From Pelosinus fermentans DSM 17108 (GTDB taxonomy: Bacteria > Bacillota > Negativicutes > DSM-13327): 64,000 bases of DNA. The position numbers were made by a program, and so were the translations under genes. Shown here in pieces: positions 1 to 64,000 of this stretch. The notes under the pieces are model-generated. The model saw only the letters and a list, made by a program, of their open reading frames with translations. It did no database searches and was not told the DNA's origin. The stretch's first letter is position 1; every line of letters starts with the position of its first letter. Location: the NCBI RefSeq assembly GCF_000271485.2, contig NZ_AKVN02000001.1:3063501-3127500 (forward strand), given 5' to 3'.

Positions 1-3000
1 GCTTATCTTGGGCGTGATACATATAAAGAGTACCCCTGGGCATACGGTGACTCACCACTACTCTGGCGGCAACGACACCATTACGGTTATATACTTCTAC
101 CCAGTCATTATCTTTAAGATCTGCCTGCAAGGCGTCCTGATGGTTCACCCATACATGAGGCCCACCGCGGAATAAGGTCAGCATATGCAGGTTATCTTGA
201 TAGGTACTGTGTATATTCCATTTGCCATGGGGGGTAAGATATCGCAGCACAATCTCCTTACCTGCTGCTAAGGGTTTATGTTCTTTGCCAGCAAACAGTA
301 CCGGTGATAAAGTCGGTTTATATACAGGCATGGCTTCACCAAACTCCAGCATGATTTCATGATCGATATAGAAATGCTGCCGTCCTGTCAATGTGCGAAA
401 AGGCATCAAATGATCGATACTGGTAGTAAAGGGTGAATAGCGCTTATTTCCTTGATTGGAACCAGTAAACACAGGTGTGGGAATAACTTGCCTAGGCTGC
501 ACCGTAATGTCATTAAAAGTAAACTTTTCTCCCGCCCGGCCAGCGCTGATATCTTTAAGCTCCATACCCGTTTTCTTTTCCGCATCTTCCCAAGCCTTCA
601 TGGCTAATTTGCCATTAGTAGCACTTGACAATGTAAGGATTGCTTCTGCCGCTTGACGAGCAGTCTCAATAGCAGGTCGACCGAAAGCCACACCTGGCAC
701 CGTAATCTGCCCATTACTCTTTTTTAGTTCCTCATACTGTTCTTTAACAGGAAAAGCAATACCATGGGCCCCCACTGGATTTTTTCCTAACAATGGACCA
801 AGGGAAGTAAATTTATTATAAATTTCTTTATAATCCCGCTCCACCATTACCAGATTCGGCATCGTCTTTCCAGGCACCGCTTCTACTTCCCCTTTGCGCC
901 AATCCAGCACCTTGCCAAAAGGCTGGGCAATCTCGCCTGGCGAATCATGCATAAGAGGCACTGCCACGATATCTTGTTGCACCTCAGGCAGATATTCTTT
1001 TGCTGTAGTGGAAAAGGCCTTGGCTAAACTTTTGAAAATATCCCAATCTGATTTGGCTTCCCAAGGTGGATTAATAGCTGGATTGAACGGATGAACAAAA
1101 GGATGCATATCCGTACTGCTTAAATCTGTTTTTTCATACCAAGTAGCTGCAGGCAGTACAATATCAGAATAAAGCGCCGTGCCAGCCATACGAAAATCTA
1201 TAGTAACCAATAAATCCAGCTTACCTTCTGGCGGTGCATTATTCCACGTAACTTCCTCTGGTCTTAGCTCTTCATTCGGTTCCGATAAGAGACCATGAGA
1301 TGCTCCCAGTAGATATTTCAGAAAATACTCATGCCCTTTACCAGAACTAGAAATCAGGTTAGAACGCCAGACAAATAATCCACGAGGGTGATTCTTCCTG
1401 TTGTCAGGGTCTTCTACGGCAAAAGACATGGATTTGTCCTTGAGTTTTTCAACGACATGACGGATGACTTGTTCGGAAGTTTCAGCTCCTGCTTGACTGG
1501 CTTTAGTACTCAGCTGTAAAGGATTTTCACTAAACTGAGGGTAGGAAGGCATCCATCCAAGTCTAGCGGCTAACACATTATAGTCTGCGGGATGGCTATA
1601 GCGGCTTTTAGTGACTGTTGGTGATTTTAGTCCATCCATGCTATGTGTTTCATACTGCCACTGGTTGGTGGCAAAATAAAAAAAGGAGGTCGCATTCTGC
1701 AGACGGGGAGGCATTGACCAGTCACGAGCAAATGCTACTGTACCCCAGCCTTCGATAGGACGACACTTCTCCTGTCCTACATAATGAGCCCAACCACCGC
1801 CATTTACGCCCTGACAGCCAGTTAGGATTACCAAATTTAATATAGCCCGATAAATGGTATCTCCATTAAACCAATGATTAATGCCTGCTCCCATGATAAT
1901 CATGGACCGCCCCAACGTATCGGCAGCATTTTGGGCAAATTCTCTAGCTATCTGAATCACTAATTCCGTTTCCACATTCGTATGTTTCTTTTGCCAAGCC
2001 GGGGTATATGTTTGTTCATCATAATAATCTACAGGATATTGTCCTGGCAGATTACGTTTCACTCCATATTGAGCTAACATCAGATCAAATACAGTTGTGA
2101 CTCTTAGCAATTTACCGTTATTCATAATCAATTTAACAGGGATGCCTCGTTTAACAATTCCAGTACCACCTTCCGTAAATTCAGGAAGATCCACGCAAAT
2201 TTGCTCATCTTCCAGGCCAAGGAATGTCAGTAAAGGAGAAAGAGCCTCACCAGATTCATTCTCCATTTTCAGATTCCATTGTCCCGTACTATCCCAACGC
2301 TGGCCAATGGTCCCTTTAGGAATTGCCGGGCCTTCTTGTACTGCATCCCACAGTACTGGTTTCCACTCGCCTTTATTTACTGCCAGCCCAAGATCACTAG
2401 CCCTTACAAAACGCCCCGGGGTATAAACAGTATCCTCTTTTTCAATGAGTACTAAAAATGGCATATCCGTAAACTGTTTTGCATAGTCCAGAAAGTATTT
2501 TTCTTGTTTATCAACATAAAATTCTTTCAAAATTACATGGGTCATTGCCTGAGCTAGAGCAGCGTCTGATCCCGGATTAACTGGAAGCCAATTGTCAGCA
2601 AATTTTACATTTTCCGCATAGTCAGGACTGACGGCTACGACCTTCGTACCTTTATAACGGACTTCCGTCATAAAATGGGCATCCGGTGTTCGAGTCATTG
2701 GTATATTGGAACCCCACATAATGATATACCCCGCATTATACCAGTCGCTGCTTTCTGGTACATCCGTCTGCTCACCCCATATCTGTGGTGATGCAGGGGG
2801 CAAATCTGCATACCAGTCATAAAAGCTTAGCATAGGGGCACCTAAGAGTGATAAAAATCGTGATCCCGCTGCATAGCTGACCATGGACATGGCAGGTATA
2901 GGCGTAAAACCAGCAATGCGGTCAGGTCCATAAGTGATAATGGTATATAGCAGCATAGCTGACATGATTTCATTAACTTCTTGCCACTCAGCCCGTACAA

Positions 3001-3484
3001 AGCCGCCCTTGCCCCGCACCTCTTTATATTGTTTTGCTTTGTCTTGATCTTCTACAATCGAGCCCCAAGCCTTTACTAAATGACCATTATTTTTTGTTAA
3101 TGCCTCACGCCATAATGACAATAATTGACTGCGAATATAAGGGTGCTTAATTCTAAGAGGACTATATACATACCAGGAGAAGCTAGCTCCCCTTGGACAT
3201 CCTCTAGGCTCGAACTCTGGCATATCCGGTCCTGTGGAAGGATAATCTGTCTGCTGGTTTTCTGAGGTAATAATACCGTCCTTAACAAATACCTTCCAGC
3301 TGCAGGACCCTGTACAGTTTACACCATGGGTCGTGCGTACCACTTTGTCATAATTCCAACGCTTACGGTATATAGTTTCAGCGTCTCGATCATCTGCAAC
3401 CACTTGACTCCAGCCATTCTGCGCTGTTTCTTTGATTTTAAAGAAATTCAGTTTTTTCCATAATGGTAATTCTTGCTTCTCCAT
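1..3484 (-). CDS. narG: Respiratory nitrate reductase alpha subunit (3' end cut by window)
   Basis: Catalytic molybdopterin subunit of the membrane-bound nitrate reductase, reducing nitrate to nitrite with electrons from NarH/NarI. I translated the minus strand from an ATG at 3484, preceded by GGAGGTGA. About 1160 residues are present; NarG is usually about 1220-1240, so only the C-terminus is missing. Near residue 55 lies HGVNCTGSC, the H-x3-C-x3-C part of the FS0 [4Fe-4S] site, with the fourth Cys in PRGCPRG further on. TRTPDAHFMTEVRYKGTK matches the bis-MGD-binding region of NarG. It follows narK by 23 bp in one operon; narHJI would be expected just outside the window. Identification is firm. 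Confidence 0.97.
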   Translation of the reverse strand, partial: MEKQELPLWKKLNFFKIKETAQNGWSQVVADDRDAETIYRKRWNYDKVVRTTHGVNCTGSCSWKVFVKDGIITSENQQTDYPSTGPDMPEFEPRGCPRGASFSWYVYSPLRIKHPYIRSQLLSLWREALTKNNGHLVKAWGSIVEDQDKAKQYKEVRGKGGFVRAEWQEVNEIMSAMLLYTIITYGPDRIAGFTPIPAMSMVSYAAGSRFLSLLGAPMLSFYDWYADLPPASPQIWGEQTDVPESSDWYNAGYIIMWGSNIPMTRTPDAHFMTEVRYKGTKVVAVSPDYAENVKFADNWLPVNPGSDAALAQAMTHVILKEFYVDKQEKYFLDYAKQFTDMPFLVLIEKEDTVYTPGRFVRASDLGLAVNKGEWKPVLWDAVQEGPAIPKGTIGQRWDSTGQWNLKMENESGEALSPLLTFLGLEDEQICVDLPEFTEGGTGIVKRGIPVKLIMNNGKLLRVTTVFDLMLAQYGVKRNLPGQYPVDYYDEQTYTPAWQKKHTNVETELVIQIAREFAQNAADTLGRSMIIMGAGINHWFNGDTIYRAILNLVILTGCQGVNGGGWAHYVGQEKCRPIEGWGTVAFARDWSMPPRLQNATSFFYFATNQWQYETHSMDGLKSPTVTKSRYSHPADYNVLAARLGWMPSYPQFSENPLQLSTKASQAGAETSEQVIRHVVEKLKDKSMSFAVEDPDNRKNHPRGLFVWRSNLISSSGKGHEYFLKYLLGASHGLLSEPNEELRPEEVTWNNAPPEGKLDLLVTIDFRMAGTALYSDIVLPAATWYEKTDLSSTDMHPFVHPFNPAINPPWEAKSDWDIFKSLAKAFSTTAKEYLPEVQQDIVAVPLMHDSPGEIAQPFGKVLDWRKGEVEAVPGKTMPNLVMVERDYKEIYNKFTSLGPLLGKNPVGAHGIAFPVKEQYEELKKSNGQITVPGVAFGRPAIETARQAAEAILTLSSATNGKLAMKAWEDAEKKTGMELKDISAGRAGEKFTFNDITVQPRQVIPTPVFTGSNQGNKRYSPFTTSIDHLMPFRTLTGRQHFYIDHEIMLEFGEAMPVYKPTLSPVLFAGKEHKPLAAGKEIVLRYLTPHGKWNIHSTYQDNLHMLTLFRGGPHVWVNHQDALQADLKDNDWVEVYNRNGVVAARVVVSHRMPRGTLYMYHAQDK

Positions 3485-3507
3485 TTATTCTCACCTCCAT
3501 ATATTTC

Positions 3508-4809
3508 TTAGCACTTTATCTCTGCATTTGCACGACTATAATAATAATGAATTACAAATAGACTGATGATATAAAAGGCAATAAAACCATATAAGGCCAT
3601 GGCAGGCGATCCAGTAGTCCGTGTTGACCAACCAAAAGCTATGGGAACAAAAAACGCACCATAAGCAGCAACGGCTGAAATAAAGCCAATAGCTGGCGCT
3701 GCTTCTTTAGGGTTAAATATTTTGGAAGACATGCCAAACGTGGAACCGCTGGCTGCCCCAGTAGTAACAAATAAAATTAATGCCATGATAAAAAATGCGA
3801 CAAAATTATGTTGGTTCATAAAAAAGATAACTCCTAAGGTAGCACCACTCATAATAAAAATAGACCCAAAGCTTACTCGCGCCCCACCGTATTTATCAGC
3901 AGCCCAGCCTCCTATAGGACGAGAGAGAGCGCCTACGAGAGGTCCTAAAAAAGCATACTGCAACGGGTTAATGCCAGGAAATTGCAACTTTATCAATAAA
4001 GGAAACACTGCGGAATAACCAATAAAAGAACCAAAAGCAATGGTATAGATAAAACTCATGACCCACATATGTTTACAGCTAAAGATGCTGAATTGTTCAC
4101 GAAGGGATGCTTTAGCAGTCTCCAGGTTATTCATACCAAAAAACGCGGCTACTGTGATCACTACAATAGGAATAATCCATATAAAGGCAGCATTTTGCAG
4201 CCAAACACTTTTAGCACTCCCACCATTCACTAAAAGTTGAGGCTCACCACCGATACTGCCAAAGATTCCAAAGGTAATAACAAACGGTACCACAAACTGT
4301 ACAACACTGACGCCTACATTACCCAATCCCCCATTGATTCCTAATGCAGTTCCCTTCAATTTCTTAGGGAAAAAGAAACTAATGTTACCCATAGACGATG
4401 CGAAGTTTCCTCCACCTAAGCCACACAATATAGCCAGTATAGCCATTGTCTTATAGGTTGTCGTAATATCCTGTACTGCATATCCAATACCAATCGCTGG
4501 AATTAAAAGAGATGCTGTGCTAATCACCGTCCAATTCCGTCCACCAAAAACAGGTATTACAAAAGCATAAAAAATTCGTAACGTTGCACCTGATAATCCT
4601 GGCAAAGCAACTAAATTAAACAACTCCTCCGTACTGAATGTGAACCCTGCACTGTTAAGATTAACCGCTACAACCGACCATAACACCCAAATGCAAAAAG
4701 ATACGAGTAGAGCCGGAACAGAAATCCATAAATTTCGGTTCGCAATTTTTTTTCCCTCCTGCTCCCAAAAAATAGGGTCCTCCGGATTCCATATTTTCAA
4801 TTTATACAA
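3508..4809 (-). CDS. narK: NarK-type nitrate/nitrite transporter
   Basis: Major facilitator protein of 433 residues with about 12 membrane segments that moves nitrate in and/or nitrite out. The two nitrate signature motifs are present: a Gly-rich GINGGLGNVG around residues 157-166 and a second one near GAASGSTFGMSS. Conserved Arg residues occur in ATLRIF (about residue 78) and ALSRPIGG, the positions that bind the anion in E. coli NarK. Translation probably starts at a TTG (4809), because GGGGG lies 8 nt upstream and no better start exists. First gene of the narK-narG operon; a palindrome-controlled promoter lies directly upstream. Whether it is a nitrate/proton symporter or a nitrate/nitrite antiporter cannot be told from sequence. 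Confidence 0.95.
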   Translation of the reverse strand: MYKLKIWNPEDPIFWEQEGKKIANRNLWISVPALLVSFCIWVLWSVVAVNLNSAGFTFSTEELFNLVALPGLSGATLRIFYAFVIPVFGGRNWTVISTASLLIPAIGIGYAVQDITTTYKTMAILAILCGLGGGNFASSMGNISFFFPKKLKGTALGINGGLGNVGVSVVQFVVPFVITFGIFGSIGGEPQLLVNGGSAKSVWLQNAAFIWIIPIVVITVAAFFGMNNLETAKASLREQFSIFSCKHMWVMSFIYTIAFGSFIGYSAVFPLLIKLQFPGINPLQYAFLGPLVGALSRPIGGWAADKYGGARVSFGSIFIMSGATLGVIFFMNQHNFVAFFIMALILFVTTGAASGSTFGMSSKIFNPKEAAPAIGFISAVAAYGAFFVPIAFGWSTRTTGSPAMALYGFIAFYIISLFVIHYYYSRANAEIKC

Positions 4810-4855
4810 TGACTGGTCCCCCTTTAGTAAGTGTGTAATATATATTGTCAGATTT

Positions 4856-4921
4856 ATTTTAATATTTTGTCGATGAAAAGTAATGTAGGGAATCCCCTAT
4901 ATCGATTAAGGGGATCCCCTA
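4856..4921 (-). promoter_or_regulatory. narK promoter with two NreC-like palindromes
   Basis: Reading the minus strand: a distal palindrome (plus strand 4908-4921, AAGGGGATCCCCTA) and a proximal one (4886-4899, TAGGGAATCCCCTA) have centres 22 bp apart, about two helical turns. They are followed by TTACTT (-35, 4878-4883), a 16-bp spacer and TAAAAT (-10, 4856-4861). The proximal centre is 31 nt from the -10, i.e. about -43.5, a class II activation position. The proximal site fits TAGGG-N4-CCCTA exactly, as described for NreC of staphylococci. The same layout recurs at 7830-7895 and 8271-8314. Confidence 0.85.
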
Positions 4922-4961
4922 CATTGGCTATAAAAAATCATTTATGTCATTATTGTTAACT

Positions 4962-5909
4962 TTACCAATATATATACTCCGCTACTTGCGCCTTAGGATT
5001 CAAAATTACATCTTTCAATACCCAGTTTTTGAATACCTGATAACCAGTTCTATCAACAATGTATCCTACATGTTCCTTTCCTCCTGGTGCATCTTTGTCT
5101 ATATAATTATGGACATAGGCATAGGTATTTTTAATGATCTCTAAAACACTAGCTTCATCAATCCACTTGATAAACGGCTGCGCAATTCTAGGGTTCTTTC
5201 TTCCCGTTCTTCCCATAATTACAAGCTGATATAAATTATTGGAACTTCTCGTCCAAGCCCCTGTTGGGCACTTTAATACACATTCTCCGCAGCCAATGCA
5301 TTTATCTGAATGCCTGACTACCTTAAAGTTTTCAAATTTCAAGGCGCCAGCAGATTTTTTTTCACAAGCTTTTACACATGCCTGACATCCAATGCACCGA
5401 TAGGAATCATACTGTGGCTCGTTCATGCCAATAATGCCAAAATCATTCATTCTTGCCTTAATACAATCATTAGGACAACCAGTAAGAGCAATTTTCACAT
5501 GATAATCATTAGGAAAAATCACTTTCTCTATCCGTTGAGCAAAAGCACTTGTATCAAAATTAGCAAACTGGCATACCCGACTCCCAATACAGGCCGCAAC
5601 ATTTCTGGTACCTGCTGCAGAATATCCTGCATTAGAATCAGTTTGGTTAACTTCAAGTCCGTCGATTAGACTTTGAATTATGGCATTCACCTCTGCCATT
5701 TTTTCAATATCAATACCTGAAATCTCAAAACCTTGTCGCGTTGTTATATGAATGGTACCATTACCAAATGTTTCTGCCACGTACTTAACCGTATCCAGAT
5801 ATTTTGCTGCCATTTCTCCCCCTGGAACCCTAATCCTAATAGCAGTCTTATATCTTTCCTTTGTTATACGAAAGGCATTCTTTTTTAGTATTTTTGTATT
5901 TATATCCAT
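4962..5909 (-). CDS. asrC: Anaerobic sulfite reductase subunit C (siroheme catalytic subunit)
   Basis: Catalytic subunit of the cytoplasmic AsrABC complex, which reduces sulfite to sulfide by six electrons at a siroheme-[4Fe-4S] centre. The siroheme motif is complete: C107-x5-C113 and C145-x3-C149. Two ferredoxin-type [4Fe-4S] motifs follow, CIGCQAC at about 172 and CIGCGEC at about 204, each with its remote Cys. Length (315) is normal for AsrC. Last gene of asrABC, 19 bp after asrB. Siroheme reductases of this fold also reduce nitrite; the shared promoter motif with narK makes nitrite a possible substrate here, but that is inference. No terminator is visible before the nar promoter. Confidence 0.94.
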   Translation of the reverse strand: MDINTKILKKNAFRITKERYKTAIRIRVPGGEMAAKYLDTVKYVAETFGNGTIHITTRQGFEISGIDIEKMAEVNAIIQSLIDGLEVNQTDSNAGYSAAGTRNVAACIGSRVCQFANFDTSAFAQRIEKVIFPNDYHVKIALTGCPNDCIKARMNDFGIIGMNEPQYDSYRCIGCQACVKACEKKSAGALKFENFKVVRHSDKCIGCGECVLKCPTGAWTRSSNNLYQLVIMGRTGRKNPRIAQPFIKWIDEASVLEIIKNTYAYVHNYIDKDAPGGKEHVGYIVDRTGYQVFKNWVLKDVILNPKAQVAEYIYW

Positions 5910-5928
5910 ACATACTGCTCCTCCTTAA

Positions 5929-6723
5929 TTAATCAATAAAACTTTTAGCTTTCACATAATTAAACACAGGTCCCTCAAGACAAATATAAGTATCGTCAAT
6001 TTTACAGTGTCCGCATTTGCCAACGCCACAGCACATTTTTCTCTCATAAGACACCCATATATTTTCTTCCCTAATCCCTCTTTTTAAAAATTCTGCCACA
6101 GTAAAACGAATCATTACAGGCGGGCCTACAACAATCACATTTGCCATTGATTGATTTTCTATGGAGATATCTTGTATATAATTTGTAATAAGACCCGTAT
6201 TGCCTGTATACGTTTCATCATCTGAACCATCTACTGTTACTATAACATTGATTGTCCTTTGCCACTTCTCAAAGTCAGCTTTATAAAGTATATCTTTAGG
6301 TGATTTGAATCCAGCAATCAAGGAAAAGACTGTCACTTCATGAACATTATCAGCAAAGTAATCTACAACGCCTTTGACTGGTGCTAACCCCGTCCCACCA
6401 GCAGCAACAATAACTTCCTTCGATTTAAACAAGTCAATGTTAAAACCATTACCATAAGGCCCCCTTAGGAATAGCACGCCACCTTCCTGTAGCTCATGAA
6501 TCGTATTGGTAACCAGCCCCACTCTGCGAATTGTCAATCCAACATACCCTTCACCAATTTCACTCACAGATATGGGTGCTTCGCCAAATTTAGGAATGGA
6601 TACTTCAAAAAACTGTCCAGGCTTTACATCGCCCTTATACTCCATTAAGAAAGTATAATCAATAGCAGTATGAGGAATTATTTTTATAATTCGGGATTTA
6701 AAAGGCAGATACGTATTGCTCAT
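5929..6723 (-). CDS. asrB: Anaerobic sulfite reductase subunit B (FAD/NAD(P)H module)
   Basis: Electron-input subunit of AsrABC, a flavoprotein of the ferredoxin-NADP reductase / dihydroorotate dehydrogenase B (PyrK) family that passes electrons from NAD(P)H. 264 residues. The N-terminal FAD-binding barrel includes TIRRVGLVT, the NAD-binding part includes AAGGTGLAPVKG (about 108-119), and a C-terminal Cys cluster CCGVGKCGHC plus a later Cys (about 231-248) binds [2Fe-2S]. Its ATG overlaps the asrA stop codon by one base (TAATG) with GGAGGAG upstream, so the two are translationally coupled. Confidence 0.94.
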   Translation of the reverse strand: MSNTYLPFKSRIIKIIPHTAIDYTFLMEYKGDVKPGQFFEVSIPKFGEAPISVSEIGEGYVGLTIRRVGLVTNTIHELQEGGVLFLRGPYGNGFNIDLFKSKEVIVAAGGTGLAPVKGVVDYFADNVHEVTVFSLIAGFKSPKDILYKADFEKWQRTINVIVTVDGSDDETYTGNTGLITNYIQDISIENQSMANVIVVGPPVMIRFTVAEFLKRGIREENIWVSYERKMCCGVGKCGHCKIDDTYICLEGPVFNYVKAKSFID

Positions 6724-7715
6724 TATTTCTCCTCCACTATGCTCTTAAGTCTATTTGCACAATGCGCAATCGAAATATACTCTGGACATGCATCATCACA
6801 TCTTCCACACCCGACACACATATGGTAGCCAAAGCGCTTTTTATAATCATGAAACTTATGCATCACTCTAAATCGCATACGATCTCCTTGCTTTTTGCGG
6901 AAAGAATGTCCTCCGGCCATATCCGTGAAGCCATCAACCATACAGGAAGACCAAACCCGTCTTCGCTCTCCCATGTTTTTATTTTCTTTATAAAAGATAT
7001 CTTGCATCGAGAAACAACTACAAGTTGGACATACAAAACTACATCTTCCGCAGCCGATGCAGCGAGATGAATATTCTTCCCAAAAAACAGATTGTGCCAG
7101 CCCTTTTGATAGCTCTTTCGGTATAGAAACCTTCGTTTTATTTTCCATGACGAAATGCGGAGAAAGGTCTACTACCTTTTCATCCAGCCGACTCATCTCT
7201 TTATTATTAATTCCGACATATACATAATCACCATCAGGACGTATAAACATATCATATTCATCCGTAATATTGGTTCCCATACTGGCGCAAAAACAGTTTG
7301 CAAAACTTTCATGACATTCGATGAGACAAAATCTTACTTTTTCACGAAATACCTTATAGTAAGGATCTTCACATCCATTTCTTAGATAGATATCATCAAG
7401 CCTTTTTATGCCATGTATGTCACAACTTCTCAAGAATAGCAGTACTTTTTTATCATGAACCTTGGGTTCTGTCCAATTATCCTCGTTAAAATAAAATAAA
7501 TTCTCAGTAATGGGTAGAAGAATTTCTTTAGCAGAAAAATTAGTTTTTATCGTCAGTTCGACTTCTTCCAGCTTTGTTATTTTCTGATACCTAACTGAAT
7601 CCGTATTGGTAAAAGCCCCCTTCCCCAAGAGAGCTACGGGAGCAAAAATTAGATACTCCTTTTCTAGTTCTTTTAAGTACTGGTTAAACCTTATCCCGGT
7701 TACTTTATATGCCAT
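6723..7715 (-). CDS. asrA: Anaerobic sulfite reductase subunit A (ferredoxin-like)
   Basis: Electron-transfer subunit of AsrABC carrying two [4Fe-4S] clusters: CIGCGRC...CP at about 219-230 followed by TCSC, and CVGCGRC...CPEYI at about 300-311. 330 residues, close to the enteric AsrA length. The family also resembles the 4Fe-4S subunits that link flavin modules to hydrogenases. The start at 7715 is supported by GGAAAGGA 8 nt upstream. First gene of asrABC, with a 115-nt leader running from a palindrome-controlled promoter at 7830-7895. Confidence 0.93.
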   Translation of the reverse strand: MAYKVTGIRFNQYLKELEKEYLIFAPVALLGKGAFTNTDSVRYQKITKLEEVELTIKTNFSAKEILLPITENLFYFNEDNWTEPKVHDKKVLLFLRSCDIHGIKRLDDIYLRNGCEDPYYKVFREKVRFCLIECHESFANCFCASMGTNITDEYDMFIRPDGDYVYVGINNKEMSRLDEKVVDLSPHFVMENKTKVSIPKELSKGLAQSVFWEEYSSRCIGCGRCSFVCPTCSCFSMQDIFYKENKNMGERRRVWSSCMVDGFTDMAGGHSFRKKQGDRMRFRVMHKFHDYKKRFGYHMCVGCGRCDDACPEYISIAHCANRLKSIVEEK

Positions 7716-7829
7716 TATTTTTTTCCTTTCCTACGTTTGTTTTTTCTTATGAATCCTGCTTTTACCCTTGCCTCTTTAAGAACCTTATTATTCTATAGTT
7801 CTTTTGTGCAATGAATAGACATCAGGCTA

Positions 7830-7895
7830 ATTTTAATATTTAACTACTAAAAAGTAATGTAGGGAATTCCCTCTATTGCTAAAGGAAATTCCCTA
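7830..7895 (-). promoter_or_regulatory. asrA promoter with two NreC-like palindromes
   Basis: Minus-strand promoter built like that of narK. Distal palindrome at 7882-7895 (AAGGAAATTCCCTA), proximal palindrome at 7860-7873 (TAGGGAATTCCCTC), centres again 22 bp apart. Then TTACTT at 7852-7857, a 16-bp spacer and TAAAAT at 7830-7835. The proximal centre is again 31 nt from the -10. The spacing is base-for-base the same as at narK. Confidence 0.85.
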
Positions 7896-7985
7896 CATTG
7901 TTTATTTTAATAAATTTCTATTCCTAGAGGGATTACACCATTTTAATTATTTGCAAAGAAAGTAACACATTATTTTAGAATGTAT

Positions 7986-8177
7986 CTACCACCAATAATG
8001 AGGGTATTTGTACTTTAGTACATATTTATTAAAAACCACTGCTACAGCTGCTACCATGATGCTGCCAATCAATACTGTAAAGAAAACCTTCCTCGCACAC
8101 AAGCTCCCTAAAGTAGACCAACTAATGTGTTTAAAGTTTAATTTGCGATGCAGTATTTGTCGCGAATTAGTATGCAT
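7986..8177 (-). CDS. Small single-span membrane protein, function unknown
   Basis: 63 codons if translation starts at the ATG at 8177; a longer in-frame ATG at 8234 would give 82 residues but has no ribosome site. GGAGAGG lies 13 nt upstream of 8177, rather far. The product is basic at its N-terminus, has one clear membrane segment (FFTVLIGSIMVAAVAVVF) and ends in an aromatic, basic tail, KYKYPHYWW. I do not recognise a family. Support for it being real comes from the strong promoter at 8271-8314, which shares the nar/asr architecture and has no other gene to drive before asrA. It could be an accessory subunit or membrane anchor for nar or asr; that is speculation. Confidence 0.5.
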   Translation of the reverse strand: MHTNSRQILHRKLNFKHISWSTLGSLCARKVFFTVLIGSIMVAAVAVVFNKYVLKYKYPHYWW

Positions 8178-8270
8178 ACATGTCGTTATTCCTCTCCAAC
8201 ATCTAATAAGGCCCATGGAACAATTTACAAACATCGTAAATATACTTGTACCTATATCAGCAGGAAATTT

Positions 8271-8314
8271 ATTATACTCTTTTGATGGCTAAAAGTAATC
8301 TAGGGAATTCCCTA
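8271..8314 (-). promoter_or_regulatory. Third NreC-like promoter, upstream of the small membrane protein
   Basis: A perfect palindrome TAGGGAATTCCCTA at 8301-8314 is followed on the minus strand by TTACTT (8293-8298), a 16-bp spacer and TATAAT (8271-8276). The distance from palindrome centre to -10 is 31 nt, identical to the narK and asrA promoters. No second palindrome is seen 22 bp further upstream. It lies in the 105-bp gap after the DUF438 gene. Confidence 0.8.
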
Positions 8315-8339
8315 TTGTTAATTGTTTATTGTTCCTAAC

Positions 8340-9569
8340 TTAGTCTGTAATTCGCTTTTCTCCCGTAATCGCTTGAATCGGCTTAATATCCTGGGTAACT
8401 TCTAAAACACCAGCGAAATTTTCCTCCCTGTCTCTTACCGCAAAATAACGAATATATACGAATTTATCTCCCATCTTAATCCAAAAGTCTTCATCGTCCT
8501 TTTTCCCGCTTTTAAAGTCCTCCACTATTTTTTCTACCACATGGGCACTCGCTGGAGGATGGCAGTTTTCTACCTTACGACCTATAATCGTACGGGTGCG
8601 TGGGAAAATTCGATCCTTGGTCGTAGAGAAAAACTTAACGACTCCATTTTTATCAACAAAAGTGATATCAACTGGTAAATGCCGATAAATCAATTCAATT
8701 TCTTGGGGTGATAAAAAACCAGTGTCAAACTTAACATGACCACTTGTATTATTTTCATTGAGCGGATTTATAACGCCTTCCTTCACATCCTCCCGATATG
8801 GTTTCCAGCCATACTGAGGTTCCACTAAGCAATAACCAATTTCATCACTGTCGAGTAGAGCACGGTACCATTCATCTTCTGAGAGGGTTTCCATCGCCAT
8901 TGGCAGAAATATTTTTTCTTCTTTAAATATCATTTCCTCAACTTGTACTAATGTTTCTTCCGTTTTAGCTATTAACTTCTCTTTTATAGGTGATTGATAA
9001 GCAACAGCCAAGCTTTTTGCTTCTTTTAACAAGTTTCTGATTTTATCGTCGACGCCCCACATGACTTTGGGTGGCCCAGTAATTTCATACTTCTCCAAAA
9101 ACGGAAATATAAGATCCTCTTTTCGCCTATAATGTTTATCAACATCCCATAGCAAGTTTATTTTTTCAGTCAATTGTAAAGCTAATGCTTTTTCAGCCTG
9201 GTCTGACGCCTGCTTTAGTTCGATGAGGATAGGCCTAATTTCCTGATCTATTAGCTTTTGCACTGCTTGATTCTCTGCTATAAAAATTGCTGCTGGATGT
9301 CCATGCTCTACTGATAATTCCGGATTTTTCTCTAATGCATCTCGGAAGACCGCAGCATGAACATCGCAAAGTCGTTGGACTTCTTCCACTGGTAACCCCT
9401 CATTAATCAGTCCTTGTTCAATCAAAGAGAGTTCAGATGGATCCATACCTACAGCAATTTTATCAAATTTGGCTTTGACGTCCTGAACTGATTTTCCCTG
9501 ATGAAGTTCCAAGATTATTTCTTTTAAAGCCTTTTGCCTGTATTCTCGATTATTAATTAGTTCACTCAT
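8340..9569 (-). CDS. DUF438 / hemerythrin-like / PAS domain protein
   Basis: 409 residues in three parts. The N-terminal DUF438 domain (about 1-75) contains the pattern around MDPSELSLIEQ. A hemerythrin-like HHE four-helix region (about 95-240) has candidate metal ligands in HGHPAAIFIAEN, HYRRKEDLIF and EEKIFLP. The C-terminal PAS domain (about 280-400) begins at FLSPQEIELIYRHLP. Proteins of this type are usually read as sensors of redox, oxygen or NO; no output domain is present, so a partner would be needed. GGGGAGGT precedes the ATG. Its position next to nitrate and sulfite/nitrite genes fits a role in NO or redox stress, but this is context only. Confidence 0.85.
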   Translation of the reverse strand: MSELINNREYRQKALKEIILELHQGKSVQDVKAKFDKIAVGMDPSELSLIEQGLINEGLPVEEVQRLCDVHAAVFRDALEKNPELSVEHGHPAAIFIAENQAVQKLIDQEIRPILIELKQASDQAEKALALQLTEKINLLWDVDKHYRRKEDLIFPFLEKYEITGPPKVMWGVDDKIRNLLKEAKSLAVAYQSPIKEKLIAKTEETLVQVEEMIFKEEKIFLPMAMETLSEDEWYRALLDSDEIGYCLVEPQYGWKPYREDVKEGVINPLNENNTSGHVKFDTGFLSPQEIELIYRHLPVDITFVDKNGVVKFFSTTKDRIFPRTRTIIGRKVENCHPPASAHVVEKIVEDFKSGKKDDEDFWIKMGDKFVYIRYFAVRDREENFAGVLEVTQDIKPIQAITGEKRITD

Positions 9570-9707
9570 TTGTACCTCCCCAGCACTTTACCACCATTGC
9601 TATTTACGTTGCTTTATTTGCTTTATTTTTGACACTACTTAGCATTTCCACACTTAAATAATTCATACAAAAACTAAACGAGCATATTGCTTTTACTTAC
9701 ATCCAGC

Positions 9708-9738
9708 TCGTTAACCTTTAAATAAAAACAGTTTACAG
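9708..9738 (+). promoter_or_regulatory. BirA-type biotin operator overlapping the bioY promoter
   Basis: TCGTTAACC (9708-9716), a 13-nt spacer and AGTTTACAG (9730-9738) resemble the Firmicute biotin-operator dyad. The right arm overlaps a likely -35 (TTTACA, 9732-9737), with TATAAA at 9754-9759 as -10, so bound BirA would block transcription. The left half is a strong match to the consensus as I recall it and the right half is weaker. Confidence 0.55.
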
Positions 9739-9796
9739 TAATGGTAAAATTATTATAAACTATACATATGGATTTCACACAGCAGGAGGACAGTTT

Positions 9797-10372
9797 ATGA
9801 AGTTAACACTTAGAGAAATGATCTTAATTTCTATTTTTGCTGCATTAACTGCAGTAGGTGCATTTATAAGAATTCCTACTCCCCTTGTACCTTTCACATT
9901 GCAATTTTTATTTTGTGCCTATTCCGGTGTGTTTTTGGGGGGAAGAAAAGGCTTATACTCTCAGATGCTCTATGTTGGGATTGGTCTAATCGGTATTCCC
10001 GTCTTTGCCAGTGGCGGCGGTCCTGCCTATGTACTACAGCCTACTTTTGGCTATTTGTTAGGTTTCATAGCCTGTTCTTATACCATCGGCCAACTGGTTC
10101 AACGCTTTTCTGCTATAACCTTTATAAAAGTTTATAGCGCAGTCCTCTTAGGATTATTCTTTGTTTATGTTTGTGGCGTAGGATATTTATATCTCATTAT
10201 AAATTTTTACTTACATAAACAAATGACACTACAAGCTGCTATCGGAGTAGGCCTTCTTCCTTACATTACTTCCGATTTAATATTAAGCCTATTTATTGCA
10301 CTAACTGCCATTCGGGTTATTCCGATACTAAAGAAAAGTGGATATTATGCCTCAACTTGCAATGCAGAATAA
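9797..10372 (+). CDS. bioY: Biotin transporter substrate-binding subunit BioY
   Basis: Integral membrane S-component of 191 residues and about six membrane segments that binds biotin for uptake, alone or with an ECF ATPase module. The family pattern is clear: TAVGAFIRIP-PLVPFTLQ near the N-terminus and GIGLIGIPVFASGGGPAYVLQPTFGYLLGF in the middle. The start is set by AGGAGGA 7 nt upstream. It stands alone, with no bioMN nearby, divergent from the DUF438 gene, and has a BirA-like operator in its promoter, so it should be repressed when biotin is plentiful. A strong terminator follows. Confidence 0.94.
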   Translation: MKLTLREMILISIFAALTAVGAFIRIPTPLVPFTLQFLFCAYSGVFLGGRKGLYSQMLYVGIGLIGIPVFASGGGPAYVLQPTFGYLLGFIACSYTIGQLVQRFSAITFIKVYSAVLLGLFFVYVCGVGYLYLIINFYLHKQMTLQAAIGVGLLPYITSDLILSLFIALTAIRVIPILKKSGYYASTCNAE

Positions 10373-10386
10373 TCTTTCTCAACACA

Positions 10387-10433
10387 AATAAAATCCCCTG
10401 AATTCATAGAGTTTGAATTCAGGGGATTTTATT
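10387..10433. terminator. Bidirectional terminator between bioY and tkt
   Basis: A perfect 19-bp inverted repeat (arms 10387-10405 and 10415-10433, core ATCCCCTGAATTC) with a 9-nt loop, A-rich on one side and T-rich on the other, between convergent genes. Confidence 0.92.
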
Positions 10434-10459
10434 TGTTCATTCTATTGTTTACGTTTTCT

Positions 10460-12475
10460 TTATTTATTAAGTTTCAATAGTTCTTTGACTTTGGCAACCA
10501 CATGCTCTACAGTAAATCCATATTCTTTAAGTACGATTGATTCCGGCGCAGAAGCACCAAATGTATCAATTCCTAATACACATCCCTGATCGCCAACATA
10601 ACGTTCCCACCCTAATGTTGATCCCATTTCAATTGCTAGGCGGACTTTCACATTAGAAGGAAGCACTGTTTCTTGATACTCCCGAGACTGATTTTCAAAT
10701 AAGTTCCATGAAGGGAAACTGACTACGGATACAAAAATATTTTCACTTGCAAGCTGGCTTTGTGCCTGCACGGCTAATTGGACTTCTGATCCAGTTGCCA
10801 ACAATAAAGCATCTGGATTTTCTGCCCGTGCTTTTGAAATTACATATGCCCCTCGTCGTACCCCTTGATCTGCAGATTCTTTCGTCCCAGGGATTATAAT
10901 AAGATCTTGCCTTGATAAGACTAAAGCTGTAGGTTTATCAAGAGACTCTAAAGCTATTTTCCAGGCAGCTACTGTTTCATTCCCATCTGCCGGACGAATC
11001 AGGTTTAGATTGGGCAAGGCTCTTAACGAAGCCAGTTGTTCAATCGGTTCATGTGTAGGACCATCTTCTCCAACTGCAATACTGTCATGAGTAAACACAT
11101 AAGTAACTGGCAGCTTCATTAAGGCTGCCAAACGAATTGCCGGGCGTAAATAGTCCGAGAAAATAAAGAACGTTGCACCATATACTTTTAATCCGCCGTG
11201 TAAAGCCATGCCGTTTAAAGCAGCTCCCATGGCAAACTCCCGCACACCAAACCAAATATTACGTCCACTGTAATCAGCAGAAGAAAAAGGATTTGCATCT
11301 TTTATTGTTGTTTTGTTAGAACTGGCTAAATCGGCTGATCCGCCAAAGAGTGCAGGCACTGTTTTAGCAAGTACATTTATCACTTCACCAGAAGAAGAAC
11401 GGGAAGCAATTTTTTTACCGTCTTCATATCTTGGCACATTGCTATCCCAATGATTTGGCAACAGTCCATTGATAGCATCCTCAAGATTTTTTGCTAGCTT
11501 TGGATACTGAATGCGATATTTCTCCAATAGGGTATTCCATTCTTCTTCTAAATGGGTTCCCTGCTCAATGACCTGCTCAGAAAAATGAGCATACACTTCA
11601 TCGGCAACATGAAAATCATTTTCGTAAGACCATTTATAAGCTGCTTTGGTTAGCTGTACTTCATCTTTCCCTAAGGGCGATCCATGAGAAGCAGAAGATC
11701 CCGCCTTATTAGGTGAGCCAAAGCCAATTGTTGTCTTAACTTCTATTAGTGTAGGACGAAGGATATCCGCTTTTGCCTTTACTAACGCTTTATCAATGTC
11801 AGCCAAATCATTGCCATCTTCTACATAAAGCACTTGCCAGCCATAAGCTTTAAAGCGCTTTTGTACATCTTCAGAAAAAGACAAATTTAGTTTTCCGTCT
11901 AATGATATGTTATTGGAATCATATAAAACAATAAGACGTCCTAATTTAAGATGACCTGCAAGAGAAGCTGCTTCTGCTGAAACGCCTTCCATTAAGTCGC
12001 CATCACTGCAAATACTATAGGTGCAGTGGTCTACTATGTTGTATTCGTCTTTATTGTATTGAGCAGCTAGATGCCGTTCAGCCATCGCCATTCCAACTGC
12101 CATAGCGATTCCCTGCCCTAACGGTCCTGTAGTAGCATCCACCCCTGGTGTATGCCCATATTCAGGATGTCCAGGTGTCCTGCTTTGCCATTGACGAAAG
12201 CTTTTCAAATCTTCGATTGTAAGATCATAACCTGATAAATGCAATAAGCTATACAGCAAGATTGAACCATGGCCTGCAGACAGTACAAAACGATCCCTGT
12301 TAAACCATTTTGGATTCTTTGGGTTGTGATGCATATGCTTCGTCCAAAGTTGATAGGCCATAGAAGCTGCTCCCATAGGCATTCCCGGATGGCCAGAGTT
12401 GGCTTTTTCCACTGCATCAATCGACAAGTTGCGAATTGTATTGATTGCTAATTGATCTAATTTTTTAGATTTCAT
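10460..12475 (-). CDS. tkt: Transketolase
   Basis: Thiamine-diphosphate enzyme of the pentose phosphate pathway that transfers two-carbon ketol units between sugar phosphates. Full length at 671 residues. Visible motifs: [11 protein letters not shown] near residue 27, [14 protein letters not shown] (about 115-128), the ThDP/Mg site GDGDLMEG written here as [11 protein letters not shown] (about 155), and the pyrimidine-domain [16 protein letters not shown] (about 470). AGAGAGGAG precedes the ATG. It appears to be a single gene between terminators. In an anaerobe it mainly supplies pentoses and erythrose-4-phosphate, the latter feeding the aroF pathway found further along. Confidence 0.97.
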
Positions 12476-12508
12476 ACGTAACTCCTCTCTATTTCCATCG
12501 AATTCAGG

Positions 12509-12567
12509 TAGAAATGCAGAAAATTCCTTTAAAGCTGCTGCTTGAAGAAAAGCAACAACTTCAAAGG
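12509..12567 (-). terminator. Long stem-loop between sepF and tkt
   Basis: On the minus strand GAATTCCTTTGAAGTTGTTGC pairs imperfectly with GCAGCAGCTTTAAAGGAATTTTC around an 8-nt loop. It lies just after the sepF stop codon and before tkt and most likely ends the sepF transcript. The U-run is interrupted, so termination strength is uncertain. Confidence 0.6.
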
Positions 12568-12578
12568 AATTCTTATAT

Positions 12579-13001
12579 TTATATCTTAGGCTTTATATAG
12601 GCAGGAACAGAATACGCATATAGCTCTTTCTCTATATCTACATGTCCTGGAACATAAATAAATACAGAATCAGCAATCCGCTGTACATTACCAGATACTA
12701 CATAACATACTCCATTCATAAAATCTTTAATAGCGTGCTGCATATTCAGATCTACACCTGAAAAATTAATTACTACTGCCACATTTTCCTTCAGATGATT
12801 TGCATATATGCACACATCATCATATGTTACTGGTGAAGCCACTACTACTTTTAAAGACATCGATTCACTGGTATGAACCTGTAAATTCATCGACTTACGA
12901 GCACGAGCTGCATCCATTTCCGATACAACACTCCCTCCAGCAGCCACTTCCTCCAGTGGCATCAAATAATTTGTCAGCTTATCGATTAAACTAAGCCCCA
13001 T
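12579..13001 (-). CDS. sepF: Cell division protein SepF
   Basis: FtsZ-associated membrane anchor that helps align the division ring. 140 residues from the ATG at 13001, chosen because TGGAGGG sits 8 nt upstream; a longer TTG-started reading to 13028 has no such site. An N-terminal amphipathic segment ([15 protein letters not shown]) fits the SepF membrane-targeting helix. After a short linker comes the SepF core with [16 protein letters not shown] and [21 protein letters not shown], the alpha-beta fold that forms rings. In many genomes sepF sits in the ylm cluster; here it is isolated between typA and tkt. Confidence 0.9.
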
Positions 13002-13142
13002 TATTCTTGCCCTCCAGACATTTTCCAAATAAATTTAACTAATATTTCCATTATAACTTATTCATTCGACACGTTATTAATAAATCCCTGCATATCAATC
13101 ATATTTTTTATATTTTTTTATAAGATTATGCATAAAGATTAG

Positions 13143-13167
13143 AAAAAAGACGCCCCAAAGGGCGCCC
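13143..13167 (-). terminator. Terminator after typA
   Basis: On the minus strand GGGCGCCC (13160-13167), a 3-nt loop, GGGGCGTC (13149-13156) and then six T residues: a textbook intrinsic terminator directly behind the typA stop. Confidence 0.93.
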
Positions 13168-13178
13168 AAGTTTATATC

Positions 13179-14987
13179 TTAGCCATTTTTACGTTCTCTG
13201 CCACGTAATGTGCGGCTTAGAATTGCTTTACGCAGACGAATACTCTTAGGAGTCACCTCTACCAATTCATCTTTATTAATATATTCTAATGCTTGTTCTA
13301 AACTTAATATTCGAGGTGCAGTTAAACGCAAGGCTTCATCAGAAGCACTTGTACGCATATTCGTAACATTTTTCTTTTTGCATGGATTAACATCCATATC
13401 CATTTCTCTAGTGTTTTCACCAATGATACTACCCTCATATACAGTTTGTCCTGGTACAATAAATAAGGTTCCTCTTTCTTGCACACCAAAAATACCATAA
13501 CCGGTTGTTTCACCTGCTTCAAAAGCAACTAAAGCACCGCGGCTGCGTCCTGGTATATCGCCTTTATATGGTGCATAGCCATGGAATAAGTGATGCATAA
13601 TGCCATTGCCTTTGGTACTAGTTAAGAATTCAGAACGGAAACCGATTAATCCACGAGCAGGAATTACAAATTCCATACGAAGATAACCAGCGATTTCTGT
13701 CATATTCACTAAGTCAGCTTTACGAGTGCCCAGTTTTTCCATAACAGCTCCCATAAATTCTTGAGGAACATCAATGGTTAAAGCCTCCATAGGCTCACAC
13801 CGCTGTCCATTAATGGTCTTGTAAATAACTTCCGGCTTACCAACTTGAAATTCAAAACCTTCACGGCGCATAGTTTCAATTAAAATTGACAGATGCAGTT
13901 CACCACGACCAGATACTTCAAATGTATCTGCACTTTCTGTTTCCCGAACTTTTAGGCTTACATTGGTTTCTACTTCACGAAATAGTCGGTCACGCAAATG
14001 CCTCGTAGTAATGAATTGACCTTCACGTCCAGCAAGAGGGCTATTGTTAACACTAAAGGTCATAGCCAATGTTGGTTCATCAATATCAATGGTTGGCAAT
14101 GCTTCTGGATTTTCCGTATCGGCAATGGTTTCACCAATATTTACATCATCCAGTCCAGTAATCGCAACGATATCTCCTAATGCCACCTCTTGGACTTCAG
14201 TACGTTTTAAACCCTGGTAGGTATATAAACGGCCAAGTTTCGCCTTCTTTTGAATTTCACCATTTAAAACTAAAACCTGTTGTCCATTCGTAGCTTTACC
14301 ACGAATAACACGTCCGATAGCAATACGTCCTACATAATCATCATAGTCCAGGGTGGTAACCATGATTTGCAGTGGTCCATCAATTTCGCCTTGAGGAGCA
14401 GGAATTTCAGCTACCAATAACTCAAATAAAGGCTGCAGATTATCACTGTCATCTTCCATCTTCATTTTAGCAATACCAGCTCTGGCTGCCGCATAAACAA
14501 TCTTAAACTCTAATTGTTCATCCGTAGCATCCAGTTCCATAAATAATTCAAACACTTCATCGGCAACGTCCTTTACCCGCTGATCTGGACGGTCAATTTT
14601 GTTGATAACAACAATCGGTTTTAATTTTTGCTCTAAGGCTTTTTTCAAAACATATTTAGTCTGAGGCATAGGACCTTCAAAAGAGTCCACTAGTAATAGA
14701 ACCCCATCCACCATATTGAGTACTCGCTCTACCTCACCGCCAAAGTCCGCATGTCCTGGAGTATCCACAATATTAATTTTTACACCATCATGCATAATAG
14801 CAGTATTTTTTGACAGGATGGTAATACCCCGCTCACGTTCAAGATCATTAGAATCCATAACCCGTTCAGCCACAGTTTCATTGGCACGGAATACACCGCT
14901 TTGTCTTAGCATTGCGTCTACCAGAGTCGTTTTACCATGGTCAACGTGCGCAATAATGGCAACGTTGCGTAAATCAGTACGTTTCAT
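13179..14987 (-). CDS. typA: Ribosome-associated GTPase TypA/BipA
   Basis: Translational GTPase of the EF-G/LepA class that binds 70S ribosomes and helps 50S assembly and growth under stress. 602 residues, the family length. G1 is AHVDHGKTT (about 14-22), the switch region contains ERGITI (about 52), G3 is DTPGHAD (about 76) and G4 is NKID (about 130). The C-terminal part has the EF-G III/V-like domains and the BipA-specific end. AGGAGGG precedes the ATG, and a strong terminator follows the stop. It appears monocistronic. Confidence 0.97.
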
Positions 14988-15146
14988 AAATTAAGCCCTC
15001 CTACAAAGTCAACAAAGAAAGGATGCGTTTTACTGCACCCTTTTATTTTCGCATACAAACCACTATATTATACTGTCGTCTTGCTGTCAATTATAAATAT
15101 TAAAAATTACCAATATATTTTAGATTATAGAATGATTTTTTCCTTC

Positions 15147-16748
15147 CTATACACCTTTTTTCAATTTATTAATGTAAACTTGCATTTTTTCTAAGTTGCG
15201 CATAATATCTCCCACCTTCTTATTATCAGCGCTGCCTAATTGTTCAAGATGTGTCCGATATTCGCCATATTCTCTGTCCAATAGTTCTAAATGCTCATGC
15301 AACTGTCTTATTGCTGGGTCTGTCACTTCGGCCTGTTCAATGTTCCACTCTAATCCATTTAGGAGTGCTGCATCACCAAAATTAGGAATATAAGTGGAAA
15401 CATCTAACTTCTCTTTAATTAGCTGCGCAAAGGGTTCTGATGCTTCCACCTCTCCATGTACTAAAAAAATATTGACAGGCTTTCTTTTATAATAGGTTAA
15501 CCATGTTAGCAGCTGTTCTTGATCAGCATGTGCAGAGAAACCGTCCAGGCTGTAAATAGTCGCTCTCACACTAATTTCTTCTCCCATGATTTTCACCTTG
15601 CTTGCACCTTCTACCAAACGTCGTCCTAGGCTGCCTTGTGCCTGGTAACCGACAAACAATATACTCGATTCTGGCCGCCACAAATTATGTTTTAGGTGAT
15701 GAAGAATCCGACCAGCATCAGCCATACCACTGGCAGAAATAATGATCACAGGTTCATTTAAGCTATTGAGTGCTTTGGATTCATCAGCAGTTCTCGTAAA
15801 ACGCAGCTGAGGCATTTGCAAAGGATTATCCTTAGTACTTTTTAGCATTTCTTTAGCTTCTGCATCAAAATCCTGAGTATTACGCATGAAAATATCGGTA
15901 GCAGATATAGCGAGTGGACTATCGATAATCACTGGTATATTAGGAATTTTTCCCGCTTTCAAAAGATTATGCAAATAATACAGCATGGTTTGCGTACGGC
16001 CTACAGCAAAAGAAGGAATAATGATGTTTCCTCCGCGAGCCACACTGTCGTTAATAATAGTTGCTAGATGTTCTTCTCTATCATACTCTTCGTGCAAGCG
16101 ATTGCCATAGGTAGACTCAACAATCACATAATCGGCCTCATCAATAAAGGTGGGATCTTTTATGATCGGTTGATTTGGTTGTCCCAAGTCACCGGAGAAT
16201 ACCAATTTAGTTGTTTTTCCGTCTTCATTGACCATGATCTCCAGCATAGCAGAACCTAAGATATGTCCTGCATCCCGAAAACGTACAACAACATTTGGTG
16301 ATAAGGTCAATTCTTGGTCATAATCGACTGGCGAGAAATGCTCTAGGGTAGCATAAGCATCCTCAATCGTATATAAGGGCTCTACGGGTTTCTTACCTGC
16401 ACGCTTCCCTTTACGATTAGCAATTTCAGCATCAAAGCCTTGAATATGAGCACTATCAGGCAGCATAATCCCACAAAGCTCGTTTGTTACTCTAGTGGCA
16501 TAAATTGGACCTTTGAAGCCAGATTTGCATAGTTTAGGCAATAGTCCGCTGTGGTCAATATGCGCATGAGTCAGCAACACGCAATCAATTGCTGTTGGAT
16601 CATATAGAAAATCACGCCGATTGAAGGCTGTAATCGTTTTTGAACCTTGGAACATTCCACAATCGATTAAAATCTTTTGTGTATCCACTTCTAATAAATA
16701 AGACGAGCCAGTTACAATTTTTGCTGCACCTAAGAAAGTTAATTTCAT
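15147..16748 (-). CDS. MBL-fold / beta-CASP hydrolase (RNA-processing type)
   Basis: 533 residues. The metallo-beta-lactamase metal motif is THAHIDHSG (about 60-68), further ligands lie in DAGHILGSA (about 155-163) and SGDLGQ, and the beta-CASP part contains FAVGRTQTMLYYL. The C-terminal SLDGFSAHADQEQLL with the downstream VHGE are the zinc-site A/B/C motifs typical of CPSF73-like nucleases. Bacterial members are annotated as exonuclease-like RNA hydrolases; substrate is unknown. The last 80 residues form a charged helical tail. GAGGAG precedes the ATG. Not RNase J, which is longer and has a different C-terminal domain. Confidence 0.88.
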   Translation of the reverse strand: MKLTFLGAAKIVTGSSYLLEVDTQKILIDCGMFQGSKTITAFNRRDFLYDPTAIDCVLLTHAHIDHSGLLPKLCKSGFKGPIYATRVTNELCGIMLPDSAHIQGFDAEIANRKGKRAGKKPVEPLYTIEDAYATLEHFSPVDYDQELTLSPNVVVRFRDAGHILGSAMLEIMVNEDGKTTKLVFSGDLGQPNQPIIKDPTFIDEADYVIVESTYGNRLHEEYDREEHLATIINDSVARGGNIIIPSFAVGRTQTMLYYLHNLLKAGKIPNIPVIIDSPLAISATDIFMRNTQDFDAEAKEMLKSTKDNPLQMPQLRFTRTADESKALNSLNEPVIIISASGMADAGRILHHLKHNLWRPESSILFVGYQAQGSLGRRLVEGASKVKIMGEEISVRATIYSLDGFSAHADQEQLLTWLTYYKRKPVNIFLVHGEVEASEPFAQLIKEKLDVSTYIPNFGDAALLNGLEWNIEQAEVTDPAIRQLHEHLELLDREYGEYRTHLEQLGSADNKKVGDIMRNLEKMQVYINKLKKGV

Positions 16749-16824
16749 AAGACTCCTCTCCTCTCATTGCTTACTATCTGTATATTTCGACAATTAGTAT
16801 AAAATTCCTTCCTTTGCATAACGT

Positions 16825-16856
16825 AGAAAAGACTTAGACAAAGCCAAGTCTTTTCT
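16825..16856 (-). terminator. Terminator after murB
   Basis: 11-bp perfect inverted repeat, AGAAAAGACTT (16825-16835) with AAGTCTTTTCT (16846-16856), immediately downstream of the murB stop on the minus strand. No long T-run. Confidence 0.7.
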
Positions 16857-16861
16857 GCTTG

Positions 16862-17788
16862 CTATTCTTCGCCGATGACCCGTACTTCTGGATGCAGCAT
16901 GATGCCTGAATCCTCATAGACACGACGTTGTACTTCTTCAATCAGTAATAATACATCTTCTGCCGTTGCCCCGCCAGCATTAATCACAAAGCCGGCATGC
17001 TTCATCGACACCTGGGCTCCTCCTACTTGGAGTCCCTTCAAACCAGCTTTTTCGATAAGGGTCCCTGCAAAATTTCCCGGCGGACGTTTAAAGGTACTGC
17101 CAGCACTAGGCATTTCTAAGGGCTGCTTGCTTTCCCGCCTGAATGTATACTCATCCATTTTTTGCGAAATTGCTGGCTTTTCTTGTTTTTGCAGTGTTAA
17201 TTCTACTTCACAAACAATGCAGTCATTGTCCTGGAAAATACTATGGCGGTAGCCAAACTGAATTTCTGCTGGTAAAAAACGTTGGATATTACCATTTCGG
17301 CAAACACCAGATACTGCCGTAACCACTTGACACATTTCACCTGAGTAAGCACCTGCGTTCATAAATACAGCACCGCCAATGCTGCCAGGAATACCAATCG
17401 CAAACTCCATTCCACTTAATCCATGTTTAGCAGCATAGCAAGAGACATCTGCCAGCATAGCCCCTGCACCGGCAGTGACTAAAGCCCCAGTGTGGAGGAT
17501 ATATGACATTTCACTGCCAAATTTTAAGACTAAACCTTTAATACCTTTATCACGTACTAAAATATTTGAGCCATTGCCGAGTACAGTAACTGGTATGCCA
17601 TACTGCTTAGTAATAATCATGATGGAGGATATTTCATCCATGGAAGCAGGAAAGACTAAGTAATCGGCTGGACCGCCAATTTTGAAAGTCGTATGCTTGG
17701 ATAAGGGCTCATTGATCAAAAGACGGCACTCAGGGATCACTTGCTTTAACTTTAGTAAAAGTTCATCAGACAGATTATTTCTTTTCAA
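16862..17788 (-). CDS. murB: UDP-N-acetylenolpyruvoylglucosamine reductase
   Basis: Flavoenzyme of peptidoglycan synthesis that uses NADPH to reduce UDP-GlcNAc-enolpyruvate to UDP-MurNAc. 308 residues. FAD-binding motifs: KHTTFKIGGPADYLV near residue 31, VLGNGSNILVRDKG (about 68-81) and the GIPGSIGGAVFMNAGAY block (about 131-147). The catalytic Ser is in PSAGSTFKRP and the C-terminal Glu in LHPEVRVIG. This is the type I/IIb-like form. Translation most likely begins at TTG 17788, overlapping the end of ylbF by 14 nt with AAGGA upstream, so the two genes are coupled. Confidence 0.95.
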   Translation of the reverse strand: MKRNNLSDELLLKLKQVIPECRLLINEPLSKHTTFKIGGPADYLVFPASMDEISSIMIITKQYGIPVTVLGNGSNILVRDKGIKGLVLKFGSEMSYILHTGALVTAGAGAMLADVSCYAAKHGLSGMEFAIGIPGSIGGAVFMNAGAYSGEMCQVVTAVSGVCRNGNIQRFLPAEIQFGYRHSIFQDNDCIVCEVELTLQKQEKPAISQKMDEYTFRRESKQPLEMPSAGSTFKRPPGNFAGTLIEKAGLKGLQVGGAQVSMKHAGFVINAGGATAEDVLLLIEEVQRRVYEDSGIMLHPEVRVIGEE

Positions 17789-18125
17789 AGAAATCCATTC
17801 CTTCAGCTACAGAATCACCCAAAATTTTATAAATATCCGCCACTAGACGTTGAAATTTCATATATGACTGCATAAATGCAGAAGCTTTACTATTTCCAAC
17901 GATCAGTTGATACATTTGCTGTATTTGCTCCGTCGTTGCTTTGTCTTCCCCTTTGCCGCCCATCATGTCATATTCTAATTCCATCTGCTTGGCAATAAAA
18001 TCTTTTACCATTTTCTTCGCTTGTTCATCTGTGTCAATGACCTTCTTAACTTCCATAAATTCTCTATATTCTGGAGATTCTTTAATTGCTCGCACTAAGT
18101 CATGGGTTTTATCGTAAATATTCAT
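17775..18125 (-). CDS. YlbF/YmcA family protein
   Basis: 116-residue all-helical protein of the Com_YlbF family. In Bacillus, YlbF, YmcA and YaaT form a complex that affects mRNA maturation by RNase Y and development. Here the pattern YREFMEVKKVIDTDEQAKKMVKDF and the C-terminal YKILGDSVAEGMDFFEKK are typical. GAGGAGGAG precedes the ATG. It overlaps murB, which is an unusual partner. Precise paralogue assignment (YlbF, YmcA or YheA type) is not possible from sequence alone. Confidence 0.85.
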   Translation of the reverse strand: MNIYDKTHDLVRAIKESPEYREFMEVKKVIDTDEQAKKMVKDFIAKQMELEYDMMGGKGEDKATTEQIQQMYQLIVGNSKASAFMQSYMKFQRLVADIYKILGDSVAEGMDFFEKK

Positions 18126-18216
18126 ATTACTCCTCCTCGTTTACAATCTACTAAATACACCCAATACATTATACAATATTCTATCCATAATCGTATAGAT
18201 CTGAATAGTTGATGCC

Positions 18217-19074
18217 TTATTTTTGCTCTATTAAGGATACATAAAGATCTTGCATCGCTTTTGCATCTGCTGCCTGCGTACCAGCAGACTCACAAATCAC
18301 TCGAGGTGTAAAACCACGTTTAGCACAAACAGCAACAAAAGGCTCATAGGGAGGACCAAATTCATCTGCAAAAGTCCAATGACGTTTTTCGCCCCCTTTT
18401 GTAAACTCAATGGGACTAAAGTGAATATGCAGATTTTTCGCTACTTCCTTTCCTAAAGTTTCTCCCACCTTATCAAAAACAGCTTCAAATTCCTCTTCTG
18501 TTGTATATTTTCCCCCTGTTACCGCATGCAAATGTCCAAAATCTACAGTAGGTATAAGCCATTCGGATAAAGTGCATACAGCAAGAACTTCATCTAATGA
18601 TCCCAATTGATTTTGTTTGCCCATGGTCTCTGGACAAAGATAGATGCCAGTTAGTCCTCGCTTATCTACTAATTCCAATAGGGTAAAAAGGGCGCGTTTT
18701 ACATTTTCCATTGCCACTTTCCGATCTTGCTTACCCAACCCTCCCATATGGAAAACAATGCGGTCAGCTCCCATCCAGTAAGCAACTTCTAGGGATTTCA
18801 AAAAATGATTTTGTGTATTTCCAATAATTTTTACATCGTCTGTGGACAAGCTAATATAATAGGGAGCATGTATACTTAGTTTCACTCCATACTTTGCAGC
18901 TTGCTGCCCAATTTTTATGGCTGTCTCCTCTTTTATATTCACGCCGCGAGTACATTGGTATTCATAAGCCATCAGTTTCAGCATATCCAGCCATGCTGGT
19001 ATCTCCACCGATGCTTTGTAGCCAGCTGCATAGAAAGCATCGGGATTGCCTCCTGGTCCAAATTGTGCGCGCAT
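18217..19074 (-). CDS. Endonuclease IV-like TIM-barrel protein (AP endonuclease family 2)
   Basis: 285 residues. The nine metal-ligand positions of endonuclease IV can largely be traced: HAPYY (about 69), FHMGG (about 109), PETMG (about 145), VDFGHLH (about 178-182), HIHFS (about 217), a KRHW segment (about 230) and CESAG (about 263). This supports a trinuclear-zinc AP endonuclease/3'-phosphodiesterase acting in base-excision repair. The family also contains sugar isomerases, so activity is inferred. GATGGTGA lies before the ATG. It follows trmL by 34 bp and precedes ylbF, probably in one transcript. Confidence 0.82.
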   Translation of the reverse strand: MRAQFGPGGNPDAFYAAGYKASVEIPAWLDMLKLMAYEYQCTRGVNIKEETAIKIGQQAAKYGVKLSIHAPYYISLSTDDVKIIGNTQNHFLKSLEVAYWMGADRIVFHMGGLGKQDRKVAMENVKRALFTLLELVDKRGLTGIYLCPETMGKQNQLGSLDEVLAVCTLSEWLIPTVDFGHLHAVTGGKYTTEEEFEAVFDKVGETLGKEVAKNLHIHFSPIEFTKGGEKRHWTFADEFGPPYEPFVAVCAKRGFTPRVICESAGTQAADAKAMQDLYVSLIEQK

Positions 19075-19108
19075 TATGTTTCACCATCTTTTCAATATTT
19101 ATAGATTC

Positions 19109-19567
19109 TTATTTTAAACCTATAAATTGCTGCTGTCGAAGAGCCTCGTATATCACGATCGCAGCAGAATTTGATAGGTTAAGGGATCTGGCATCACTAA
19201 CCATAGGAATACGAATGCAGTTTTCTTTATGTTCTGTTAGTAACGATTCAGGTAAACCAGCCGTTTCCTTGCCAAATACTAAAAAATCATCTGCTTTAAA
19301 CTGAATTTGACTATAATGCTGATCAGCTTTTGTTGTGTTAAAATAAAAATTATGTCCTTTATATAATTCTATCACTTCAGCAAAATTTTCATGACTATGT
19401 ACTTTCACTAAATTCCAATAATCCAGGCCAGCCCTTTTCAAATACTTATCTTCAATCGAGAATCCTAAAGGTTTTACTAAATGAAGCTCCGTATCTGTTG
19501 CTGCACACAATCGCGCTATATTACCTGTATTTCCAGGAATTTCAGGTTCAACTAATACAATATGCAT
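19109..19567 (-). CDS. trmL: tRNA (cytidine(34)-2'-O)-methyltransferase
   Basis: SPOUT-class methyltransferase that 2'-O-methylates the wobble base of tRNA-Leu isoacceptors using SAM. 152 residues. Motif 1 is VEPEIPGNTGNIARLCAAT (residues 6-24), motif 2 LVFGKETAGLP (about 93-103) and motif 3 IPMVSDARSLNLSNSAAIVIYEA (about 118-140), the trefoil-knot SAM site. TGAGGTG precedes the ATG. Length and motifs are those of TrmL rather than TrmH or TrmJ. Confidence 0.94.
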   Translation of the reverse strand: MHIVLVEPEIPGNTGNIARLCAATDTELHLVKPLGFSIEDKYLKRAGLDYWNLVKVHSHENFAEVIELYKGHNFYFNTTKADQHYSQIQFKADDFLVFGKETAGLPESLLTEHKENCIRIPMVSDARSLNLSNSAAIVIYEALRQQQFIGLK

Positions 19568-19642
19568 GATAACACCTCATTTTTATATCATTTCCAAATA
19601 CTTAATTATTACATATACTTTCACAATTTAAAATAAAGAAAT

Positions 19643-21076
19643 TCATTTAGCCATTACGCCTTTTTCTTTTGCAGGAAACACAACCATCATAAATACCATG
19701 ATGATAATGGTTAAAACAATCCCGGTAGATTGAGCATTTAATATTCCAATTCCTTTTCCATCATTACCAAACTGCAGGACCACAGTAGTCAAAACTCCAG
19801 CAATTGCGCATATAAAGGCAGCTTTAGTAGAGGGTCGCCTTGAAAACAGACCAAATAATAAAGGAGCTGTTAATGACACGGACATTAACGAATAAAAGAT
19901 AGACAATGCCGTAATGATATTAGGCAGTAGTAAAGCAATGCTAATACCGAGAATTCCAGCTGCCACGGTAACGATGCGGCTCATTTTCAGTAATTCCTCA
20001 TCTGAGGTTTCAGGTTTAATAAAGGTTTTATACAAATCTTTCGTAAAAGATGTTGTTATCATATATAATACTGCGTCGGCAGCACTAACCTCGGCTGAGA
20101 AGATGGCTGCCAAAGCAAATGCAGAAGCCCAAAATGGCATAAATTCTTTCATAACAATCGGCAATGCCAATTCACTCTGCGACAAGTTCGGAAATGCTGC
20201 AAAAGCACACATTCCTAGTATAACAGGGACAATGGCAAAAGCAAATTGCACCAAAGCATTAAGAGCTGTGCCAATTCTTACTGTAGCTACATCACGAGCT
20301 CCATATACCTTCCCAATTAAACCTGGAGAAATAAAAAAAGATGGCGTTAACATTAAAAAATAACCAATAATCATAGTAATTCCAATGCCGTCAAAACTCA
20401 TATAGGCTTCAGCCTTATTGGCATCTGCTATGTTTTGTCCGATTAGTGCAGTAAGCCCTTCCCAACCGCCTATATAATGCAATGCAAAGGGAACGGCTAA
20501 TAAGAATCCAACAAACTTTACTACGATTTGAATGCTATTTACAAATGTCGCGGCGAGCAGCCCTCCAGCACCAAAATATAAGATCACTACAATAGAACCA
20601 ACCAAAATCCCCGCTGTTTTACCAGTACCAGCTACAGCGGTCAAAATCCAGGCAATTCCCATTAACTGTCCCGCAAAAATTGCCAGGGTGCCAATAGCCA
20701 TCATTAATGATATGAAGCCTCGAAAATTTCGATTATAACGATAATCCAGATAATCTCCCAATGTATACAAGTTATACTCTTTTGCCACGCGCCAAATCGC
20801 AGGACCAACAATAAAGGCTAGTATGACAGAACCTACAGCTGAAGAAGCAATCCACCACCAAGCGGAAATACCAAATTTATAACCAACGCCGGCTACGCCA
20901 ACGGTGGAACCAGCACCAATGTTAGGTGCAATTAAGGTAGTAAATAAAAGAGCAGGTCCTAGCCTTCTGCCAGCGACAAAAAAATCAGATGCACCTTTAA
21001 CTCCCTTAGTAGCAATAAAACCTACAGCAACTAAAATACATGCATATACAATAATAGCTATTAAATACGGGTTCAT
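19643..21076 (-). CDS. Sodium:solute symporter (SSS family)
   Basis: 477-residue membrane protein with about 13 segments that couples sodium entry to uptake of a small solute. The SSS signature region around GARDVATVRIGTALNA and the early motif FFVAGRRLGPALLFTT are present. Substrate cannot be assigned; relatives carry proline, pantothenate, acetate or sugars. AAGGAG lies before the ATG. The leader between the promoter and the start holds a strong hairpin (21106-21146). Confidence 0.88.
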   Translation of the reverse strand: MNPYLIAIIVYACILVAVGFIATKGVKGASDFFVAGRRLGPALLFTTLIAPNIGAGSTVGVAGVGYKFGISAWWWIASSAVGSVILAFIVGPAIWRVAKEYNLYTLGDYLDYRYNRNFRGFISLMMAIGTLAIFAGQLMGIAWILTAVAGTGKTAGILVGSIVVILYFGAGGLLAATFVNSIQIVVKFVGFLLAVPFALHYIGGWEGLTALIGQNIADANKAEAYMSFDGIGITMIIGYFLMLTPSFFISPGLIGKVYGARDVATVRIGTALNALVQFAFAIVPVILGMCAFAAFPNLSQSELALPIVMKEFMPFWASAFALAAIFSAEVSAADAVLYMITTSFTKDLYKTFIKPETSDEELLKMSRIVTVAAGILGISIALLLPNIITALSIFYSLMSVSLTAPLLFGLFSRRPSTKAAFICAIAGVLTTVVLQFGNDGKGIGILNAQSTGIVLTIIIMVFMMVVFPAKEKGVMAK

Positions 21077-21105
21077 GTTTACATTCTCCTTTTCAATAAC
21101 AAATA

Positions 21106-21146
21106 CCTAAAGCTTTGATTACCAACTATACAATCAAAACTTTAGG
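21106..21146 (-). promoter_or_regulatory. Inverted repeat in the leader of the sodium symporter gene
   Basis: 15-bp inverted repeat with one mismatch, CCTAAAGCTTTGATT (21106-21120) and AATCAAAACTTTAGG (21132-21146), 11-nt loop, 30 nt before the symporter start. No gene upstream on this strand would need a terminator, so an operator or attenuator is more likely. Confidence 0.5.
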
Positions 21147-21333
21147 CATTATGAACTGCAATAAATATACTATATTATTTCATACAAATCAACATCGTAT
21201 CCCTCTAATGCTTGCATTTATAGTGCACATTAAATTTGTTTTTATCTGCGTCATCTTAAAAATAATCATAAAAACAAAAGAACAGTAGAATAATACCTAT
21301 GTAAGTAACATCTTATCATAAGGAGGAATTGTT

Positions 21334-21540
21334 ATGACTGTACAAAAAGACTTGCAAAAAGCTGTCGCTGCAGCTGAATCAGCAAAAGGAACCTATGCAA
21401 CCTTCGCCCAATCAACTGACGATCAAACAGCCAAACAACTATTTACACAGATGTCACAGGATATGGATCAACATATCAGCCAACTCAACAGCCGCCTTAA
21501 CGTCACCGAGCAAAATCAACTTAATAGTCAAGCAGACTAA
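21334..21540 (+). CDS. DUF1657 protein
   Basis: 68-residue helical protein of the DUF1657 family, recognisable from MTVQKDLQKAVAAAESAKGT at the N-terminus and the MSQDMDQHISQLNSRLN helix. The family is found mostly in endospore formers, often beside spoVA-type or DUF421 genes, and is thought to be spore-associated; its function is not known. AAGGAGG lies 8 nt before the ATG. It stands alone here, divergent from the sodium symporter, and has its own hairpin terminator. Confidence 0.85.
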   Translation: MTVQKDLQKAVAAAESAKGTYATFAQSTDDQTAKQLFTQMSQDMDQHISQLNSRLNVTEQNQLNSQAD

Positions 21541-21543
21541 CAA

Positions 21544-21575
21544 ATAAGGGGGTAGTAAATGACTGCCCCCCTTAT
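21544..21575 (+). terminator. Terminator after the DUF1657 gene
   Basis: ATAAGGGGG (21544-21552) pairs with CCCCCTTAT (21567-21575) with additional pairing inside the loop; followed by a T-rich but broken run. Confidence 0.75.
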
Positions 21576-21621
21576 CATTTATTCATTTAATCTGTTATGC
21601 AGACGTTAACATACATTCTTT

Positions 21622-22155
21622 CTAGCAGCTACTTTTTTCAATAATCCCTTCACTTAATGCCTTTTCCTCCACTGGAATTCGAATACCCAGAATTAACCAA
21701 GCATTACATAGAGTCGCGAGAGCTGCTGTGATTGCAGCTCCAAATAGTAAGGGTACAACCAGCAATTCGATGGCTACAGCTACATAATTGGGATGTTTTA
21801 TATATTGATATGGTCCTTTAGAAATTAGCTTTCGGCCAGGAATGACTAGAATTCGAGTGTTCCAAGCCTTCCCCAAACTACCAATACACCAATATCTCAC
21901 TACTTGAGCAATAACAAATAAACTCAGCCATACATACCATAACTCACTAATGGCAACTTTACCTATGCCGCTCTCTACGATCCAGCCGATAAACCAGCAG
22001 CCATGTAAAATAAAAAATAAAGAGTAATGCTCCTTACCAAACTCCTGTGCCCCAGCTGCCACTGACCACTTATAGTTATTTTCAGCTATGTATAGCTCTA
22101 AAAGACGCTGACTGATTAGAATACATGCCATTATCAAAACCCATAGGCTCACCAT
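21622..22155 (-). CDS. Isoprenylcysteine carboxyl methyltransferase-family protein (BpsB-like)
   Basis: 177-residue membrane protein with about five segments. The ICMT family signature lies in KGPYQYIKHPNYVAVAIELL (about 113-132), followed by the Glu-rich RIPVEEKAL that completes the SAM site. It overlaps the type III polyketide synthase by 7 nt (ATGGTGA). In Bacillus subtilis the equivalent pair is BpsA-BpsB, where BpsB O-methylates alkylpyrones, so the same role is likely here. The protein ends in SSC just before its stop. Confidence 0.87.
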   Translation of the reverse strand: MVSLWVLIMACILISQRLLELYIAENNYKWSVAAGAQEFGKEHYSLFFILHGCWFIGWIVESGIGKVAISELWYVWLSLFVIAQVVRYWCIGSLGKAWNTRILVIPGRKLISKGPYQYIKHPNYVAVAIELLVVPLLFGAAITAALATLCNAWLILGIRIPVEEKALSEGIIEKSSC

Positions 22156-23195
22156 TTGAATAGTACCTGTTCCGCACTAAAGCCAGGTCCTAGTGCTAAC
22201 ATAATTCCATATTCATCTTTTGCCGGTGTTTCAGCCATAAATTTTTCTAATACAAATAAAATGGAAGCGCTAGACATGTTGCCATAATCAATTAGTATCT
22301 TATATGCATGAGATAGCTGATCTTTACTGATATTCAAACTACCCGAATATGCGTCCAGTACCTTTGCTCCACCAGGATGAACAACATAATGAGCTATTTT
22401 TTCTTGCTCGATTCCCCATTTGCCGCAAGCCTCTTGTAATAAATCTGGTAAATAACGGCGTACAATGCTAGGAATATCTCGAGAAAACCGTACCTTAAGA
22501 CCTGTCTCAACTAACTCCCATCCCATAATGTCTTCTGAATTGGGAAACAAGGTACTATGATTTCCTAAAATAGCAGGTCCTTCACCGTTCATGGTTATCA
22601 ATACCGCAGCCGCCCCATCTGCAAAAATGCTGGTACCAACTATATTGGATTTAGAAAAATCATTTCTTTGAAAAGTAAGACTGCAAAGTTCCACAGCTAC
22701 CAACAATATTGATTTTCCTGGCATGCTATAAGCAAGTTCATTAGCTCGTGCTAATCCAGCAGCTCCTCCCCCGCAGCCAAGTCCCCAAATAGGCAGTCGC
22801 CTTGTATGAGGTGATAATTCCAACCGATCAATTAGCTTAGCATCTAAGGTGGGAGTCGCAATACCAGTAGAAGTCACAAAGATAACCATACCGATATCCA
22901 TCGGCTTTACATTCCCTCTCGTCATTGCCTGAGATGCTGCCTTTTCTGCAAGTTCAAGGGCTACTTCTTTAAATATTTGATTCGCTTCTGAAAAAGAATG
23001 AGGAGCAGCATACCATTCCAGCGGCCGAGATAAGTACCGTACTTTGACGCAGCTATTCTCAAAAATGGGAAGCAGCTTATCAATATGTTCTACATGGGAA
23101 CGAAACATACTCGCAACAAATTCTTTTATCTCTTTTTGCTCTAAAGCATAATGAGGTACTGCTGTACCGATAGCCTGTATTGTAGGCTTCACCAT
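22149..23195 (-). CDS. Type III polyketide synthase (alkylpyrone synthase, BpsA-like)
   Basis: Chalcone synthase-fold enzyme that extends fatty acyl-CoA with malonyl-CoA to make alkylpyrones. 348 residues from the ATG at 23195, which GGTGGTGA precedes; the reading frame is open 66 nt further up but without a ribosome site. The catalytic triad is visible: Cys in GLGCGGGAAGLARA, His in VVHPGGAKVLD and Asn in DYGNMSSASILF. Cotranscribed with a BpsB-like methyltransferase. Products are probably membrane-associated lipids. Chain length cannot be predicted. Confidence 0.92.
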   Translation of the reverse strand: MVKPTIQAIGTAVPHYALEQKEIKEFVASMFRSHVEHIDKLLPIFENSCVKVRYLSRPLEWYAAPHSFSEANQIFKEVALELAEKAASQAMTRGNVKPMDIGMVIFVTSTGIATPTLDAKLIDRLELSPHTRRLPIWGLGCGGGAAGLARANELAYSMPGKSILLVAVELCSLTFQRNDFSKSNIVGTSIFADGAAAVLITMNGEGPAILGNHSTLFPNSEDIMGWELVETGLKVRFSRDIPSIVRRYLPDLLQEACGKWGIEQEKIAHYVVHPGGAKVLDAYSGSLNISKDQLSHAYKILIDYGNMSSASILFVLEKFMAETPAKDEYGIMLALGPGFSAEQVLFKW

Positions 23196-23362
23196 ATAAT
23201 CACCACCAATTGGTATTTTTAATACTACTACACTATTAAGCAATACATTGAAAAATACCATTTTAGGTAAATTATAAAATTACTCTCTATGCTAAGACCA
23301 ACTTACTATATGATAATTGCATAAAATTTTTATTGCATTATTCAATTAATGTACATTTATAA

Positions 23363-23397
23363 AATTAACCCCTCTGTTTATTTAAGAGGGGTTAATT
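23363..23397. terminator. Terminator after the glutamate-synthase-like gene
   Basis: Perfect 13-bp inverted repeat AATTAACCCCTCT / AGAGGGGTTAATT with a 9-nt loop, just after the minus-strand stop at 23402 and before the polyketide genes. Confidence 0.88.
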
Positions 23398-23401
23398 ACT
23401 G

Positions 23402-24757
23402 TCACTTTTCTGTGCTTTTTCTTTCTTCCCGATGGCTGCCTGCATAGCGAATGGCAGCAAATTCTGCCAGGTCTTTTTCTACAGTTACCAGATCACTGCG
23501 ATTTAGCTCTTTAATGCTTTTTTTCCCCACAGCTTGTACGGCTAGCTGCATTTCACTCTTACAAGAAGATAGAAAGTTTGCTAGATGATTGGCAGCTGCA
23601 TCGATGTGAAGTTTATCCGTTAACTTGCCTGTATATAATAACATTTGCGAAGGGGGCGCCTGTGGCAGTGCCTTTGTCATTTGGGTATGTAACGCAGCCA
23701 GTAAAGCAATCGTTCCAATATAAACTGCATCCGCTCCTAGAGCCAGGGCTTTTAGAAAGTGCCCTGGAGTCGTTAATCCACCGGCAATAATCACACTAAA
23801 ACGCTCACGTAAATTATTTTTTACGAGCCAATCGATCGTTCGTACAAGGGTATAAAAGGTCGGCAGCCCCACATTATCTTGTAAAGTTGGATTCGCAACT
23901 GCTGTCCCGCCCTCAGAACCATCTACGACAATATAATCTGCTTTTGTCTGAGCAATAACCGCCAGTTCATATTCAATATAGTCAGTACCAGCTATTTTGA
24001 CTCCTATGGGAACATCATACTGCGCTTTCATATCATCGATCATCTTAATATAATCTTGTGTCGAATTTTTCCCAGGCATGCGCGCATATACAGTGGCATC
24101 TTCACCTTTTTTTAGCCCCCATGCATTGCGCAGATGCTCATCAATATCTTCAGCCTTCATTGTAGAATCAACCGCACCGCCCCAAGCTCCCTGACCTAAT
24201 TGAATTTCAATCGCATCCAGCTGCTTTAGCTGCTCCTGACCACTCAATTGACCTCCACGATGGTATTGTCCAATTAAGAATCGAGCTGCTCCCCGTTCTT
24301 CCTCAGTAACGGCAGACTCTCCTGTATTCGTTGAGGTTCCGACTATCGTTGCTCCCTTAGCCAGAGCAATTTTTATCGGCAAACTTAGCGACCCACCATA
24401 AGACATTCCTGTAATCATGATAGGCAGTTCAAGCTGCAGAGGTTTTTTAGCCTTTGGTCCAATAATCGTTTTCATGGTAATTCCGGTATAGTCAGAAGTA
24501 GGTAATTCAAACAATTGCTTTGGGTTTAGCAGCAGCTTATCCCATGGAGATAGAACCACCGGACTGCCTAAGGGTCGTGCCAATTCTTTGCCAGCCTCAG
24601 CACGCATAGCAGCTTCCATCATAGCTCGCGGTGATAACTTTTCTGCAACTGTAACCATTAAGAAGGGGTTGTCCTTATAATCCTCCGTAAGCATCTTTGT
24701 CATTACTTCATCCATTGAGGGATCCATAAGTTTCATCATCATCCAGCTTAATAACAT
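23402..24757 (-). CDS. FMN-binding glutamate synthase-like protein
   Basis: 451 residues matching the central FMN/glutamate-synthesis domain of GltB (TIM barrel) without the glutamine amidotransferase or the GXGXG domain. Visible: PIMITGMSYGGSLSLPIKIALAKGA-type substrate barrel start, GTSTNTGESAV, GQGAWGGAVD, then KIAGTDYIEYELAV, DGSEGGTAVANP and the FMN phosphate region IAGGLTTPGHFLKALALGADAVYIGT. No clear CxxxxxCxxxxC iron-sulfur cluster of GltB is seen. Stand-alone relatives are widespread in anaerobes; physiological reaction unproven. It may be an oxidoreductase using another amino donor. Single gene between terminators. Confidence 0.82.
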   Translation of the reverse strand: MLLSWMMMKLMDPSMDEVMTKMLTEDYKDNPFLMVTVAEKLSPRAMMEAAMRAEAGKELARPLGSPVVLSPWDKLLLNPKQLFELPTSDYTGITMKTIIGPKAKKPLQLELPIMITGMSYGGSLSLPIKIALAKGATIVGTSTNTGESAVTEEERGAARFLIGQYHRGGQLSGQEQLKQLDAIEIQLGQGAWGGAVDSTMKAEDIDEHLRNAWGLKKGEDATVYARMPGKNSTQDYIKMIDDMKAQYDVPIGVKIAGTDYIEYELAVIAQTKADYIVVDGSEGGTAVANPTLQDNVGLPTFYTLVRTIDWLVKNNLRERFSVIIAGGLTTPGHFLKALALGADAVYIGTIALLAALHTQMTKALPQAPPSQMLLYTGKLTDKLHIDAAANHLANFLSSCKSEMQLAVQAVGKKSIKELNRSDLVTVEKDLAEFAAIRYAGSHREERKSTEK

Positions 24758-24844
24758 CGTAACACCTCCAATATTTAGTATGTATATTTAAGATCTATAT
24801 TATAACTGAACTGCTTTAAAAAACTTTCTCGCAGTAATAAAAAT

Positions 24845-24878
24845 ACGAGAAAGTGGAAATTGATTGCCACCTTCTCGT
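24845..24878 (-). terminator. Terminator after the YmaF gene
   Basis: ACGAGAAAGTGG (24845-24856) and CCACCTTCTCGT (24867-24878) form a 12-bp stem with one mismatch; on the minus strand it ends in ATTTTTATT. Confidence 0.85.
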
Positions 24879-24884
24879 TCCTTT

Positions 24885-25337
24885 TTAGTTATATTCTTCA
24901 TCATCAGGACGTTTATATTTATATTTACAGGGTTTTTTATCTTCCTCATCATCCACACATATATTGGGTCCTAGGCCAGTAACATCAGAAAAATTATGAC
25001 AATGACCATCGTTCATGCTTGTACGGCCTTCATAATAATGAGTATGAGAGCCATCCGGCATGGCAATTGCCCGGTCTGTCATAACATCCACCCAATGCCA
25101 GTGGCCTCTAGAATTCTCAGCCGCAAAAGATGTCCGCGTACGAATTTGATGAACATGAGACCGTCCTTCCACCCTAGCAGGTTCAGTAACACCTAAAAAC
25201 ATATGCTGATGATCATCTGAAACATCTGTTTCCGTAGTATACACATGTACATGGACATTATCCATATTATCTTCATTGCTGCCTGTTATATATTTGTCAT
25301 GGTCCACCATATATTTTCGCTCTTCATCATTAAGCAT
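24885..25337 (-). CDS. YmaF family histidine-rich protein
   Basis: 150 residues from the ATG at 25337, chosen because AGGAGGTGTGG precedes it; the frame is open further upstream but without a start signal. The protein is a series of H-x-H motifs at even intervals: HVHVY, DHQHMF, SHVHQI, GHWHWV, SHTHYY and GHCHNF. This is the YmaF family, found in spore formers; no biochemical role is established. The repeated His pairs suggest metal binding. The C-terminus is acidic then basic (DDEEDKKPCKYKYKRPDDEEYN) and poorly conserved. Divergent from hydG. Confidence 0.83.
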   Translation of the reverse strand: MLNDEERKYMVDHDKYITGSNEDNMDNVHVHVYTTETDVSDDHQHMFLGVTEPARVEGRSHVHQIRTRTSFAAENSRGHWHWVDVMTDRAIAMPDGSHTHYYEGRTSMNDGHCHNFSDVTGLGPNICVDDEEDKKPCKYKYKRPDDEEYN

Positions 25338-25662
25338 TCTCCCCACACCTCCTATAAGTATCCATAGTATTATATGCGGAATATTTTTATTTGTGCTCTC
25401 TAAGAGCTCTTCCATATAAAAATGATCTGTCAATATGTTAGGTTCTCGTAGTGTGAAGCATCCAAAGAATAATTGCTTAGATGCCATTTCCTCCTATAAT
25501 AACAATAACTTTTCTTTAAAACTATATATTCTTGCTGAAAAGTATTATATAATGGTAGTCAAAATTAAAAACATATATTCATGTAAAGCCGATGAACAAA
25601 GTAGAATTTGTCATCTGCAAAAGATAACGACTGATTTATCGTATTACAAGGAGGCCATTTAA

Positions 25663-27090
25663 TTGATTTCTAACAAGGAACGAACACCCGACGATTTTAT
25701 TAATGACGAGGTAATTCTTCAGTTACTTCACGAAGCGAAAACAAAATCTCAGGATAAAGAACTCGTTAGCAGTATTATTGCGAAAGCTAACCAGTACCAT
25801 GGTTTATCAGCATCTGAAGTCGCCATTCTTTTAGAAGTGACTGATCCAGACATATTGGAATCCATGTACGCTGTTGCGGCTGATATAAAACAAAAAATTT
25901 ATGGCACACGTATTGTATTATTTGCACCACTTTATATCTCCAGCCACTGTATCAACGATTGTTCGTATTGCGGCTACCGCAGCGGCAATCCAAGCCAAGT
26001 ACGCCGTCATCTATCCATGGCTGAAGTAAAGCAAGAGGTAGAGATCATTCAATCCTTAGGTCACAAGCGCTTAGTGCTGGAAGCTGGCGAAGATCAAGAT
26101 AACTGTTCTATCGACTATGTTGTCGATACCATTAAAGAAATTTATAATGTGAAAAATAAAAACGGCAGCATACGCCGTGTTAATATTAACGTTGCCGCTA
26201 CCACCATTGACGAATACAAAAAATTACAACAAGCCCAGATTGGCACTTATATCTTATTTCAAGAAACCTACCACCGTCCAACCTATGGGATACTGCATCC
26301 TTCTGGGCCCAAAAAAGATTATAACTGGCATACCACTGCCATGGATAGAGCCATGCAGGCAGGCATCGATGACGTTGGTATCGGGGTACTTTATGGACTC
26401 TATGATTATAAATATGACACGATTGCTATGTTTTTACATGCCGAGCACTTAGAAAATGCCTTTGGTGTCGGACCTCATACTATCTCAGTACCCCGCCTCA
26501 GACCAGCTGACAGTATTAACCTTGAAACCTTTCCCCACCTTGTGAATGATGAAGACTTTAAAAAAATCATTGCTATCATTCGCTTAGCAGTGCCTTATAC
26601 AGGGATTATTTTATCAACCAGAGAGCATCCTGAGTTAAGAGACAAGCTTCTTACGTATGGTGTTTCACAAATTAGTGCCGGTTCCTGTACGGGTGTAGGC
26701 GGTTATCAAGAAACTCAAGAAGATTCTGTCGCAGCAAAGGGAGCCATGCAGTTTGAAACAGGGGACAATCGTTCTCCAGATGAAATCATCTCTATGCTAT
26801 GCGAAAAAAACTATATACCCAGCTATTGTACAGCTTGTTATCGTCAGGGACGCACAGGTGATCGCTTTATGAGTCTTGCTAAAAGTGGTGAAATACAAAA
26901 TGTTTGTTTGCCTAATGCTTTATTGACTTTTAAAGAGTATCTGCTTGACTATGGTGATGAGGCGCTAAAAAAAGTAGGCGAAACTATGATTACCAAAAAC
27001 CTTGCTTCGATACCACAGGAAAGTGTCCGCACTAAAACCATCAAGCGTCTAAAAGAAATTGAAAACGGTGCCCGTGATCTATACTTTTAG
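25663..27090 (+). CDS. hydG: [FeFe] hydrogenase H-cluster maturase HydG (radical SAM tyrosine lyase)
   Basis: Radical SAM enzyme that splits tyrosine to p-cresol, CO and cyanide and builds the Fe(CO)2(CN) synthon of the hydrogenase H-cluster. 475 residues. The SAM cluster is C96-x3-C100-x2-C103 in CINDCSYCGY; the C-terminal auxiliary cluster is CTACYRQ...NVCLP (C-x2-C-x22-C, about 388-414), which distinguishes HydG from ThiH. The start is a TTG at 25663, with GGAGG 8 nt upstream. hydE and hydF are not in the window; the likely client hydrogenase is at 53216-54598. Confidence 0.95.
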   Translation: MISNKERTPDDFINDEVILQLLHEAKTKSQDKELVSSIIAKANQYHGLSASEVAILLEVTDPDILESMYAVAADIKQKIYGTRIVLFAPLYISSHCINDCSYCGYRSGNPSQVRRHLSMAEVKQEVEIIQSLGHKRLVLEAGEDQDNCSIDYVVDTIKEIYNVKNKNGSIRRVNINVAATTIDEYKKLQQAQIGTYILFQETYHRPTYGILHPSGPKKDYNWHTTAMDRAMQAGIDDVGIGVLYGLYDYKYDTIAMFLHAEHLENAFGVGPHTISVPRLRPADSINLETFPHLVNDEDFKKIIAIIRLAVPYTGIILSTREHPELRDKLLTYGVSQISAGSCTGVGGYQETQEDSVAAKGAMQFETGDNRSPDEIISMLCEKNYIPSYCTACYRQGRTGDRFMSLAKSGEIQNVCLPNALLTFKEYLLDYGDEALKKVGETMITKNLASIPQESVRTKTIKRLKEIENGARDLYF

Positions 27091-27105
27091 ATCACGACCA
27101 TTCAA

Positions 27106-27152
27106 AAAAGGTTAGAGGAGACCACCAAACCAGAGGTCTCCCCTAACCTTTT
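27106..27152. terminator. Bidirectional terminator between hydG and nrfA
   Basis: AAAAGGTTAGAGGAGACC and GGTCTCCCCTAACCTTTT form an 18-bp stem with one mismatch around an 11-nt loop, flanked by A- and T-runs, between convergent genes. Confidence 0.92.
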
Positions 27153-27158
27153 TCTTAT

Positions 27159-28439
27159 TTATAGTACATTGATCCCCGCTGCCAAATTGGCTGATTCAAT
27201 GGCCTGATGAGCTAATTCATTAGCTTGACCAAGAGTCGTCATGGTCTGATCGGTATTATGAAAGCCCATACTATTTTCAGCTGACACAATATCCCACATC
27301 CACTGGGCTTTACGCACCAATTCTCTAGCTTTGGCAAGTTCAGCCTGATTGACATTTGGCGTATCACCAGCTTTTCGTATCGCTTCATGAGCTTTAGCTA
27401 CATTTAAGCCTGCAGTATGCTGCAGCAAGAAGGTTTGATCTTGGATTGTCTTAACTCTTTCAGATAACCATTCTGTTCCTTGACTGTGGCATGGAGAACA
27501 AGAGGCATCAAGAGTCTTTAATGGGCTTGTAATAAAATGGGATGTATATTTCTGCCCATCTTTACGCATATACGGCATATGACAATCAGCACATGATACC
27601 CCAGCCTTACCATGAGTACCATTTGCGAATGTTTCATAATCAGGATGCTGCGCTTTTAGCATTGGTGCTTTAGAATCCGGATGCTCCCAATCCTGAAGGA
27701 AGTTATTAGGTTTTTCAGCATAATAAGCATACATTTCCTCTGGCTTGAAGCCTTTATCCCAAGGAAAAACTACCCGCATAGTACCAGGTTCAAAATAATA
27801 TTCAGAATGGCATTGAGCACATACATACGTGCGCATTTCTTCTCTTGTTGCCTTACTCAAATCGATCCCCCGCCGTTCTTGTGCTTCAATAAATGCTGGA
27901 TTAATGACACGTAAGTTCATCGTTTCCGAGTCATGACATTGGGCGCAAGTAACAGGATGTTTACTCCTTTCTAATAATTCCCCTAAAGGTTTATTGGCAT
28001 ATCCCCAGCCTGATTCTTTATAAAATTGTTCCACATAAGGAGTTTTACAGGTGATGCACGCACCTTTACTAGCGGGGCCAATCCGTTTACTATGAAGTAA
28101 ATCTTCTACAGCATATACATGACCCCGATCCTCAGTATAATCCTTACTAAAAGGCATACCTTTAAAGTTTGTGAAAATTTCTGGCTGCATATCTGATTTT
28201 TGCACATTCACACTGCCTCCATAACCTGTAGGAGAAGGAGATACCTCAGCCATCTTTCGATAGCTTGCATATTGAAGGGGATAGACTTCTCCCCATACTG
28301 CTGCATCATATTCTCCTGCGGGGATGGGTGAGGCTTTGACTGTTGCTGCCGGTTTGACCCCAATACGTACAGCAACAAAACCAAAAAAGATGACTGCTAC
28401 ACCCAACAAGGCAATTAAGGTCTTTTGCATGTTACTCAA
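27159..28439 (-). CDS. nrfA: Ammonia-forming cytochrome c nitrite reductase, catalytic subunit
   Basis: Pentaheme enzyme on the outer face of the cell membrane that reduces nitrite to ammonium with six electrons. Heme motifs: catalytic CITCK (128-132) with the Lys ligand, then CAQCH (165-169), CAQCH (207-211), CADCH (283-287) and CSPCH (314-318). Active-site candidates are R105 (EDRGH), Y214/Y215 (SEYYF) and H265 (KAQHPD), the positions of the E. coli triad. An N-terminal hydrophobic segment (about 8-25) acts as signal or anchor. Start is TTG with GGGGG upstream; overlaps nrfH by 8 nt. Last gene of the ccm-nrf block. Confidence 0.97.
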   Translation of the reverse strand: MSNMQKTLIALLGVAVIFFGFVAVRIGVKPAATVKASPIPAGEYDAAVWGEVYPLQYASYRKMAEVSPSPTGYGGSVNVQKSDMQPEIFTNFKGMPFSKDYTEDRGHVYAVEDLLHSKRIGPASKGACITCKTPYVEQFYKESGWGYANKPLGELLERSKHPVTCAQCHDSETMNLRVINPAFIEAQERRGIDLSKATREEMRTYVCAQCHSEYYFEPGTMRVVFPWDKGFKPEEMYAYYAEKPNNFLQDWEHPDSKAPMLKAQHPDYETFANGTHGKAGVSCADCHMPYMRKDGQKYTSHFITSPLKTLDASCSPCHSQGTEWLSERVKTIQDQTFLLQHTAGLNVAKAHEAIRKAGDTPNVNQAELAKARELVRKAQWMWDIVSAENSMGFHNTDQTMTTLGQANELAHQAIESANLAAGINVL

Positions 28440-28905
28440 CTTTTATTCCCCCTTTGCTCTTGTTCATGCCATGAACTAAGCCGCGATGGCATTTCGTACA
28501 ATCCTCTCCACCGGCTCCCATACCAGTGTATTCTACTGTAGATTGATGACAGCGCATGCAATTGTCTTCTACGATCGCTTTGCCTTTAGGCGATAACTTC
28601 ATTGTTGCAGGATAATCTCGCAAGACTTCATGATAGGTATCATTCATACCGGTCTGCGCTTTCGTAATCATTTTGATGGCAAAATTCTGCTGTGGCAAAT
28701 GGCAGTCGGTACACTTGAGCTGCTTATGATTCGATGCCTGCCATGTAGTATGGGCTGCCTCCATCGAATGGCAACTTCCACAAAACCCTGGACTATCTGA
28801 ATAAGCATAACCAGCACCTCCAGCTGCCATTCCTATCATCACCACAACCAGGACCACCAGCGCAATCTTTAAAGCATTGCGGTTTAAAAACTGACCAGTA
28901 TCCAA
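28432..28905 (-). CDS. nrfH: Cytochrome c nitrite reductase small subunit (NapC/NirT-type quinol dehydrogenase)
   Basis: Membrane-anchored tetraheme cytochrome that takes electrons from menaquinol and passes them to NrfA. 157 residues: an N-terminal membrane helix (about 11-33) then CGSCH (42-46), CTDCH (65-69), CMRCH (116-120) and CTKCH (136-140). CGSCHSME matches the NrfH Met-ligated heme 1 region. Start is a TTG with GGAGGTGA 4 nt upstream. Follows ccmF by 62 bp and overlaps nrfA. Confidence 0.95.
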   Translation of the reverse strand: MDTGQFLNRNALKIALVVLVVVMIGMAAGGAGYAYSDSPGFCGSCHSMEAAHTTWQASNHKQLKCTDCHLPQQNFAIKMITKAQTGMNDTYHEVLRDYPATMKLSPKGKAIVEDNCMRCHQSTVEYTGMGAGGEDCTKCHRGLVHGMNKSKGGIKVE

Positions 28906-28967
28906 CCCCTCACCTCCTATTTTTACAGTTTTTCTTCACTACTTTTTTACAAGTCAATTATGTAGTC

Positions 28968-31184
28968 CTAGAAATAGGACATTGACCCCTTTTCCTTATC
29001 ATCCATTTTTCTTTTAAAAAACCAAAAGCGATTGATTGCTCCCCAGCCACAGCCGAAGGTAATCAAAATTGCTCCTAACCATACTAAATTGATTAAAGGC
29101 TTATTACTGATTTCAACTTCAACACTATCTGATTTACTGATAGAAACGTTATCCAAAAGTCCAATGCTTATATTTCCATCCCTAGGATTAACCCCATTAA
29201 TGACGATTTCATATTGACCAAAAACCACTACAGGAGCACCAGTAACCACTCCGTTCTTATACACAAGCTCTGGCTGAATCGCTTCTGTCCTTCCCTCTTT
29301 TACCACTTCAAAGACGGTTTGCACTTTCATTTCCTGTCCGGTGGTACCTGTAATCATTTTCCAGGAAATAAACCTAATGATTACGTCATTTTGCTGACTT
29401 TCCTCTCCTGTTGCCAATCGAATTTCTGTAGCCGTATGGTCTTCATGCTTCATGACAGGGGCTACATATAAATCCGCTAGCCATCTGCGGTCAATAGCCG
29501 GCTCTCTCGCAGATGGCTGCCCTTCTTTATTGTATTTAGTAAAGGCCTGTATCAAAGAAGGCTCTATCTTCTGGTGGCCGACAATAAATTTTTGATAAAA
29601 TCCACTACCGTCGTTCGCCTCTTCTTTACCTATATATGTAATTTCACTCCCCAGGATTTGTTTAGGTTGTTGTAGATTTAAGGTTGTCACCGTCGACTCA
29701 TTGGCAGCAGAAGAGGCGACAATACCGATTACCATAACGGCTAATCCAGCATGAGTAATAGCTGCTGGCCATGATGCTGCGCTTTCATTTCCCCTACCTA
29801 TGATAACATTCGCAATCAAAGCCGTAATGGAAAAAATGGTCGTTATTACTATCATAGGCTGGTATAATCCCAGCTTAAGCGGCAAAACCAATGACAGCAA
29901 ACCGATAATTCCCAACCACCAGTACTTCTTTAACGAAATAGCCTCATTAGGTTTTTTATTAAACATAGGAGAGATCGTAAGGAGCATAACCAAAGCTGCT
30001 GCTAATGGCAGCGACGTGTTATTATAAAAACTTTCACTCACATTTGACGGATTTCCTAATAACATCGTAACCAAGGGGGTAGACATCCCGATAAAAACCA
30101 TTACCGCCATAAGACTAAAAATCAATACGCCGCAGCCCAATGTAAACTCACGGCTGTTGACCCTGGTATATAATTCACCTTTTGGCAAATCAGGCCAACG
30201 TATGATTAGCAAGGTTAGGCCAAAAAATATAGTAAGAAGCACAAACCCTGCCAGCAATCCGCCAACCCCTTCATCTGCAAAAGAGTGCGTAGAAAAATCA
30301 CTTAAAACTCCGCTGCGAGTTAAAAATGTTCCATATAGTACGGTTACAAAACTAAAAATACTGGCAAAATAAGCAGATCGAATAGCCGCTGATTTTAATC
30401 TTGCCCAGAATAAGCTATGTACCAAGGCTCCATTTACCAACCACGGCACGAGAGAGGAATTCTCCACGGGATCCCAGGCCCAATACCCTCCCCAACCTAA
30501 TACTTTATACGCCCAAAAACCCCCAATAAAAACACCGGCTCCCAAAGCACACCATGAAAACAAAGCCCAAGGCAATACTGCTGTCATCCAGGTTTTATGA
30601 TTGTTAGAAAAAAGTCCTTCTAGAGCGTAAGCAAAGGGCACAGCCAAACCAGCATACCCCAAGAAGATAATTGGCGGATGAATAATCATCCAAAAATCTT
30701 GTAACAAAGGGTTAAGTCCCACCCCGTCCAGTTGAGGTTGTGCCAGCAGCATAAAAGGTCCTTTTGCCAACAAAACAATCAGCAATATAGCCTGCAGCAC
30801 GCTATAAACGGCCATAACACCAGGAGGTGTGTCGTTCTTTCGAGATAGTAGCAATCCAAATATCACATGAAATACCAACCACAGCATAAATGAACCTTGC
30901 TGCCCCGCCCAAAATGCGGACAACTTATACATAAAGGGCAATTCGCGAGACGAATAACTAAAAACATAGGCATATTCAAAGCGATTATCTAAGATTAGAT
31001 ATAGCAAATAACCTGCTGCAATCCCAGCTAATATTGCAGACAAACGGTAACACTGTAATCCAACGTTAGCAGCCCTCCCCTTTCCTGAGCGCCGTGTAAC
31101 ATTCGACAGATGCACATTGAAATAGGAAAATGATGCTATACAGGTAACAAGCAAAGCGAAAACGATAGAAACATAGCCAACCAT
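28968..31184 (-). CDS. ccmF: Cytochrome c maturation heme lyase CcmF
   Basis: Large membrane protein (738 residues, about 14-15 segments) that receives heme from CcmE and attaches it to apocytochromes. The tryptophan-rich periplasmic WWD motif is clear: WGGYWAWDPVENSSLVPWL (about 222-240). Conserved His residues occur in IIHPPIIFLGYAG and near the WWD. A large soluble loop lies before the last helix (about 490-690). Its start overlaps the ccmE stop (TAATG). With no ccmH, ccmG or nrfEFG in this block, it would have to serve both the CxxCH hemes and the CxxCK heme of NrfA, unless another lyase exists elsewhere. Confidence 0.94.
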   Translation of the reverse strand: MVGYVSIVFALLVTCIASFSYFNVHLSNVTRRSGKGRAANVGLQCYRLSAILAGIAAGYLLYLILDNRFEYAYVFSYSSRELPFMYKLSAFWAGQQGSFMLWLVFHVIFGLLLSRKNDTPPGVMAVYSVLQAILLIVLLAKGPFMLLAQPQLDGVGLNPLLQDFWMIIHPPIIFLGYAGLAVPFAYALEGLFSNNHKTWMTAVLPWALFSWCALGAGVFIGGFWAYKVLGWGGYWAWDPVENSSLVPWLVNGALVHSLFWARLKSAAIRSAYFASIFSFVTVLYGTFLTRSGVLSDFSTHSFADEGVGGLLAGFVLLTIFFGLTLLIIRWPDLPKGELYTRVNSREFTLGCGVLIFSLMAVMVFIGMSTPLVTMLLGNPSNVSESFYNNTSLPLAAALVMLLTISPMFNKKPNEAISLKKYWWLGIIGLLSLVLPLKLGLYQPMIVITTIFSITALIANVIIGRGNESAASWPAAITHAGLAVMVIGIVASSAANESTVTTLNLQQPKQILGSEITYIGKEEANDGSGFYQKFIVGHQKIEPSLIQAFTKYNKEGQPSAREPAIDRRWLADLYVAPVMKHEDHTATEIRLATGEESQQNDVIIRFISWKMITGTTGQEMKVQTVFEVVKEGRTEAIQPELVYKNGVVTGAPVVVFGQYEIVINGVNPRDGNISIGLLDNVSISKSDSVEVEISNKPLINLVWLGAILITFGCGWGAINRFWFFKRKMDDKEKGSMSYF

Positions 31185-31564
31185 TACTTATTCACACTCC
31201 CTTGCACAGACTGATACTTAGAAGGGCATTTTACTAATAATTTCTCAGCAATAAACTGATCATTCTGATATTTACCAATAGCCACAATACTAGTCGCCTC
31301 TTCTATCCCATCCGGCTTAGTCCCCTTATATACAATCAACGCTTCTTGTCCGTTCTCATCTTGCAGCTTAAAAGTTATAGCTTTTTTGTCCTCTGTCATG
31401 ATCACACGTTCTGAAATTAATACTCCACGCACCTGTACACTGCCGCTCATCGTTTTGGCCTTAGCAAAAGTAACGTATGGCGTTAGGGAGCTTTTAAAAC
31501 TGACAGCACTAAAAATAATGAATAAAGCAATTATGCCGATACCAATTCCATGTCGTTTTTTCAT
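31184..31564 (-). CDS. ccmE: Heme chaperone CcmE, C-x3-Y variant
   Basis: Membrane-anchored beta-barrel heme carrier, 126 residues from the ATG at 31564 (AGGAGG upstream); the frame is open further up but without start signals. One N-terminal membrane helix (about 7-25), then the OB-fold with VRGVLI and TFKLQDENGQEALIVYKGTKPD. The usual heme-binding HxxxY is replaced by CPSKY (C113, Y117). Cys-type CcmE is known from Desulfovibrio and archaea and defines the reduced Ccm pathway without CcmG and CcmH; the neighbours fit that exactly. Confidence 0.9.
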   Translation of the reverse strand: MKKRHGIGIGIIALFIIFSAVSFKSSLTPYVTFAKAKTMSGSVQVRGVLISERVIMTEDKKAITFKLQDENGQEALIVYKGTKPDGIEEATSIVAIGKYQNDQFIAEKLLVKCPSKYQSVQGSVNK

Positions 31565-31584
31565 GGGTTTCCTCCTTATCCCAT

Positions 31585-31619
31585 AGTATTCTCTGGAGAA
31601 AGCTTTTCCGAGAGAATAC
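31585..31619 (-). repeat. Hairpin between ccmC and ccmE
   Basis: GTATTCTCT and AGAGAATAC form a 9-bp stem, with extra pairing inside around AAAGCTTT, in the 73-nt gap before the ccmE ribosome site. It has no T-run, so it is more likely an RNA processing or stability element than a terminator. Confidence 0.5.
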
Positions 31620-31637
31620 CCATGATGCGATCCACTC

Positions 31638-32264
31638 TTACGCTGATTTTTGTTTGTTGTGTACCATATAGTTAAAGCACTGCCAAAATAGTGCTGTACA
31701 CGCCCCAACAGCCGCTAGAAGTACATATATCATGATCGTATCCATTTCTAACTTGCCACCACTATTAATCACCGGTTCAGGATGCAAGGAGAAATAAAAA
31801 CGTGGAATGATAAAAACTAAAAATGGTACCGTTAAAAAAGAGAGTGATGCATAAACAGCAGATATCTTAGCTCGCTCTTGCTCGTCTTGAATGGAGGATC
31901 GTAATACTAAATAAGCTCCATAAATGAGCAGCAAAATAAAAATAGATGTTTGCCGCGGGTCCCAATTCCAATAAGCACCCCAAGTGAGCTTGGCAAAAAT
32001 GGCACCGCTTATCGTTGCCAATAAACAAAACAGTAATCCTAAACTGGCGGCTGCTGAACTTTTCCAATCATATTGTATATCTCGTGTACGCAAATATTGT
32101 ATAGACCAGCCAGCCGACAATAAAAAAGCTAAAATCGATACCCAGGCAACTGGTATATGAAAAAAAGCAATTCTCACCAATTCACCCAATCCTTCTGCCG
32201 GGGGCACGATATACAATACAGCATATATCACTCCCATAATCCATAAAAGCAAGACGAGCTTCAA
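31638..32264 (-). CDS. ccmC: Heme export/handling protein CcmC
   Basis: Six-span membrane protein (208 residues) that loads heme onto CcmE, working with the CcmAB ATPase. The WWD motif is WGAYWNWDPRQTS (about 95-107), flanked by conserved His residues (FFHIPVAW near 35 and a second in SLHPEPV near 160). Start is TTG with GGGGGG 7 nt upstream. Sits between ccmB and ccmE in the operon. No ccmD reading frame with a membrane helix is found next to it. Confidence 0.94.
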   Translation of the reverse strand: MKLVLLLWIMGVIYAVLYIVPPAEGLGELVRIAFFHIPVAWVSILAFLLSAGWSIQYLRTRDIQYDWKSSAAASLGLLFCLLATISGAIFAKLTWGAYWNWDPRQTSIFILLLIYGAYLVLRSSIQDEQERAKISAVYASLSFLTVPFLVFIIPRFYFSLHPEPVINSGGKLEMDTIMIYVLLAAVGACTALFWQCFNYMVHNKQKSA

Positions 32265-32282
32265 TTACAATCCCCCCCCAAA

Positions 32283-32960
32283 TCAGTCGTACCAAAGATA
32301 ATCGAATACTATGGATGATGCAATCATCAATACCACATTATAGGATGCCATAAACAGGATGTCAGATATATCGGGCTTAACATTCATCAAAATCTTAGCT
32401 GTAGCACTAATACAACTTAAAAATTGGGGCAATAATAGGGGAAATGTCAATACCGTAAATAATGCATTTTTCCCCTGGGTCTTGGCTACCATAGCGGCAG
32501 TAATTGTGCTGGCAGCTGCAATACCTATATCGCCAAGAATCAATACCACAATAAATATCGGCCAATGATAAATATCTACATTCAGAAAAATCATAAATAA
32601 TGGAATGATCAACATCGTCAGAGACAATAACATAAGAATGTTAAACAATAACTTACCAAATAGTACAGCTTGCCCTGACCCATAAATCTGCAGCGCTATG
32701 ATAGTGCCCGACTCCTCTTCTTGAACAAAAACTCTAGATAATCCAGCCATAGCACAAAAAAACAATAGTACCCATAATAAAGCTGCTGTAAGATCTGCAG
32801 GTAAACTTGCTGCACCAATGGACATACTAATGCTGGCTAAGGATATTAAAGCAAACATAAGCAATGCGCTTACAGCATAACGGGTTCTAAACTCACATAT
32901 TCCATCTTTCATCATGATTGCCCAAATGCAATTAAGCAAGTTCAATCTTATAGTCGGCAT
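32283..32960 (-). CDS. ccmB: Heme exporter subunit CcmB
   Basis: Membrane subunit of the CcmAB ABC complex, 226 residues with six predicted segments. It provides the ATP-driven step that releases holo-CcmE from CcmC. The family region FVQEEESGTIIALQIYG (about 70-86) is clear. The start at 32960 is preferred because GGGAGGCGG precedes it; this leaves a 29-nt overlap with ccmA. Confidence 0.9.
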   Translation of the reverse strand: MPTIRLNLLNCIWAIMMKDGICEFRTRYAVSALLMFALISLASISMSIGAASLPADLTAALLWVLLFFCAMAGLSRVFVQEEESGTIIALQIYGSGQAVLFGKLLFNILMLLSLTMLIIPLFMIFLNVDIYHWPIFIVVLILGDIGIAAASTITAAMVAKTQGKNALFTVLTFPLLLPQFLSCISATAKILMNVKPDISDILFMASYNVVLMIASSIVFDYLWYD

Positions 32961-33558
32961 GTTCCGCCTCCCATGGCTCATTTGTCGCAATAATGATTGC
33001 CGCATTCTGTTCGAGCCCTTTGCGAATCATTTGGGCTATGAGCCTCTTACCATCAGCATCTAAATTGGAAGAAGGTTCATCTAATAACCACAACAACGGC
33101 TGCGTCGCTAGCATAAGAGCAAATTTTAAACGCTGCCGCATTCCTGTAGAATAGGTACGTACTAATTGATCCATATCAATTGCCAAACCAACTTGTTGGC
33201 AATATCCCTCTATCTGCTGTTCATTGCATCGTATTTTACGCAATCGAGCAAAAAACAATATATTTTCACGGCCTGTCAAATCAGCATATAATATAATTTC
33301 AGGAGATATGAGTCCCAAGCACGCCCGCCGTTCTTCTGCATCGAATTGCTTATTGTTACTTATGATCTGTATCGCACCTGTCGTTGGCTGATTAAGACCT
33401 GCAATTATTTTTAGCAAGGTTGATTTGCCTGAACCGTTAGGTCCTGTAATGATTAGGCACTGTCCAGCATTCAATGCAAGATTAATTCCCGTAAATAAAA
33501 CCCGTGTGCCGATACTCTTGCTGACATTCACAAGTTTCACACTGATATCTCGATACAT
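32932..33558 (-). CDS. ccmA: Heme exporter ATP-binding subunit CcmA
   Basis: Cytoplasmic ATPase of the cytochrome c maturation system, 208 residues. Walker A GPNGSGKST (about 39-47), signature STGMRQRLK (about 136-144) and Walker B LLWLLDEPSSNLD (about 155-167), followed by an H-loop region in which TNEPWEAEHAD replaces the usual switch His position. First gene of the ccm-nrf block, AGGAGGGG before the ATG, 116 bp after the response regulator gene, with a regulator-type repeat array in the gap. Confidence 0.92.
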   Translation of the reverse strand: MYRDISVKLVNVSKSIGTRVLFTGINLALNAGQCLIITGPNGSGKSTLLKIIAGLNQPTTGAIQIISNNKQFDAEERRACLGLISPEIILYADLTGRENILFFARLRKIRCNEQQIEGYCQQVGLAIDMDQLVRTYSTGMRQRLKFALMLATQPLLWLLDEPSSNLDADGKRLIAQMIRKGLEQNAAIIIATNEPWEAEHADYKIELA

Positions 33559-33624
33559 GCTTATGCCCCTCCTACTGTCTACTAAAAAATAGAACGAAAA
33601 TATTGTGTAGGGAGTTACGCTTTT

Positions 33625-33679
33625 ATCATACTATAAGTTACTTACATCCAGCTTACGAAACTATTACAAAATGATTACA
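33625..33679 (-). promoter_or_regulatory. Four 11-bp direct repeats and -10, likely OmpR-type regulator site for ccm-nrf
   Basis: Reading the minus strand, four head-to-tail 11-mers start with TGTAA/CGTAA: TGTAATCATTT (33679-33669), TGTAATAGTTT (33668-33658), CGTAAGCTGGA (33657-33647) and TGTAAGTAACT (33646-33636). Directly after come TATAGT (33635-33630) and the overlapping TATGAT (33630-33625) as -10 candidates. An 11-bp period of direct repeats is the hallmark of PhoB/OmpR-class binding sites. The first repeat overlaps the stop codon of the adjacent regulator gene. Confidence 0.7.
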
Positions 33680-34361
33680 TTTGAAATTTATATCCTACAC
33701 CCCATACGGTTTTAATATAAAGAGGTTTAGATGGATCCGGCTCAATTTTTTCTCGTAAGCGCCGCATATGAACCGTAACAGTATTCTCGTCACCATGGTA
33801 ATCGCTATGCCAGATTTTATTAAGCAATTGTTTCCTGGTAAAAACTTGCTTAGGATTACTGGCTAAAAGCCATAGCAGATCAAATTCTTTCGTAGTTAGC
33901 TCTATGATTTGTGAATCAATGTTTACCGATCTAGCCCTACTATCAATTCGTAAATTGCCCGACAGGATGCTTTCATTCTTCTCTTGTTTTTTCCCTTTTG
34001 CCCGGCGCAGTACCGCTTGTACCCGCAATACCAACTCCGTTGGGCTGAAAGGTTTTGCAATATAATCGTCAACACCCATTCTAAAACCTGCAATACGATC
34101 TAATTCATCGCCTTTTGCCGACAAAATAACGATAGAAATATCATATTCGGCAATCAAGATATTACTTACATCCAGACCATTAATCTTTGGCAGCATTAAA
34201 TCCAGCACCACTAAATCAGGTTGTTCACGTTTTGCCACCGCTAATGCCTCTTCACCATCCATGGCCATCACAACCATATAGCCTTCCCTTTCAAAACAAT
34301 GCTTAAGAATTTTTAGTATTTTATCGTCATCATCCACAATTAGAATCTTTTCTTTTAACAT
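33675..34361 (-). CDS. OmpR/PhoB-family response regulator
   Basis: 228 residues. Receiver domain (1-120): acidic pocket DDDDK near residue 10, phospho-acceptor Asp in VVLDLMLP (about 53), Thr/Ser in VILSAKG (about 81) and Lys in IAKPFSP (about 103). The C-terminal winged helix (about 135-228) has LTTKEFDLLWLLA and the recognition region TVTVHMRRLREKIEPDPSKP. Partner of the overlapping kinase (7 nt). The repeat array just downstream suggests it controls ccm-nrf. The kinase stop and its ATG share ATATGTTAA, so coupling is tight. Confidence 0.92.
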   Translation of the reverse strand: MLKEKILIVDDDDKILKILKHCFEREGYMVVMAMDGEEALAVAKREQPDLVVLDLMLPKINGLDVSNILIAEYDISIVILSAKGDELDRIAGFRMGVDDYIAKPFSPTELVLRVQAVLRRAKGKKQEKNESILSGNLRIDSRARSVNIDSQIIELTTKEFDLLWLLASNPKQVFTRKQLLNKIWHSDYHGDENTVTVHMRRLREKIEPDPSKPLYIKTVWGVGYKFQM

Positions 34362-35995
34362 ATGTAACCTCCCGTTCCAACAATCGGCAAAGTAAATGTA
34401 AAAATGCTCCCTTTACCAACTTTACTCTCTACTCTGATTTGTCCCCCATGCAGTTGAACAAAATTATGGGCTAAAGCAAGGCCTAATCCACTCCCCATAT
34501 ACTCCCTTTCACTAGGACTGCCAGCCTGTTTAAACTTTTCAAAAATAGAGCTTTGTTCTTCCTCGCGGATACCAATACCCGTATCCTTCACAGCTATCTT
34601 TAGATACGATTCCTGCTTCTGATGAATGACCTCTGCCTCAATGCTAATTGAGCCTTGGGCAGGGGTGAATTTCACGGCATTACCAATGAGATTTTTGATA
34701 ATATGACTTACTTTGTCATAATCAGCCATGATAATCGGTACTGCGGAACTAATATTGATATGAAACTGAAGATTCTTTTTAAGCAGTAATGGTGAGATAA
34801 TGCGAGCAATACCATCAACAATCTCTCTAATATCTGTAGGTCGCCTGTCTAATCTGATTAAACCAGCCTCAATTTTGGACATATCCAAAATATCATTGAT
34901 CTGACTTAGCAGTTGATGAGAACTTTCAAAGATATCTACTAAATATTCTCGTTGCTGGCTGCTCAAATTTTCTTCATATAACAATATTTCACTAAATGCA
35001 ATGATGGCTGTCAAAGGCGTTCGTAATTCATGACTCATCACCGCTAAAAATTCTGACTTGAGTTGATCCGCTTGACTGAGCTTGTCATTCATAGCCCGCA
35101 ATGCAGCGCCTTGTTCAAGCAGCTGTACATTCGCTTCTTGCAGCAAATAAGTGCGTTCGTTAACTTTTTGTTCTAATTCACTATAAAAATGCTGGATTTT
35201 ATCTGCCATGGTATTAAAAGCTTCCACAAAGGATTTCATTTCATCATAAGTATGAATATCAACCAATTTCGTTTCCAATTGTCCATCCCCTATGGATGTC
35301 ACCTTTGCAGTAAGTTCTTGGATCGGCATAATTACAATGTGCTCCATTAAAATATAAATCAATCCAATGATGGCTAAAACCATAAACACAATAAACAATA
35401 ATTGATTCATGATGTAGCTTCTCTGGTTTGTTTCGTAAGCAGTCATAGGAACGATAATACTAATAGCCCCAGCAAAATCACCCGCCGTAAAGCCCTCTTT
35501 CAGATTTCCTGATATATCCTTGCCACCTGCTGGCTTACCATGGCAAGGCATGCAGCTTTCATCATAATATAAAGGAGAAAAGTAGCGAAAGACTTTTTCC
35601 CCACCATGCACATCATATCCCCATACTGCTGGAAGATCAGAATTGGCGGCCAATACTTTCATCTTTTCTATTTCAAAACTATCAGGAGTATTTTCTGGAG
35701 CACGTACAGAAAAACGAGTTTGTTTAATTTTATAACCAGAAGATTGATTGAAAAAATCACCAACCTCCTTCCCCACTGCCGCAGGGTTTAGATGTTTAAA
35801 TTCATAATGTCCCTGCGAATCCGAATTGATGTTATCTTGCCTGAGAGCAATAACAGAGCGAGTAGCAATAAGCTGTCTGGCGACCACTGCTGCTTTCTCA
35901 CGCATTTCTTCCTCGGCTTGTAGGCTGTATTGATGAATATTCCATAATAAATTTATTGTCATCAGCACTGTTACTACAGCAGCTATACTCAACAT
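34355..35995 (-). CDS. Sensor histidine kinase with c-type heme sensor domain
   Basis: 546 residues. An N-terminal membrane helix leads into an extracytoplasmic DUF3365/Tll0287-like domain (about 25-190) with the heme c motif CMPCH (148-152), then a second membrane helix (about 195-217), HAMP, a coiled coil, HisKA with SHELRTPLTAI (His about 328) and the HATPase with NLIGNAVKF, DTGIGI and GSGLGLALAHN. It probably senses redox state, a ligand such as NO or nitrite, or heme supply. The ATG at 35995 begins inside the membrane helix and has no ribosome site; codons upstream (for KNSLSLRF) look coding, but only non-standard starts are available there. Confidence 0.88.
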   Translation of the reverse strand: MLSIAAVVTVLMTINLLWNIHQYSLQAEEEMREKAAVVARQLIATRSVIALRQDNINSDSQGHYEFKHLNPAAVGKEVGDFFNQSSGYKIKQTRFSVRAPENTPDSFEIEKMKVLAANSDLPAVWGYDVHGGEKVFRYFSPLYYDESCMPCHGKPAGGKDISGNLKEGFTAGDFAGAISIIVPMTAYETNQRSYIMNQLLFIVFMVLAIIGLIYILMEHIVIMPIQELTAKVTSIGDGQLETKLVDIHTYDEMKSFVEAFNTMADKIQHFYSELEQKVNERTYLLQEANVQLLEQGAALRAMNDKLSQADQLKSEFLAVMSHELRTPLTAIIAFSEILLYEENLSSQQREYLVDIFESSHQLLSQINDILDMSKIEAGLIRLDRRPTDIREIVDGIARIISPLLLKKNLQFHINISSAVPIIMADYDKVSHIIKNLIGNAVKFTPAQGSISIEAEVIHQKQESYLKIAVKDTGIGIREEEQSSIFEKFKQAGSPSEREYMGSGLGLALAHNFVQLHGGQIRVESKVGKGSIFTFTLPIVGTGGYIC

Positions 35996-36143
35996 AAATC
36001 GTAAACTAAGACTATTTTTTATAAATATCTCACCCAGCTTTCTTCTAATTTCAATATTTCAATTTACAATACAATTCGCATAATTTTCTGCAAATCCTTC
36101 CAAAATCATCATAATTAGCCATGAATCAACATTTATGGTAGAA

Positions 36144-36171
36144 TTGACATCAGTATCGATACATATATAAG
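36144..36171 (+). promoter_or_regulatory. Probable promoter of the GDSL hydrolase gene
   Basis: TTGACA at 36144-36149 and TATAAG at 36166-36171 with a 16-bp spacer, about 100 nt before the start codon, in the divergent region between the sensor kinase and the hydrolase. Nothing else is seen in this region. Confidence 0.5.
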
Positions 36172-36271
36172 GCACCATCCATTACCGAATGAAATCCAAA
36201 CATCCATTCTTGATAGACAATCAATATACAAAGTTTTAATACATTGTATAGATAAATAAGCAGGTGTTTAC

Positions 36272-37870
36272 ATGAGACGATTTTTATTTTTAATACTAAT
36301 ACTACTGACTGTTCTATTATTTTTTATTGAAGGCAGCGACAGGATTGGTTTAACGAATTATAAACCAGCCATAGAAATTACCAATCTAGAAGATACATAT
36401 AGGTTAACCTGGTCGCCGATATCATATTTTGCTTATTACGAGGTGGAAATCGTAAACCAAATTCCAGAGAAAGAACACCTAATTATCAAATATCGTACTT
36501 TTGAAAATTCAATTACAATCAATCAGAACTTTCCAGAAAGCGCCTATCTTAGAGTATCAGCACATAGCTTATTTCACCATCCTTTGGGTTCATATTCTGA
36601 CTTTACCCCCATAACAACGACTGGCACGAATCAAGAAGATGCAGTGCACAATAAGCCCCGTTCTTTGATACATTATCCCATTCATGCTCCTGCTTCTAAT
36701 TTTCCGCTGCTGATGTGGACTCCCCTCCCAGGTGCTGTTTATTATGAAATCGAATTATTAAACTCTCCTCCTGAAAATCCAAACGATATACTCCCTTCCC
36801 GCTTCCAGATGCTTTCTTCACGAGAAGTATTTACGAATGGCTATAGCATCGATCTATCTACCTATCCCAATGATCACTTCTATTGGCGAGTTCGGGCTCT
36901 GGATTATACCGGAAATCCAATCGGTGTTTTTTCCGATGCTGCCGAAGTTCGCATTGATCATACATTGCCTCCAAATCTAAAACCTCTCTCAAACACTGGC
37001 TATAAGACTGCCAATATACCAGTACCTCTCTATCCTGTATTTTCATGGATTCCCATTGCCGGGGCCACCTCCTATGAATTTGAATTAACCTCAGCACCGC
37101 CCGAAAATCCCAATGGAGTGCAACCGTCTCGTCATCGCCTTAGACAACAAATTATTTCTATAGGTTCAGATTACTATGATGAAACGCCATTAGGCACCCC
37201 TGGCACCTATTACTGGCGTGTTCGCGGCTTAGATGAAAGTGGCGCTGCCGTTGGTGTTTATTCGAATGCAGAATCCTTTGTCGTTGACCGCACCCCGGGC
37301 AACTATGCAGCTACTTTGGGCGACAGCATCACTCATGGCGGCGGTGCAGTTTCTTATTCACCTGCCGATGTTGAATATAGTTTTCAAAATTATTTATCCT
37401 TTCCCACTATTAATTTAGGCAGAAGCGGCGATACTTCTGCTTCTATGTTAAGTCGATTTGATGCAGATGTACTGCCGTATCATCCTATGTTTCTAATTAT
37501 TATGGGCGGAACCAATAGCTTGCGGGGAGGTGTACCCGGCAGCCAAGTCATCAAAGAACTAAGTGCGATTCGCGATAAATGCTTAGTTCATGGCATTCGG
37601 CCAATTTTTCTAACATTGCCGCCGATTAACCCTCAGGCTATTCAGCAGGTATTTAATGAAGACACCGTACCCGAATGGAAAAAAGAATTTGCTGTCGTAA
37701 ATCACTTTATTCGTCAGCAGGGGTATTATATTGACCTTGAGCCTTATTTTGCAGATGGAAATCAGACATTGCCCCTCCGCTATGCTACGGATGGGTTGCA
37801 TTTAGATATAGAAGGCAAAAAGTTAATGGCACAAATCATTAACGCCAACTGGGCTGCAGTAACGCAATAA
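36272..37870 (+). CDS. Exported SGNH/GDSL hydrolase with Fn3-like repeats
   Basis: 532 residues. Signal anchor at 1-20, three related modules of about 100 residues (starting near 35, 140 and 255) and a C-terminal SGNH hydrolase domain (about 345-532). The modules share W-x-P...YYE/YEFE...PPENPN...PSR and YWRVR-L; modules 2 and 3 are clearly duplicates. Hydrolase blocks: GDSITHG (catalytic Ser), NLGRSG, GGTNS and DGLHLD (catalytic Asp and His). The target could be an acylated cell-surface polysaccharide or lipid; the Fn3-like modules would bind it or space the enzyme from the wall. It sits between a heme-c sensor and tyrA without an operon partner. Confidence 0.85.
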   Translation: MRRFLFLILILLTVLLFFIEGSDRIGLTNYKPAIEITNLEDTYRLTWSPISYFAYYEVEIVNQIPEKEHLIIKYRTFENSITINQNFPESAYLRVSAHSLFHHPLGSYSDFTPITTTGTNQEDAVHNKPRSLIHYPIHAPASNFPLLMWTPLPGAVYYEIELLNSPPENPNDILPSRFQMLSSREVFTNGYSIDLSTYPNDHFYWRVRALDYTGNPIGVFSDAAEVRIDHTLPPNLKPLSNTGYKTANIPVPLYPVFSWIPIAGATSYEFELTSAPPENPNGVQPSRHRLRQQIISIGSDYYDETPLGTPGTYYWRVRGLDESGAAVGVYSNAESFVVDRTPGNYAATLGDSITHGGGAVSYSPADVEYSFQNYLSFPTINLGRSGDTSASMLSRFDADVLPYHPMFLIIMGGTNSLRGGVPGSQVIKELSAIRDKCLVHGIRPIFLTLPPINPQAIQQVFNEDTVPEWKKEFAVVNHFIRQQGYYIDLEPYFADGNQTLPLRYATDGLHLDIEGKKLMAQIINANWAAVTQ

Positions 37871-37889
37871 TTTAAAAACTACTGCCTAC

Positions 37890-37935
37890 TAAAAAAACAG
37901 GCTCCCACGCCTCTTAGACGACATGGGAGTCTGTT
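37890..37935. terminator. Terminator overlapping the end of tyrA
   Basis: AACAGGCTCCCA (37896-37907) pairs with TGGGAGTCTGTT (37924-37935) with one G-T pair; on the minus strand it ends in a 7-T run. The tyrA stop codon lies in the loop, so the stem's first arm is coding. It can also stop the plus-strand hydrolase transcript. Confidence 0.85.
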
Positions 37936-38795
37936 TCTTCTATTAAAATATCCCTTCGAACTTTCGCTCTCTTGAAAAAATGATGTATGGCTGGACGATC
38001 AGCTTTTTCTACAGCTTGAATCATTTCATCCAGCAACTCTTTTAGCTGCAATAGGCTTTGGGTAATAGGCTGAGAATTTGTCAAACAGATGTCTGCCCAC
38101 ATATCGGCATTAGAAGAAGCAATACGGGTAGTATCACGAAACCCGCCACCTACTAATTTAAAACTTTCCTCCAAAGCTGGATATTTGCCTAAGAGGTTCA
38201 CAAGAGCAGCAGCTACTACATGTGGAATATGGCTAATGATTGCCGCACATTGATCATGATCGTATAAGTCCATTGTAGTAATTCTAGCTCCGGTCCAGGT
38301 AAGTGTCTGAGAGATGATTTCAACAGCCTCAGGAGAGGTAGATGCTTCTGGGATTAGAATATACCATTTATCTTTAAATAATCCTCGATCCGCTGCCATA
38401 ATACCACTTCTCTCGATCCCCGTCATAGGATGCCCACTTACATAATGAACACCAGAAGGCATCATATACAGCAATTTTTCTGCTAGGAATCCTTTCGTAC
38501 TGCCTACATCTGTTAAAATGCCGCCAACTTTTACATAGGGCAAAATTTGTTCTACAATCGGTATGATTTGCAGTACAGGAGTACATAAAAAGATAATATC
38601 AGCTTGTTCTACACCCCTTTTCCAATCATTCGTACTGTAATCTACAGCACCGCGCTGTACAGCAAGCTCTAACGTTTCCTGATCATGATCAACCCCTGTT
38701 ACTTTTAGCGCTTCTCCACACTGCTTTTTCAATGCTAAACCAAGAGAGCCACCAATTAGCCCTAAACCAATGATTGTAATATGCTTCACCTTCAT
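37914..38795 (-). CDS. tyrA: Prephenate dehydrogenase
   Basis: NAD-dependent oxidative decarboxylation of prephenate to 4-hydroxyphenylpyruvate, the tyrosine branch. 293 residues. Rossmann motif [14 protein letters not shown] (10-23), the GSTKG segment (about 97) and the substrate-site [12 protein letters not shown] (about 119-130) are typical. The C-terminal helical dimer domain contains [19 protein letters not shown]. No ACT domain is present, so feedback control is more likely at the RNA level by the T-box. Its ATG overlaps the aroF stop by 4 nt (ATGA). Confidence 0.95.
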
Positions 38796-39808
38796 GCCAT
38801 ATCCTTCCCCATGACCTTGGCAATTGTTTTTACTTCTTGCATCGTCAGTTCAAAATTCTCCGGAGTTAAAGATTGCTTGCCATCGGATAAAGCTTCCGCA
38901 GGATTTGGGTGAACCTCAATCATAAGTCCATCAGCACCAGCAGCGATACCAGCTCTGGCCATAGGACGCACTAAATTCCAGCGACCTGTACCATGACTAG
39001 GATCTACGATAATCGGTAGATGACTAATATTTTTCACTGCCGCCACTGCACTTAAGTCCAATGTATTTCGCGTGTATTCTTCATAGGTTCGAATACCGCG
39101 TTCGCACAATACTACATTGTAATTTCCTTCACTCATAATATATTCCGCGGCATTCAACCATTCATTAATAGTTGCTGATAAGCCACGCTTTAATAATACA
39201 GGCTTATTGGTTTTTCCTACTGTTTTGAGCAACTGGAAATTTTGCATATTGCGTGAGCCGATTTGCAGCATATCAGCATAAGCACTGACCACAGGTACTG
39301 ATTCAACATCCACAACTTCAGTCACTATTTTCAGTCCCGTTTTCGCTCTTGCTTCCGCCAGCATTTCCAGTCCCTTTTCCTCTAATCCTTGAAAAGCATA
39401 AGGGGAGGTTCGGGGTTTGTAAGCTCCTCCACGTAAAAATTGTGCACCTGCTTCTTTGACAATAAAGGCGGACTGCAATAGCTGTTCCCGGCTTTCAACT
39501 GCACAGGGTCCAGCCATAACTGCCAAATGATTCCCACCAATTAAAATACCACCAACGTCCACAATCGTATCGTCCTGCTTAAATTCACGACTAACTAATT
39601 TGTAATCAACAGTTACAGATACTGTTTTTTCTACACCATCCATCGCCTCTATCGGTAATTGAGCAATCAACTGTTTATTACCAATAATTCCAATGATCGT
39701 ACGAGTCGCCCCTTCTGACAAATGCACCTTTAAACCTAAAGCCGTTAACTTATTCATTATTACATGTACTTGCTCTTGTGTTGCTTCTGGTCCCATTACA
39801 ATAATCAT
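38792..39808 (-). CDS. aroF: 3-deoxy-7-phosphoheptulonate (DAHP) synthase
   Basis: First enzyme of the shikimate pathway, condensing phosphoenolpyruvate and erythrose-4-phosphate. 338 residues of the type I-beta form: an N-terminal ferredoxin-like regulatory domain (about 1-70, [14 protein letters not shown]) and the TIM barrel with [13 protein letters not shown] (about 98), [18 protein letters not shown] (about 124), LLKRG, CERGIRT and the metal ligands in [10 protein letters not shown] (about 268) and EVHPNP (about 301). The N-terminal domain in relatives binds Tyr or Phe as feedback inhibitor. Leader RNA is a T-box; tyrA follows directly. Confidence 0.96.
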
Positions 39809-39919
39809 AATCTGTATCTCCTCTACATTTTTTATTTTAAAATTTAGAACACCAATTAATAAGTGGCAGATTGAGATTCATTTATATATTAGCTTAACCA
39901 CTTCCTTATTTATATAAAT

Positions 39920-40204
39920 AAAAAACACCTCATCCCCTATACAGGGACGAGATGTTATTACTCGTTGTACCACCCTGCTTGCATTGCAAGCCGATTACTT
40001 TTCGAGTACGAAGCAGTTAACCTGATACTCTAGCCTTTAATAACGGTGGCATTCCGGCACGGTCTACTTGTTACCTTTCAACCTGCTACTCCTAGGTGTA
40101 TTTCAATCAGTACATTTACCAGGTCACACCAACCCCTGGCTCTCTGAAAAATGCTGCCGATTTACTTATCCTATTCATCATATTTACAAATCTTTATTTG
40201 ATTT
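39920..40204 (-). ncRNA. T-box riboswitch (probably tyrosine-specific) controlling aroF-tyrA
   Basis: Minus-strand leader. The T-box sequence GCAGGGTGGTACAACG lies around 39964-39980, within the antiterminator. It is followed by a terminator, stem arms around CATCTCGTCCCTG and AGGGGATGAGGTG, then a run of T residues (39924-39956). Upstream, the stem I apical part CCAGG...CCTGG is visible (about 40115-40140), and the 3' side of the specifier loop reads GAAATACACC (about 40098-40107), giving TAC (Tyr) as the best specifier. Uncharged tRNA-Tyr should stabilise antitermination and switch on aroF-tyrA. Confidence 0.88.
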
Positions 40205-40210
40205 AATGAT

Positions 40211-40239
40211 AATATAACAAAACTTTACACTACTGTCAA
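40211..40239 (-). promoter_or_regulatory. Promoter of the aroF-tyrA T-box leader
   Basis: TTGACA (40234-40239 on the minus strand), a 17-bp spacer and TATATT (40211-40216): a near-consensus sigma-A promoter placing the RNA start near 40204. Confidence 0.85.
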
Positions 40240-40272
40240 GCGTTCAAGGACATTTTTATTTATTGTTTATTA

Positions 40273-40941
40273 TCAAATAATTCGCCTCGCACCAAGATAC
40301 CGCATCTTCCAGTAACTTTCGTCCAAGTGACTGATCATGACACCATGGCTGGATGCATGAATAAATTTACCCTGTTCTAAATAAATGCCACAATGGGAAG
40401 TACCTTTTTCATAGGTACTAAAAAAAACTAAATCTCCTTGCTTAAGCTCTTTTTGCTTTATTGTTTTCCCCACCTTATACTGAGCATCCGCAGCCCGCGG
40501 CAAGGTTATTTTGCTTTGATTGAATACATATTGAACAAAACCGGAACAATCAAACCCTTTGGGGTTAGTACCCCCAAACTTATAAGGTACGCCTACATAG
40601 GTTTTAGCTGTATCTGTTATTTGTTTTGCATTATTCTGTACCTTTTCATTACCTACTTTTAAATTCTTTCCCATTAATATATAATAGGTTCTATTCTCAA
40701 CAATTCCGTCAGATTTGAGCTTTTGCCGCTTTTGAAAACTGCGAACGGCCTTCGTTGTTTCCGCTGTAAATTTGCCATTAATCCTGGTAATTTTATAGCC
40801 CTTTTCCTTCAGCTTCATTTGTATTGCTGCAATTTCACTCCCTTGGTCACCTTCTTTAAATTGAGTGTCAGCAGCATATACAAATAACGGCATTATAGAA
40901 AATAAAAGACCTAATAATAATCCTCTTACCATAACTCCCAC
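40273..40941 (-). CDS. Exported NlpC/P60 peptidoglycan endopeptidase with PG-binding domain
   Basis: 222 residues. Signal peptide 1-23 ending at VYAAD, a PG_binding_1 domain (about 28-90: GDQGSEIAAIQMKLKEKGY, FTAETTKAVRSFQKRQ) and a C-terminal NlpC/P60 domain. The catalytic Cys is in FDCSGFVQYVF, the His residues in SHCGIYL and IHASSHGV. It would cleave gamma-D-Glu-diaminopimelate links in the wall, as in spore or vegetative lytic enzymes. Start GTG at 40941 has GGGGGA 8 nt upstream; an ATG nine bases later is the alternative. Divergent from the UPF0173 gene. Confidence 0.9.
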   Translation of the reverse strand: MGVMVRGLLLGLLFSIMPLFVYAADTQFKEGDQGSEIAAIQMKLKEKGYKITRINGKFTAETTKAVRSFQKRQKLKSDGIVENRTYYILMGKNLKVGNEKVQNNAKQITDTAKTYVGVPYKFGGTNPKGFDCSGFVQYVFNQSKITLPRAADAQYKVGKTIKQKELKQGDLVFFSTYEKGTSHCGIYLEQGKFIHASSHGVMISHLDESYWKMRYLGARRII

Positions 40942-41051
40942 TTAGGTATTCCCCCGTTTCTTTCCAATTACTCACATATTTCGTTAAATACTGCCAAAAT
41001 CCTGCAATTGCATCTCTATTCAGTAATTTTTCATATATTAAACCTTCATTA

Positions 41052-41081
41052 TTGATTTTCCTGGAAAGTTCCTTGTATACT
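41052..41081 (+). promoter_or_regulatory. Promoter of the UPF0173 hydrolase gene
   Basis: TTGATT (41052-41057), 18-bp spacer and TATACT (41076-41081), 34 nt before the start codon. Confidence 0.6.
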
Positions 41082-41114
41082 ATCAATAAAAGAGAAAATA
41101 AACAGGAGGCTACT

Positions 41115-41786
41115 ATGCTTACATTGAAATTTCACGGTCATGCTTGCTTTCAGCTAACCTATAATCAGATTTCTATTGTATTTGATCCCTTTTTTACCGG
41201 TAATCCAAAGGCAACTCTATCGCCAGAAGAAATAAACTGCAACTATATTCTAACTTCCCACGGTCACGATGATCATTTAGGTGATACTGTTGCTATTGCC
41301 CAACGCACAGGTGCAACTGTCATTGCCACGGCTGAGATAGCTAAGTTTTGCAATGAACAAGGCTGTACTACTCATGCCATGCATATTGGCGGCAAACATT
41401 CCTTCGATTTCGGTTATGTGCGAATCACCCTTGCCTTCCACGGCTCAGGTATACCAGGAGGTCATGCCTGTGGTTTTATTGTCAACTTTTTCGGTAAGAC
41501 AGTCTATTTTGCTGGTGATACAGGTATCTTTGGTGACATGGCATTGCTTGGGCGTTTAGAAAAAATTGATTATGCCTTACTGCCAATTGGTGACAATTAC
41601 ACCATGGGGCCATCAGATGCTGCCGAAGCTGCTAATTTATTAAAGCCTGGCAATGTCATACCGATGCACTATAACACTTGGCCTCTCATTGCTCAAGACC
41701 CATCAGTCTACAAAAAAGACGTGGAAGAGCGTTTTAATATTCCTGTACATATCATAAATCCCGGTGAAGAAATCACTTTGCTTTAA
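41115..41786 (+). CDS. UPF0173 metal-dependent hydrolase (MBL fold)
   Basis: 223 residues from the ATG at 41115 (AGGAGG upstream; the frame is open further 5' but lacks signals). A compact metallo-beta-lactamase-fold protein: the metal motif is TSHGHDDHLGD (about 47-57), later ligands are in AFHGSG, FAGDTGIFGD (about 133-142) and PMHYNTWP (about 192-199). The UPF0173 family is close to UlaG-like lactonases and to YtkL; substrate unknown. It is transcribed alone, divergent from the NlpC/P60 gene. Confidence 0.88.
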   Translation: MLTLKFHGHACFQLTYNQISIVFDPFFTGNPKATLSPEEINCNYILTSHGHDDHLGDTVAIAQRTGATVIATAEIAKFCNEQGCTTHAMHIGGKHSFDFGYVRITLAFHGSGIPGGHACGFIVNFFGKTVYFAGDTGIFGDMALLGRLEKIDYALLPIGDNYTMGPSDAAEAANLLKPGNVIPMHYNTWPLIAQDPSVYKKDVEERFNIPVHIINPGEEITLL

Positions 41787-41807
41787 AACTTAGAACTTAA
41801 AACAATC

Positions 41808-41872
41808 GAACCACAAAGACGCGAAGGACACAAAGGGCTTGCCGCGGCAGCGGCATTGTGCTTTTGTGGTTC
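41808..41872. repeat. Inverted-repeat element, copy A
   Basis: GAACCACAAA (41808-41817) and TTTGTGGTTC (41863-41872) bound a 65-bp GC-richer element. It contains CCACAAAGACGCGAAGG, which matches 14 of 17 bases of a stretch in the element at 43591-43641 on the other side of the ABC-F gene. Confidence 0.6.
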
Positions 41873-41892
41873 ATAATGTTAGCATAGTAATA

Positions 41893-41925
41893 AAAAAACG
41901 CTCCCAATGTGAGGAGCGATTTTTT
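41893..41925. terminator. Bidirectional terminator between UPF0173 and ABC-F genes
   Basis: CGCTCC (41899-41904) and GGAGCG (41913-41918) with an 8-nt loop, flanked by A6 and T6 runs, between convergent genes. Confidence 0.9.
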
Positions 41926-41933
41926 ATTACACA

Positions 41934-43490
41934 TTATATAACTTTTGTTGTCCAATCTTCGACGTTCCAGATATGTGTTACCCAGTCTTCATAAAAGTCT
42001 GGCTCATGAGATACCAAAAGAACAGTTCCTTTAAATTCAGCGAGAGCTTTTTTCAGCTCGGCTTTGGCATCTATATCCAAGTGATTGGTAGGTTCATCTA
42101 ATACGAGCCAGTTTGCCTCTGTCAGCATTAATTTACATAATCGTACTTTCGCATTTTCACCACCGCTTAATACCATCATCTGGCTGGTGATATGATCATT
42201 CGTCAATCCACAGCGAGCTAATGCCTGACGTACTTCAAAGTGGCTTAGTCCAGGGTATTCCTGCCATACTTCTTCCATAGCGGTATTGTTATTATGACGA
42301 TTGGATTCTTGTTCAAAATAACTTGAGTGCAAATTATCACCAAGTTCCACCTTGCCTGCGACTGGCTGAATTTTCCCCAATATGGTTTTTAAAAGCGTAG
42401 TTTTTCCTAAGCCATTGACACCACGAATGGCTACCTTCTGGCCCCGCTCTAATTGAAATGTAACAGGTCTCGTTAACGGTTCATCATAGCCCAATACTAA
42501 ATCCTCAGCCTCAACAATCATGCGGCTTGGCGTTCTTGCTTCTTTAAAACGAAAGGTTGCTTTTGGTTTCTCCCGCGGCTTTTCCAATACTTCCATTTTA
42601 TCCAATTGCTTCTGCCGGCTTTTTGCCCGTCCGGTAGTAGAGATACGAGCTTTATTACGGGAAATAAAGTCTTCTAATCGATCAATTTCTTGCTGCTGCC
42701 GTTCGTAAGCTTTTGACTCTTGCCCTTTACGTATATTGTATAATTGTTGAAACTGCTCATAATCTCCTGTATAGCGTGTCAATATCGTATTTTCCACATG
42801 ATAAATGACATTTACAACCTCGTTTAAGAAGGGAATATCATGAGAGACTAGGATAAAGCTATTCTCATATTCTTTTAAATATCGCTTTAACCATTCAATA
42901 TGCTCTACATCCAAATAGTTCGTAGGCTCATCTAAGAGTAAAATAGTTGGATTCTGCAATAATAATTTAGTTAATAATACCTTTGTTCTCTGCCCGCCGC
43001 TTAAATCAGCCACATCCCTATCAAGACCGATTTCAGCCAATCCTAAACCATTTGCTACTTCAAGAATCTTGGCATCAATCATGTAAAAACCGTTTGTCTC
43101 TAAAATGGTCTGAATCTCGCCTACATCTTCCATCATTTTATCTAGCTCTGCAGGTGATGCATCCCCCATGGTATCATAAATCGCCAGCATTTCAGCCTCC
43201 AGATCAAACATGCCTTGAAAAGCTTCCCGCAGTGCTTCCCGGATGGTTTTTCCTTTACTCAATACTGTGTGCTGATCCAAATATCCGACTGTTACTCGAT
43301 TGGACCATTCTACCTTACCTTCATCAGGCATTAATTGCCCTGTAATAATATTTAAAAAGGTAGATTTTCCTTCACCATTTGCTCCAATTAAACCAACATG
43401 TTCTCCTTTTAATAAACGAAAGGATGCATTTTCTAGTATTTGTCTGCCGCCAAAGCCATGGGTTACATTTTCTACTGTTAATACGCTCAA
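41934..43490 (-). CDS. ABC-F family ATPase
   Basis: Soluble protein with two ABC domains and no membrane part, of the ribosome-associated ABC-F group (YkpA/YbiT-like). About 518 residues. Walker A motifs GANGEGKST and GVNGLGKTT, signatures LSGGQRTKV and LSGGENAKV, Walker B LLLDEPTNYLD and LVLDEPTNHLD. A charged linker of about 80 residues joins the halves (SKAYERQQQEIDRLEDF). The TTG at 43490 is the preferred start, since AGGTGA precedes it and the resulting N-terminus (MSVLTVENV) is typical; an ATG 15 nt upstream has no ribosome site. Translation factor or antibiotic protection cannot be separated by sequence. Confidence 0.9.
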   Translation of the reverse strand: MSVLTVENVTHGFGGRQILENASFRLLKGEHVGLIGANGEGKSTFLNIITGQLMPDEGKVEWSNRVTVGYLDQHTVLSKGKTIREALREAFQGMFDLEAEMLAIYDTMGDASPAELDKMMEDVGEIQTILETNGFYMIDAKILEVANGLGLAEIGLDRDVADLSGGQRTKVLLTKLLLQNPTILLLDEPTNYLDVEHIEWLKRYLKEYENSFILVSHDIPFLNEVVNVIYHVENTILTRYTGDYEQFQQLYNIRKGQESKAYERQQQEIDRLEDFISRNKARISTTGRAKSRQKQLDKMEVLEKPREKPKATFRFKEARTPSRMIVEAEDLVLGYDEPLTRPVTFQLERGQKVAIRGVNGLGKTTLLKTILGKIQPVAGKVELGDNLHSSYFEQESNRHNNNTAMEEVWQEYPGLSHFEVRQALARCGLTNDHITSQMMVLSGGENAKVRLCKLMLTEANWLVLDEPTNHLDIDAKAELKKALAEFKGTVLLVSHEPDFYEDWVTHIWNVEDWTTKVI

Positions 43491-43590
43491 TCTATTCACC
43501 TGCATTGTTTAAATTTTTCTTTAACTTTTTTCGATATGTTTTATTATTGTAGCTTGTAAAACCTATTGTGTCAAAATCGATAATCCCTTC

Positions 43591-43641
43591 AACCACAAAA
43601 ACGCAACGGCATGCAATGTTTACATACCTTTGCGTCCTTGT
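43591..43641. repeat. Inverted-repeat element, copy B
   Basis: ACCACAAAAACGCAACGG and the reverse complement of CCTTTGCGTCCTTGT form imperfect arms. The left arm is related to copy A at 41808-41872. Together the two copies bracket the ABC-F gene. Confidence 0.5.
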
Positions 43642-43662
43642 CATTCATAGTTTTCTCATCGT

Positions 43663-43914
43663 CTAACTATTGACAAATTCACGAATTAAATCCAACTTTT
43701 TACATCGTGGCATTTTTTTTATTCTTGCTTCACGTTTTTGTGCAGCACTTTGATTTGCTTGGGATTCCCAATACACAAGGGTTACCGGTACACGGCTGCT
43801 GGTATATTTAGCACCAATTCCCTCATTGTGGGCAGCAAGCCGTTTCTCCAAATCTACTGTCCAACCAGTATATAACGTGCCATCAGCACACTGAACAATA
43901 TACGTATATGGCAT
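43663..43914 (-). CDS. GIY-YIG nuclease family protein
   Basis: 83 residues from the ATG at 43914. GIY-YIG fold signature: PYTYIVQCADGTLYTGWTVDLEKRL, with the YTYIVQ / LYTGWT pair, the Arg in EKRLAAHNEG and the Glu in VYWESQANQSAAQKREARIK. Small stand-alone members (YhbQ/UPF0213 type) are common and have a suspected role in DNA processing. An in-frame upstream start at 43938 would overlap the cyclophilin gene by 14 nt. Last gene of nth - cyclophilin - this gene. Confidence 0.88.
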   Translation of the reverse strand: MPYTYIVQCADGTLYTGWTVDLEKRLAAHNEGIGAKYTSSRVPVTLVYWESQANQSAAQKREARIKKMPRCKKLDLIREFVNS

Positions 43915-43924
43915 GATTACTCTA

Positions 43925-44530
43925 CTACGGCTGCTCAATGGTAATTTTTTTAATTACAACATCTTCTGCAGGTTTGTCGTTTGCCCCGACTTTAACCTTG
44001 CCAATTGCTTGAACAACCTCTAAACCAGTAGTGACTTTGCCAAAAACTGCATGCTTTTTATCCAACCAAGATGTAGGCGCTAATGTAATGAAAAACTGTG
44101 ATCCACCTGTATTCGGTCCCGCGTTGGCCATAGAAAGGACGCCGGCGCTGTCATGTTTTAAATCAGGGTGAAATTCATCTTTAATCGTATACCCAGGTCC
44201 CCCTGTACCATTTCCTTTAGGATCACCGCCTTGAATCATAAATCCATCGATAACCCGATGAAAGATCAATCCATCATAGAACTTTTTGTTTACCAGGTCA
44301 ATAAAGTTCTTAGTGGTGACAGGTGCTTTATCTTCAAATAATTCTATTTTAAAGTCACCTTTGGAAGTCTCAAATTTGGCTATACTATTCTTTTTTGCAA
44401 TCGTTGTTTGTTTCGGCGTGCTCTCTGGAGCTGCCTGACTACCTGTATTGCCAGTATTACCAGAGCACCCGGCAATCAAAAATACTTGTACAAATAAAAC
44501 AAGCAGCATACTTACAATCTTCTTTGACAT
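43925..44530 (-). CDS. Cyclophilin-type peptidyl-prolyl isomerase, lipoprotein
   Basis: 201 residues. Signal peptide with lipobox LIAGC (Cys at about 22), so probably membrane-anchored outside the cytoplasm. After a Thr/Gly-rich linker, the cyclophilin domain (about 50-198): [42 protein letters not shown] and [14 protein letters not shown], with the catalytic Arg in FHRV. It should help fold exported proteins. Downstream of nth, 63 bp away, with GGGAGGA before the ATG. Confidence 0.94.
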
Positions 44531-44593
44531 GATATTCCTCCCGAAGTTTAAATTACCTTCTCATTATATCATCACTACAGAAAATCACAAACT

Positions 44594-45226
44594 TTAGAGA
44601 ATCTTACTTGGGCATAATGCAGCTAAAGGACAGGTATTACATTCTGGTTTCCGCGCTTTACAAATTCTTCGTCCATGCCAAATAAGCCAATGATGCGCAT
44701 CACTCCATTTATTGCGAGGTATCGCTTTCATCAGCCCTTCTTCTACAGTTAAAGGGGTATCTCCTTTGGCTAATCCCAGTCGATTGGATACTCGAAATAC
44801 ATGAGTATCTACAGCAATTGCCGGAATGTTAAATAATTGACTTAGTACGACATTTGCCGTCTTTCTGCCAACACCTGGCAGGGTAATTAATTCCTCAAAG
44901 GTTTCTGGAACCTTTTCATCATATTCTCGGCATAAAATATCACAAGTCGCCATAATATTGCGAGCCTTACTGTGATATAATCCACAATCTCGAATATATG
45001 CCTCTAGCTTTTCCAAACCCATCTCTTTAATCTTTGTGGGCGTATTATATTCGGGAAACAAACGTTTCGTTATAATATTAACCCGTACATCGGTACATTG
45101 AGCGGATAAAACTACAGCGATTAATAATTCAAATGGGGAAGAATAATCCAGGGCTGTGGCAGTACCTTGATAGCGTTCTTCTAATATAGATAGCATTTCT
45201 TGTTTGACAGCTTTGGTAATACGCAT
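44594..45226 (-). CDS. nth: Endonuclease III
   Basis: DNA glycosylase/AP lyase for oxidised pyrimidines. 210 residues. Helix-hairpin-helix with the catalytic Lys in LPGVGRKTANVV (about 114-125), catalytic Asp in VDTHVFRVSNRLGL (about 138) and the [4Fe-4S] cluster as C-x6-C-x2-C-x5-C near the C-terminus (CKARKPECNTCPLAALCP). AGGAGGA precedes the ATG. First gene of a three-gene minus-strand group. Confidence 0.96.
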   Translation of the reverse strand: MRITKAVKQEMLSILEERYQGTATALDYSSPFELLIAVVLSAQCTDVRVNIITKRLFPEYNTPTKIKEMGLEKLEAYIRDCGLYHSKARNIMATCDILCREYDEKVPETFEELITLPGVGRKTANVVLSQLFNIPAIAVDTHVFRVSNRLGLAKGDTPLTVEEGLMKAIPRNKWSDAHHWLIWHGRRICKARKPECNTCPLAALCPSKIL

Positions 45227-45322
45227 ATGTTCCTCCTAAAAAAGTAAACTTATCGAAATATCACTATAATTACTTTTTAATGTGTGCAGGATAGTTTACT
45301 CTTTGTAATCTGTAAAAAGCAA

Positions 45323-45361
45323 AAAGCTAACCCTTTCTTACTAAATGAAAGGGTTAGCTTT
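45323..45361. terminator. Terminator after the UPF0210 gene
   Basis: Perfect 15-bp inverted repeat AAAGCTAACCCTTTC / GAAAGGGTTAGCTTT, 9-nt loop, downstream of the ACT-UPF0210 pair on the minus strand. Confidence 0.9.
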
Positions 45362-45378
45362 AATGTAAAACAATCTGA

Positions 45379-46737
45379 CTAATTTGTCAAACTGCGTATC
45401 GGCGCAGGAATTCTGCCACCCCGAGCAATAAAGTCATCGGATTTAAAAGTGTTCACAGGGATAATCGGACTATACCCCAAAAGACCGCCAAATTCTACAC
45501 TGTCACCGACTTTTTTACCTGGAACAGGAATAATACGTACCGCTGTCGTCTTGTTATTAATCATGCCAATTGCTGCTTCATCTGCAATAATACCTGAAAT
45601 AGTAGCCGCAGACGTATCTCCCGCTACAGCAATCATATCAAGTCCTACTGAACAGACACAAGTCATGGCTTCTAATTTTTCCAATGTCAAGCTGCCGCGT
45701 TCTACTGCTGCAATCATTCCTGCATCTTCGCTTACAGGAATAAAGGCTCCGCTCAACCCGCCAACGTGAGATGAAGCCATTAACCCGCCCTTTTTCACTG
45801 CATCATTCAATATTGCTAACGCTGCAGTAGTACCAGGTGCACCACAGCTTTCCAAACCCATTTCTTCTAGAATATGTGCAACACTATCACCGACCGCTGG
45901 TGTAGGTGCCAATGACAAATCAATAATACCAAAAGGCACACCCATCCGCCTGGAAGCCTCTTGGGCAACAAGTTGTCCTACTCGCGTAATTTTAAAGGCA
46001 GTTTTCTTGATGGTTTCTGCAACAGCGCTAAAATCTTGTCCTCTTACCTCTTCCAAGGCGCGTTTTACCACACCAGGACCACTGACTCCTACACTGATTA
46101 CCTTTTCCGCTTCTCCTACACCATGAAAAGCACCAGCCATAAAAGGATTGTCTTCAGGGACGTTTGCAAAAACCACTAACTTTGCACACCCTAGAGCATC
46201 ACGGTCACTAGTAAGTTCAGCAGTTCGTTTAATAATCTGTCCCATTTCTCGTACACAGTCCATATTAATTCCCGCCTTGGTAGAGGCCAGATTAATGGAA
46301 GAACAGACTCTTTCCGTTTGTGCCAAAGCTTCTGGAATCGATTGGATCAAAATCCGATCCCCTTTTGTATATCCTTTTTCAACTAAAGCCGAAAAACCAC
46401 CAATAAAGTTAACACCAACGGTCTTGGCTGCAGCATCTAATGCCTGAGCCACAGGAACATAACTATCAGTATGACAACTCTCAGCAACTATGGCAATGGG
46501 CGTCACGGAAATACGTTTATTAATAATAGGTATACCGTATTCTGCTTCAATATCTTCCCCCGTACGAACCAAATGCTCTCCTGCCCGCGTAATCTTCTCA
46601 TAAATGTTCTGACAGAAGATTTTTATATCAGGATGACAGCAATCTCGCAAACTAATGCCTAATGTAATGGTACGAACATCAAAATTGTTTTGCTCAATCA
46701 TCCGATTTGTTTCTAATATTTCCTGAATTGTTAACAT
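45379..46737 (-). CDS. UPF0210 / PFL family protein (DUF711)
   Basis: 452 residues, ATG at 46737 chosen over an adjacent TTG because GGAGG is then 7 nt away. The family shows [32 protein letters not shown], a [10 protein letters not shown] segment, [33 protein letters not shown] and the C-terminal [29 protein letters not shown]. Structures place it in the pyruvate-formate-lyase-like (non-radical) fold; function is unknown. It follows an ACT protein by 17 bp, a pairing found across many bacteria and suggestive of an amino-acid-responsive unit. Confidence 0.9.
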
Positions 46738-46754
46738 CAACGTTCCTCCTTACT

Positions 46755-47024
46755 TTATATCCGGTGCATGATTTGAAAAATGTCTTCATGCTGCGCTTTT
46801 ATATCCAAGCCAAGCTCATCGCCTTTTCCCTTTAAAATCTGCTGCATATCTTTAAGACTTACTTTGCTGCTCGCCATATCCACAATCATTACCATGTTAA
46901 AAAATCCATCTAAAATATTTTGATTAATATTTAAGATATTTACACTGTTAACCGCCAAAATTTCACTAACCATTGCTACAATTCCTACTCTATCCTGTCC
47001 CACAATTGTAATTACTGCTTTCAT
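46755..47024 (-). CDS. ACT domain protein (UPF0237)
   Basis: 89 residues from the ATG at 47024 (GGAGAG upstream). A single ACT fold: KAVITIVGQDRVGIVAMVSEIL and the second half VNILNINQNILDGFFNMVMIVD. Such stand-alone ACT proteins bind amino acids and often regulate a partner enzyme; the partner here is presumably the UPF0210 protein downstream. Ligand unknown. Confidence 0.9.
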   Translation of the reverse strand: MKAVITIVGQDRVGIVAMVSEILAVNSVNILNINQNILDGFFNMVMIVDMASSKVSLKDMQQILKGKGDELGLDIKAQHEDIFQIMHRI

Positions 47025-47178
47025 TTTTTCACTCTCCACGCACAATATTTGAAATTCCCCTAGTTTTGTCTTCTTTGAAAATACATTTGTAATATTTTTA
47101 AGAGATATTATTCTATTATACGGTATTTACAGCAAAAGCCAATACCTTGCATTAAAATTTATATTTTCCGACAACTTT

Positions 47179-47225
47179 AAAGAGTATGCGGCAAGTCTTA
47201 AAGTAGGACTTGCCACGTACTCTTT
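47179..47225 (-). terminator. Terminator at the end of the TrxB-like gene
   Basis: An 18-19 bp stem around a 10-nt loop (arms 47179-47196 and 47207-47225, core GCAAGTC/GACTTGC) with one or two mismatches; it begins at the stop codon. Confidence 0.75.
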
Positions 47226-48135
47226 ACTCCTTATGCAACAAATAATCATAAGCCATCAAAGCAGCTTTAGCACCATCTCCTGCGGCGATTACGATTTGTT
47301 TATCAGGGCCATCTGTAATATCTCCAGCTGCATACACTCCTGGAATATTGGTTCTAGAACGGCAATCGACCATCAATTCTTTTCTCTTATTCATCCTAAC
47401 GATATCTTCTATGTACTCAGAATTGGGTTCTAAGCCAATTTCTACAAAAACCCCATCGATAGCCAGATCTTGAAGTTTTCCCGTCGTAATCTCACGGATC
47501 GTAATCTTTTCCACTACTTCATTACCATAAATTCCTTCTGATTCATAACCGATTTTTTCAATAATATTGGTAGCAGCTTTCATTTTTTCAAGAATAATCG
47601 GATCAGCAATATAATGATCATTTCGTACCACTAAGTATACGTTATGTGCAATTTTGCTAAGTTCGAGAGCTGCTTGAACTGCTGAGTTGCCGCCCCCTAT
47701 GACAGCTACCGCTTTATTGTCAAAAAAGGGACCATCACAAGTGGCGCAATAGCTAACTCCCCGTCCGGTGAATTCCTTTTCGCCTGGTATGTCTAACCCC
47801 CTAGGTCTTTTACCTGTGGCTAGTATCACAGTTTTACTTTGATATTCCTTCTCTTCTGTCTTAACCAAAAATGTACCATCTTGATTCACTACAAAACCAT
47901 TTACTTCTTCGTATTGAATGGCAACGGCAAAACGTTTCACCTGTTCTTCAAATTTCCCCATTAGTTCTGGACCACTAATAAATTGATACCCCATATAATT
48001 TTCTATTTCTTTTGTCCACATGAGTTGTCCGCCAAATTCTTTTGTCAGTAGCAGCGTATTCATTTTTTTGCGAGCTGCATACACTGCGGCAGTCAGTCCG
48101 GCGGGTCCACCGCCTATAATAATCAAATCATACAT
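47224..48135 (-). CDS. Thioredoxin reductase-like FAD oxidoreductase
   Basis: 303 residues. FAD motif GGGPAGLTAAVYAARK (8-23), redox-active Cys pair in SYCATCDGPFF (about 129-139), NAD(P) motif IGGGNSAVQAALELS (about 147-161) and C-terminal FAD site GVYAAGDITDGPDKQIVIAAGDGAKAAL (about 268-296). Low-molecular-weight TrxB type; reduces thioredoxin or a related small redox protein. The NAD(P) site lacks an obvious HRR motif after the second glycine box (LVVRNDHY), so NADH or ferredoxin/flavin donors are possible. Transcribed alone. Confidence 0.88.
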   Translation of the reverse strand: MYDLIIIGGGPAGLTAAVYAARKKMNTLLLTKEFGGQLMWTKEIENYMGYQFISGPELMGKFEEQVKRFAVAIQYEEVNGFVVNQDGTFLVKTEEKEYQSKTVILATGKRPRGLDIPGEKEFTGRGVSYCATCDGPFFDNKAVAVIGGGNSAVQAALELSKIAHNVYLVVRNDHYIADPIILEKMKAATNIIEKIGYESEGIYGNEVVEKITIREITTGKLQDLAIDGVFVEIGLEPNSEYIEDIVRMNKRKELMVDCRSRTNIPGVYAAGDITDGPDKQIVIAAGDGAKAALMAYDYLLHKE

Positions 48136-48260
48136 ATATTTTCATCCTTTACGTTTTTTTACTTTACAAAATGCAAATATAATAATAAAATTTTGTAAAA
48201 TGTTATTATTATTCTCTTATCTAAATAATAACATAAATAGGAAGTGAGGTCTTCATTATT

Positions 48261-48470
48261 ATGATAACACCAGAAGATATTTCTAGGATTAATGAACTAG
48301 GACGAAAGCAAAAGGCAGGAACATTAACAGAAGAAGAACTAGCAGAACAAGCCAAGTTGCGACGTTTGTATATCGATACGATTAAGGGTCATGTAAAAAC
48401 CCATTGTGATGCACAGCAAACCGCTAATCATGCTCACGGTTGTTCTTGCGGCTGTGATCACAAACACTAA
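48261..48470 (+). CDS. DUF896 protein with His/Cys-rich tail
   Basis: 69 residues. The DUF896 (YnzC-like) helical hairpin [48 protein letters not shown] covers residues 1-48. The rest ([18 protein letters not shown]) is rich in His and Cys, unlike the usual short polar end of this family, and may bind a metal. GGAAGTGAGG precedes the ATG. In Bacillus the family member is SOS-induced in the yneA operon; no such context here. Followed by its own terminator. Confidence 0.85.
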
Positions 48471-48491
48471 TTTCTAAGTTTACAGGACTAA

Positions 48492-48537
48492 TAAAAAAAT
48501 GCCGAAGGCTGATAGCAGCTTTCGGCATTTTTTTATT
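48492..48537. terminator. Bidirectional terminator between DUF896 and DUF1540 genes
   Basis: AAAAAATGCCGAA and TTCGGCATTTTTT arms with internal GCT/AGC pairing; runs of A and T on either side. Confidence 0.92.
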
Positions 48538-48922
48538 AGTTCTTCTTTTTAAAGGTTCTGCAATCTGTATCATCTGTTTTGGCAGCATTAGCTCCAAATA
48601 CATCAATTTGGGATGCATTGCAGACATTGTTACCTTGCCAGTAACTACAGTTATTCACAAAGCACTCTACCTCAGGTGTTACTTGGGTACCATCCATAAA
48701 GGCTGCAGATATGGTCCCGCCAATATTAGCATTATGCAGTGCTCCTATCATATCCCCCATCGTCTTACGGTCATGAAAGGACTTACATTGCGTGTCTTTT
48801 ACTTGTTCTGACTTTCCAGTTGCTTCTTCATTATAAATGCTAATTTTAGCTGCCATGCATTGATCACCAGGCATATAATGACTGCATTGATCCACGCTAC
48901 ACTTTACTATGGGATTCGACAT
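48536..48922 (-). CDS. DUF1540 protein (two domains)
   Basis: 128 residues from the ATG at 48922 (AAGGAGTGA upstream). Two copies of the Cys-rich DUF1540 motif: VKCSVDQCSHYMPGDQCMAAKISIY...CKSF near the N-terminus and VECFVNNCSYWQGNNVCNASQIDVF...CRTF near the C-terminus, joined by a segment MGDMIGALHNANIGGTISAAF. The Cys pattern C-x4-C-x7-8-C...C suggests a metal site. The family is widespread in clostridia and of unknown role. Confidence 0.87.
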   Translation of the reverse strand: MSNPIVKCSVDQCSHYMPGDQCMAAKISIYNEEATGKSEQVKDTQCKSFHDRKTMGDMIGALHNANIGGTISAAFMDGTQVTPEVECFVNNCSYWQGNNVCNASQIDVFGANAAKTDDTDCRTFKKKN

Positions 48923-49072
48923 AAAATCACTCCTTCTTGTACATTTTTTTCTGAATCCAGTATTTTTACAACAACATTGTAGGTGACAATCCACTTATTT
49001 ATTTCTGTATTAGTATCCTACCATGTGCATTTTTTTATCCGTCGAATTGATTTTTCAATAAAAAATGGATTG

Positions 49073-49291
49073 CTAAATATAAATCAATTGCAAGGCAATT
49101 CTTGCATCATAACCGCATTCAGCGCAATACAAGATATGGATACATTGATTCTCTATATCGCTTTCCATATAGGGACTATAGGGTCCTACATAATTTTGCA
49201 ACGATCCACCATCTAATAATTGTTCTCCGCAAATAGGACACTGATCTTTAATCACGTCTAAACCATTGCAAGCAGGGCAAAGTTTATCCAT
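49073..49291 (-). CDS. Small zinc-ribbon-like protein
   Basis: 72 residues. Three Cys pairs: CPAC (5-8), CPIC (18-21) and CAEC near the end (about 55-58), the first two forming a zinc ribbon. GTGAGG precedes the ATG. I do not recognise a named family. It may be a small nucleic-acid or assembly-factor protein. Upstream of the GGDEF gene, in opposite orientation. Confidence 0.7.
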   Translation of the reverse strand: MDKLCPACNGLDVIKDQCPICGEQLLDGGSLQNYVGPYSPYMESDIENQCIHILYCAECGYDARIALQLIYI

Positions 49292-49410
49292 TGTAAGACC
49301 TCACTCATTTTTAGTATCTTGTATTGATAGGCTCTACTAGCACATTGTAAACTTTTAAACAATCTGAGCATATGATAAAACAAAATCACTCTACGTAAGA
49401 GGTGACAAAT

Positions 49411-51681
49411 ATGCTGGTCATAGCTCACAATATGCTAGGAATTTTCACAATTATACTTGGAGTTATTATCTCCTTTATTGCTTGGCATGGTATCAGCAAA
49501 AATGCAAATCATTACAGTTACTTGAAAGGAAAAGCAATCAGTTTTTTCATATTATGTGCCAGCATCTTAGATTTGTTGCAGCTGCTTTCTTATTCTGCAA
49601 ATAATCCGACTGATACGAGTTGGATTATGTATTGGATGATTGCTTGTATCGTATGGGCCTGTGCTCTCTTATACACCATACGTCTTACATTAACAACACC
49701 CCGGCCTGCTGACACATTCTTGTTTTACACTGCAAGTTTATTGCTAATAGGATTACTTACAGGGCTGCTTACTAATTTTAGCTTTACTTTTGATAAATTT
49801 GATACATTGCCATCATTTCTCCACATCGACAATACAAATCATCCATTAGTTACTTCTACCTTATTGATAGCTATTAGTATTCATAGTATTTCACTTATTA
49901 TTCTGCGCCGTAACTTCTCCCAATATATAACAGGTGATTATATACAAATCGCTTTACTTTTTGGCATTCTGTCTAATTTAGCCTACCTTTCAGATGTTTC
50001 TATTCAAACTAATATGTTCGCTCACCTTTGTAAATGTTTTGCCTATTATTTTGTTCTGCGAGCTGTGTTTAAATTTGTAATCAAACATCCTTATGAACAA
50101 TTGCTTCTATTTAAAGAACAATTAGAACAATTGGCTGTCAACAATGCCGAATTATATAAAAAATCAGAGCAACAGCGAAATTTACTGGAAGATACTTTAT
50201 CAAAAATCGGCACTATTATTTCTTCACAACTCAATGTAAAAGATACTCTTGATGCAATCGCTGATATGGTGACTGATTTAATGCATTCTCGGCAAAGTTT
50301 AATCGGTCTATTATGTACGAACCAAACCCATCTCCAAGTGGTTGCGACTTATGGCATCAATACGCCTCCAACCTGTATTCCATTAAACCATTGTTTACGC
50401 GGGCAGGTGATAGAGCAGAATATAGCTCTTTCTATTAATGATCTATCCCAGCATCCTGATATACAAAAACCGCAGCTCATATTTTCCAGCATCCAATCCA
50501 TGATTTGTGCACCTTTAATTCATGACGGTGAAGTCATTGGGATTATCGAAGCCTATTCTTCTGATCTTAATGCTTTTAATGAAAGCGATCTTCGATTTCT
50601 AACAGCTTTGGGTCGTCATGCAGGCACAGCCATTGCCAGTGCTATGCTTTTTGAAAAGACAAAGCTCCATCTTGAAGAAGAGAAATTTTTATCAGAAATA
50701 TCTCAAACTACTTCTACAACTATTGATACCAATACAATCATTGAACATTGTACTTCTCATGTAATGAAAGCACTCAATGCTGACGTAGCCGTCGGTATGC
50801 TTATTGATGCTGACAAAAAAAACTTTACTATTATCTCTTCGATTAATTTCAATTACAAACTGGTAAAAATGAATCTCGACTCTTATCCTGCATTGGCACC
50901 TTTACTGGAAACCTTTAGACCTTGTATTACAGCCGCAAATACCTTTGCTCCTTTCGCTGAACTGTATGACCAGAATGCATCTAGATATATGATGGTGTTG
51001 CCAATTGCTGTAGAAGAAAATCTTCTGGGGTTAATACTCTTAGGGTGGCAGCATTTCATTGCTCCTGAGCGTTTAAACCGTATATCCTTTGCATTTTTAA
51101 TGTCCCAGCAAATCGCTCTTGGTTTGGAAAAAGCTCATTTATATAACCAAATAAAATTAATGGCTCTTTCTGACAGCCTCACAGGTCTAGCAAACCGACG
51201 AAATTTTGATATGTTTCTGACCATTGAGCTAAAACGTGCAGCTTCCTTAAAGCGTCCATTAAGTTTAATTATGTTGGATCTTGATAAGTTTAAACGCTAT
51301 AACGATTCTTATGGGCATGTCACAGGTGACAAATTATTAAGTCAACTTGGCCAAATTCTCCAATATAATGTGCGCAATATTGATTTGCCAGCACGTTACG
51401 GAGGAGAAGAGTTTAGCATTATTTTACCTGAATGCAGTAGTAATGAAGCAAAATCCCTTGGCGAAAAATTACGTCAAATCATCGAAAGCGAAAGCTTTCC
51501 TGATGACGCTGGAACCACTACAGCAAAAATCACTGCCAGTTTAGGGATTGCCACTTATGATCCTGCTGTTTCTGCGATTCCTCCTAGTAGAGAAAAAATT
51601 ACTGAGCTCGCCGACAAAGCACTCTATCAGGCTAAAAAAGAAGGCCGCAACCGTGTAATCACAAGCATTATCATCTCTTAA
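49411..51681 (+). CDS. Diguanylate cyclase with MASE-like membrane domain and GAF domains
   Basis: 756 residues from the ATG at 49411 (AGAGGTG upstream; a GTG 9 nt earlier is the alternative). About seven membrane helices (1-230, MASE3-like), a short coiled coil, two GAF-type regions (about 265-415 and 425-580) and a GGDEF domain (about 590-750). The active site is GGEEF (about 664-668), intact, and the product-inhibition site RxxD (RNID) lies just upstream. It should make cyclic di-GMP in response to membrane and soluble signals, probably controlling motility or biofilm. No EAL domain. Confidence 0.92.
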   Translation: MLVIAHNMLGIFTIILGVIISFIAWHGISKNANHYSYLKGKAISFFILCASILDLLQLLSYSANNPTDTSWIMYWMIACIVWACALLYTIRLTLTTPRPADTFLFYTASLLLIGLLTGLLTNFSFTFDKFDTLPSFLHIDNTNHPLVTSTLLIAISIHSISLIILRRNFSQYITGDYIQIALLFGILSNLAYLSDVSIQTNMFAHLCKCFAYYFVLRAVFKFVIKHPYEQLLLFKEQLEQLAVNNAELYKKSEQQRNLLEDTLSKIGTIISSQLNVKDTLDAIADMVTDLMHSRQSLIGLLCTNQTHLQVVATYGINTPPTCIPLNHCLRGQVIEQNIALSINDLSQHPDIQKPQLIFSSIQSMICAPLIHDGEVIGIIEAYSSDLNAFNESDLRFLTALGRHAGTAIASAMLFEKTKLHLEEEKFLSEISQTTSTTIDTNTIIEHCTSHVMKALNADVAVGMLIDADKKNFTIISSINFNYKLVKMNLDSYPALAPLLETFRPCITAANTFAPFAELYDQNASRYMMVLPIAVEENLLGLILLGWQHFIAPERLNRISFAFLMSQQIALGLEKAHLYNQIKLMALSDSLTGLANRRNFDMFLTIELKRAASLKRPLSLIMLDLDKFKRYNDSYGHVTGDKLLSQLGQILQYNVRNIDLPARYGGEEFSIILPECSSNEAKSLGEKLRQIIESESFPDDAGTTTAKITASLGIATYDPAVSAIPPSREKITELADKALYQAKKEGRNRVITSIIIS

Positions 51682-51723
51682 TATTAGGATCAAATGGCAA
51701 AACCTTAGTTAGCTGGCATAATA

Positions 51724-51761
51724 AAAAATCATCAGCAGGAATATTCCTGCTGATGATTTTT
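51724..51761. terminator. Bidirectional terminator between GGDEF and APC genes
   Basis: Near-perfect palindrome whose arms include AATCATCAGCAGGAAT and ATTCCTGCTGATGATT, flanked by A- and T-runs. Confidence 0.93.
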
Positions 51762-51782
51762 ACTATTTCTTGTCGGCATTTC

Positions 51783-53084
51783 TTATTTTACAAACCAATA
51801 GACCGGCAAACCAACTACGGTAATACCAATAGCCACCATTGCATCCATTGGCTTATTCATAAACATACTTGCAATAATATAGAACGCCCCTAAAATCGCA
51901 ATCATAGGTATAATTGGATAACCAGGCACGCTATAAGAACGTTTAGCATTGGGATACCGTTTTCGAAGAATAAATACGGCGATAAACGCAGAAACATAAA
52001 AAGTCCACATTACGAACATCGCAATATCAGTAAGGCTATCTGGATCCCAGAAAATCATTAAAGCAGTTGCCAGACTCGCTTCTAATAACATTGCATTTAC
52101 TGGCGCTCCAACTGAAGCTGGAACTTTTGCCAATATAGATGAAGCCGGCAATTGTTTATTCAATGCCATCGCATAAGGAACACGTCCATTGGTAAGAATA
52201 TAGCCATTGAGGGCACCAAAAATAGATACCAAAATACCTATACTGATAATTTTGCCTCCCATCTCACCAAACAATAATCCTGCAGTAGTACTGGCAGCCA
52301 TTTTTCCTAATGCAGCAATTTCCGCAGCAGGCAATACATGCATAATCGCCATATTCATAGTAAGATATGCGATCATCACGATTCCAAGCCCAAAAACAAT
52401 GGCCATAGGCAATTGTTTCGCTGGATTTTTCATTTCTCCCGCTACGAAACTTACACCAACCCAACCATCATATGCCCATAACGTAGCTAAAATGGCTGCT
52501 CCCATGCCAAGAGGAGGGGTAACACCACTCGTCATGCCAAGAATTTGTCCATTTCCCTTCCATAAACCAAATATAACAATAAGTGCAATAGGAATTAATT
52601 TACCAATGGTAGCAACTGTTTGAATAAAACCCCCATATTTAGTACCTAAACAATTGACACCCGTCATAAAAAATACACTGCCCACCGCAATCGGCAGCCT
52701 CAATTCTTCGCTAATGCCAAAAAAGGGCAATAGTAAAGAAGAAAAATATAATCCAAGGGCTCCAATTGTTGCAGGCCCGTAAATTACCGTCTGCATCCAA
52801 CCATACAAATATGCCCATATCTTACCATATACTTCATTTAAATATGTGTATAAGCCTCCTGTTTTAGGAATTTGTACCCCTAACTCGGAAACTGTCAGCC
52901 CTGCGGCAAGTGTTATACTACCACCTAGTACCCAAGCCATAAGAGCCATTGTGGAATCACCAGCTGCTAAAATTACACTGCCGGATTTCATGAAAATTCC
53001 TGAACCAATAACCATGCCAACTACTAATGCCATTGCTGGCATTAATCCTAAATTTTTCTGAAGATTGCTTTGTCCATCTGCCAC
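51783..53084 (-). CDS. APC-family amino acid permease
   Basis: 433 residues, 12 membrane segments. The LAT/SteT-like pattern is present: VVGMVIGSGIFMKSG (about 21-35, the unwound helix 1), VSELGVQIPKTGGLYTYL (about 65-82) and WAYDGWVGVSFVAGEMKNP (about 205-223). The family exchanges amino acids; SteT exchanges Ser and Thr. Substrate here is not assignable. Start is GTG with AAGGAG upstream. Transcribed alone, convergent with the diguanylate cyclase. Confidence 0.9.
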   Translation of the reverse strand: MADGQSNLQKNLGLMPAMALVVGMVIGSGIFMKSGSVILAAGDSTMALMAWVLGGSITLAAGLTVSELGVQIPKTGGLYTYLNEVYGKIWAYLYGWMQTVIYGPATIGALGLYFSSLLLPFFGISEELRLPIAVGSVFFMTGVNCLGTKYGGFIQTVATIGKLIPIALIVIFGLWKGNGQILGMTSGVTPPLGMGAAILATLWAYDGWVGVSFVAGEMKNPAKQLPMAIVFGLGIVMIAYLTMNMAIMHVLPAAEIAALGKMAASTTAGLLFGEMGGKIISIGILVSIFGALNGYILTNGRVPYAMALNKQLPASSILAKVPASVGAPVNAMLLEASLATALMIFWDPDSLTDIAMFVMWTFYVSAFIAVFILRKRYPNAKRSYSVPGYPIIPMIAILGAFYIIASMFMNKPMDAMVAIGITVVGLPVYWFVK

Positions 53085-53215
53085 AACGATTACTCCTTCT
53101 TACGAATATTTTTCAGACTAAATACCAGAATATCAAATTTTGTGCACAACTGCAATAGGAATTAACGTAAAAATGGCTAATAATATGTAATAAAATAACA
53201 TTTAGGAGGTATAAT

Positions 53216-54598
53216 ATGGATCATACTACTTTAAACATTAAACCACGCATTCTCTATCATGTAGCTAAAGCCGCCTGGGAAGGAACCTTATTTGATCGTC
53301 GAGAAGAAATTTGCACTATGGTATCAGAAGAATTTCAAGATAAACATACTCGCCGCCAAGTAGCAAACCAAATTCGTATTGCTATGGGACTAGATCCTCA
53401 TGATAATGACCTAGTTCTTAATGATTATGATGAAGAAGCGCTCATGGGTATGAGCAATGACTCCATTATTATTACCAATCCAGATGCTTGCCAATCCTGT
53501 CCCACAGAGAAACGAAATTGTGAAAAAGCCTGCCCTTTGCAGGCAATCACTCGTGATGACTTAGGTAAGGTTTCTATAAACCAGGAAAAATGTCTAGGTG
53601 AAGGTCACTGTATCCAGGCATGCTCTTTTGGTGCCTTAGCAGAAAAATCTCAATTTGTCCCTCTTATCAACCTTTTAAAACAACATAGTCATCCTGTATA
53701 TGCTTCTATCGCCCCTGCTTTTGCAGGACAATTTGGTGCAGAAGTTACTCCAGGTAAATTGCGTTCTGCACTTTTAAAAATGGGCTTTACCGATGTTCTA
53801 GAGACTGCTTTATATGCTGATTTAATTACTATGAAAGAAGCCTTTGAATTTGATGAGCATGTAAAAACGGATCAAGATTTTATGTTTACCAGTTGCTGTT
53901 GTCCAGTATGGATTAAATTAATAGAAAATAAATTCCCCGATCTTATGGAGCACATCTCCCCTTCTGTCTCACCAATGATCGCATCGGCTAGAGTCATTAA
54001 ACAGTTTGAACCAGATGCCAAAGTGGTCTTTATCGGTCCATGCATCGCCAAGAAATCAGAAGCTCTGTTACCTGACGTAAAAGGAGCTATCGACTATGTG
54101 CTGACCTTTCAGGAGCTGGCTACTATTTTTGAAGCCACTAACATTCATCCTGCGGATCAGGAAGACCATGAAAAAGCAGTAGCCTCATGGGGAGGACGAG
54201 TCTATGCCTATACAGGAGGTGTAAGTGCTGCGGTAGCTACGACTTTAGAGAAATTGATTCCTCACAAAGTCCAAAAGCTAGTGTCCCTTAAAGTGGACGG
54301 TATTCCAGACTGCCAAAAGCTATTGGAACAAATTCGCAATGGTCAATTTACTGCGAATTTCATTGAAGGCATGGCTTGTAAAGGAGGTTGCGTCGGTGGT
54401 CCGGGTCGCTTGCTTCCCCCTGAAGAAGGACGAGAGCATGTTAAAAAATATGGTGCGATTGCTCTGGCTAATACACCTGTAGAAAATCCACAAGTTTATA
54501 CGATCCTTGCCCGCTTAGGCCACGATAGCGGCATGCCTGGTCTATCAGGAAAAAGTCCTATGGCAGAATTATTGTCACGAAAATTGGTACAAGATTAA
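53216..54598 (+). CDS. [FeFe] hydrogenase, group B-like (TSCCCP type)
   Basis: 460 residues. An N-terminal helical part (about 1-85), a pair of [4Fe-4S] motifs (CQSCPTEKRNCEKACP at about 92-107 and CLGEGHCIQACS at about 126-137), then the H-cluster domain: L1 TSCCCPVW (225-232), L2 GPCIAKKSE (274-282), L3 EGMACKGGCVGG (about 391-402). L1 with three Cys is the mark of group B enzymes such as Clostridium pasteurianum CpIII, which differ from group A in proton-path and redox bias. AGGAGG precedes the ATG. Its maturase HydG lies at 25663; hydE/hydF are not in the window. Confidence 0.93.
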   Translation: MDHTTLNIKPRILYHVAKAAWEGTLFDRREEICTMVSEEFQDKHTRRQVANQIRIAMGLDPHDNDLVLNDYDEEALMGMSNDSIIITNPDACQSCPTEKRNCEKACPLQAITRDDLGKVSINQEKCLGEGHCIQACSFGALAEKSQFVPLINLLKQHSHPVYASIAPAFAGQFGAEVTPGKLRSALLKMGFTDVLETALYADLITMKEAFEFDEHVKTDQDFMFTSCCCPVWIKLIENKFPDLMEHISPSVSPMIASARVIKQFEPDAKVVFIGPCIAKKSEALLPDVKGAIDYVLTFQELATIFEATNIHPADQEDHEKAVASWGGRVYAYTGGVSAAVATTLEKLIPHKVQKLVSLKVDGIPDCQKLLEQIRNGQFTANFIEGMACKGGCVGGPGRLLPPEEGREHVKKYGAIALANTPVENPQVYTILARLGHDSGMPGLSGKSPMAELLSRKLVQD

Positions 54599-54965
54599 GA
54601 TTCTGTATTCTAGTAGATCACCTTACAGATTTCCGATCTGACCGGCTCTTACGCCTCGCTGGTCGACAAAATCCTTGCAAACTTAACCAATCGCAATACA
54701 CTAGTTAATTTCATAATATTATGTTCTTGTTTACTGAATATTCTTTTTTGCATACAATATACTAAAAAAAATTAAAAAAATTTAAAAAAATTTTAAACTA
54801 AATGACTAGCAAAAGCATGTGAAATAATGTAGAATTATAATTGATCAATCTTGTTACATATTTAACTAAGTAGTTCTGTAGTAAATTTCCAATTCACTTT
54901 TACTTGTATACTCTTATATTTTGGAAAGTTACCACAATTACTACATTCAAAAAAAGGGGGATAAT
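54599..54965 (+). other. Long leader region before the 5S/OadA-like gene
   Basis: 367 bp without a gene. It holds a GC-rich hairpin (GACCGGC...GCTGGTC, 54638-54664, no T-run), three phased A-tracts (54764-54790) and a -10-like TATAAT (54836-54841). No terminator for the hydrogenase gene is visible, so readthrough is possible. No start codon with a ribosome site is found before 54966. Confidence 0.6.
54764..54790 (+). promoter_or_regulatory. Phased A-tracts (UP-element or curved DNA)
   Basis: Three runs of seven or eight A, starting near 54764, 54774 and 54784, with an exact 10-bp period, about 45-75 nt ahead of a TATAAT at 54836-54841. Such phasing bends DNA and can act as an UP-element for a strong promoter. 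Confidence 0.55.
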
Positions 54966-56321
54966 ATGTCTAGAAAACCTGTACAAATCATGGAAACAGT
55001 ATTACGCGATGGTCATCAATCACTTGCTGCTACTCGCATGCGCCTCACGGATATGATACCAGTGTTAGAACAACTCGATAATATGGGATATTTTGCACTA
55101 GAAGCTTGGGGTGGTGCTACTTTTGATAGTTGCTTACGTTTCTTAGGTGAAGATCCTTGGGAACGCTTACGTACCTTGAAATCCCATTTGAAGAAAACTC
55201 CTATTTCTATGTTGCTAAGAGGTCAAAACATTCTTGGTTATAATCACTATGCTGACGATGTTGTTACTGCTTTTGTAAAGAAAATGGTTGAAAATGGTAT
55301 TGGTGTTATTCGTGTATTTGATGCACTCAATGATGTGCGTAATCTTGAAGTAGCTATGAAAGCTGCTAAAGAATCTGGCGCTCATGTACAAGGTGTATGC
55401 GTATATACAATTAGCCCTTATCATACTGTAGAAAGCTACATTAAATTAGCACACCAATTGGTAGAACGTGGTGCAGACTCTATCTGCATTAAAGATATGT
55501 CTGGTCTGCTCAGACCTTATATTGCTCACGATCTAGTTAAAGCTTTAAAAGCAGATCCTAAAGTAGGTGTGCCTATTCAACTTCACACTCACTATACAAG
55601 CGGTATGGGCTCAATGACTTATTTAAAAGCTATTGAAGCTGGTGTAGATGTAATTGACTGTGCACTGTCACCATTTGCTCTTGGTACTTCTCAGCCTTGT
55701 ACTGAAACTATGATTGCTGCTTTAGAAGGTACTGAGTATGATACTGGTCTGAATCGTCACGCACTCAAAGAGTCCGTTCTCCATTTTGCCAATGTTAAGA
55801 AAAGCTTGGCAGCTGACTTCAACCTCAAAACGAGCTTTGATGTTGATACAAATGTTCTTGACTTCCAAATTCCTGGCGGCATGCTTTCTAACTTATTCAA
55901 CCAACTTAAAGAACAGGGTATTGAAGATAAATACCAAGATCTTTTGGAAGAAATGCCTCGTGTTCGTGCAGAGCTTGGCTATCCTCCATTGGTTACACCT
56001 ACCAGCCAAATTATCGGTTCCATGGCTACCTTCAATGTAATGCTCGGCGAGCGTTATAAAATGGTACCACGTGAAATCAAAGACTTGGCTCGTGGTAAAT
56101 ATGGTAAAACTCCTATGCCGGTTGATGAATCTGTTCGTGAAAAGATCATTGGCAACGAACCTATCATTGATTATCGTCCTGCTGATGATATTGCACCACA
56201 AATGGATCTTCTTACTAAACAGCTTGCTGAAAAGGGTTATCCAAATGCATCAATTGAGGATATTTTATCCTATGCATTATTCCCTGAAGTGGCTTTAAAA
56301 TTCTTTGAAAAGAATCGTTAA
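54966..56321 (+). CDS. Carboxyltransferase (transcarboxylase 5S / oxaloacetate decarboxylase alpha / PycB type)
   Basis: 451 residues from the ATG at 54966 (GGGGGA upstream; the reading frame extends 15 codons further without signals). It is the TIM-barrel carboxyltransferase domain: METVLRDGHQSLAATR (about 9-24), WGGATFDSCLRFLGEDPW (about 48-65), LRGQN, CIKDMSGLL (Lys carboxylation site, about 174) and metal ligands LHTHYTSGMG (about 203-212). There is no biotin-carrier domain, so a separate biotin protein is needed. Codon use favours GGT, GCT, CGT and ACT, consistent with high expression. In propionate-forming Negativicutes it likely serves methylmalonyl-CoA/oxaloacetate transcarboxylation; exact partner unknown. 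Confidence 0.86.
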   Translation: MSRKPVQIMETVLRDGHQSLAATRMRLTDMIPVLEQLDNMGYFALEAWGGATFDSCLRFLGEDPWERLRTLKSHLKKTPISMLLRGQNILGYNHYADDVVTAFVKKMVENGIGVIRVFDALNDVRNLEVAMKAAKESGAHVQGVCVYTISPYHTVESYIKLAHQLVERGADSICIKDMSGLLRPYIAHDLVKALKADPKVGVPIQLHTHYTSGMGSMTYLKAIEAGVDVIDCALSPFALGTSQPCTETMIAALEGTEYDTGLNRHALKESVLHFANVKKSLAADFNLKTSFDVDTNVLDFQIPGGMLSNLFNQLKEQGIEDKYQDLLEEMPRVRAELGYPPLVTPTSQIIGSMATFNVMLGERYKMVPREIKDLARGKYGKTPMPVDESVREKIIGNEPIIDYRPADDIAPQMDLLTKQLAEKGYPNASIEDILSYALFPEVALKFFEKNR

Positions 56322-56331
56322 GAAGTAACAT

Positions 56332-56371
56332 AAAAAATCCCCCCTAACTTTTAGGTTAGGGGGGATTTTTT
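56332..56371. terminator. Bidirectional terminator after the carboxyltransferase gene
   Basis: AAAAATCCCCCCTAAC and GTTAGGGGGGATTTTT, 16-bp stem with a 5-6 nt loop, convergent with the nucleoside kinase gene. Confidence 0.94.
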
Positions 56372-56380
56372 TATGTAGTT

Positions 56381-58042
56381 TTACTCATGGAAGCATGATT
56401 CTCCAATAAACTCTCGCAAAATGGAATTCGTTGGAATTTCACAATCATCAATATCTTGAAAATAGGAAAGGAATTTTAACAACCTTGTCGCTTCGGAATA
56501 AGCTACCTGATCTGCTGTGATTTTTTGCAATAATGGTTCTGCATATTTTTTTAGAACTCCTAGTTCATAAATTAATGCTGAATTAAACATAATATCTGCA
56601 TCTTCTTGGAAGGGAAAAATATTCCGTTCCTCACCTCTTCTAACAGAGTGCCACATATTGAGAGTCGTCAGAGCATCATGAGACCGAAATTGGCTATCTC
56701 TGACAATTCTTCGTATGAGTCGTCCATCAGTAGTAGGTATACGGTTATGATTATCAATGGATAGTTGTGTTAACGCACTAATATAAATTTTTACTTTATG
56801 CTCTCTGGCAACAGCTGCCGTGAGCCTTTCATTGAGCCCATGAATCCCCTCAATAATAAGAGGTTGATCCTTTGTAATTTGAATGATATTTCCCCGATAT
56901 TCCCGCTGACCATTTATAAAATTAAAAGAAGGCACGCTAACAGCCTCACCAGCTAATATTTTACATAAATGATCGTTAAAAAGTTCTAAATCAATAGCTT
57001 CAATAGCCTCAAAATCATAGGCCCCCTTTTCATCTTTGGGAGTTCGGTCACGATCAACGAAATAATTATCTAAGGATAGTGCTACAGGCCGCATAGCATT
57101 CACCCTAAGCTGAACAGTTAAACGCTGAGCAAAGGTCGTTTTACCTGATGAAGAAGGACCTGCCACTAAAATTAATCTCACTTCTTTGTGCTCAGCTACA
57201 AAATCAGCAATTTGTGCTATTTTTTTCTCATGCAATGCTTCTGCGACTCTCATAATATCCTTAATCTTACCATTTTCTACGTATTCATTTAATGTAGCTA
57301 CATAACCACACTCTAAAATAGCACCCCAGCGTTCCGCCTCCAAAAATATATCTGATAGTTTTTGCTGAGGTACAAAGGCGGGCAATTGGTCAGGTGATTC
57401 TTTTTCGGGAAATCGTAAAATAAAGCCAGCGGCATGCTGCCTTAATTCAAATATTTTCAAATGCCTTGTACTCGGCGTCATCGTGCCATAGAAATAATCA
57501 TATGTATTGCCACAATAATAAACCCGAACATTTTTACGGTTCAATTGCTTCAAATGCTTCACTTTTTCAGATTGCCCAGTGGCTTCAAATAAGGCTACTG
57601 CTTGCGCAATAGGAATACTCTTCATAGTTATGGGTCTATCTGCATTAATAATCTCTTGCATACGCCTTGTTATTAATTCTAGATGATTTATCGTAACTGC
57701 CTCACCAATATGCAGCTCGCAATATAAACCCTTACTTAATGAGTGTTCTACAGTAACTTCTCCTAATGGGAATAATTCAGACACGGCAGTAATCATTACA
57801 AAAGTCAAGCTGCGCTGATAAACTTTGATACCTGAATCCGTATGTAAATCTAAAAATTCAACGCTACAATCAGAGACTACTTTATACTGTAAGTCTCTGA
57901 TCTCATTGTCCACTCTGGCGGCTACTATTGGCGTAGTATATCGCTTCTGTACAACCTGGCTGATATCTAACAAAGTTGTTCCAGAATCATACAGGCCTAT
58001 TTCACCATTTGCAAAAGAAAGGGTAATTTGCTTTTTTTTCAT
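56381..58042 (-). CDS. Uridine kinase-like nucleoside kinase with TGS/ThrRS-like N-terminus
   Basis: 553 residues, ATG at 58042 with GGGAGG 7 nt away. Residues 1-65 resemble a TGS domain (ITLSFANGEIGLYDSGTTLLD), the next 150 the threonyl-tRNA synthetase editing-like domain (HLELITRRMQEII), and 280-500 the uridine kinase P-loop domain: AGPSSSGKTTFAQRL, DNYFVDRDRTP, EGIHGLN and RRIVRDSQFR. This three-part protein is common in Firmicutes and annotated as nucleoside kinase; in vivo substrate is uncertain and no codon-recognition role is proven. Confidence 0.88.
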   Translation of the reverse strand: MKKKQITLSFANGEIGLYDSGTTLLDISQVVQKRYTTPIVAARVDNEIRDLQYKVVSDCSVEFLDLHTDSGIKVYQRSLTFVMITAVSELFPLGEVTVEHSLSKGLYCELHIGEAVTINHLELITRRMQEIINADRPITMKSIPIAQAVALFEATGQSEKVKHLKQLNRKNVRVYYCGNTYDYFYGTMTPSTRHLKIFELRQHAAGFILRFPEKESPDQLPAFVPQQKLSDIFLEAERWGAILECGYVATLNEYVENGKIKDIMRVAEALHEKKIAQIADFVAEHKEVRLILVAGPSSSGKTTFAQRLTVQLRVNAMRPVALSLDNYFVDRDRTPKDEKGAYDFEAIEAIDLELFNDHLCKILAGEAVSVPSFNFINGQREYRGNIIQITKDQPLIIEGIHGLNERLTAAVAREHKVKIYISALTQLSIDNHNRIPTTDGRLIRRIVRDSQFRSHDALTTLNMWHSVRRGEERNIFPFQEDADIMFNSALIYELGVLKKYAEPLLQKITADQVAYSEATRLLKFLSYFQDIDDCEIPTNSILREFIGESCFHE

Positions 58043-58274
58043 CAATCTGCCTCCCGTTTATACGTTATTATATACTAACAGTAAAGATCAACTTAACTCT
58101 TTCATATCAATGAGCTCTTTTGACTTGTAAATCGGCTACTAGATCATTCTTTTATAATTATATTTTAACATAACTCTTCCTAATCCATAAAGCTTGGTAA
58201 TTTTATTTATCCTATGACTAAGCCGCTCTAAAAGATACGTCTTCTAAGAACGTCTAAGTCCTAAAGATAAAGAA

Positions 58275-58303
58275 GGCAAATAAGCATTCAATACTTATTT
58301 GCC
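58275..58303 (-). terminator. Terminator after the phosphate transporter gene
   Basis: GGCAAATAAG / CTTATTTGCC, 10 bp stem with a 9-nt loop, downstream of the pit stop on the minus strand. The rest of 58046-58332 holds nothing I can identify. Confidence 0.6.
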
Positions 58304-58332
58304 AGCAATTATTTATGTATTTATTATACCAA

Positions 58333-59322
58333 CTAAAAAAACAAAGACATGACTTTATAAGCCAAGGCACTTACCAAAGCTGTGCAAGGAATTGTTAATA
58401 TCCACGCCATGAGCATTTGCTGCGCTACACCCCAGTGAACTGCACTAATGCGTTTTGAAGTTCCTACCCCCATGATAGATCCTGAAACCACATGTGTTGT
58501 ACTTACTGGCAAATGTAATAATGTTGCACCAAAAATGATCAATGAAGAATTCAAATCTGAGGCAAAGCCACTGATCGGCTCCAATTTAAAAATCTTACTG
58601 CCCATGGTACGGATAATTCTCCAACCACCTGCTGCCGTACCTAATCCCATAGCCGTAGCTGCTGATAACTTAACCCAGATAGGAACATCTAAACTGGTTA
58701 AATAGCCTGTACTCACTAAGGTCAAAGTAATGATCCCCATAGCCTTTTGCGCATCGTTTGATCCATGGGAAAAAGCCATCATGGCTGCTGTCAATATTTG
58801 TGCTTTCTTAAATTTAGGATTAATACGCGATGGAGCTTTTCTGCCAAATATCCACAATAGAACTGTCATAACGGTAAATCCTGTAATCATGGCAATGACT
58901 GGAGAACAGATTAAGGCAGCAACAATTTTCAAAATACCTTCTATTTTAAGCGCCTCATAACCTGTAGAAACTAATACTGCACCAACGACTCCGCCTACTA
59001 AAGCATGAGAGGAACTACTAGGAATCCCTTTCCACCAAGTTAGCAAATTCCAGAAAATTGCACCGATGATCGCTGCAATAATAATGTGCTGATTCACCAT
59101 CTGCGCCGACTTTACCAGATCGCTGCCAATTGTCTTAGCAACGCCTGTACTGTACATAGCACCGAGAAAGTTAAGCATTGCAGCCATCCATACTGCAACC
59201 CTTGGTGTTAATGCTCGTGTAGACACCGATGTAGCTATAGCATTAGCAGTATCATGAAATCCATTAATATAGTCAAAGGCTAATGCTAATAAAACGACAA
59301 AAATGATCAATGTATCAGGCAT
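58333..59322 (-). CDS. pit: Low-affinity inorganic phosphate transporter (PiT family)
   Basis: 329 residues, about nine to ten membrane segments. The two inverted PiT signatures are visible: DYINGFHDTANAIATSVSTRAL (about 17-38) and AFSHGSNDAQKAMGIITL (about 184-201). It symports phosphate as neutral metal-phosphate with protons or sodium. The ATG overlaps the DUF47 gene by 8 nt, a normal coupling in this family. No PhoB-type box is evident upstream. Confidence 0.95.
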   Translation of the reverse strand: MPDTLIIFVVLLALAFDYINGFHDTANAIATSVSTRALTPRVAVWMAAMLNFLGAMYSTGVAKTIGSDLVKSAQMVNQHIIIAAIIGAIFWNLLTWWKGIPSSSSHALVGGVVGAVLVSTGYEALKIEGILKIVAALICSPVIAMITGFTVMTVLLWIFGRKAPSRINPKFKKAQILTAAMMAFSHGSNDAQKAMGIITLTLVSTGYLTSLDVPIWVKLSAATAMGLGTAAGGWRIIRTMGSKIFKLEPISGFASDLNSSLIIFGATLLHLPVSTTHVVSGSIMGVGTSKRISAVHWGVAQQMLMAWILTIPCTALVSALAYKVMSLFF

Positions 59323-59941
59323 ATTTCATAACCACGCCCCGCAATAAGTCTGCAATGTCTTCACAGTGGTCAAGGGCGTCCTCCATATGTTCCAATATTT
59401 CTTTCCATTTAATAACCTCGATTGGATCAGAGCAGGTTTCAAATAAAAGAGCTACTTCTCTTCGATAAATATTGTCGCCTTGGGTTTCTAAGTCAGCAAT
59501 TTTATGCGTGTGACTAAGGATTTTCTCTTGATTTCCCTTAATGTTCTTAAACAAAGTAAATACCGCTACCATTTCCTCGGTACAGTCCACTAGCACATTA
59601 ACTAATTGGACAGCTCCTGGTGCAGGTTTTCCAGCCTTATAGAGCACCATACGCTGCATTGTACCTTGTAGAAAATCCACAACATCATCTAACATTGTTG
59701 CCAAAGAATAAATATCCTCGCGATCAAGAGGTGTAATAAATGTCTGATTTAACTTATCAATGATTGCATCATTAATATCGTCAGCTTTATGCTCAATATC
59801 AGAAATTTGCGCCATTTTCTGCTCAAGCTGCGTATACTCATTCATTACACTTTGAAGCACATAAGCCCCTTCCCGCAACACCATACTACTTTCTACAAAT
59901 AACTTAAAAAATTCATCCTCTTTTGGTTTTAAGCCAAACAT
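59315..59941 (-). CDS. DUF47 PhoU-like protein (Pit accessory)
   Basis: 208 residues from the ATG at 59941 (GGGGGTTC upstream; 7 earlier codons lack signals). All-helical, PhoU-fold: FFKLFVESSMVLREGAYVLQSVM, the acidic EHKADDINDAIID, FITPLDREDIYSLATMLDDVVDF and LETQGDNIYRREVALLF. The metal-binding E-x3-D patterns match PhoU. DUF47 proteins are regularly paired with PiT and probably regulate it. Confidence 0.93.
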   Translation of the reverse strand: MFGLKPKEDEFFKLFVESSMVLREGAYVLQSVMNEYTQLEQKMAQISDIEHKADDINDAIIDKLNQTFITPLDREDIYSLATMLDDVVDFLQGTMQRMVLYKAGKPAPGAVQLVNVLVDCTEEMVAVFTLFKNIKGNQEKILSHTHKIADLETQGDNIYRREVALLFETCSDPIEVIKWKEILEHMEDALDHCEDIADLLRGVVMKYA

Positions 59942-60151
59942 CTTTGAACCCCCATTTTTCAAAATTAGAAAAATTTAGTATACAAAATGAACCCAATAAA
60001 ATTAGCCCAAAAATACTATATCATCAATATCATAATAAAACAATGACCTATATTATAGTAAACCATAAGTTTGATTTTTAAAAATAATGCAAATTTTATA
60101 ACATTTCTTTTTTTTTATCCATTAATATGAAATCAAATACACAGGAAAAGA

Positions 60152-60176
60152 GGGTGAACCAAAAATGTGTTCACCC
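60152..60176 (-). terminator. Terminator after the small membrane protein gene
   Basis: GGGTGAAC (60152-60159) and GTTCACCC (60169-60176), 9-nt loop; on the minus strand continues CTCTTTTCC. Confidence 0.8.
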
Positions 60177-60189
60177 ATCTTTGCTGGAT

Positions 60190-60378
60190 TTACCTCTCCA
60201 TCAGCCTACGCAATAAACGATAAGCTACCATAGAAGCAGGCGCACGTTGAATTGCAAATCTCATACCTAAAACAAAAATGATCACTGGCCCAATTACATG
60301 TATTATCCAAAACAAAGAACGAGGAAACTCTAAGACTGTATCATCAATACAATTTTTATGCTGTCGTCCCAAATTCAT
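60190..60378 (-). CDS. Small membrane protein, unknown function
   Basis: 62 residues from the ATG at 60378, with AAAGGAGG immediately before it (unusually close); an ATG at 60408 would add ten residues. One membrane segment (SLFWIIHVIGPVIIFVLGMRF) followed by a basic tail (RLLRRLMER), so the C-terminus is probably cytoplasmic. No family recognised. It follows the aminotransferase gene in the same direction, 69 bp away, and has its own terminator. Confidence 0.55.
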   Translation of the reverse strand: MNLGRQHKNCIDDTVLEFPRSLFWIIHVIGPVIIFVLGMRFAIQRAPASMVAYRLLRRLMER

Positions 60379-60447
60379 CTCCTCCTTTATTGTAGTATTT
60401 CCTTCCATACTACAATCTACAAATGGATAATAGTGTAATTGGTACTT

Positions 60448-61698
60448 TTATTGAATTGAAACAGCTTGGATCGCTTTAGCAAATTTACCAGCCATCCCAG
60501 TCATTTTCTCAGACGTTACCGCACATACTGCGATTCGAATTCCTTTTGCTAAAGGTACAGCAAAGATATGATCCTCATGCAGTTTCTCACAAACCGCCTC
60601 AGGATTTTCAACGGGGACGGTAATAAAGAAACCAGCAATATAAGGAAGCATATGTAAATTAACTTCCTGCGCTTCACGCATAAAAATATCAGCTCGTTTG
60701 CGAATTAAGGCATAATATTCGCCGCGCTCTTGCTCTGCTTGTGCTAATAAACGCTTATCCTGATAAATATCAGCCAATAGTTTCATAGCACTATAGTTAA
60801 TATTTGACCATGTAGCTCGACTTGTAAATTGATTAATGCTTTGAAATTCTGTAATTACTTCTTTATTGGAAGAAATGCCAATCATAACACCTGTCCGTTG
60901 ACCATACATCGTAAATCCTTTTGACATACTGCAGGCCAAAATAGGTAATATATTAGCAGGTAAATTGCCAAATTTCTTTAAAAAAGATCGGCAAGCATTC
61001 TTTTCGCCTGCATAATCAATATAAGCAATATCAATTAAAGGAATAATATGTTTTGTAGTATCTTTAACACAGTCTTTAAAAAGATCTAATACCTGATCCC
61101 AATCACTGTCACTCAAACTAAAACCAGTTGGGTTATGAGCAGGAGTATTAATAATTATAACCAAGTTATTCTGCTTTGCGATTATTTCTCTTACTTTAGC
61201 ACTAAATGCCCCAATATTAAACTTTTGCTGCTCATCAAATAATGTATAGGTATCCAATGTACGCAAGGCATCTTGACACAGTATTTTATAGGGTCCCCAA
61301 TACCAATCAGAGGTTAAAATCGTATCGCCAATCTCTGAATAATTCCAAATGGTATGATGAATAGCACCCGTGCCCCCAGCAGTAGCTACGGCATCAAGAT
61401 AAGCCTCTGGCTTATGATCCGCAAAAGTTAACTCTATCATCGCCGCTAGATAATCCGGCAAACCGGCAATTGGAGCATAGGGTATAATATGGTTGATTGA
61501 AAAGTTTTTAAAAACTTTCTCAACTGTTGGTATGCAAGCTAACCTCTCTTGCTCATCCATAAAAGCACCGATGGTAGCATTGATGACCTTATTTTTACCA
61601 TACTGAGCAGCCGCTTTGGCAGCAGCAGCATTGGCACCGAAAATTTTGTCTGTAGCACACTTTCCCTTTGCATGACATGCAGCAACACTATAAGTCAT
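60448..61698 (-). CDS. PLP-dependent aminotransferase (class I/II)
   Basis: 416 residues. Type I fold: the PLP phosphate region ATAGGTGAIHHTIWNYSEIGD (about 105-125), NTPAHNPTGFSLSD (about 184-197), the PLP Asp and Tyr in PLIDIAYIDYAGE, the Schiff-base Lys in CSMSKGFTMYGQRTG (about 262) and the substrate Arg near KGIRIAVCAV. It resembles aromatic/aspartate aminotransferases. Substrate not assignable, but tyrosine biosynthesis here would need one. AAGGGGG precedes the ATG. A perfect 19-bp inverted repeat lies 23 nt upstream. Confidence 0.85.
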   Translation of the reverse strand: MTYSVAACHAKGKCATDKIFGANAAAAKAAAQYGKNKVINATIGAFMDEQERLACIPTVEKVFKNFSINHIIPYAPIAGLPDYLAAMIELTFADHKPEAYLDAVATAGGTGAIHHTIWNYSEIGDTILTSDWYWGPYKILCQDALRTLDTYTLFDEQQKFNIGAFSAKVREIIAKQNNLVIIINTPAHNPTGFSLSDSDWDQVLDLFKDCVKDTTKHIIPLIDIAYIDYAGEKNACRSFLKKFGNLPANILPILACSMSKGFTMYGQRTGVMIGISSNKEVITEFQSINQFTSRATWSNINYSAMKLLADIYQDKRLLAQAEQERGEYYALIRKRADIFMREAQEVNLHMLPYIAGFFITVPVENPEAVCEKLHEDHIFAVPLAKGIRIAVCAVTSEKMTGMAGKFAKAIQAVSIQ

Positions 61699-61720
61699 TA
61701 TTGTTCCCCCTTGAGATCGT

Positions 61721-61760
61721 TTTATTAGCCAAGTTGTTAGATAACAACTTGGCTAATAAA
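61721..61760. repeat. 40-bp perfect inverted repeat upstream of the aminotransferase
   Basis: TTTATTAGCCAAGTTGTTA (61721-61739) and TAACAACTTGGCTAATAAA (61742-61760) are exact reverse complements separated by only two bases. It may end the asnS transcript or act as an operator for the gene at 61698. There is no T-run after it on the minus strand. Confidence 0.8.
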
Positions 61761-61895
61761 TAAAATAAATTCTTTTTATGGCCTAATGTATTTACTTTTC
61801 CGTAGTAGTTAAAAGTTCCTGCTTTTAAAATTATGTATACAAAGTTTTTTATATTTTCTCTTAAGAAAGTGCTGCATCACAACTAAATCTACTGT

Positions 61896-63188
61896 TTAAG
61901 GATACATTTTATGTAACATTCGAGGAAATGGGATTGTTTCGCGAATATGTTCAAGACCGCATAACCAAGCAACAGTACGTTCAAGTCCTAAACCAAACCC
62001 AGAATGTGGCACTGATCCATATTTTCGCAAGTCCAGATACCACTCAAAAGCTTCTATCGGTAAATGATGCTCTTCAATACGTTGTTTTAAGAGTTCAAGA
62101 TCATCAATCCGCTGTCCACCACCAATAATTTCGCCATATCCTTCCGGTGCCAGGAGGTCTGCACCCAGTACGACATTAGGATCTTCCGGATCAGGCTTCA
62201 TATAAAAGGCCTTAATTGAGGTTGGATAACGATGTACAAAGACAGGTGAACCAAAGTGATTTGAGATAATCGTTTCATGAGGTGCACCAAAGTCTTCTCC
62301 CCAAGTAAAATCTTCTCCTGCTTCTTTCAGTATTTCTACTGCCTCAGTATAAGATATACGTGGAAATGGCAATTGTATGTTTTTTAATTTTTCTACATCC
62401 CGGTCTAAAATGGTCAGTTCTCTCGTACAGCGTTCTAATACCCGTGTGATTACATAGTAAACCATTTCTTCCTGCAGCTTAATATTGTCATCCATGTCAA
62501 AATAAGCCATTTCAGCTTCCACCATCCAAAACTCCATCAAATGACGGCGAGTTTTGGATTTTTCTGCACGAAATGTGGGACCAAAGCAATAGATTCTTCC
62601 TAATGCCATCGCATTTGCCTCACTATATAATTGACCGCTTTGGGACAAATATGCTTTTTCACCATGATAATCTAAACCAAACAATGTGGAGGTTCCTTCA
62701 CATGCTGACGGTGTAATAATCGGAGCATCTGCCAGAACAAAATCACGATGGTAAAAGAAATCTCTAAAAGCATGTTCAATTTCTGATCGAATTCGCAGAA
62801 TTGCCATTTGTCTAGGAGTCCGAATCCATAAATGACGGCGCTCTAGTAAGAAATCTACCCCATGTTCTTTATGTGTAATCGGATATTCTTCTGCAATATT
62901 AATCACATCAAAACCTGTAACTTGCATTTCATAACCACCTGCTGCCCGAGGTTCCTCCTTTACAATTCCTGTTACTGTTATCGAAGTTTCCTGTGTTAAT
63001 ACTTTGGTTTTATCAAACAGTTCTTCTCCTATATCTTGTTTTACAATTACACATTGCAAAAGACCGCTGCCGTCACGTAAAATCAAGAATTTTACTTTTC
63101 CTGAACCACGCTGATTATATAACCATCCTTGAATTGTGACTTCTTCGTCTAAATGTTTTCCCAGATTTTTTATCAATACGGTATTCAA
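61896..63188 (-). CDS. asnS: Asparagine--tRNA ligase
   Basis: Class IIb aminoacyl-tRNA synthetase that attaches asparagine to its tRNA. 430 residues from the TTG at 63188, with AAGGAG 8 nt upstream; an ATG 42 nt earlier has no ribosome site. N-terminal OB-fold with [18 protein letters not shown] (about 17-34), class II motif 1 AHAF region ([14 protein letters not shown]), motif 2 [27 protein letters not shown] (about 207-233) and motif 3 [15 protein letters not shown] (about 402). The Asn rather than Asp type is inferred from overall pattern. Confidence 0.93.
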
Positions 63189-63290
63189 TATCTCCACTCC
63201 TTGTGATTCAATTCGCTGTTTAGGTATCATAATTACATTTACTATTAAGCCTAAAAAATCCTTCTATAAGAAAGTAAAAAGTATATGAAA

Positions 63291-63318
63291 AGATAAGCAG
63301 GTAAAAACCTGCTTATCT
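63291..63318. terminator. Terminator between the spore-protein gene and asnS
   Basis: AGATAAGCAGG / CCTGCTTATCT, 11-bp perfect stem with a 6-nt loop, followed by T residues; ends the minus-strand spore-protein transcript. Confidence 0.9.
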
Positions 63319-63339
63319 TTTCAGCCATATAAATGACTC

Positions 63340-63543
63340 TTATTTACCACTGAATTGCTGTTCTTGGGCCTGAATCATCTTGCGGACCATTTGTCCACCT
63401 ACACGGCCATTATCAGCAGAAGATAATGCACCTTTATAAGTGTTCTTATAGTCTTTAAGACCAATCTCAGCTGCTGTTTCTTCCTTTAATTGATCAAGCG
63501 CCTTTTGTGCGGCAGGGTTTACAGGTTTTTTACTCCTAGACAT
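63340..63543 (-). CDS. Alpha/beta-type small acid-soluble spore protein
   Basis: 67 residues. The family pattern is complete: NPAAQKALDQLKEETAAEIGL with the GPR protease site at about TAAEIGLK (residues 24-31), then SSADNGRVGGQMVRKMIQAQEQQ. These proteins coat DNA in the spore and protect it from UV, and supply amino acids on germination. GGAGGG precedes the ATG. Strong evidence that the organism forms endospores. Expression should be forespore-specific; I could not assign a sigma-G promoter with confidence. Confidence 0.95.
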   Translation of the reverse strand: MSRSKKPVNPAAQKALDQLKEETAAEIGLKDYKNTYKGALSSADNGRVGGQMVRKMIQAQEQQFSGK

Positions 63544-63773
63544 TACGCAACACCCTCCAATAAATTTATTTGTAGTGCCTGTTTATATATTGCCTATAAT
63601 GAATCGAATACATACATTGAAATTTTTGGCTGCAATACAAATTCTATCCTTCTCAATAAAAATCTTATATATAATTCAACTTTTCATTTTAATGAAGAAC
63701 ATCCCTTAGTAAAGCAACATAAAATAATAATAAAAATACTCTATATTTACATTTTAGTAAAGGAGGAGTTCAC

Positions 63774-64000
63774 ATGAATACGAGCAATATTGAAATTTTA
63801 GGTATAACCCCTCAATCTGAGTTTCCAATTTGTCCTCCACATTATCCTTGCGCTCAAATTTGCCAAATAGATAAACTCTTTTTAGCTTGCCAGCATGATA
63901 TTCAAAAAATACTCAAAGTAATTGTAACAATTACGATTTCTTCATTTAAAATTATCAATACTCCCATTGGCAAAAAAGTAGTTGTACATGGTTTTAAGCA
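63774..64000 (+). CDS. SPOCS-domain (DUF3794) protein, 5' part
   Basis: 75 codons before the window end. ATG at 63774 with AAGGAGG upstream. I read MNTSNIEILGITP, a PICPPHYPCAQICQIDK segment with three Cys, then a hydrophobic strand KVIVTITISSFKIINTPIGKKVVVHGFK. The KVVVHG-K pattern is that of DUF3794/SPOCS domains, found in SipL and other spore-envelope proteins. The Cys-rich start is unusual. The rest lies outside the window. Confidence 0.7.
   Translation, partial: MNTSNIEILGITPQSEFPICPPHYPCAQICQIDKLFLACQHDIQKILKVIVTITISSFKIINTPIGKKVVVHGFK

Follow-up and report, generated by a model that had tools for sequence, protein, structure and literature searches.

A predicted NreABC regulon places asrABC and a decayed TM_HPP gene beside the nitrate reductase operon of Pelosinus fermentans

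Why should a nitrate-respiration operon, a gene cluster annotated as sulfite reductase and a small open reading frame be headed by promoters of one and the same build? The question is raised by a 64,000-nucleotide stretch of the Pelosinus fermentans DSM 17108 genome (the window), in which an earlier note, made from the sequence alone, had described three minus-strand promoters with a palindrome close to TAGGG-N4-CCCTA, followed by TTACTT, 16 bp and TAAAAT or TATAAT. Direct reading bore out all coordinates, boxes and spacings. At the narK promoter, a predicted proximal NreC box (TAGGGGATTCCCTA, 4886..4899, as all features here on the minus strand) precedes the -10 element TAAAAT (4856..4861), and a predicted distal box (4908..4921) lies 22 bp further upstream. 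The asrABC promoter repeats this layout, with a predicted proximal box (GAGGGAATTCCCTA, 7860..7873), a predicted distal box again 22 bp upstream (7882..7895) and the same -10 sequence (7830..7835). The third promoter has a single predicted box (TAGGGAATTCCCTA, 8301..8314) and the -10 TATAAT (8271..8276), both read from the sequence. Measured from the centre of the proximal box to the first base of the -10, the distance is 31 nt at all three promoters. Because TTACTT agrees with TTGACA at just 2 of 6 positions, the -35 is poor, as would be expected if the promoters depended on an activator. Two relatives keep two boxes at the third promoter, compared with one in DSM 17108, where the single box apparently arose when a deletion of 22 bp merged such a pair. 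The NrfHA genes, likewise within the window, have no box upstream.

To ask how specific this arrangement is, we scanned the genome (5.03 Mb) by pattern, using the reversed motif as control. TAGGGN4CCCTA by itself gave two exact matches, both within this 3.5-kb stretch, against two for the control. Lacking genome-wide enrichment, the box alone was dropped as evidence; only the full architecture is enriched. When the pattern was extended to box, ATTACTT, N16 and TANAAT with up to 3 mismatches, three matches were obtained genome-wide, all at these promoters, and the control gave none. Searching for the box followed by N24 and TANAAT (at most 1 mismatch) returned the same three matches, with two for the control. 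The scan proposed in the earlier note, with its 31-nt rule, thus confines full-architecture matches to the three promoters instead of scattering them. When the scan was widened to 380 Negativicute genomes, nar, asr and the third promoter bore the architecture only in the five Pelosinus genomes that have NreAB; four stray matches lie beyond this cluster, each with the full 3 mismatches.

Comparison within the genus revealed that architecture and NreA/NreB travel together, both being present in five of eight Pelosinus genomes and neither in the other three. Across the five, 13 of 14 columns are conserved in the narK proximal box and in the asrABC distal box, the narK distal box is less conserved (8/14), and the narK -10 is invariant; the asrABC -10 was also read with the help of this comparison. 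The flank upstream of the boxes has kept 10-14 of 48 columns, while boxes and -10 elements have been retained.

Which regulator might read these boxes is suggested by the genes behind the first promoter. The operon opens with narK (3508..4809), a nitrate/nitrite MFS transporter gene scoring 298 bits against TIGR00886, slightly under the cut-off of 311.7, and continues with narG, whose 5' part (2..3484) runs past the window edge. narH, narJ, narI, nreA, nreB and nreC follow just left of the window (G000:C1:3058292-3063305). The nreBC-like pair that was to be sought in the genome is therefore found, together with nreA, as the tail of the box-carrying nar operon, and the predicted regulator is encoded in the operon it would control. 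The order narK-narG-narH-narJ-narI-nreA-nreB-nreC, with nreABC adjoining narGHJI, is kept in all five genomes. NreA has a GAF_2 domain, and among solved structures it is closest to those of NreA, 4iuh (E 8.6e-21) and 4pau; NreA is also the top NCBIfam model, yet at 108 bits the protein stays below the curated cut-off of 175. NreB carries PAS, HisKA_3 and HATPase_c domains and, in DSM 17108 and two relatives (G002, G003), the motif CX2CX11CX2C. In the two other box-carrying relatives (G005, G006), the first cysteine of this motif is replaced by serine, so that oxygen sensing may differ between species. For NreC, a small maximum-likelihood tree that took in two of its paralogues had no resolved branching, and the assignment was made by best-match comparison instead: of the six GerE-type proteins of the genome compared, it matches S. 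simulans NreC at 52% identity and 240 bits, the next reaching 162 bits.

The same geometry recurs next to nreABC in Bacilli. The TAGGG-N4-CCCTA-type, GC-rich palindrome is what we take to be the site known for staphylococcal NreC, and nar promoters at 19 loci of S. simulans and Paenibacillus, all next to nreABC, have the same box exactly 31 nt before the -10, in support of the NreC-like reading of the motif. The 24-nt spacer between box and -10 in these loci is unrelated in sequence to that of Pelosinus. A second box lies 21-22 bp upstream of the proximal one in Staphylococcus and Paenibacillus. The NreABC regulon of Staphylococcus carnosus and S. aureus (narGHJI, nir, narT) resembles the Pelosinus locus in NreA, NreC and a NreB with CX2CX11CX2C, in the position of nreABC after narGHJI, in its palindromes and in its partners, of which one is a transporter and the other an NADH siroheme reductase. 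It differs in that Pelosinus has asrABC instead of nirBD, narK as first operon gene, an extra TM_HPP gene, a box-to-box distance of 22 rather than 21 bp and the TTACTT block between box and -10. The Paenibacillus narGHJI-nreABC loci share operon order and box-to-(-10) spacing and have tandem boxes at narK promoters, but their narK is downstream and separate, and asrABC was not found beside nar. Our literature search retrieved no account of NreC in Negativicutes or of NreABC in Paenibacillus.

Could another protein occupy these boxes? The genome encodes five clear Crp-type proteins and several further GerE-type proteins, and a palindrome near -43 would suit CRP/FNR proteins as well, whose class II sites usually lie close by. 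However, three separate lineages carry the box at nar promoters next to nreABC, and within the genus it is present only alongside NreAB, the Crp-type proteins having been traced in DSM 17108. Since the box co-occurs with NreAB and is carried by nar promoters of Bacilli, we set CRP/FNR control aside. Another NarL-family protein is disfavoured by the recognition helix of NreC, which is near-identical to that of S. simulans NreC, whereas those of the other GerE proteins differ; binding by either kind of regulator in place of the local NreC is thus improbable. Even less credible to us is that the three promoters are alike merely through recent duplication inside the cluster, with no regulatory function. 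The nar and asr promoters do have the box, ATTACTTTT and the -10 surroundings in common, which suggests descent by duplication, but species whose upstream flanks have diverged still share the boxes and the 31-nt spacing, and Bacilli show identical geometry around an unrelated spacer. We therefore regard it as very probable that the NreABC three-component system, an oxygen/nitrate sensor whose genes belong to the locus itself, controls all three promoters by class II activation.

The third promoter leads to an 82-aa open reading frame (7986..8234), the small protein of the earlier note, for which profile searches, PF04982 included, gave no family match. Aligned to intact PF04982 genes of two relatives (L103:3591-4124 and L104:3609-4103), it shows a 303-bp in-frame internal deletion. 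Since the 82-aa frame does not match PF04982, whereas its intact counterparts in G005 and G006 reach 136-138 bits, we file it as a TM_HPP remnant, not as a family member. The gene is thus intact in two relatives, internally deleted in DSM 17108 and, in JBW45, deleted nearly from end to end. Nitrite transport is a documented function of HPP proteins (PMC4137279), and the intact Pelosinus genes, through their match to PF04982, resemble known nitrite transporters of the HPP family, namely Arabidopsis NITR2;1 and its cyanobacterial homologues. Unlike these, the Pelosinus gene sits in a bacterial nitrate-respiration locus and is broken in DSM 17108. We consider it a putative nitrite-transporter-like TM_HPP gene, its substrate being suggested by the family, as the remnant itself is uninformative on this point.

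What remains is the substrate of AsrABC. NirBD, an NADH-dependent nitrite reductase, belongs to the NreABC regulon of staphylococci, although it does not define the sensor system. In S. simulans, nirB lies directly upstream of narG; in Pelosinus this place, directly upstream of the nar operon, is taken by asrABC, and none of the four siroheme-reductase frames of the genome is NirB-sized, so that full-length NirB was not found. All three subunits far exceed the cut-offs of the sulfite reductase models: AsrA (6723..7715; TIGR02910, 508 bits, cut-off 323), the NAD(P)H/flavin subunit AsrB (5929..6723; TIGR02911, 437 bits, cut-off 289) and the siroheme subunit AsrC (4962..5909; TIGR02912, 539 bits, cut-off 324). 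These scores would fit a genuine nitrate-sulfite link, with NreC acting at all three promoters and AsrABC serving sulfite, as would the Salmonella asr mutants, which PMC10949509 reports to lose sulfite but keep nitrite reduction. NrfHA, moreover, is a separate periplasmic nitrite route encoded in the window, and Asr is therefore not the sole possible nitrite reductase. Against a sulfite role, nitrate makes little sense as inducer of a sulfite enzyme, the third co-controlled gene belongs to a nitrite-transporter family, and asrABC, besides standing in the nirBD place, was not found in NreB-less Pelosinus, where AsrC-like proteins are ~30% identical and the stretches examined held no AsrA or AsrB. 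In nitrate-grown Acididesulfobacillus acetoxydans, AsrABC rises 195-fold in the proteome and a nitrite reductase role has been proposed (PMC10949509). Both organisms combine NADH-linked AsrABC with NarK/NarGHI in nitrate ammonification, a role that is probable for Pelosinus, but in A. acetoxydans asr is away from nar (DEACI_4025-4027 vs 1354-1357) and the text of PMC10949509 does not mention NreC, whereas Pelosinus asr and nar have a common regulator-box architecture. On balance we hold the sulfite role to be unlikely.

Pelosinus AsrABC is probably an NADH-linked cytoplasmic nitrite reductase that removes toxic nitrite. We lean, with some reserve, toward the fuller proposal that this enzyme, familiar to date as an anaerobic sulfite reductase, is dedicated to nitrite under NreABC and replaces NirBD, the TM_HPP protein being its partner nitrite transporter, a form of nitrate ammonification module not described before. 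The idea that nitrate reduction, siroheme reduction and a small protein form one regulon is thus supported for the three like promoters, including that of asr, but the small protein is a TM_HPP remnant and the siroheme enzyme most likely serves nitrite with no link to sulfur metabolism. The regulon would then be a single nitrate/nitrite locus, most likely a nitrate-to-ammonium module, rather than a nitrogen-sulfur bridge.

In the proposed mechanism, the Fe-S PAS kinase NreB would be active when oxygen is absent, and nitrate bound to NreA would relieve its inhibition of NreB. NreB would then phosphorylate NreC, and NreC-P dimers on the TAGGG-N4-CCCTA boxes, at about -43 and -65 relative to the start, would recruit RNA polymerase to a promoter with a poor -35. 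Induction of narK-narGHJI-nreABC would permit nitrate uptake and reduction to nitrite and also amplify the sensor. Induced AsrABC would probably reduce the Nar-made nitrite to ammonium, in the role of staphylococcal NirBD, and the nitrite-transporter-like TM_HPP gene would be switched on alongside, as an intact gene in two relatives and as a broken remnant in DSM 17108.

With these findings, the small protein once listed as unknown becomes a gene whose decay can be traced, and an oxygen/nitrate switch of the staphylococcal type, identical in its promoter geometry, is placed in a Firmicute that is anaerobic and diderm. The recent suggestion that AsrABC can work as a nitrite reductase also gains evidence at the level of promoters. 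If this is true, genomes and metagenomes in which asrABC is annotated as sulfite reduction would hold an ammonifying capacity that goes unnoticed.

Reading the window sequence directly, we located three minus-strand promoters within 3.5 kb, heading narK-narGHJI-nreA-nreB-nreC, asrABC and an 82-aa ORF. The nar promoter carries palindromic boxes at 4908-4921 and 4886-4899, with its -10 element (TAAAAT) at 4861-4856. At asr, the boxes occupy 7882-7895 and 7860-7873 and the -10, again TAAAAT, 7835-7830; the third promoter has a single box (8301-8314), with TATAAT as its -10 at 8276-8271. In all three, TTACTT lies 16 bp ahead of the -10 and the proximal box centre 31 nt from it, as the earlier note had correctly described. 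Given a start 7 nt past the -10, the boxes would be centred near -43.5 and -65.5. In the 5.03-Mb source genome (window, G000:C1:3063501-3127500), TAGGGN4CCCTA alone occurs twice, both copies falling within the three-promoter stretch; because the reversed control gives the same count, the bare palindrome is uninformative. The whole architecture is informative: the genome scan that the earlier note proposed returned three matches, all in this cluster, against none in the control. Omitting the TTACTT block and allowing one mismatch yielded the same three only (control, two). For the whole architecture, stray matches across 380 Negativicute genomes numbered four, every one at three mismatches.

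Past the left window edge, the nar operon continues with narH, narJ and narI, then with nreA, encoding a GAF protein (144 aa), nreB, for a PAS histidine kinase (361 aa), and nreC, for a LuxR-type response regulator (219 aa). The GAF protein resembles solved NreA structures (4iuh, E 8.6e-21), and NreA is its top NCBIfam model, yet the score lies under the curated cut-off. The kinase contains C-X2-C-X11-C-X2-C, the NreB cluster motif also found in Staphylococcus simulans NreB. When S. simulans NreC was compared with six GerE-type proteins of the genome, the 219-aa regulator was clearly best (52%, 240 bits; runner-up, 162), and its recognition helix is near-identical. In the known system, NreB senses oxygen and NreA nitrate, and GC-rich palindromes at nar, nir and narT are bound by NreC-P (PMC8139620, PMC5694512). 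The suspected nreBC-like pair is present, in the same operon as narK, and the sequence evidence, as far as it reaches, bears out the proposed NreC control of the three promoters. As nreABC lies downstream of a promoter it would control, we infer positive self-amplification. Beyond nreC, on the same strand (G000:C1:3053001-3058214), moaA, mobB, moaC, a mog/MOSC-type gene and a molybdopterin oxidoreductase gene are possibly also read from the nar promoter.

The nar promoters of NreA-relative loci in Paenibacillus and S. simulans also carry boxes near TAGGG-N4-CCCTA. Seeking a -10-like hexamer at every offset from 15 to 60, we found it exactly 31 nt away in 19 loci and 30 nt away in one; from upstream boxes it lay 52-53 nt away, one further box-to-box step. 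The spacer sequence is unrelated between lineages, so that it is the geometry itself which is conserved. As the Paenibacillus loci are mutually related, and the three S. simulans loci likewise, three lineages count as independent units. Of eight Pelosinus genomes, five encode NreA and a full-length NreB, and in the Negativicutes searched (NreB, 150 genomes; NreA, 380) neither turned up elsewhere. The same five genomes carry the architecture, at the nar, asr and third promoters, and in the remaining three it is absent except for one poor match (G007). Across species, 13/14 columns of the proximal box and 6/6 of the -10 are conserved, against 10-14/48 of the upstream flank.

Several peculiarities accompany these loci. 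In the NreB of two relatives, G005 and G006, Ser replaces the first Cys of the motif, while every one of the five Pelosinus NreB has an extra Cys six residues past the second. Ligation of the cluster in these two relatives, and with it oxygen sensing, may have shifted. The metagenome-assembled genome G002, probably a mixed-strain bin, holds two nar/asr cluster versions on contigs C166 and C109, one ~99% and the other ~90% identical to the source genome; the C166 copies of asrA and asrB appear to be disrupted. A DUF438-hemerythrin-PAS protein (8340-9569, minus), possibly acting in nitrosative stress or Fe-S repair, adjoins the cluster in each of the five genomes that encode NreB.

AsrA, AsrB and AsrC score well over curated cut-offs, and asrABC lies directly upstream of narK; the gene preceding narG in S. 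simulans is nirB (TIGR02374, 750 bits). None of the four siroheme-reductase ORFs in the source genome is NirB-sized, and in the NreB-less G001 and G004 we saw distant AsrC-like proteins only, with no AsrA or AsrB. In Acididesulfobacillus acetoxydans, nitrate raised AsrABC 195-fold, and a role as nitrite reductase was proposed for it (PMC10949509). We therefore favour, with reasonable but not high confidence, the view that asrABC provides the nitrate module with an NADH-linked nitrite reductase in the cytoplasm. Against this count the action of Salmonella Asr on sulfite, as reported in PMC10949509, and an nrfHA-like pair for ammonia-forming cytochrome c nitrite reductase in the window (27159-28905, minus), with no NreC box ahead of it. 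For strain UFO1 with lactate, one passage reports nitrate conversion to nitrite and also that nitrate was not reduced (PMC6107796).

The 82-aa ORF, taken before for an unknown small protein, is a TM_HPP remnant. In G005 and G006, an intact TM_HPP gene (PF04982, 138 and 136 bits) follows a third promoter with two boxes 22 bp apart. In the source genome, the two boxes appear to have been fused by a 22-bp deletion, and the gene has lost its central part to an in-frame deletion of 303 bp; a search of this genome turned up no further TM_HPP copy. In JBW45, the nearest relative, a 277-bp deletion took the -10 and nearly the whole HPP gene, joining the box region to the gene end and leaving a box without a -10. 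The P. fermentans branch is losing this gene. Since HPP proteins of cyanobacteria and chloroplasts transport nitrite (Maeda et al., 2014, as reported in PMC4137279), the third target was probably once a nitrite transporter.

The promoter observation stands; two points are revised, namely what the third gene is and what asr probably does. Judged from its genes and promoters, the Pelosinus locus reads as a Negativicute nitrate module of the NreABC type; the NreABC regulon itself is known, and new is this variant, with asrABC in the place of nirBD.
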